Positions 1-26,894 of a stretch of 26,894 bases of DNA are shown piece by piece (position 1 is the first letter of the stretch; each line of letters opens with the position of its first letter). The position numbers and the translations under genes are program-made. Origin of the DNA: a virus; the IMG/VR virus record IMGVR_UViG_3300021092_000170, positions 1 through 26,894 of that record, one strand, 5' to 3'. The notes beneath the pieces were generated by a model. The model saw only the letters and a program-made list of their open reading frames with translations, was not told the origin of the DNA and ran no database searches.

Positions 1-90
1 CAAACAGAATTTCATGAGAAAATTCGTAATGATGAGGACTATGATGATTGGGAATATGGAACTGAACCAACCTATGGCAAACCTCAATAA
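1..90 (+). CDS. C-terminal end of an unidentified upstream gene (partial)
   Basis: The frame starting at base 1 is open for 29 codons and closes with TAA at 88–90. The visible tail is strongly acidic and aromatic (…DEDYDDWEYGTEPTYGKPQ). Its start lies outside the window. It directly precedes gene 25, so in a T4-like structural cluster another baseplate or tail protein would be expected, but 29 residues carry no motif I can assign. The late-promoter-like AATAAATA at 86–93 overlaps its stop codon. Confidence 0.6.
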   Translation, partial: QTEFHEKIRNDEDYDDWEYGTEPTYGKPQ

Positions 91-93
91 ATA
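86..93 (+). promoter_or_regulatory. T4-type late promoter candidate (AATAAATA) before gene 25
   Basis: AATAAATA matches the T4 late promoter TATAAATA at 7 of 8 positions. It overlaps the stop codon of the upstream gene and ends 25 bases before the GTG start of gene 25. The same octamer sits in three other inter-gene gaps of this window at nearly the same distance from a start codon. Late promoter function through gp55-type sigma is inferred from T4. Confidence 0.6.
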
Positions 94-118
94 AAAGTAA
101 TGTATTTGATAGTCACAG

Positions 119-523
119 GTGCCTTTAGAGAATATTTCAAGAGGATTTAAAGATATCAGCTTGTCTTTTCTGAGGCATCCTGTGACTAATGATATTGGAA
201 CACTCTTAAATGAAGATGCAATTAAGCGATCTGTAGTCAATTTAATCAGAACAAGAGTTGGCGAAAGGTTTTTTAACTCACTTTTAGGGTCAAAGGTTGA
301 AAGTTACTTCTTTGAACTTGCAGATAGTGGTATTGTAGATCCTTTACAGGAAGAAATTAAGACTGTTCTTTCTAACTTTGAACCAAGAGTTGTTGTTAGA
401 GATGTAAATGTTGCACTATATCCTGAAGATAATGAACTTGATGTAACCATTACTTATGATATTGTTGGACTTGCTGTTCCAACACAGGCAATTAACTTCA
501 TATTACAACCAACCAGATACTAA
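119..523 (+). CDS. 25: gp25-like baseplate wedge protein
   Basis: This 134-aa protein has the length of T4 gp25 (132 aa) and belongs to the GPW/gp25 family of wedge subunits that attach to the central hub and help anchor the sheath. Visible family features are the N-terminal ISRGFKDISLSF and HPVTNDIGTL segments, the central RVGERFFNSLLGS, and the C-terminal FEPRVVVRDVNV followed by the conserved DVTITYDI strand. The start is GTG at 119: an in-frame TAG at 110–112 excludes an upstream start, and the N-terminus fits the family. There is no clear Shine–Dalgarno. The stop overlaps the gene 6 start (TAATG), so translation of the wedge pair is probably coupled. Product identity is secure; the non-ATG start is the only oddity. 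Confidence 0.95.
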   Translation: MPLENISRGFKDISLSFLRHPVTNDIGTLLNEDAIKRSVVNLIRTRVGERFFNSLLGSKVESYFFELADSGIVDPLQEEIKTVLSNFEPRVVVRDVNVALYPEDNELDVTITYDIVGLAVPTQAINFILQPTRY

Positions 524-2421
524 TGGCATTCACAGATTTCACTAATCTGGACTTCGATCAGATTAGAACCTCCATCAAAGACTACTTAAGAGCAAATTCA
601 ACCTTTAGCGACTTTGATTTTGAAGGTTCTAACTTCTCTGTACTGATTGATGTACTTGCCTATAACAGTTATCTGACTGCCTACAACACCAATATGGTGG
701 CAAATGAGGCATTTCTAGATAGTGCAACCATCAGAGAGAACGTAGTGTCTCTTGCAAGGAACATAGGATTTGTTCCACTGTCTAGAAGAGCAGCAAAAGC
801 AAATATTTCATTCATCGTAACTGAGCTCAATACCTCAATTAAGACGGTATCACTCAAATCTGGTATTGTCTGCACAGGTTCATTAGATAATACCAGTTAC
901 ATTTTCTCAATTCCAGAAGATATTACTGTCAGTGTCTCAAATGGTGAGGCAATTTTCTCTGAAGTTGACATTTATGAAGGAACATATCTCACAAAAACCT
1001 TCACTGTAGACAATTCTCAACCAAATCAGAAGTATATTGTTCCAAACCCTTATGTAGATACCTCTACAATTAGGGTAAAAGTCTATAATAACTCCCAAAG
1101 TACCACTTCAGAGGAGTATTCTTCAATTAATGATATTGTTGGCATCAGTTCTACATCACAAATCTTTTTAATTCAAGAAGTTTCTGATGAAAAATATGAA
1201 CTTTTCTTTGGTGATGGCATTTTTGGTAAGAAATTGAGTAATGGAAATGTTGTTAATGCCTCCTACGTGGTCACGAATGGGCCTGCAGGTAATGGAGCAT
1301 CCAACTTCACCTTCTCTGGCACTCTGATAGACAATAATGATGCTCTGGTGACATTATCTGTTGGTGTTGTGGTCACAAATACACCTGCTCAAAATGGTGA
1401 CGATATACAATCTATAGAGTCTGTGAGGTATTATGCACCAAGATTGTATGCATCACAGCGTAGAGCAGTAACAGCAGGTGATTATGAAGCAATTTTACCT
1501 TCAATTTACTCAAATATTGAATCAGTAACTGCTTATGGTGGTGAAGAAATGACACCACCTCAATATGGTAAGGTATTTTTAGCAGTAAAACCAAAAAATT
1601 CTGATTTTCTTGCTCAATCTACAAAAGATTTTATTTTAAATGACCTCAAGAAGTACACTATAGCAGGAATTAGACCAGAATTTGTAGATATTAATGTATT
1701 ATATGTTGAAATAGATTCTACAGTGTATTATAATTCAAACTTATCTTCTTCGCCAGAGTCCTTAAAGACTAATGTTCTGTCATCATTAACCACGTATTCA
1801 AATTCATCTGATTTGAATAAGTTTGGTGGAAGATTTAAGTATAGTAAGGCTTTAGGAATTATAGATTCTACAAGCACTGCAATTACATCAAACATAACCA
1901 AAGTAAGAATTAGAAGAAACTTTGAAGTCATTTTAAATGAACCCACAAAGTACCTGATTTGCTTTGAAAATAGATTTAATGTAAATGACAATAGAAATAA
2001 TACTATTCCAAATATTAGATCAAGTGGATTTGTAGTTAATGGAGTTACTCCCACTGTTTATATTGGGGATATTGTTGATGATTCTACATTAAAGACAGGA
2101 ACATTATATCTCTTTTCATATAGTGAAAATAAAATAGTCAAACAGATAGGAAATGTTGGTACAGTTGATTATGTGAATGGAATTATCAATATAGATAATA
2201 TAAAGGTATCTTCTACATCAAAACCCAACAAGATTATTGAGATTGATGCAATTCCATATTCTAATGATGTAATTGCCAAAAAATCAATTTACTTAAAATT
2301 AGATATTGGAAATAGCAATATTTCTATGGTTAAGGATTTAATATCATCTGGGGAAAATGCATCTGGTAGTAGATTTATTCCAGAATCAAGTTATTTCTCT
2401 GACTCAAAAGTAAGAAATTAA
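523..2421 (+). CDS. 6: gp6-like baseplate wedge protein
   Basis: At 632 aa this is close to T4 gp6 (660 aa), the subunit whose dimers form the inner ring of the baseplate. The N-terminus (FTNLDFDQIRTSIKDYLRA, then NFSVLIDVLAYNSYLTAYNTN) is characteristic of T4-like gp6. A Baseplate_J-type segment is seen around residues 300–370 (RRAVTAGDYEAILPSIYSNI and GKVFLAVKPK). The gene overlaps gene 25 by one base and its stop is one base from the next start, so it is part of a tightly coupled wedge operon. An oddity is composition: the 5' half is clearly richer in G+C than the 3' half (33 of 60 bases in 1261–1320 against 14 of 60 in 1981–2040). That may mark a recombination junction or simply different constraint. 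Identity is from motif recognition plus order next to gene 25. Confidence 0.92.
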   Translation: MAFTDFTNLDFDQIRTSIKDYLRANSTFSDFDFEGSNFSVLIDVLAYNSYLTAYNTNMVANEAFLDSATIRENVVSLARNIGFVPLSRRAAKANISFIVTELNTSIKTVSLKSGIVCTGSLDNTSYIFSIPEDITVSVSNGEAIFSEVDIYEGTYLTKTFTVDNSQPNQKYIVPNPYVDTSTIRVKVYNNSQSTTSEEYSSINDIVGISSTSQIFLIQEVSDEKYELFFGDGIFGKKLSNGNVVNASYVVTNGPAGNGASNFTFSGTLIDNNDALVTLSVGVVVTNTPAQNGDDIQSIESVRYYAPRLYASQRRAVTAGDYEAILPSIYSNIESVTAYGGEEMTPPQYGKVFLAVKPKNSDFLAQSTKDFILNDLKKYTIAGIRPEFVDINVLYVEIDSTVYYNSNLSSSPESLKTNVLSSLTTYSNSSDLNKFGGRFKYSKALGIIDSTSTAITSNITKVRIRRNFEVILNEPTKYLICFENRFNVNDNRNNTIPNIRSSGFVVNGVTPTVYIGDIVDDSTLKTGTLYLFSYSENKIVKQIGNVGTVDYVNGIINIDNIKVSSTSKPNKIIEIDAIPYSNDVIAKKSIYLKLDIGNSNISMVKDLISSGENASGSRFIPESSYFSDSKVRN

Positions 2422-2422
2422 A

Positions 2423-5400
2423 ATGAATCAAGACAATAAAGTAGTAAAAATTAAGGATATTGTTTATAATCAAATTCCTGAATTTATTCTATCAGATAAT
2501 CCAAATTTTTCAGAATTTTTAAAGCAATATTATACATCACAAGAATTTCAAGGTTCTGCAGTAGATCTTGCAGAAAATTTAATTAATTACAAGAATTTTG
2601 ATGCGTTTGATAATACTAATTTATATTCAGACACTGTACTAACAGAAAATGTAGATTTTTTTGATGATGAGATTTTTGTAGAATCTGTTAGTGGGTATCC
2701 ACAAGAATATGGATTGATTAAGATTGATAATGAAATCATCACGTACACTGGAATTACTACAAATTCCTTTACTGGATGTGTTCGTGGATTTAGTGGCATT
2801 TCATCATTAACACAAGAGAATAATCCAGAATTTTTAGTCTTTTCTCAAACAGAATCTTCAGAGCATACTTCAGGTGCTGCTGTTCAAAACTTAACTAACT
2901 TATTTTTACAAGAGTTTTTTAGAAAAACCAAGTATCAATTTATTCCTGGATTTGAAGAAATTGATTTTGACAGTAGAATTAATGTTCCCAACTTTATTAG
3001 TAAAGCAAGAACATTTTATGAGACCAAAGGAACTGATGAAGCATACAAAATACTGTTCAAAGTCCTCTATGGACAAGATGTAAAGGTCATCAAACCTGAT
3101 GACTATACATTCAAACCATCTGATGATAAATGGACTGTCTGTGAGTCATTTAGATGTGAATTAATATCAGGAGACCCTATTAAATTAGTAGGTCAAACAC
3201 TTTATCAAGATAAAAGTGTAGATGGAAGAATTTTACCAGCTTCTGGTTCAATCTATAGTGTTGATAGGTTTTATGTAAAGAATAAAGTCTTCTATAAAAT
3301 TAATTTATTCTCTGGATATTCTGCAAACTTAAGTTCAACTGGTTCTATTTTTGGTTCTTTTCTAGAGACTCCAAAAACTTATGTTGTAGAAGATATTTCT
3401 TCAGGTGCAAATGTTATTACAGTTGATTCTACTATTGGATTTGAAAAATCTGGAACTATCTACATTAATGATCTTACAGTAACTTATACAGATAAAACAA
3501 CAAATCAATTTTTAAATTGTTCTGGAATTTCTCAAAGTATACTTTCAAAATCAGAAGTATATGGAGACAATTTTGTTTATGGATATCAAGCAGACTCAAA
3601 CACTCAAGTTAAATTGAGAATAGTTGGTTCTCTTTCAGGAATAGAGTATTCTACAGTTTCTTATGCACTCAAAGGTGACCCAATTAAAGTAGATAATTTA
3701 GGAAATCTTGATGACAATCCTTTTACAAAATCTTTAATTTATAATTTACCTTTAACTGTATATTCTGGTGTATTGACTACATCATTACCAAATTATAGTT
3801 TAGAGGGAATCAGCTTATCTACTGGAAATGTAAAAACTTTACACAATCACAAATTGAGAAATAGTGATGTTGTAGATTTATATAGAACCAACTTTAATGA
3901 AAGAATTAAATCTAATGTAGATGTTTCTACAAGTAATGCAACTCCAAAACAGTACACAATTAACGTGTCTGGAATTTCTTCCTATGTTGGATCAAGAATA
4001 ACTGCAAAAAGAAAATTATTTAAATCACAGTCAACAACATATCCAGAAGTTAATAATAAGTTTACTGCAAATATTCAAAACTCTTTTGTAGATGAAACTT
4101 ATAACTACATAACTTCTAATGGATTTCCTAATTATAACATAACTCCATACAAAAGACAATTTTCATTTACTGTAAATCAAAGTGACTATGAATCTTTAGA
4201 AGGATCTCATAATTTTTATGATGGTGAATTAGTAACTGTAACTAATTACACTATTACTGGCAATTATTCCAATCCAGTTGGTGTTACTACAGGTGTATCT
4301 TTTTATGTTAAAAACATTAATGGTGATACTATTAAATTAGCATATTCTGCAGAAAATATTGCCAATTCATCTTTTATTAGTTTTTATGAATTAGTCAATC
4401 CTCCTGTAAACAATTCTGTTAAAGGATATGTTAGTTCATTTACTTTGATTGATAATAGTTTATATGGAAACACATTTACTTCAGCAAAAATATTTAAAAA
4501 GTTTCCTAAAATTCCAAATGTTCTAATTTCTGATGTAGAAACATTACCAGGACCAATAGGAATTTTAGCAAATGGCGTAGAAATCAAAAATTACAAATCT
4601 TATGATAAAGTTTACTATGGTGAAATAACATCTATTAATATTTTAAACCCTGGAACAAATTATGATATTGCAAATCCTCCAAGATTTTTAATCAATAATG
4701 GAAATGATACTCAAACCACTGTTATACCTCAATTAACTGGTAAAATAACTAAATTAATTGTAACTGATCAAGGATTCAATTATACTAAACCTCCAACAAT
4801 CACAGTGTTTGGTGGAGGAAATGATTCTGTAAAGACTGAAGTTAAAATGAAACTTCAGGCAAAAGAATTAGAGTTTACTGCATCTTCTGCAGGAGGGTAT
4901 GTTAGTGATATTAATGACCAGTTTACATTCCCATCCAAGCATTATCTTATAACTGGAGAAGAAGTTGTATATCAAACTTTAGGAGGGTTTCCAATAGGCA
5001 TAGGAACCTTAGCAAGTGAATACTTAGTTAATGATAGCGTTTACTATGTAATTACTGTTGGTGCTGGAACATCATTTAGATTAGCTTATACTAAAAATGA
5101 TGCTTTAACAAATAATTATATTTCTATTAGAGAATATGGGGCAGGAACTCAAAGGTTTGTATCAACCAAAAAGAAACTTGTAGTAGATTCTGTCAATTTA
5201 ATTGATGTAAACACTGAATTTAAATATAAAAAAGTATTAGCAGGACCTAATGATGTAAACCATTATGATAGTGTTATTACCATAAAAAATCATGGGTTTT
5301 CTACAGATGATGAAGTAAGATATTCTTTTTCTGGCACAACTTTATCAGGAATTAGTACAGAAACAAATTATTATATTCACAAAATAGATGAAAATAGATT

Positions 5401-8400
5401 TAAATTAAAAACAAGCAAAACTTCAACAACATATGTTGACTTTGGAGTTTCTGATATATTTTCAATTTACTTCTTTGAATATTCACCAATTAGAGTAAAT
5501 GTTTCTGGTTCTCTTGCAACAGATGGACAAGGAAACATTATAGGTTCTCAAGCAACAATAAAACCTATAGTTTTAGGCAAAGTTACTGAAGTACAAACTG
5601 GATTCTTTGGGCAGTATGGATATGGAACTCCAACAATCCTTAATTATAAAAATGCTCCAACAATTAAGGAATTGGTTGGAGAAGGAGCAAACTTAGAACC
5701 TGTTGTAGTAGATGGTAAAATTATTAAAGTAATAGTTAAAAGTTCAGGAAACAACTATTACAATTCTATCAAGTTAATTGTTGAAGGTTCTGGTTATGGT
5801 GCTCAACTTGAACCTGTGATAGTAAATGGACAGATTACCTCTATATCAATTGTTAATGGTGGTGTTGGGTATAACAGTTCAACTGATATAAAAATAGACC
5901 CTGTAGGCAAGAATTTAAAACTTTCCACTAATTTACAGTCTTGGTCATTAAATGAAATATACAAATTAGGTTCAACTAATGTTTCTTCAGGGGTTCTTTT
6001 AGGAAAGAAACACTCATACTTTGGAAATACTTTTAACATCTTTTATCTAAACTCTGATTTGTGGTCACAGTTTAATATTCCAGAATTAGCAACAAATCAA
6101 AATCCAACATCACATTCTTCAATAATTGGATGGGCTTATGATGGTTCTCCAATTTATGGTCCAGATGGATACACTAATCCTGATGGAACTGGTGGGTTTA
6201 GAAGAATGACCTCAAGTTATCAAATAAAATCTACATTATCAACAAATAGACCAGATTCCTCTACATTCCCTCCAGGTTCACTTATAGAGGACTATGAGTA
6301 TGTTGAAGGTCTTGGAAGATTGGACAAATATAATGGAAGATTCTGTGCAACTCCAGAATTTCCAAATGGTGTATATGCATATTTCTGTACTGTTTCAAAT
6401 ACAAGAAACCCAATATTCCCATACTTCATAGGAAATTACTACAAGTACACGCCAGAACAGGATAATTTAGATTTAAGAATTAATCAAGATTTAAACTTTA
6501 ACGCTTTAAACATATCAAAACACACCCTTCCATATGGTGTAGAAAATAAACAAAATTATTATGAATACTTTAACTTTAATGAAAAGTCAAAATCAGGAGA
6601 AATTTTAGTCACAAATTCTTCAAGAGGACGAGTTGATGATGTTCTTGTTGTTAATGGTGGATTTAATTATTCAATAGGTAATAGAATATCTTTTGACAAC
6701 TCCAATACTGGTGGGTTTGGAGCTTTAGCAGAAGTATCAGAACTTTCTGGAGTTGGAATTAATAGCATTCAATCTTCAACTCAAACACTATCTAATGTAA
6801 CTTTGATTTATGAAAAAGGTTCAGTTGTTGGTATTGCTACTACAACTCACAACATTAAGGATAAAAGTTATATTAAAATTTCTGGAGTGTCTACAACTAC
6901 ATTCTCTGATTTAGAAGGATTTGTTCAAGTAAATGTTCCATTAAAAGAAACGCAATTACTTGAAGGGATATCTGACCAAACTACTACTGGAATAGTTACT
7001 TCAATTCAAGTCAAAGATTCTATCTTAAATTTTGACATAGATTCTTTAATTAAGATAGACTCAGAAACTTTGAAAGTAATTGGATTGGATTTCACAAACA
7101 ACTTTATTAATGTTTTAAGGGAAAGTGGAGCAACATCTCATAATTTAGGAACATCAGTCACACTACTGCAAAGTAGATTTAATTTCAATTCTTCTAGTTC
7201 AGATCTCCCTCCTAAAAATGAAGCATACTACTTCAATCCACAACAATCTGTATCTGTAGGAGTTTCTACTGCAATTGGTGCAGGAAACACATTATCAATT
7301 TTACCATTAGGATATGGAGTAAGCAATACTGAATTTATTCCCACTGGAAGAATTTTCTTACCCAATCACAAATTTAAAACTGGAGAAAAAGTAATTTATA
7401 CTCCTGCAGAAAATTCAATAGTGGTTTCTGAATTTGGCAATTTAAGTGGGATTTCAACTTTATATGTTGTCAAAATTGATAATAATGTAATTGGACTAAC
7501 AAGTTCAATTACAACAACTAACAGTACTGATAATCTCTTATTATACACTTCAGCAGAAAACAATTACCTTCATAAGTTAAATTCAAATAGAAGTGTTGTT
7601 ACTGCTAATGTCAATACAAATAAAACTGTAGTATCTACAGCACAAACTCATGGATTATTAGTTGAGGATAAAGTATACTTAACTGTAAATTCTGGAGTCA
7701 CTACAACATATATTGCATCATATGATACATCAACAGCAAAGTTAAGAATAAACTCTCAAAATAACCCTAATGTTAATGCTTATGAAAATGAAATTGTGAC
7801 ATTTGATACATCTTCTGATACTCTCTCTGATACTAATTTTAAATTATATACAGATTCTGAATTTAAAAACGAATACTTGGGAAATGTACAAAATGGTATT
7901 GAAGTTACAAAAACTTCTACAGCACTAACTTTAAGAATTTCAAGATATACCCCTAAAATTCTTTATTACAATATAGAGTCAACCTCCAAAAAAGTATTTT
8001 CAGATGAATCTGTATTTAAATTTAATACTATCAATATAAATCCAAGTTTGTATAATGATATTGTTGTTGGCATTACTACAGTCTCTGATAATTCTTTTGA
8101 AGTTAATTATCCAGTAGACCCAGAAAATAGACATTATATTTCAGGAATTTCTACACTATCTTATAAGGTAACTTCTTCAAATACTCCTGGTTCTATAAGT
8201 AAAGTTAAATTATTGTCTAAAGGAAGTGAGTATCAAAGACTGCCAAAGATATCTTCAATTTCTGGAAATGGATCTGGATCTAATTTAATACCTATTAGTA
8301 AAAGCATAGGAAAAATTGTAAAAAGCACTGTTGTAAATGATGAATGTGTCTTGCCATTTGATAAAACTTTAAAACCATTTTCAAAAGGATACTCATCAAC

Positions 8401-10681
8401 ATTTGTATACAATAATTATAAAGTTGAGACACTAAGTATTGTTGAAAGAGGAGCAAATTATTTAAGTGCTCCTAAAATTAATTTGTATAGTGTTGAGTCT
8501 AGCGACTTAGTTCCTGATTTTGCTGCTAATGTTACTATTAGAAATGGATCATTAGATGAAATTGAACTTGTCAATCCAAGTTCTGGGTTATATTCTACAG
8601 ATGATAAAATAGTCTTTACAGAAAATAATAATGGATTAAAAATTCTTGGAATAAGCACTGCATTTGCTTCAAATCAATATCAAATTACTTTAACCTTAGA
8701 AACACCAATATCAGGATTTACTACAAGCAATCCATTACCATTTTTAATTGATGATGAAATTTTTGTAGAAGGAATAGAAGAAAATCTTGGTGCAGGATAC
8801 AACTCATCAGATTATGATTACAACTTCTTTAAAGTTGTTGGAGTACAAACTTCTCTTGGATCTGAAAATGCAGCTCAAATAACATATCAATTAAAACAGT
8901 ATCCTGGAGTGTTTTCTGTAGAAGGAACTTTAGATAATAATGCCTATGTTGTAAACTCTAATATCTTACCTAAAGTTACAGCAAATCTTGTAGAAAATAT
9001 TTTCTACAGTAATGAGTCAGTAGCAGATTCTACAATAATCTCAAATCAAAATAATGACCCTGTAACGAATTTATTAAAAATCAAAAATCCAAATTCTGTA
9101 CAAGTTGGAAATATTCTAACTGGAACTTCAAGTTTATCAAAAGGTAAAGTTTATAAGATTGAAAATTACAATTTAATTTTAAAATCTTCCTCAAGTGTTC
9201 TTAAAACTATAGGATGGCAAACCCAACAAGGTCAATTATCATCTACTGTACAAAAACTTCCAGATAATGATTATTATCAAAGATTTGCTTATTCACTTAA
9301 GAGTAAAAAATCATTAAGTGATTGGGATTCAGTAGTGTCTGACACCTCTCATGTTGCAGGATATAAAAAGTTTAGTGATTTAGTAGTAGAATCTTTACCA
9401 TCTGGAATTTCTTCTATTACAACAGATGATTCATCAAAGGTTAATATTGCTCTTAGTTCTTTTGCAGACCTAACCACAATTAATGATTTTGATTTAGTCT
9501 TTGAGAATGTTGAAGATTACAATCTCACAGCATCAGATATTATTAAATTTAACAGTAAAGTTTTGTCAGATTATTTATTATCAAAAGAAAATTTAGTTTT
9601 AAAAATAGATGATATCTCTAATTTATTTAATACTACTGTTCCACCAGTGGTTGTAATTCCTATAGATGAAATTACTGGCAGTCTTGTTTCAAAATATGTA
9701 TTTTTTGTAGAAGCTTCAAATTCTTTCTTGGGACCATTTTTATTCCCACAATTCTTTGAATTATTAGTAACCAGAAATGGAGAAATCATAAACTTGACTT
9801 CATATTCTTATTTTGAAAGTAATGATTTTGGAAAAGTTACTGCAGAACCTTTGGGCGATAATACAATGGTCATTAATTATATTCCAGTCAACATATTCAA
9901 TTCTTTGTCAATTAAAGCTGTTAGAGAAAATGTAGACACAGTTGTAGGAGTTTCTACAACATCATACGGTTATGTTAGAAATGTTACAGTGACTTCAAAT
10001 TATGCCTCTGAAGTTTCTCCAACCCAGAAAACAATTTACTCAATACCATTATCAGAATCATCTTCTGGCACTTTGTTTGTAGGAATATCTTCACAATTAA
10101 ACCGTATTGAAAGTTCCCAAGAAATGGCATTTTTATATGATTCTGGATGTGTTCAATATAATAACTATGCATCAAACCAAATAGTTGGATTAGGAACTAT
10201 TGGCATTTCTACTTCTGGAGGAGATTTATTAATTACTTATGATGGAGTTTCTGGTGTTGGAGTGACTGTTTACAGCAACATTACATTCTTAACCAATACA
10301 TTAACTTCTCCAAGTGAAATAGTTGATTCTCCAACAAGATTAAATAGTTCTGCAGTTTCTGGAAGTTATACTTCTGGAAATGATGAAATTATTGCTACCA
10401 TTTCAGCAGACTATGCGGCATCAAAATATGGTATTGAAGTGACTAAAACTGTAGGAGTAACTACACAAAAAAGTTTTGTTTTACTTGACACAATTCACTA
10501 TCAACAAAATACCTACTTAAATAATATAAACTATTCTGTACTTGGAAATATTGATGATTTATCCTTTGAAACCACTTATGAATCAGGTACAAATTCTTAC
10601 TTATTATCTTACATTCCAGCAAATAATGCCAATTACTCCATTAAATTCTTTGAGAAAAATATTTTAACAACACAATCATAA
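2423..10681 (+). CDS. giant virion structural protein at the gp7 position, with YHYH-like domain
   Basis: This 2752-aa protein lies between genes 6 and 8, where T4 encodes gp7 (1032 aa). A role as a baseplate wedge component is inferred from position. The first ~240 residues (IPEFILSDNPNFSEFLKQYY, then ARTFYETKGTDEAYKILFKV) are a domain I recognise from marine T4-like phages. Residues ~90–126 and ~335–370 each hold an 'I-x-I-D-x-E-I-I-T-Y-T' type module. Residues ~735–2060 hold eight 'V-x-N-x-G-x-x-Y' beta repeats and about five 'H-x-F-x-T-G-E-x-V-x-Y' repeats. Residues ~1195–1340 form a YHYH-like domain (WAYDGSPIYGPDGY at 1237, then LDKYNGRF, then FPYFIGNYY), with YAYF at 1318–1321 where YHYH is expected. 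The last ~480 residues lack these repeats. No signal peptide or membrane segment is seen. Virion role is likely; exact location is inferred. Confidence 0.85.
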   Translation: MNQDNKVVKIKDIVYNQIPEFILSDNPNFSEFLKQYYTSQEFQGSAVDLAENLINYKNFDAFDNTNLYSDTVLTENVDFFDDEIFVESVSGYPQEYGLIKIDNEIITYTGITTNSFTGCVRGFSGISSLTQENNPEFLVFSQTESSEHTSGAAVQNLTNLFLQEFFRKTKYQFIPGFEEIDFDSRINVPNFISKARTFYETKGTDEAYKILFKVLYGQDVKVIKPDDYTFKPSDDKWTVCESFRCELISGDPIKLVGQTLYQDKSVDGRILPASGSIYSVDRFYVKNKVFYKINLFSGYSANLSSTGSIFGSFLETPKTYVVEDISSGANVITVDSTIGFEKSGTIYINDLTVTYTDKTTNQFLNCSGISQSILSKSEVYGDNFVYGYQADSNTQVKLRIVGSLSGIEYSTVSYALKGDPIKVDNLGNLDDNPFTKSLIYNLPLTVYSGVLTTSLPNYSLEGISLSTGNVKTLHNHKLRNSDVVDLYRTNFNERIKSNVDVSTSNATPKQYTINVSGISSYVGSRITAKRKLFKSQSTTYPEVNNKFTANIQNSFVDETYNYITSNGFPNYNITPYKRQFSFTVNQSDYESLEGSHNFYDGELVTVTNYTITGNYSNPVGVTTGVSFYVKNINGDTIKLAYSAENIANSSFISFYELVNPPVNNSVKGYVSSFTLIDNSLYGNTFTSAKIFKKFPKIPNVLISDVETLPGPIGILANGVEIKNYKSYDKVYYGEITSINILNPGTNYDIANPPRFLINNGNDTQTTVIPQLTGKITKLIVTDQGFNYTKPPTITVFGGGNDSVKTEVKMKLQAKELEFTASSAGGYVSDINDQFTFPSKHYLITGEEVVYQTLGGFPIGIGTLASEYLVNDSVYYVITVGAGTSFRLAYTKNDALTNNYISIREYGAGTQRFVSTKKKLVVDSVNLIDVNTEFKYKKVLAGPNDVNHYDSVITIKNHGFSTDDEVRYSFSGTTLSGISTETNYYIHKIDENRFKLKTSKTSTTYVDFGVSDIFSIYFFEYSPIRVNVSGSLATDGQGNIIGSQATIKPIVLGKVTEVQTGFFGQYGYGTPTILNYKNAPTIKELVGEGANLEPVVVDGKIIKVIVKSSGNNYYNSIKLIVEGSGYGAQLEPVIVNGQITSISIVNGGVGYNSSTDIKIDPVGKNLKLSTNLQSWSLNEIYKLGSTNVSSGVLLGKKHSYFGNTFNIFYLNSDLWSQFNIPELATNQNPTSHSSIIGWAYDGSPIYGPDGYTNPDGTGGFRRMTSSYQIKSTLSTNRPDSSTFPPGSLIEDYEYVEGLGRLDKYNGRFCATPEFPNGVYAYFCTVSNTRNPIFPYFIGNYYKYTPEQDNLDLRINQDLNFNALNISKHTLPYGVENKQNYYEYFNFNEKSKSGEILVTNSSRGRVDDVLVVNGGFNYSIGNRISFDNSNTGGFGALAEVSELSGVGINSIQSSTQTLSNVTLIYEKGSVVGIATTTHNIKDKSYIKISGVSTTTFSDLEGFVQVNVPLKETQLLEGISDQTTTGIVTSIQVKDSILNFDIDSLIKIDSETLKVIGLDFTNNFINVLRESGATSHNLGTSVTLLQSRFNFNSSSSDLPPKNEAYYFNPQQSVSVGVSTAIGAGNTLSILPLGYGVSNTEFIPTGRIFLPNHKFKTGEKVIYTPAENSIVVSEFGNLSGISTLYVVKIDNNVIGLTSSITTTNSTDNLLLYTSAENNYLHKLNSNRSVVTANVNTNKTVVSTAQTHGLLVEDKVYLTVNSGVTTTYIASYDTSTAKLRINSQNNPNVNAYENEIVTFDTSSDTLSDTNFKLYTDSEFKNEYLGNVQNGIEVTKTSTALTLRISRYTPKILYYNIESTSKKVFSDESVFKFNTININPSLYNDIVVGITTVSDNSFEVNYPVDPENRHYISGISTLSYKVTSSNTPGSISKVKLLSKGSEYQRLPKISSISGNGSGSNLIPISKSIGKIVKSTVVNDECVLPFDKTLKPFSKGYSSTFVYNNYKVETLSIVERGANYLSAPKINLYSVESSDLVPDFAANVTIRNGSLDEIELVNPSSGLYSTDDKIVFTENNNGLKILGISTAFASNQYQITLTLETPISGFTTSNPLPFLIDDEIFVEGIEENLGAGYNSSDYDYNFFKVVGVQTSLGSENAAQITYQLKQYPGVFSVEGTLDNNAYVVNSNILPKVTANLVENIFYSNESVADSTIISNQNNDPVTNLLKIKNPNSVQVGNILTGTSSLSKGKVYKIENYNLILKSSSSVLKTIGWQTQQGQLSSTVQKLPDNDYYQRFAYSLKSKKSLSDWDSVVSDTSHVAGYKKFSDLVVESLPSGISSITTDDSSKVNIALSSFADLTTINDFDLVFENVEDYNLTASDIIKFNSKVLSDYLLSKENLVLKIDDISNLFNTTVPPVVVIPIDEITGSLVSKYVFFVEASNSFLGPFLFPQFFELLVTRNGEIINLTSYSYFESNDFGKVTAEPLGDNTMVINYIPVNIFNSLSIKAVRENVDTVVGVSTTSYGYVRNVTVTSNYASEVSPTQKTIYSIPLSESSSGTLFVGISSQLNRIESSQEMAFLYDSGCVQYNNYASNQIVGLGTIGISTSGGDLLITYDGVSGVGVTVYSNITFLTNTLTSPSEIVDSPTRLNSSAVSGSYTSGNDEIIATISADYAASKYGIEVTKTVGVTTQKSFVLLDTIHYQQNTYLNNINYSVLGNIDDLSFETTYESGTNSYLLSYIPANNANYSIKFFEKNILTTQS

Positions 10682-13420
10682 ATGGCAAACATAGATATTT
10701 TATATGTTCCTAATATTTTTGGAAGAACATCTTTTCCAATAAAACATAATGAAACTCCATTATTTTACAAACAATTTGATGGAAGTGATGGTGATATAGT
10801 AGATATAGATAACGAGACTATCACAGTTGAAAATCATTACTTCAAAACTGGAGAAAAATTAAATTATACTTTAGGAGTTGGTAGTTCTTCTGTAGGAATA
10901 AGTTCTTTAGGATTTGGATTAGGATTTACTTATTTACCTGATACTGTATATCCTATAGTAGTTGATAAGGACACCATAAGAGTTGCACTTGCATCCTCTT
11001 TGGCACTATCAAATTCCTATGTCAATATAACATCTGTTGGAGTAGGGACTGAGCATTACTTTGAAGTAGAAAAACAAAATTCAAAATGTTTAATCACTAT
11101 TGATAACGTAATTCAATCTCCACTTTCAATTGGTTCTACTGTTGGAATACAAACTGTATTCAACTCAGCAAAAATTAGAGTTTCATCTTTAAGAAATATA
11201 TCACCAACTTCAGTATTAAAAATTAATGACGGTCTTTTTAGAGTTTTAACATTAGACTATGGATTAAAAACATCTCCATCTGGATATGATATTACGTTAT
11301 TAGAAGACTTGAACTATTTGGGAACAGATAATACTTCTATATCTCAAGCAACTGTTGCTTATGTAATGGAGGGTAATTATACTATTGATAAAGACATAAT
11401 TTACTTTACAAGTGCTCCTTTAGAAGGAAAAATATATTCAATTTTAATTTTACCAGAAAACTTTAACTATTCTAATACAGGAATATCATCATATTCTTTT
11501 GACTACTTTACCAACAATTTTAAAACAGGTTCTCAAGTTAAACTTTTTGCATCAAGACCTCCAGATCAGTTAACATCAGATAACAATTATTTTATAATTA
11601 AAAATTCAGAAAATAACTTTAGTTTTGCCAATAGTTATTTAAATGCTATAAACAATCAGAAAATTCAGTTTGTAGATTCTGTTGATCTTGCAAATCCAGT
11701 ATCAAATGTACAACTGGTTCAAATTATTCCAAATGAAGAAACTAAATTTCAAGGAAGAGCTTTCTTAAGATCAAATTATTTTGGTAATGCAGTATTTGAT
11801 GATGTTTCTGAGCAATTTAATGGAATTAGTTCATCTTTCACATTAAAAGTAGCAGGAATTAATACTGTAGGAATTAAATCAGATAATGGAATAGTGTTAG
11901 TCAATAATATATTCCAATATCCAGAATCTGAAGAAGCTTTTGTATATGAAGAAGACTCTATATCTGGAATCACAAGCATTTCATTTATAGGAAGTAGGGG
12001 TGAATATGAATCTGGGTTTGGCACCACAAAACCTTATGATGTAAATGTTGGAGGACTTCCAAGAGGAGGAATGATAGTTGGATATGGATTAAGCTATGGA
12101 ACTAATTACCAACCTATGGTTCCAGCAGAACTTTTTATTGGTGGAGTTCTTCCAGAACAAGAAATAAATTCAGATAATATTGTTATAGGAGTATCTGGAT
12201 CTGGATATAGATCTGATAGAGTTTACAACATTCATTTTGAAACTTCTTCAGGAATAAGAACCACAGGAGAAGCAACTGCAATAGTTCAAGATGGAAATGT
12301 TATTGGAGTAAGTTTTAGTCAAGTTGGCACCTATACTGGAGGTGTTGCTCCAACTGTAGTAATTGACCCACCATTTGGATATGAAAATATTCCTGTAACT
12401 GGATCTACTTTAGGCATAGGAGCTTCTGTTTCTCTTGAGGTCAACTCATTTGGGACAGTAACAAACTTTAAATTTACTAATCCTGGGTATGGATATACTG
12501 TTGGAGAAGTTTTAACTCCTGTTGGTGTGGTTACTGGTCCAGGATATGTTCCTTTACAGATAACCATAAATGAAGTTGAAAAGGATAAATTTGCTGCTTG
12601 GAATATTGGTATATTACAAAAGTTAAATGATTTTACTCCTTATGTAAGTGGAAGAAGAAAAATATTTACTTTATATGAAACTGTAAATGGTGAAATTCAA
12701 CCAATAAGTTTAGAAACAATAGATGGATCTGAAATAAACTTAGCATATAATTTATTAATTTTCATCAATGATGTTTTACAAATTCCTAATGAATCTTATA
12801 CATTCACGTCAGGAACTCAAGTAGTCTTTAAAGAAGCTCCTACACTAGGAAGCATTATTAAAGTTTATTTTTATAAAGGATATTATAATGATACTGAATT
12901 TGTTAATATAGATCCTCCAGTAGAACCAGGAGATCTTTTACAAATACGCAAAGATTTATTAAATAAGTCTCCCCAAAGACAGCAAACAAGAACAGTTAAG
13001 AAAATTTTAACTTCTGATTCTGTAGAAACAGAATTATATAATAAATTAGGTTTATCAGAAAGTTCATCTCAAATTAGATCTATTTCTTGGACACCTCAAA
13101 AACAAGATATTATCATATCTGGAGAATATGTAAACAAATCAAGGTATTCTCAGAGGTCTACATACAATCATTTTGTGGGTATTGGAACAACAACTGGAAC
13201 TTTTGTTGGAGTCAATACTAATGTAGTTGGAATTGACACCACTGTAGGAATTGGAACATTAATCACTATTGGTGATTATGTAGAATCTGATTATACTGGA
13301 GTAGGAGTTACTGTAACTTCTATAGGTGCAAGTTTTATTGGTATAGGCAAAACTTATTACACTTCAGATTCTCCAGCAGGAACAAATACTTCTACAATTT
13401 CTATCTGGAGAAAATCTTAA
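10682..13420 (+). CDS. large repeat-rich virion structural protein, wedge region
   Basis: This 912-aa protein starts on the base after the stop of the 2752-aa gene and ends just before gene 8. It is the second product in the place of T4 gp7. The N-terminus (ANIDILYVPNIFGRTSFPI) resembles a family I know only as structural proteins of marine T4-like phages. Modules shared with its neighbours are 'HYFKTGEKLNYTL' near residue 51 and 'NFKTGSQVKLF' near 277, and three 'GxGY' type repeats around 500, 540 and 593 (for example TNPGYGYTVGEVLTP). The last ~90 residues are a low-complexity run of VGIGTT, VGVNT and GIDTT units. A stretch near 690–740 (INLAYNLLIFINDVLQIPNE, then YTFTSGTQVVF) resembles a beta-structured fibre or connector element. 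A baseplate role is inferred from the operon; no enzymatic motif is visible. Confidence 0.8.
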   Translation: MANIDILYVPNIFGRTSFPIKHNETPLFYKQFDGSDGDIVDIDNETITVENHYFKTGEKLNYTLGVGSSSVGISSLGFGLGFTYLPDTVYPIVVDKDTIRVALASSLALSNSYVNITSVGVGTEHYFEVEKQNSKCLITIDNVIQSPLSIGSTVGIQTVFNSAKIRVSSLRNISPTSVLKINDGLFRVLTLDYGLKTSPSGYDITLLEDLNYLGTDNTSISQATVAYVMEGNYTIDKDIIYFTSAPLEGKIYSILILPENFNYSNTGISSYSFDYFTNNFKTGSQVKLFASRPPDQLTSDNNYFIIKNSENNFSFANSYLNAINNQKIQFVDSVDLANPVSNVQLVQIIPNEETKFQGRAFLRSNYFGNAVFDDVSEQFNGISSSFTLKVAGINTVGIKSDNGIVLVNNIFQYPESEEAFVYEEDSISGITSISFIGSRGEYESGFGTTKPYDVNVGGLPRGGMIVGYGLSYGTNYQPMVPAELFIGGVLPEQEINSDNIVIGVSGSGYRSDRVYNIHFETSSGIRTTGEATAIVQDGNVIGVSFSQVGTYTGGVAPTVVIDPPFGYENIPVTGSTLGIGASVSLEVNSFGTVTNFKFTNPGYGYTVGEVLTPVGVVTGPGYVPLQITINEVEKDKFAAWNIGILQKLNDFTPYVSGRRKIFTLYETVNGEIQPISLETIDGSEINLAYNLLIFINDVLQIPNESYTFTSGTQVVFKEAPTLGSIIKVYFYKGYYNDTEFVNIDPPVEPGDLLQIRKDLLNKSPQRQQTRTVKKILTSDSVETELYNKLGLSESSSQIRSISWTPQKQDIIISGEYVNKSRYSQRSTYNHFVGIGTTTGTFVGVNTNVVGIDTTVGIGTLITIGDYVESDYTGVGVTVTSIGASFIGIGKTYYTSDSPAGTNTSTISIWRKS

Positions 13421-13426
13421 TAAATA
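13419..13426 (+). promoter_or_regulatory. T4-type late promoter candidate (AATAAATA) before gene 8
   Basis: An exact AATAAATA overlaps the stop codon of the 912-aa gene and ends 21 bases before the ATG of gene 8. The 27-base gap holds no Shine–Dalgarno and no hairpin. Motif and spacing match the sites before genes 25, the collagen-like gene and 15, which supports a real late promoter splitting the wedge genes into two units. Confidence 0.6.
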
Positions 13427-13447
13427 ACATAAAAGTGTCCATAAAAA

Positions 13448-14995
13448 ATGCCAGCTATAATAACTGATAATTTAAAAATCAGAACATGTACTAATTTTAT
13501 TGACTCTGTTGAGAATGGTAACTATTATTGTTTTATAGGATTATCAAATTATAGTGATTATTTTTCAGACTGGAACAGCAATACTCCAGACCCTGTAGAC
13601 AATTTAAATTATTTAAATGAGCACAGGAATACAATTCTTGGTGTTAAAAAAATAACAACATCAGATACAATTAGAGTTATTCCAAAAGTTCAGTGGACTT
13701 CTGGGTTGAAGTATGACATGTATAGACATGATTATAGCAGATACAATTTGACTCCAATCACAAATTCTACAAGATTATATGACAGTAGATTTTATGTAAT
13801 AAACAGAGATTATAGAGTTTATATTTGTATTAATAATGGTGCTGCTCCTTCAAATCAAAATAAAGGAGTTATTTCAATAAATGAACCTGTCCACACATCA
13901 GAATCTCCAGAAACAGAAAATGATGGATATACTTGGAAATATTTGTACACTATTTCTGCTTCAGATGCCTTAAAAATTGATTCTACAAATTATATTTCAG
14001 TTCCAAATAATTGGACTACAGCAACTCAACAAGAAAATTCTGAAATTTATAGAATCAGAGAAGCAGCAGAAAATGGTAAAATTGAAACAATTTTAGTTGA
14101 AGATTCTCAACCATATTTAATTCCATCAACTTCTAATATTATAAATGATATTCCTATTCTTGGAGATGGTTCTGGAGGATTAGCATCAGTAACTTTTAAC
14201 GAACAAGGAAACCCCATAAAGGTTACTGTTACTAATGGAGGGTCTGGATATTCTTTTGCAACTTTAGATTTAGATTCTGTAGTAAGTGCCCAAGGAACAA
14301 AAGCAGTATTTAATGTTATTATTCCTCCTGCTGGTGGTCATGGTAAAAATGTTTATGCAGAGCTTGGAACAAACAGAGTTTTAATTTATTCAAGAATTGA
14401 GAATACTATAACAAACCCAGACTTTATAGAGGGTAACCAGTTTGCAAGAGTTGGGATAATTAAAGATATTACTCAATTTGGAAGCACTACTGCATTCACT
14501 GCAACAACAGGAACTGGAGTTTATGGAATCTTAGTAGATGGTACATCAGCATCTACAGAACCAGAAGATTCTGTAATTACACAATCTCAAACAAATTCAA
14601 CTGCAAGTTTAGTAAGTGCAGTATCTATTGGTTCTTCTACTGTAATTAAGTACACTAAACCAATAGAATATTATATTGATACTTATTCTTCTGAAAATAT
14701 TACAAAAACTTTTGATAGATACTTAACTGGTGGAGTTGGGTTAACAACAACTTCAAAGTATTCTTATTCCAATTTTGATGCAAGTGCAATTACAATAAAT
14801 GGAAATAATTATAATGTAGTGAGTTTTTCAGGTGCTCAGTTGGGAGACACCTTTTTGGGACAAACTTTTTCAGAGGGACTTGCAAATCCAGATATAAATA
14901 CAAAGAGTGGTGAGATTGTATATGTTGATAACAGAGTTTCTGTGTCAAGACAGTCTCAACAAAGAGAAGATATTAAAATTATTATAGAGTTCTAA
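13448..14995 (+). CDS. 8: gp8-like baseplate wedge protein (enlarged)
   Basis: T4 gp8 is a 334-aa wedge subunit that links the inner baseplate to gp7 and gp10; this one has 515 aa. Family matches are ILGVKKITTSDTIRVIPKVQW near residues 64–84, the NDGYTWKYLYTIS segment near 158 (T4 GDGYVWEYLFEIP), the SEIYRIREAAENG segment near 198, and the extreme C-terminus GEIVYVDNRVSVSRQSQQRE followed by a hydrophobic strand (T4 GEMIYMENRPPI). Between these conserved ends lies extra sequence, including one 'VTNGGSGYSFATLDLDS' repeat near residue 256 of the same kind as in gp14 and the giant proteins. The next gene starts one base after the stop. The start at 13448 follows the late promoter candidate and gives the expected N-terminus. 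Confidence 0.9.
   Translation: MPAIITDNLKIRTCTNFIDSVENGNYYCFIGLSNYSDYFSDWNSNTPDPVDNLNYLNEHRNTILGVKKITTSDTIRVIPKVQWTSGLKYDMYRHDYSRYNLTPITNSTRLYDSRFYVINRDYRVYICINNGAAPSNQNKGVISINEPVHTSESPETENDGYTWKYLYTISASDALKIDSTNYISVPNNWTTATQQENSEIYRIREAAENGKIETILVEDSQPYLIPSTSNIINDIPILGDGSGGLASVTFNEQGNPIKVTVTNGGSGYSFATLDLDSVVSAQGTKAVFNVIIPPAGGHGKNVYAELGTNRVLIYSRIENTITNPDFIEGNQFARVGIIKDITQFGSTTAFTATTGTGVYGILVDGTSASTEPEDSVITQSQTNSTASLVSAVSIGSSTVIKYTKPIEYYIDTYSSENITKTFDRYLTGGVGLTTTSKYSYSNFDASAITINGNNYNVVSFSGAQLGDTFLGQTFSEGLANPDINTKSGEIVYVDNRVSVSRQSQQREDIKIIIEF
14893..14900 (+). promoter_or_regulatory. possible late promoter (exact TATAAATA) inside the end of gene 8
   Basis: This is the only exact copy of the T4 late consensus TATAAATA that I found on the + strand. 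It lies within the gene 8 coding sequence, 96 bases before the start of the DUF4815 gene. It could give the 2152-aa gene extra transcription, but the distance to the start is unlike the 20–25 bases of the other sites and the codons (GAT ATA AAT ACA) are ordinary, so chance is a real alternative. Confidence 0.3.
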
Positions 14996-14996
14996 A

Positions 14997-17900
14997 ATGC
15001 CCCAAAGCACAAATTTAAATAAAAGTCCTTATTTTGATGACTTCAGTGAGGACAAAAACTACTATAAGGTTTTATTTAAACCAGGAACTACTGTACAATC
15101 AAGAGAATTAACTACCTTACAATCAATTTTACAAAATCAAATTGAAAAATTTGGCACTGCTTTTTATACAAATGGTGGAGTAGTAATTCCTGGGGCATCA
15201 AACTATGATGGCAACGTTACTTGCGTAGAAATTGAAAATACTTATAAGGGCATTAATGTAGAAGCATATTATGAAAGTTTAATTGGTGTAACAATAAAAG
15301 GAAAAGTAACTGGCATTTCAGCAAAGGTAGTTAAAGTTTTATCTTCAGAAGATTCTGAACGTGCAAATACAACTTTGTATGTAAAATACATTTCATCATC
15401 TGATAGTTCAGATGACCAGTCTTTTGTTAAAGAAGTATTTGATGATGGGGAAGAATTAATAACATTATCAGATATTCCTGTTGGAGATTCTTATATCTTC
15501 ACTAATTCTGAATTTGCAAGAGTTATATCTTTAACTAATAGAAAAGCAACTTCTGTAGGGTCTGCAGCAAATCTAACAGAAGGTGTTTATTTTGTTAGAG
15601 GGTATTTTATTGGTGTTGATGCTTCAACTATTATATTAGACCAATATACAAATACGCCTTCATATAGAGTTGGTTTAGAGATTGTAGAAGATATTATAGA
15701 TTCTGATGAAGACTCATCTTTAAATGATAATGCTCAAGGATTTTCAAACTATGCTGCTCCTGGTGCAGATAGATTAAAAATTACTTTAAACTTATCTAAA
15801 AAGTCAATAGATGACTTTAGTGATGATAACTTTATAGAACTGTTTAGAGTCACTAATGGTTTAGTAACATCAATTAAAAAAGATGATAAGTATTCTTTTA
15901 TTAATGAAATTTTAGCTAGAAGAACTTATGATGAATCTGGAAATTATTATGTAAATCCTTCTGATGTACAATCTTTAGAATCATTAAATGATAATCTTGG
16001 AAATGGTGGTCTTTATACAGAAACTCAAAGAACTCTAGATGGTTCTGTACCTTCAATTGATTTAGGATTGTTAAAAGTTTCTCCAGGAAAAGCATATGTA
16101 AAAGGATATGAAATTCCCACAAGTAACGTTTTAATAGATTATCCAAAACCAAGAACTACAAAATCAGTAGAATCTTCATCTGCATCTTTTTGTGGTGGAG
16201 ATTTGATTAGAGTCAATAATGTAAATGGTTCCCCAAATCTTGGATTGACTACTACATTTTCAGTTTCTCTGTTGGACCAAAGACTGACTAATCAAGTAGC
16301 AACTGGAACAACTGTAGGATTTGCAAGAGTATATGATTTTGAATCTCACAATACTTCTTTTGAAAGTCCTTCAAGTCAGGCAAACTTGTACTTGTTTGAC
16401 ATTCAGACATATACTAACCTGACTTTAAGTGGTTCTATTGCAGAATTAGCAGTAGGTTCATATGTAAAAGGAAAGAATAGTGGTGCCTTTGGATACGCAA
16501 AAGACGTCAGTGGAGTTTCTGTAAAATTATATCAAGTATCTGGAAAATTCTCTGTTGGAGAAACTTTAATAGTAGATGGCATAGAATTTTCTCCAACTAT
16601 TTCTACAGTTAGAGACTATTCAATTGATGATGTAAAATCAATTTATAATCAAAGTGTTGAATTTGTTGCTGATACTTTGTTATCCAAACAAACTTCAATT
16701 AATGGACAGTTTACTGCTCAAATTGATTCTGGTATAGGAACTATCACCAGCAATAATGGAGGTTCATTTGCATCAACATTAAAAGTAAATGATGTCTTAT
16801 CTTTCAGTAGAGCAGGATTAACATCTTCAGTTTATGTTAGAATTACTTCTATAGAAGGTTCTAACAATCAAATTGCTGTTGTAGGAGAATCTACAGTTGG
16901 AAATGTTTGTACTGGAAATATTGGTTCAGGTACAACATTCTATCAAATATCAGATTTAAAAGTAATTAAACCACAAATAGTTGCAAACTCTGAATCATCA
17001 TCTTTATACACAAAATTAAATCACAACAATATTTCAAATGTAAGCACCTTAAACTCAAATGTTTATATTAAAAAACAATACACTGGAGTATCTAAATCTT
17101 CTACCACATTAACTCTTCCAACATTAGTAGGAGATTATGTATATGCATCTTTTGACGAAGAAAGATATGTTGTAGTTAATGCTAATGGAACATTAGAAAA
17201 TCTTTCTAATGCAACTTTCACAAGATCTAATGGCAATAAAGATGCTGAATTTACTAATTTAAGTTCTACTGCAGGTCCTTGTTCTGTCATTACCACTCAA
17301 ATTAAATCTAATGTAACTAATAAGTTCAAAAAGTTAAACAGATGTTCTTCTGTGGTAATTTCTAAAACCAAATATTCAACTCCTCCAAATGCAGGACTTA
17401 CCTCAACGTCAATTTATGGAACAAGAGTAGAGGATGCTGAAATATCATTAAATTATGCAGATGTTCTTGAAGTTCAAGGAGTTTTTGAATCTACTGAAAC
17501 AGAAACTCCTACCCCACCTTGGATTTCATTAACTGGTATTACTGGACCAAATGGAAATACTTTTGATTTAATTTTAGGAGAAGTTCTTATTGGTCAAGAT
17601 TCTGGTGCAGTTGCAATCTATGCAGAAAATAAAACCTCTAGTGAAATTTATGTAATCTACAAGAATCAAAAGGTATTCTCTGCCTCTGAAGTGGTTTCTT
17701 TTAAAGAAAGTGGATATTCAGCAACTGTATCTACAGTAAATGTAGGTTCAACTAACATTACTAATGATTTTATTCTTGATAATGGACAGAGAAAACAATT
17801 CTATGATTTTGGCAGAATTGTAAGAAAAAATTCTTCCAAAGAACCATCACATAGAATTAACGTTTATTTTGATAGATTCTCCTTTGAATCAACTGATAAT

Positions 17901-20900
17901 GGAGATGTTATTACAGTTAATAGTTATCCATCATCTGTCAATAAAAATAAAATTGCTACTTTCAATCAAGTAAGGAATTTAGATACTATTGATGTAAGAC
18001 CAAGAGTGTCTGATTATAATACAGCAAGCACTATTAGTCCATTTGAATTTGCATCCAGAGATTTTTCTGGTTCTGGTTCAAATGCAACTCAAATTTTATC
18101 TTCTAATGAAGATTTTGTATTTGACTATTCTTTCTATTTGGCAAGATATGATAAATTAACTTTATCCTCTGTTGGAGAATTTGAATTAGTATTAGGTGCA
18201 TCATCAGAAAATCCTAAACTACCAACTATTTCTAAAGAAGTATTAGATGTAGCAACTATTATTGCAATTCCATATGTTTATGATATAAACACAGATATTG
18301 TTATCCAATTAACTGACAATAGAAGATATACTATGTCAGATTTGAGAGATATTGAAAATAGAGTAGAATCATTAGAATATTATACAAGTCTTTCATTATT
18401 AGAATCTACCACTAAAAATCTTCTTATAGAAGATGCAGATGGATTTAACAGATTTAAGTCAGGGTTCTTTGTAGATAATTTTAGTTCTTATGATTTCTCA
18501 AATACTGAGTCTTTAATTTACAGAGCTGAAGTACAAGACAATTCAGTATCTTCACCAACAGCAAAAAATCTTGTCAATCTTTCTTTATACTCTGATAACA
18601 GTCAAAAAACTATTTCAGAAATTAAATTAAGTGAAACTAATTCAAGCAACTTAAAATTAACTGGTAATAGTTTAACATTATCTTATACTGAAGCAGAGCA
18701 TACTAAACAACCATTTGCAAGTAGAATCTCAAACATTAATCCATATCAAGTTGTGACTTGGACTGGACTTTTGACATTAAATCCAAGTTCAGATACTTGG
18801 ACCACTAAAATTTCACAATCAATAAGAATTGCAAGTGGAAGAGGTTCCTGGACTGAGAGTAGAGTTAGCACAAAACCAATAGAATATATTAGATCAAGAA
18901 ATATTGAGTTTGTTGCCACAAGATTAAAACCAAATTCAAAGTTCAAACTTTTATTTGACTCTAAAGAAATAAGTTCTAATATTGATGGATTTACTTATGT
19001 TTTCCCTAAACTTCTTCAGGTAAGTGACGTAACTGGTTCATTCCAAGTAGGAGAAACTGTAACTGCTTATACAAATTCTATTAGTAATAATAATCAAAAG
19101 ATTTGTACTTTTAGACTTTGTACTCCAAATCATAAATCAGGTACATACAATTCACCAGAATCAGTTTTTACAACAAATCCATATAGCACTTCTTCAGGAA
19201 TAGCAACAGTTTATGGACCTCAATCAACATTATTAAATGTAGATACATCATCACTTCAGATTGCAAATACATCCAAGTTTTATGGCAACCTTATTAAAGG
19301 TTGTAAGTTGTATGGAGAAACAAGTAAATCAATTGCTACTGTATCTCAAAATCAATTAATTGCAGACAATAACGGAACATTAATTGGAAGCATTTTTATT
19401 CCAGAAACAACTAAATCTAACTTAAAGTTTAAGACTGGCAGCACTCCTGTCAAGGTAACTCAATCAACCTCATTAGGTGTTCCAGGAGAGTTTGTAAGTT
19501 CTGCGGAAGCTGTCTTTACTTCATCTGGAACTGAAATTAAAACAACTACTATCAATTATTATGACCCATTAGCACAGTCATTTATAGTAAGTGATCAGAA
19601 TGGTATTGTTCCATCTTCAGTAGATGTTTTCTTTGCAAGCAAAGATTCTAATCTTCCTGTTACACTTCAAATTAGAGAAGTTATTAATGGCATTCCTGGA
19701 GGACCAGACAAAATAATTGAAGGTCTTGAAAAAGTTTTAAATCCATCTGGAATTACAACAAGTTCAGATGCAAGCAAAGCGACTACTTTTAGATTTGACA
19801 ATCTTACAAGATTGGAAGGTGGAAAAGAATATGCAATTGTTCTTCTGTCAGATTCATTTGATTATAATGTATGGATTTCAAGGCTTGGAGAAGTTGAAAT
19901 TTCTACTGCCAAATTACCAGAAGTACAAAAAGTTATTATTAACTCACAACCATCTTTAGGTTCTCTGTTTATCTCACAAAATGCAACTACTTGGACTGCA
20001 GTTCAAACTGATGACCTTAAATTTACTCTTAACAAATGCAAATTCTCTACAACAGGAGGAACTGCAAGATTTTATAATTCTAAAGTAGAAGTTGAAGATT
20101 CTGAAAATCTTCTCCCAACAAATCCAATTGTAGTTGGAGTTGGTTCAGATGCTCCAAATAATGGATATTTTATGCAAATTATTCATCCAAATCATGGAAT
20201 GAATTCTGCAAGTAATGTTGTGAAGATTGAAGGTGTTTCAACAGATGTTACCCCAACAACATTAACTGCTGGATATGGTATAACAGAAACTGGAACTATT
20301 TCTGTAACAAGTAATTCAAACTTTACCACCTTTGAAGGCCAATCAGTTTCATCAGCAAATCCTGGATATATTTCAATTGATGGTGAGATTATTAAGTATG
20401 AAGATGCTTCTGTTGCTGGACAACTTTCAGTCATTACAAGAGGCATACAAAACTCTCCAGTCATAAACCATTCAACCACCACATCTTTAGTTTACAAGTA
20501 TGAGTTTAATGGAGTATCTCTGATTGGAATCAATACTACTCATACAATTTCAAATTCTCATCCAGTTACTGTAGATTCATACTATATTGGTGTGGGCAAA
20601 TCATTCACATCATCTAAATTTGGAGGTGGAGACTCTGTATATGCAACTAAAAACAAGTTGTACAATACAGTAGGCATAAGTTCAGAATTTGTTTCAGTCT
20701 TTAATGGTACAACTTGTGCTGCATCATTAAGGTCTATTTCTGGACAAAGTGTTGATGGAAATGAATCTCCATTTGCTGACCAAGGTTATTCTTCACTTTC
20801 AATATCAAACACAAACATATTCAATAATATTAGATTGGTTGCATCAGAAGAAAATGAAAATCAATTCTTAAATGCAACTCAATTCCCAGGAAACAAATCT

Positions 20901-21455
20901 CTCACATTAGACTTTAATTTAGGAACTACTGATTCTAATGTATCACCAATTATTAATGTTGAAAAATCTTTCTTAACCATTAATAATAATAGAATTACTC
21001 AACCAATTGTTGGGGTTGCTTATACTACTGATAACAGAGTTAATTCAAATGTGGATGACCCACACACATTCATCCACATTACTAATAGAGTTGATTTACT
21101 GCAAAGTGCAAATGCCCTGAAAGTTCTTCTGGATGCTTATAGACCAGCAGACTGTGACATTAGAGTTCTTTACAAAACATTTAGAAATGATTCTCCAGAC
21201 GAAGACCAAGTTTGGAGTTTGTTCCCAGGATACACTAATTTAGATGTAAATGGAAACATAAAAAATCAAGCTTATAATAATGGACTGTCTGATAAACTTG
21301 TGCCATCAAGTTTAGTAAATCAATATTTGGAATATGAATATACTATGAACGACTTGGAAGATTTCACAGGATTTGCAATTAAGATTGTGTGCTCAAGTAT
21401 CAATCAAGCAGTAACACCAATTATTGAAAACTTGAGAGTGATTGCATTAAAATAA
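14997..21455 (+). CDS. giant DUF4815-domain virion structural protein
   Basis: This 2152-aa protein opens with a DUF4815 domain: residues ~10–65 (YFDDFSEDKNYYKVLFKPG, SRELTTLQSILQNQIEKFG, TNGGVVIPG), ~195–275 (EGVYFVRGYFIGVD) and ~355–390 (LLKVSPGKAYVKGYEIP). Residues ~485–530 and ~861–905 hold two 'SGA–x–G … F-x-x-GE' modules. Residues ~1520–1700 form a second conserved region (YYDPLAQSFIV, then VDVFFASKDSNLPVTLQIRE, then QPSLGSLFISQNATTWTAVQ). Near 1789 is a 'PGYISIDGEIIKYE … RG' module. The last ~200 residues (SANALKVLLDAYRPADCDIR, EYEYTMNDLEDFTGFAIKI) are typical of marine T4-like phages. It occupies the place of T4 genes 9–12, so a peripheral baseplate, tail-pin or fibre-attachment role is inferred. 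Two small ORFs follow with overlaps. DUF4815 has no assigned biochemical function. Confidence 0.88.
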   Translation: MPQSTNLNKSPYFDDFSEDKNYYKVLFKPGTTVQSRELTTLQSILQNQIEKFGTAFYTNGGVVIPGASNYDGNVTCVEIENTYKGINVEAYYESLIGVTIKGKVTGISAKVVKVLSSEDSERANTTLYVKYISSSDSSDDQSFVKEVFDDGEELITLSDIPVGDSYIFTNSEFARVISLTNRKATSVGSAANLTEGVYFVRGYFIGVDASTIILDQYTNTPSYRVGLEIVEDIIDSDEDSSLNDNAQGFSNYAAPGADRLKITLNLSKKSIDDFSDDNFIELFRVTNGLVTSIKKDDKYSFINEILARRTYDESGNYYVNPSDVQSLESLNDNLGNGGLYTETQRTLDGSVPSIDLGLLKVSPGKAYVKGYEIPTSNVLIDYPKPRTTKSVESSSASFCGGDLIRVNNVNGSPNLGLTTTFSVSLLDQRLTNQVATGTTVGFARVYDFESHNTSFESPSSQANLYLFDIQTYTNLTLSGSIAELAVGSYVKGKNSGAFGYAKDVSGVSVKLYQVSGKFSVGETLIVDGIEFSPTISTVRDYSIDDVKSIYNQSVEFVADTLLSKQTSINGQFTAQIDSGIGTITSNNGGSFASTLKVNDVLSFSRAGLTSSVYVRITSIEGSNNQIAVVGESTVGNVCTGNIGSGTTFYQISDLKVIKPQIVANSESSSLYTKLNHNNISNVSTLNSNVYIKKQYTGVSKSSTTLTLPTLVGDYVYASFDEERYVVVNANGTLENLSNATFTRSNGNKDAEFTNLSSTAGPCSVITTQIKSNVTNKFKKLNRCSSVVISKTKYSTPPNAGLTSTSIYGTRVEDAEISLNYADVLEVQGVFESTETETPTPPWISLTGITGPNGNTFDLILGEVLIGQDSGAVAIYAENKTSSEIYVIYKNQKVFSASEVVSFKESGYSATVSTVNVGSTNITNDFILDNGQRKQFYDFGRIVRKNSSKEPSHRINVYFDRFSFESTDNGDVITVNSYPSSVNKNKIATFNQVRNLDTIDVRPRVSDYNTASTISPFEFASRDFSGSGSNATQILSSNEDFVFDYSFYLARYDKLTLSSVGEFELVLGASSENPKLPTISKEVLDVATIIAIPYVYDINTDIVIQLTDNRRYTMSDLRDIENRVESLEYYTSLSLLESTTKNLLIEDADGFNRFKSGFFVDNFSSYDFSNTESLIYRAEVQDNSVSSPTAKNLVNLSLYSDNSQKTISEIKLSETNSSNLKLTGNSLTLSYTEAEHTKQPFASRISNINPYQVVTWTGLLTLNPSSDTWTTKISQSIRIASGRGSWTESRVSTKPIEYIRSRNIEFVATRLKPNSKFKLLFDSKEISSNIDGFTYVFPKLLQVSDVTGSFQVGETVTAYTNSISNNNQKICTFRLCTPNHKSGTYNSPESVFTTNPYSTSSGIATVYGPQSTLLNVDTSSLQIANTSKFYGNLIKGCKLYGETSKSIATVSQNQLIADNNGTLIGSIFIPETTKSNLKFKTGSTPVKVTQSTSLGVPGEFVSSAEAVFTSSGTEIKTTTINYYDPLAQSFIVSDQNGIVPSSVDVFFASKDSNLPVTLQIREVINGIPGGPDKIIEGLEKVLNPSGITTSSDASKATTFRFDNLTRLEGGKEYAIVLLSDSFDYNVWISRLGEVEISTAKLPEVQKVIINSQPSLGSLFISQNATTWTAVQTDDLKFTLNKCKFSTTGGTARFYNSKVEVEDSENLLPTNPIVVGVGSDAPNNGYFMQIIHPNHGMNSASNVVKIEGVSTDVTPTTLTAGYGITETGTISVTSNSNFTTFEGQSVSSANPGYISIDGEIIKYEDASVAGQLSVITRGIQNSPVINHSTTTSLVYKYEFNGVSLIGINTTHTISNSHPVTVDSYYIGVGKSFTSSKFGGGDSVYATKNKLYNTVGISSEFVSVFNGTTCAASLRSISGQSVDGNESPFADQGYSSLSISNTNIFNNIRLVASEENENQFLNATQFPGNKSLTLDFNLGTTDSNVSPIINVEKSFLTINNNRITQPIVGVAYTTDNRVNSNVDDPHTFIHITNRVDLLQSANALKVLLDAYRPADCDIRVLYKTFRNDSPDEDQVWSLFPGYTNLDVNGNIKNQAYNNGLSDKLVPSSLVNQYLEYEYTMNDLEDFTGFAIKIVCSSINQAVTPIIENLRVIALK

Positions 21456-21682
21456 TGAATAAGTATGCTAAAGTTGAAGGTCACACAAATATTATTAGAG
21501 ATTTGAAAACAAATGCAATCATTAATACAGACATTCAGGGAATGCAGAATTATATTTCTTCTAAAAACAAAAGGATGAATGACAAACAGGTCATGGATAC
21601 CTTGATAGATGATGTTGATGATTTGAAACAATCCATAGAAGAAATTAAAGGATTATTGAGGAGCATTTTAAATGGACCCTGA
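21455..21682 (+). CDS. small conserved phage protein with predicted coiled coil
   Basis: This 75-aa protein begins with ATG overlapping the stop of the DUF4815 gene (TAATG). The N-terminal half (KVEGHTNIIRDLKTNAIINT) resembles small proteins that I recall near structural genes of many T4-like marine phages; the family has no known function. The C-terminal third (TLIDDVDDLKQSIEEIKGLL) has hydrophobic residues spaced like a coiled coil, which suggests an oligomeric or partner-binding role. Its stop overlaps the next small ORF by 11 bases. Translational coupling to a giant structural gene suggests a minor virion or assembly protein, but this is inference. Confidence 0.8.
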   Translation: MNKYAKVEGHTNIIRDLKTNAIINTDIQGMQNYISSKNKRMNDKQVMDTLIDDVDDLKQSIEEIKGLLRSILNGP

Positions 21683-21848
21683 AAAATTAGAACTTGAGAC
21701 TATTTCAAAATTATTTGAATATGAAAAGATTTCAAGAGAACTTGATACTTGTACTAATATTGATTTAATGAGAAATCTTTGCAAATGTTATGTGAAGTTG
21801 TACATGAAGCAAGAGGAAGTTGTAGCAAACTTGGTTAAAGGTTTCTAA
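21672..21848 (+). CDS. 58-aa hypothetical protein overlapping the 75-aa gene
   Basis: ATG at 21672 lies inside the end of the 75-aa gene and the frame runs to TAA at 21846–21848, giving 58 residues. The product is alpha-helical in character, with mixed charge (MDPEKLELETISKLFEYEKI, then SRELDTCTNIDLMRN), and has three cysteines (C-T…C-K-C). Without it, 21683–21869 would be a 187-base hole in an otherwise gap-free cluster, and the reading frame fills it exactly up to the gap before gene 13. No function is recognised. It is likely a real small gene expressed by coupling with its neighbour. Confidence 0.7.
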   Translation: MDPEKLELETISKLFEYEKISRELDTCTNIDLMRNLCKCYVKLYMKQEEVVANLVKGF

Positions 21849-21851
21849 ATA
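21844..21851 (+). promoter_or_regulatory. weaker late promoter candidate (TCTAAATA) before gene 13
   Basis: TCTAAATA overlaps the stop codon of the 58-aa ORF and ends 18 bases before the ATG of gene 13. It differs from TATAAATA at one position and has the same placement over a stop codon as the AATAAATA sites. An overlapping alternative, TATAAAATA at 21861–21869, directly abuts the ATG and is too close to act as a standard late promoter for this start. Moderate to low confidence. Confidence 0.4.
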
Positions 21852-21869
21852 CTTAAAAAGTATAAAATA

Positions 21870-22700
21870 ATGGCAAAACCAGCATCAAGACAAGAATTAA
21901 TTGACTATGCTTTAAGGCAACTTGGTGCTCCTGTTCTGGAAATTAACGTTTCAGAAGAACAGATAGATGATAGATTAGATGATGCCCTTCAGTATTTTAA
22001 TGAAAGGCATTTTGATGGCGTAGAAAAAATGTTCTTGAAGTATAAGTTTACTCAAGATGATATTGATAGGGGTAGAGCACGTGGTGGAGCAAAAACTGCT
22101 GGCATAGTTACTACCACTGTTTCATCTGGAATAGGAACTTTTGGGTGGGAAGAAAACTCAAACTACATTCCAATTCCTGATGCTGTTATTGGAGTAGAAA
22201 GAGTATTTAAACTTGACAACAGAACTATTACGTCAAACTTGTTTAATGTTAATTACCAGTTATTCTTGAATGATATTTACTGGTTTAATTCCACTGAACT
22301 TGTAAACTATTATGTTACCAAAAGATACTTGGAAGATATTGATTGGATTGTAAACCCACAAAGACAAATTAGATTTAATAAGAGACAAAATAGACTGTAT
22401 ATTGATATGAGTTGGGATAGCATTGTGGCAGGAAATTATCTTATTATGGAGTGTTACAGAATCTTAGACCCAGCAAATTATTCCAAAGTCTATAATGATT
22501 ATTTCTTAAAACTGTATTTTACAGCATCCCTTAAAAAGCAGTGGGGACAGAACTTAATTAAATTCCAAGGAGTTAAACTTCCTGGTGGTGTAGAACTGAA
22601 TGGACGTCAAATCTATGATGATGCTGTCAAAGAATTAGAAGATATTAGAATGAGAATGATTAGTGAGTTTGAAACTGCTCCATTTGATCTTATAGGATAA
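21870..22700 (+). CDS. 13: gp13-like neck (head completion) protein
   Basis: This 276-aa protein is slightly shorter than T4 gp13 (309 aa). gp13 and gp14 close the filled head and form the collar to which the tail joins. The N-terminus is diagnostic: LIDYALRQLGAPVLEINV, then IDDRLDDALQYFNERHFDGV. Further conserved stretches are NYIPIPDAVIGVERVFKL, LFLNDIYWFN and YFLKLYFTASLKKQWGQNL near the C-terminus. Gene 14 follows after one base, which is the T4 order. A short GIVTTTVSSGIGTF segment near residues 78–91 contains the Gly/Thr-rich wording seen in the repeat-bearing neighbours. No clear Shine–Dalgarno is seen before this ATG. Confidence 0.93.
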   Translation: MAKPASRQELIDYALRQLGAPVLEINVSEEQIDDRLDDALQYFNERHFDGVEKMFLKYKFTQDDIDRGRARGGAKTAGIVTTTVSSGIGTFGWEENSNYIPIPDAVIGVERVFKLDNRTITSNLFNVNYQLFLNDIYWFNSTELVNYYVTKRYLEDIDWIVNPQRQIRFNKRQNRLYIDMSWDSIVAGNYLIMECYRILDPANYSKVYNDYFLKLYFTASLKKQWGQNLIKFQGVKLPGGVELNGRQIYDDAVKELEDIRMRMISEFETAPFDLIG

Positions 22701-22701
22701 T

Positions 22702-24069
22702 ATGTTAAATCCATTTTTCATACAAGGCACATCAGGGGAACAAAGTCTTGTTCAGGATTTAATTAATGAACAGTTGAAAATGTATGGCATAGAAGTTTAT
22801 TATATGCCACGACAATATATTACTGAAGGAAAAGTCATAAAAGAAGTCCTGTATTCAAAATTTACTTCTGCTTTTCCTATTGAAGCATATCTGGTCAATT
22901 ATGAAGGATTTGACCCTAACAGCATTTTAATGAGTAAGTTTGGGGTTAAAATTACTGATGAAATGAACCTCATCATTTCAAAAGAGCGATTTGAAACTTA
23001 TGTTGGTGAACTGATGAAGGGTATTAGTAATGTAAAAAATGCATTACGACCAAATGAAGGTGATTTAATTTATATTCCATTAAGTGATAGCTTTATGGAA
23101 ATCAAATATGTTGAAAATAGAAAACCATTTTACCAACTTCAGAAGAATTATGTCTATGAGTTAAGATGTGAACTTTATGAACTTGAAGATGAAGAGATCG
23201 CAACAAGTTTGCCTGAAATTGATTCAGTAAGAACCTATGATGCAACACTTCAACTTTCTGGAATAGGAGTAACTGCAACAGCAAATACATCTCTTGTATC
23301 AGGTGCCATTCAGAAAATAACTGTTATTAATGGTGGATATAGATATTCTTCAGTACCAACTGTTAATATTTCTGCACCCCTTTCTGGAAAAAAGGCAAGA
23401 TTTGTTGGTGTGATGACAAGTAGAACTGCTTTACTTTCATCTCAAAGTTTAGGTACGATATACATAGAAGATCCTGGATATGGATACAATCCAAACAGCA
23501 CGCCAATAGTTTCTATTGTTGGAGGTGGTGGATACAATGCAAGTGCAACAGTTGGTATAGCAACAACAGGAAGTATTGGTCCAATTTTTCTTTCTAATAT
23601 TGGTCAAGGATATGTTACTGAACCTGTTGTAACAATATCTGGTCCTGTATCTGGAGGAACTACTGCTATTGCCAAAGCATTTTTAAATGGCACTGGAGGC
23701 ATTTCCACTATTAGAATTGTAAATGCAGGTTATGGATATACACAAACTCCAACCATTACTATCTCTGCAGGAAGTTCTGTATCTACTGGCAACTTCCTGT
23801 TTAATGAAATAGTCACAAGCACAGTTTCAGGTGCATCAGGAAGAGTTACAGATTGGGATGCTGAAACTAAACAACTTAAAGTTACTGGTTTTGGAACTAA
23901 TTTTTCTGTTGGAGATGTAATTGTTGGTGCTGCATCAAGTGCAATCTATGTTGTCTCAAGGGCACCACAATATGATGCAGCAGAAACTTATGACTCATCT
24001 GATGATATTCAAGATGAATATGATGATATTGTAGATTTTACAGAAGTCAATCCTTTTGGGGAGATTTAA
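22702..24069 (+). CDS. 14: gp14-like neck protein with inserted beta-repeat domain
   Basis: The first ~185 residues match T4 gp14 (256 aa): MLNPFFIQGTSGEQSLVQDL, IEVYYMPRQYI, NEGDLIYIPLSDSFMEIKYV and KPFYQLQKNYVYELRCELYE. Residues ~203–358 are extra: four tandem repeats of the type 'I-x-V-x-N-x-G-Y-x-Y-x-x-x-P-x-V-x-I' (INGGYRYSSVPTVNI, EDPGYGYNPNSTPIV, SNIGQGYVTEPVVTI, VNAGYGYTQTPTITI). Residues ~366–425 hold a 'VSGASGRV … FSVGDVIVGAASSA' module. The protein ends in an acidic tail (YDDIVDFTEVNPFGEI), like the acidic T4 terminus, so the repeats look inserted rather than appended. A good AGGA Shine–Dalgarno lies about five bases before the ATG. With gp13 it forms the neck; the repeats probably project from the collar. 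Confidence 0.92.
   Translation: MLNPFFIQGTSGEQSLVQDLINEQLKMYGIEVYYMPRQYITEGKVIKEVLYSKFTSAFPIEAYLVNYEGFDPNSILMSKFGVKITDEMNLIISKERFETYVGELMKGISNVKNALRPNEGDLIYIPLSDSFMEIKYVENRKPFYQLQKNYVYELRCELYELEDEEIATSLPEIDSVRTYDATLQLSGIGVTATANTSLVSGAIQKITVINGGYRYSSVPTVNISAPLSGKKARFVGVMTSRTALLSSQSLGTIYIEDPGYGYNPNSTPIVSIVGGGGYNASATVGIATTGSIGPIFLSNIGQGYVTEPVVTISGPVSGGTTAIAKAFLNGTGGISTIRIVNAGYGYTQTPTITISAGSSVSTGNFLFNEIVTSTVSGASGRVTDWDAETKQLKVTGFGTNFSVGDVIVGAASSAIYVVSRAPQYDAAETYDSSDDIQDEYDDIVDFTEVNPFGEI
23308..23776 (+). repeat. four tandem GxGY protein repeats encoded within gene 14
   Basis: Four diverged protein repeats begin near 23308, 23455, 23575 and 23701. Each has a beta strand, then G-Y-x-Y, a Pro, and a second strand ending in a Gly-rich turn. 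They are recognisable mainly at the amino-acid level. The same repeat occurs eight times in the 2752-aa protein, three times in the 912-aa protein and once in gp8. Confidence 0.7.
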
Positions 24070-24073
24070 ATTA

Positions 24074-24081
24074 AATAAATA
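24074..24081 (+). promoter_or_regulatory. T4-type late promoter candidate (AATAAATA) before the collagen-like gene
   Basis: An exact AATAAATA lies in the 37-base gap after gene 14 and ends 25 bases before the ATG at 24107. A purine-rich AGAGGTAAAGGA follows at 24081–24092 and could serve for ribosome binding, though it is further from the ATG than usual. The accessory pair therefore appears to carry its own late promoter. Confidence 0.6.
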
Positions 24082-24106
24082 GAGGTAAAGGAATTTAGTA
24101 GAAGTC

Positions 24107-24823
24107 ATGGCTATTGGACCTCAAGGTAGAATAGGACCACAAGGATCAAGAGGACCACAAGGATCAAGAGGACCACAAGGATCAAGAGGACCACAAGGTG
24201 CTATTGGACCTCAAGGTAGAATAGGGCCACAAGGTGCTCAAGGTGCACGAGGACCTCAAGGTGCACAAGGTGCAAGAGGACCTCAAGGAGCACAAGGACT
24301 ACAAGGTGCAGCAGGACTTCCAGGATCAAAAGGTTTAGTAGGTCCTCAAGGTGCACGAGGACCTCAAGGTGCACAAGGATTATCTGGTTCAGGGGGACCA
24401 CAAGGATCAAGAGGACCACAAGGTACATCAGGTTCTGCAGGAACTCTTGCAAGAACTACAATAACTGGAACAACAGCTTCTATAGCAAATGCTGCTTCTG
24501 CAAATATTACATTAACTGGTTTCAAGAGTTACTTGTTATCAAAAATTGCAACAAGTCATGCAGCATGGATTACTTTATATGTTTCTAATGCTGCAAGAAC
24601 TGCAGATGCTACAAGAGGTGAGCAAGTTGATCCATTACCAGGGTCTGGAGTAATTGCTGAAATTATCACCACTGGAGCAGCAACTGTATTACTTACTCCA
24701 GCAACTATTGGATGGAATAATGATGTTCCTCCCAGTACAAGCATTTATGCAAAAGTCGTTAATAGATCTGGAGCTTCTGCTGCAATAACAGTTACATTAA
24801 CTGCAGTTCAATTAGAATCCTGA
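24107..24823 (+). CDS. collagen-like fibre protein
   Basis: This 238-aa protein has two parts. Residues 4–111 are 36 uninterrupted Gly-X-Y triplets (13 are GPQ; the rest are mainly GSR, GAQ, GAR, GRI), predicting a collagen triple helix of roughly 30 nm. Proline is almost always in X; only GLP places it in Y, so stability without hydroxylation is plausible. Residues ~113–238 are a beta-rich C-terminal domain (TGFKSYLLSKIATSHAAWIT, VDPLPGSGVIAEIITTGA, ATIGWNNDVPPSTSIYAKVV) of a kind seen at the ends of phage collagen-like fibres and probably trimerising. There is no signal peptide. It lies between genes 14 and 15, under its own late promoter candidate and one base before a protease gene. A virion fibre or neck appendage is the likely role; receptor binding is possible. 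Confidence 0.88.
   Translation: MAIGPQGRIGPQGSRGPQGSRGPQGSRGPQGAIGPQGRIGPQGAQGARGPQGAQGARGPQGAQGLQGAAGLPGSKGLVGPQGARGPQGAQGLSGSGGPQGSRGPQGTSGSAGTLARTTITGTTASIANAASANITLTGFKSYLLSKIATSHAAWITLYVSNAARTADATRGEQVDPLPGSGVIAEIITTGAATVLLTPATIGWNNDVPPSTSIYAKVVNRSGASAAITVTLTAVQLES
24134..24187 (+). repeat. three perfect 18-bp tandem repeats in the collagen-like gene
   Basis: The unit GGACCACAAGGATCAAGA occurs three times in a row and a fourth partial copy follows at 24188; related units recur at 24407–24424. Each unit encodes GPQGSR. Perfect DNA identity implies recent slippage or recombination changing the length of the triple helix by two triplets per unit. Confidence 0.9.
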
Positions 24824-24824
24824 T

Positions 24825-26576
24825 ATGGAAAAAGAATACGTAGTCACATTAAAAAATTATGATGATTTAGATTCTTTTTATGATGAAATGGAAACACAGG
24901 GAAATTGTTTTCCTCATAGAGTTCCAGAAAGAGAAATTGCATGTGTTAATAAAAGACCTATTAGTAGAAATACACATTACTTATTGACTGACGAAGAAGC
25001 AGAAACTTTGAGAAAGGATAGAAGAGTTCTTGCAGTAGAACTTCTTCCATCAGAACTTGGATTAGTACCTACTCCATATCGAACTCAATCTGCAACTTTT
25101 CAAAAAAGTTCTACAATTACGAGCACTGAAAAAAATTGGGGATTGCGTAGATGTATTGGAGCACTTGGACAACCATTAAGTATTAATAAATGGGCATTTC
25201 CTGTTCCTACTGGAGGATCTAGCACATCATTTGCAACTATAAAAACTACAAGTTCTGGAAAAAATGTAGATGTAGTCATTGTAGATTCTCACATTAATCC
25301 CCTTCATCCAGAGTTTGCTGTAAATGTTGATGGTACTGGAGGAACTAGAGTCAATCAATTTAATTGGTTCCAATACAGTTCTGCACTAGGTTATACAAGT
25401 AGTGGTTCTTACAGCTATGCAAATGTATCTTCCAATCATGGAACTCATGTTGCAGGAACTGTAGCAGGAAACACACAAGGTTGGGCAGGAGATGCAAATA
25501 TTTACAATATGGAATTTGATTATGCTGGGGCAGTTTCAGGAGCTCCAGCTGCTGGTCAAATTACAACAACTGATTGGCCTTTATATATTTTTGATTACTT
25601 GCGTTATTTTCATAAAAATAAACCAATTAATGCCACAACAGGAAGAAGAAATCCAACAATTACTAATCACAGTTGGGGATATATGATAACAACTCCTATT
25701 AATTTAAGTAGCATTTCCTCTGTAACTTATAGAGGAGTGACTAAAACTGTTACTGGAACTAATCCTCAAAGAAAGACAACATTAGAAGCAAATGGAGTTC
25801 CAGTTCCAACAGGAACATCTCTCCTTAATACTCCTCAAAGATATCCAGCTTTGGATGCAGATATTCAAGATGCCATAAATGATGGTGTGGTAGTTATTGG
25901 GGCAGCAGGAAACAGTCGTTGGAAAATTGATGTTCCTGGAGGAACTGATTATAATAATAGTGTTACAACAACCGGAGGTTCTATAATTTATCATTCTCAA
26001 GGAAGCTCTCCAGGGGCTGCTAATAATGTAATTTGTGTAGGATCACTGGGAACTGATCCAGATTTAGAACAAAAATCAGATTTTAGTAATTGTGGACCAA
26101 GAGTTAATGTATATGCACCTGGATCTAATATAATTTCATCAGTTTATAATTCATCAGCAGCATCTGAATTTAGTATTACATTAGCAAATGATCCCAGAAA
26201 TGCTTCTTTTAGGATAGGATCTATTTCAGGAACCAGCATGGCTAGTCCTCAAGTTGCTGGTGCTATAGCATGTTTAGCAGAGCAATATCCAAGAATTAAT
26301 AATTCATTTGTTTTGAAATATTTGACAGAAAATTCTCAACCAGCAGTTTATCAAGGAGTTGGGATTAACACTTCACCTTACAGAAATACTCAAGGATCTC
26401 CAAATAGACTTTTAGTTTATAAAGAAGAAAGATTAATTCCAGAGTCTATAAAATCTTTCACTTTAGATCCATATGGTTCTGTAATAACTCAACCAAGAGA
26501 TAGATTTAATACAAGAAGCTCATCTACATTAAAATATCCAAGAAGAAACGTTAGTTTTTCTAAAATATCTGAGTAA
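24825..26576 (+). CDS. subtilisin-family (S8) serine protease with I9-like propeptide
   Basis: This 583-aa protein carries the full S8 catalytic set: Asp154 (VDVVIVDSHINPLHPEF), His205 (HGTHVAGT), oxyanion Asn363 (VVVIGAAGNS) and Ser471 (GTSMASPQVAGA). The Asp motif reads D-S-H rather than the usual D-T/S-G. Residues ~4–75 resemble an inhibitor I9 propeptide: a YVVTLKNYDDLDSFYDEM strand–helix, then HYLLTDEEAETLRKDRRVLA leading into the VELLP end strand. NWGLRR near 104 is the usual start of the mature domain. No signal peptide is visible, so it probably acts in the infected cell or as a virion part. The basic, Ser-rich last ~50 residues could anchor it. It starts one base after the collagen-like gene. 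Substrate is unknown; fibre processing, virion maturation or attack on host surface protein are all possible. Confidence 0.9.
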   Translation: MEKEYVVTLKNYDDLDSFYDEMETQGNCFPHRVPEREIACVNKRPISRNTHYLLTDEEAETLRKDRRVLAVELLPSELGLVPTPYRTQSATFQKSSTITSTEKNWGLRRCIGALGQPLSINKWAFPVPTGGSSTSFATIKTTSSGKNVDVVIVDSHINPLHPEFAVNVDGTGGTRVNQFNWFQYSSALGYTSSGSYSYANVSSNHGTHVAGTVAGNTQGWAGDANIYNMEFDYAGAVSGAPAAGQITTTDWPLYIFDYLRYFHKNKPINATTGRRNPTITNHSWGYMITTPINLSSISSVTYRGVTKTVTGTNPQRKTTLEANGVPVPTGTSLLNTPQRYPALDADIQDAINDGVVVIGAAGNSRWKIDVPGGTDYNNSVTTTGGSIIYHSQGSSPGAANNVICVGSLGTDPDLEQKSDFSNCGPRVNVYAPGSNIISSVYNSSAASEFSITLANDPRNASFRIGSISGTSMASPQVAGAIACLAEQYPRINNSFVLKYLTENSQPAVYQGVGINTSPYRNTQGSPNRLLVYKEERLIPESIKSFTLDPYGSVITQPRDRFNTRSSSTLKYPRRNVSFSKISE

Positions 26577-26580
26577 ATTT

Positions 26581-26588
26581 AATAAATA
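26581..26588 (+). promoter_or_regulatory. T4-type late promoter candidate (AATAAATA) before gene 15
   Basis: An exact AATAAATA lies four bases after the protease stop and ends 20 bases before the gene 15 ATG. The 32-base gap is almost pure A+T, with no Shine–Dalgarno and no hairpin terminator. Confidence 0.6.
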
Positions 26589-26608
26589 TAAAATAAACAA
26601 AAATAATT

Positions 26609-26894
26609 ATGTTTGGGCATTATTTTTATCATAAGTCAATACAGAAAACTGTAACTGCATTTGGCACATTATTCAATAATATCCAAATCAGACATTTTAA
26701 TGATGCAGGAGAACCTATTTCTGTATTGAAAGTTCCCCTTGCTTATGGTCCAACACAAAAGTTTTTGGCAAGAGTTAATCAGCAACCTGCAGGTGATAGA
26801 AAGGTTGCTATTACGCTTCCCAGAATGTCATTTGAAATGACGTCTATTGATTATGATTCTCAAAGAAAATCATCAGTCATACAGACATTTTCTT
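26609..26894 (+). CDS. 15: gp15-like tail completion / sheath terminator protein (5' part)
   Basis: The frame from ATG 26609 is open to the end of the window (95 codons). It begins MFGHYFYHKSIQKTVTAFG and continues LFNNIQIRH … VLKVPLAYGPTQKFLARVN … VAITLPRMSFEMTSIDYD, which parallels T4 gp15 (MFGYFYN…, GDLFSNIQI, ILPRINLHL). T4 gp15 is 272 aa, so about a third is present. It caps the tail tube and sheath and binds the gp13/gp14 neck. In T4, gene 15 follows gene 14 directly; here the collagen-like and protease genes are inserted between them. Truncated only by the window edge. Confidence 0.9.
   Translation, partial: MFGHYFYHKSIQKTVTAFGTLFNNIQIRHFNDAGEPISVLKVPLAYGPTQKFLARVNQQPAGDRKVAITLPRMSFEMTSIDYDSQRKSSVIQTFS

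Follow-up and report, generated by a model that had tools for sequence, protein, structure and literature searches.

An apparently nested, repeat-bearing insert in the gp14 neck protein of a T4-like virus

In phage T4 the neck protein gp14, which sits between the gp13 dodecamer and gp15, forms a hexamer (PDB 9lu4-9lu7, 9mkb) whose 256-residue chain runs from body to tail without any module or repeats between them. The virus record analysed here encodes a gp14 of 455 residues, which raises the question of what the additional sequence is, how widely it is found and what it might do where the head meets the tail. The window is the entire virus record, 26,894 bases; since it lacks the majority of T4-like genes, we regard it as part of a larger T4-like genome. 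Its source virus is T4-like and most closely resembles the viruses of marine cyanobacteria.

The gp14 gene and its conserved ends

The gene order of the window is gp25, gp6, a baseplate-wedge ORF of 2752 aa, an ORF of 912 aa, gp8 and an ORF of 2152 aa, followed by a pair of small ORFs. Next come gp13 and gp14, then the genes for a collagen-like protein and an S8 subtilase, and finally the beginning of gp15. The 276-aa gp13 (21870..22700, plus strand; head-tail adaptor Ad2, phrog_211, 2e-44) lies directly upstream of gp14 (22702..24069, plus strand; head closure Hc2, or neck protein), and gp15 follows downstream beyond the collagen-like and subtilase genes, the order 13-14-15 being that of T4.

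Both the sequence and the fold of the body resemble T4 gp14. Residues 2-178 match the Pfam family T4_neck-protein (PF11649; 1.1e-29, 104.1 bits against a cut-off of 25), the best-matching family is the PHROG head closure Hc2 family phrog_460 (residues 2-321, 3.4e-114), and phrog_679, the family named in the annotation of a T4 record, matches residues 1-185. We delimit the body as residues 1-176 (22702..23229, plus strand), its end being approximate. The solved relatives returned by a sequence search were those of T4 only, and the T4 gp14 structures 9lu4-9lu7 align to residues 28-162 of our model (28-165 in one case) with Z scores of 9.6-10.4; the best of these matches, 9lu4_M (Z 10.4, rmsd 3.2, 100 residues), was obtained with a gp14 model that is of low confidence in the body.

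At the other end of the protein is an acidic tail, residues 425-455 (23974..24066, plus strand), with a net charge of -12 and ending in NPFGEI. We followed gp14 through four contig scans, three with repeat-bearing queries (the window gp14 and two divergent relatives) and the fourth with the gp14 of pelagiphage HTVC008M, whose own record is included. The protein was counted in 77/80, 79/79, 72/73 and 78/80 of the loci new to scans one to four, respectively, and a few of the counted ORFs start inside a cut contig. A C-terminal NPFG is present in 227 of the 228 gp14 ORFs from the repeat-query contigs and in all 78 from the HTVC008M-query contigs. Among 16 named phages, 13 have the NPFG end, the exceptions being T4 (SPFD), Vibrio R11Z (NPFD) and ACG-2014f (DPFG). 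An xPF motif, shared by the window and T4 proteins, ends gp14 in all six phages that carry the whisker gene wac (SSPFDNDF in T4, SNPFDSF in R11Z); gp14 of Kamild, K440 and F360 is without it. The C-terminal peptide, residues 437-453, is conserved about as well as the body (0.63 versus 0.66 to the window). That both the body and the acidic tail are kept had been proposed from the DNA letters, and the family matches and the tail bear this out. In T4, the stretch of gp14 from residue 178 onwards has no ordered structure until the tail joins, whereupon it contacts gp15 (PMC12270204), which places the insertion point of the enlarged protein at a mobile arm.

Anatomy and predicted fold of the insert

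Between body and tail lies an insert of about 247 residues, 177-424 (23230-23973). The sequence-only reading had described an internal domain enlarging gp14 and placed it at 23300-23980 (residues 200-426); a folded, repeat-bearing domain is indeed present with both protein ends kept, and the proposed limits were close but slightly too narrow. The insert opens with a first strand, residues 177-189 (23230..23268, plus strand; 177-186 or 178-186 in the AlphaFold2 models), whose membership of a barrel is suggested by discontinuous fold matches. Four repeats of 31-50 aa with a consensus like GYxxxPTVTIS follow, all on the plus strand: R1, residues 190-234 (23269..23403); R2, residues 235-284 (23404..23553); R3, residues 285-326 (23554..23679); and R4, residues 327-357 (23680..23772). 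The probable barrel module M, residues 358-420 (23773..23961, plus strand), completes the arrangement, and is found uninterrupted and free of repeats in the gp14 of S-SM1. A wrong reading frame or a fusion was rejected as the source of this layout, because the ORF is open throughout, retains the conserved sequence at either end and has counterparts built alike in hundreds of contigs.

The gp14 repeats are protein-level repeats. A profile built from other contigs only gave the window gp14 96.4 bits, against a best score of 6.4 among shuffles of the insert (1000 made, 980 of them scored). This profile is the independent test, as the other repeat profile, used for copy counts across phages and window ORFs, includes the window itself. 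A tandem array at the DNA level was rejected: within the gene the DNA repeat finder detected nothing beyond three direct pairs, all short, and a single inverted pair. Between phages, repeats that share a position resemble one another more closely than do those from different positions (0.50 versus 0.37), which argues that the array is old and has been kept in order.

The middle of gp14 also matches tail-fibre, baseplate-wedge and virion-structural PHROGs. In the 2752-aa baseplate-wedge ORF of the window (2423-10681) seven gp14-repeat domains are listed, some of them weak, with the best at residues 773-799 (i-E 7.8e-7); shuffled window proteins reach i-E 0.005 in the repeat search, and weaker copies in other window ORFs may thus be chance. 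The same ORF matches phrog_460, the gp14 family, probably by way of its repeat copies.

AlphaFold2 modelling of the insert alone, from an alignment of 105 natural sequences, resulted in a confident model (mean pLDDT 91.5, pTM 0.80) that is built of strands and contains no helix of four or more residues. In the full-length model the insert was again confident and the body weak (mean 70.4, pTM 0.47), and this model therefore does not predict which way the insert is oriented. Comparison of the insert with solved structures by Foldseek gave no match at E<=0.001. The best listed fold match was a Klebsiella phage chain (9f4a_A0; Z 7.1, rmsd 2.3, 71 residues, range 7..252/252), and most of the listed matches run discontinuously from the first to the last strands of the insert, with about 55-77 residues aligned. 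We read the insert as probably one small barrel, formed by residues near 177-189 and 358-420 and interrupted by the repeats; a Z score below 8 can reflect a common arrangement, and the barrel reading therefore leans more on natural variants. Domain I of T4 gp18, the surface domain of the tail sheath, is likewise an inserted domain in a contractile-tail protein, in a different protein and at a different position. R1-R2 weakly resemble the fold of this domain (3foa_A; Z 6.1, rmsd 3.0, 77 residues), within the range of common arrangements.

Pfam returned one match on the window insert (E 0.072, under the cut-off), and across the 105 insert members the best E value was 0.0036, with no family matching more than two members. 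Laminin_G and concanavalin-like lectin profiles had no match in the window gp14 at E<=1 or, for the insert by itself, at E<=0.1. When four further gp14s were scanned, that of S-SSM7 alone (L086:4995-7283) gave a lectin-like match, a Laminin_G_3-like stretch at residues 323-448 inside its insert (7.6e-6, one bit below the curated cut-off).

The natural variants suggest how the parts were assembled. In the 308-aa gp14 of S-SM1 the module is uninterrupted (4.4e-15) and there are no repeats. In S-RIM2, S-RSM4 and Syn9 (375-390 aa) two repeats follow the strand whose S-RIM2 sequence contains GDFTVGEE, as aligned with S-SM1, and in proteins of the window type the repeats precede the matching strand, GNFLFNEI standing after them. 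The insert thus looks nested, with the repeats interrupting a small barrel module that itself lies between the body and the C-terminal peptide; insertion inside the module leaves both of these undisturbed. Two insertion places in one module suggest, from the aligned sequences, at least two captures. In the tree of gp14 bodies S-RIM2, S-RSM4 and Syn9 do not form one clade, and since the S-RSM4 branch is very long (1.6) the tree does not settle the number of captures.

A small barrel at this place recalls Hfq, a host hexamer that lies under T4 gp14 before the tail docks, and the insert might be a built-in plug doing the same job. Residue S177 of T4 gp14, which adjoins the insertion point, is among the Hfq-contacting residues (PMC12270204), and a small-barrel fold is probable for the module. 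However, no Hfq or Sm-fold chain occurs among the fold matches listed (the best 50 at most per search) and some relatives are without the module, and we regard a plug as very improbable.

Variation among relatives and the likely use of the insert

Four repeats and one module are present in 227 of the 228 contig gp14 ORFs from the three repeat-query scans, a figure biased by the queries rather than an unbiased frequency. The sole exception to the combination of four repeats, module and NPFG (L044:2775-4142) has its gp14 frame interrupted by a stop. In the likewise query-biased HTVC008M set, repeats or module occur in none of the 78 gp14 ORFs. Named phages span a wider series. T4 (256 aa) and HTVC008M (290 aa) have neither module nor repeats, and R11Z (279 aa) has no repeats. 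Two repeats are found in S-RSM4 (375 aa), S-RIM2 and Syn9 (390 aa), four in P-HM1 (442 aa), P-SSM2, S-SM2 and S-SKS1 (491 aa), six together with the Laminin_G_3-like stretch in S-SSM7 (762 aa), and eight in S-CAM9 (657 aa) and S-PRM1 (656 aa; seven at a stricter threshold); in the longer proteins of ACG-2014f and S-CAM7 one or two repeats were detected. These counts depend on the threshold, a larger search space lowering S-CAM7 from two to one and S-PRM1 from eight to seven.

In annotated phages, the insert alone matches 135 records, some of the matches being to other virion genes, and the gp14 body alone matches 2343. All but one of the 135 are labelled Synechococcus, Prochlorococcus, cyanophage or marine virus, the remaining record being a 'Bacteriophage sp.'. 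Named relatives such as S-SM2, P-SSM2 and S-SSM7 carry in their gp14 the same type of insert as the window, with differences in repeat number, insertion place and extra domains. Many T4-like phages of cyanobacteria ordinarily have an enlarged gp14, and such proteins have long been deposited in databases, plainly annotated as neck protein, head closure or the like; a description of the insert layout was not found in our literature searches. The insert is less well conserved than the body: among 1751 pairs formed from 60 contig gp14s, all but two (1749) show the lower identity in the insert (means 0.46 versus 0.67), the pairs being non-independent.

The neighbouring collagen-like fibre protein (24107..24823, plus strand), an accessory gene of near kin, lies outside the gp14 feature. 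It occupies, with the S8 subtilase, positions 24107-26576 between gp14 and gp15, and in relatives ORFs of various lengths with the collagen C-terminal part are found in the same place. This part is present in 15/80 first-scan loci, whereas neither the later scans nor 14 phage records contain it; the subtilase is present in 6/80 first-scan loci and in no other set. Where gp14 and gp15 were both found, the gap between them is below 100 bases, overlaps included, in 46/55, 70/70, 51/59 and 67/67 loci of scans one to four. Among the window's kin this interval is a slot in which the fibre genes vary, and the pairing of the gp14 repeats with a collagen-like fibre, as had been suggested for the window, does not generalize.

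What the insert does can be approached from these patterns. We lean, with some reserve, towards an outward-facing auxiliary domain at the head-tail joint, a reading for which variable copy number, conservation below that of the body, the lectin-like extension of S-SSM7 and the mobile, gp15-proximal insertion point all argue; that some relatives are without the insert counts against it. The insert would be a beta-rich addition to the gp14 of T4-like phages that mostly infect cyanobacteria. gp14 would still close the head and dock gp15 as it does in T4, and, with gp14 a hexamer as in T4, six copies of the domain would protrude round the joint as exposed knobs or arms. Their likeliest use would be weak or reversible contact with sugars of the host surface or with the phage's own fibres, because the repeat recurs in proteins of the baseplate and the tail fibres and a lectin-like domain has been added in one relative.

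Neck appendages are known from another cyanobacterial myovirus, A-1(L), in which fibres of gp80-gp82 are borne on gp5; unlike the gp14 insert, which is built into the hexamer below, these fibres are trimeric proteins in their own right and are attached to an adaptor of 15 subunits (PMC10966104). The distal fibre protein of A-1(L) has a carbohydrate-binding module, and no binding to the host was observed in that account (PMC10966104). As for gp14 in particles, mass spectrometry detected the protein in S-SM1, where it is repeat-free (PMC3037559), and S-SZBM1 virions yielded two short neck proteins of 264 and 291 aa (PMC9146016); in these published proteomics passages we found no repeat-bearing gp14 in virions (PMC3037559, PMC9146016).

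The insert might instead wrap the joint between gp14 and gp15 and strengthen the attachment of head to tail. Its position, after the gp14 body and before the part that binds gp15 in T4 (PMC12270204), would suit such a role, and the flanking NPFG is kept in nearly all the repeat-query contig ORFs. A brace of this kind nevertheless seems unlikely to us, since relatives that share body and tail differ in their number of repeats (0 to about 8), and a lectin-like domain would fit poorly in a joint. Somewhat more improbable still is that the insert is neutral and has spread as a passenger when structural genes recombined. Its repeat is common to other virion genes and changes fast, and the two insertion places suggest repeated capture, but four repeats are retained in all but one of the contig ORFs (a figure biased by the repeat-bearing queries), and the greater likeness of same-position repeats indicates that the array is maintained.

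Whiskers, the gp13 docking domain and the collar

The auxiliary-domain reading has to be set beside the whiskers of T4, which are likewise borne on the neck and possibly of similar use. T4 fibritin, the product of wac, is a trimeric fibre on domain III of gp13 (PMC12270204, PMC3797505); the whiskers thus sit on gp13 and not on gp14, and residues 190-239 of T4 gp13 make up this fibritin-binding domain (PMC12270204). Neither the gene nor the dock was found here. As the sequence-only reading had noticed, wac is not seen: the fibritin profile phrog_1056 gave 0 matches in the window at E<=1, and the Pfam matches of eight window proteins include no fibritin family. At the place that wac has in T4, here positions 21455-21848 from the 2152-aa ORF to gp13, the plus strand contains no ORFs but two small ones (75 and 58 aa). 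In S-SM1 this place, directly before gp13, holds a 1988-aa ORF annotated as a YadA-domain structural protein (L329:9066-15032), and large ORFs are also present there in Syn9, S-RIM2 and P-HM1.

Across a first set of 14 records, six of them contig fragments, phrog_1056 matched T4 only, and across a second set of 14 it matched five fibritin-annotated phages and a weak stretch of S-CAM7 (E 0.03, 67 profile positions). Among cellular control genomes 4/14 matched at E<=0.1 and 7/14 at E<=1, so weak matches to this profile mean little. The Fibritin_C family exceeded its cut-off in 4 of 20 records, all of them wac-bearing; it missed D483, and the search set did not include R11Z, and we counted these two phages as wac-bearing from their phrog_1056 matches (3.5e-79 and 5.2e-104, respectively). 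S-SM1 has a Fibritin_C stretch under the cut-off (E 0.07), and neither it nor the S-CAM7 stretch was counted as wac, both being weak.

The gp13 proteins divide in the same manner. In an alignment of 30 sequences, made in three modes, all 50 of the domain III positions are filled in the six wac-bearing gp13s (T4, R11Z, AS-szw, Konradin, KP15 and D483), versus 9/50 in the other 24, the window included; the missing stretch is one contiguous gap in the gp13 rows displayed. Eleven of the phages with a 9/50 gp13 are whole-genome records (S-SM2, S-SKS1, P-SSM2, S-SSM7, HTVC008M, P-HM1, S-RIM2, S-SM1, Syn9, Kamild and K440), and none of them has a phrog_1056 match at E<=0.1; the remaining 9/50 rows, which comprise the window and contigs, lie mostly outside the whole-record wac searches. 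The alignment is without S-CAM9, S-RSM4, ACG-2014f, S-CAM7 and S-PRM1, and the F360 stretch shows no gp13. At least four of the six wac-bearing phages are filed as Straboviridae and two records carry no family, and the pairing of domain III with wac is therefore to be read as co-occurrence, not as many independent events. A loss of gp13 domain III matching the absence of wac was not found described in a targeted literature search.

The gp13 of S-CAM9 (L089:3871-4992), included in an earlier gp13 alignment, has 373 aa with its own insertion of about 100 residues, and the adaptor ring is therefore also enlarged in some relatives.

With no wac detected and domain III missing from gp13, a T4-type collar in the window virus is unlikely on sequence grounds. 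That the insert is itself a whisker protein was rejected, as phrog_1056 has no match there and gp13 is without the domain. A different possibility is a fibritin-independent collar, in which the six gp14 inserts would do the job of the whiskers, for example holding the long tail fibres or sensing conditions; the sequence-only reading had proposed that the repeats replace whiskers. We consider such a collar doubtful. In its favour, insert-bearing phages have neither a detected wac nor the gp13 docking domain, and S-SKS1, with a four-repeat gp14 and no detectable wac, may, to judge from its name, be the St Kilda cyanomyovirus said to show whiskers in an unpublished observation (PMC2984593). The same source lists wac as absent from cyanomyoviruses, lists the T4-type g34 and g37 as missing too, and describes the cyanomyovirus S-PM2 as being without a collar (PMC2984593). 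S-SM1 and HTVC008M, moreover, have neither detectable wac nor repeats. The missing dock thus lends the proposal some weight, yet the insert is no simple one-for-one substitute for fibritin, and replacement of whiskers by repeats as a general, systematic rule is not supported.

T4-like phages of cyanobacteria are common in the sea. One reading of their necks, which we put forward doubtfully and as a whole, is that these phages lack the whisker unit of wac and the gp13 domain, and that most of those seen carry instead six nested gp14 arms of variable length; the repeats would have been captured independently into two loops of the barrel, with a lectin-like domain beside them in one relative, and the arms would form a collar independent of fibritin, in contact with sugars of the host or with fibres of the phage itself. 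What appears to be new is the nested layout of gp14 and the matching loss of a gp13 domain, the enlarged gp14s themselves being already in databases. The missing whisker dock is one new reason to test the collar idea. The series of gp14s with 0, 2, 4, 6 and about 8 repeats, together with the module-only protein of S-SM1, offers natural variants for tests of neck ornaments, and the gp13 difference, about 41 residues, is a simple sequence sign for the capacity of T4-like phages to bear T4-type whiskers.
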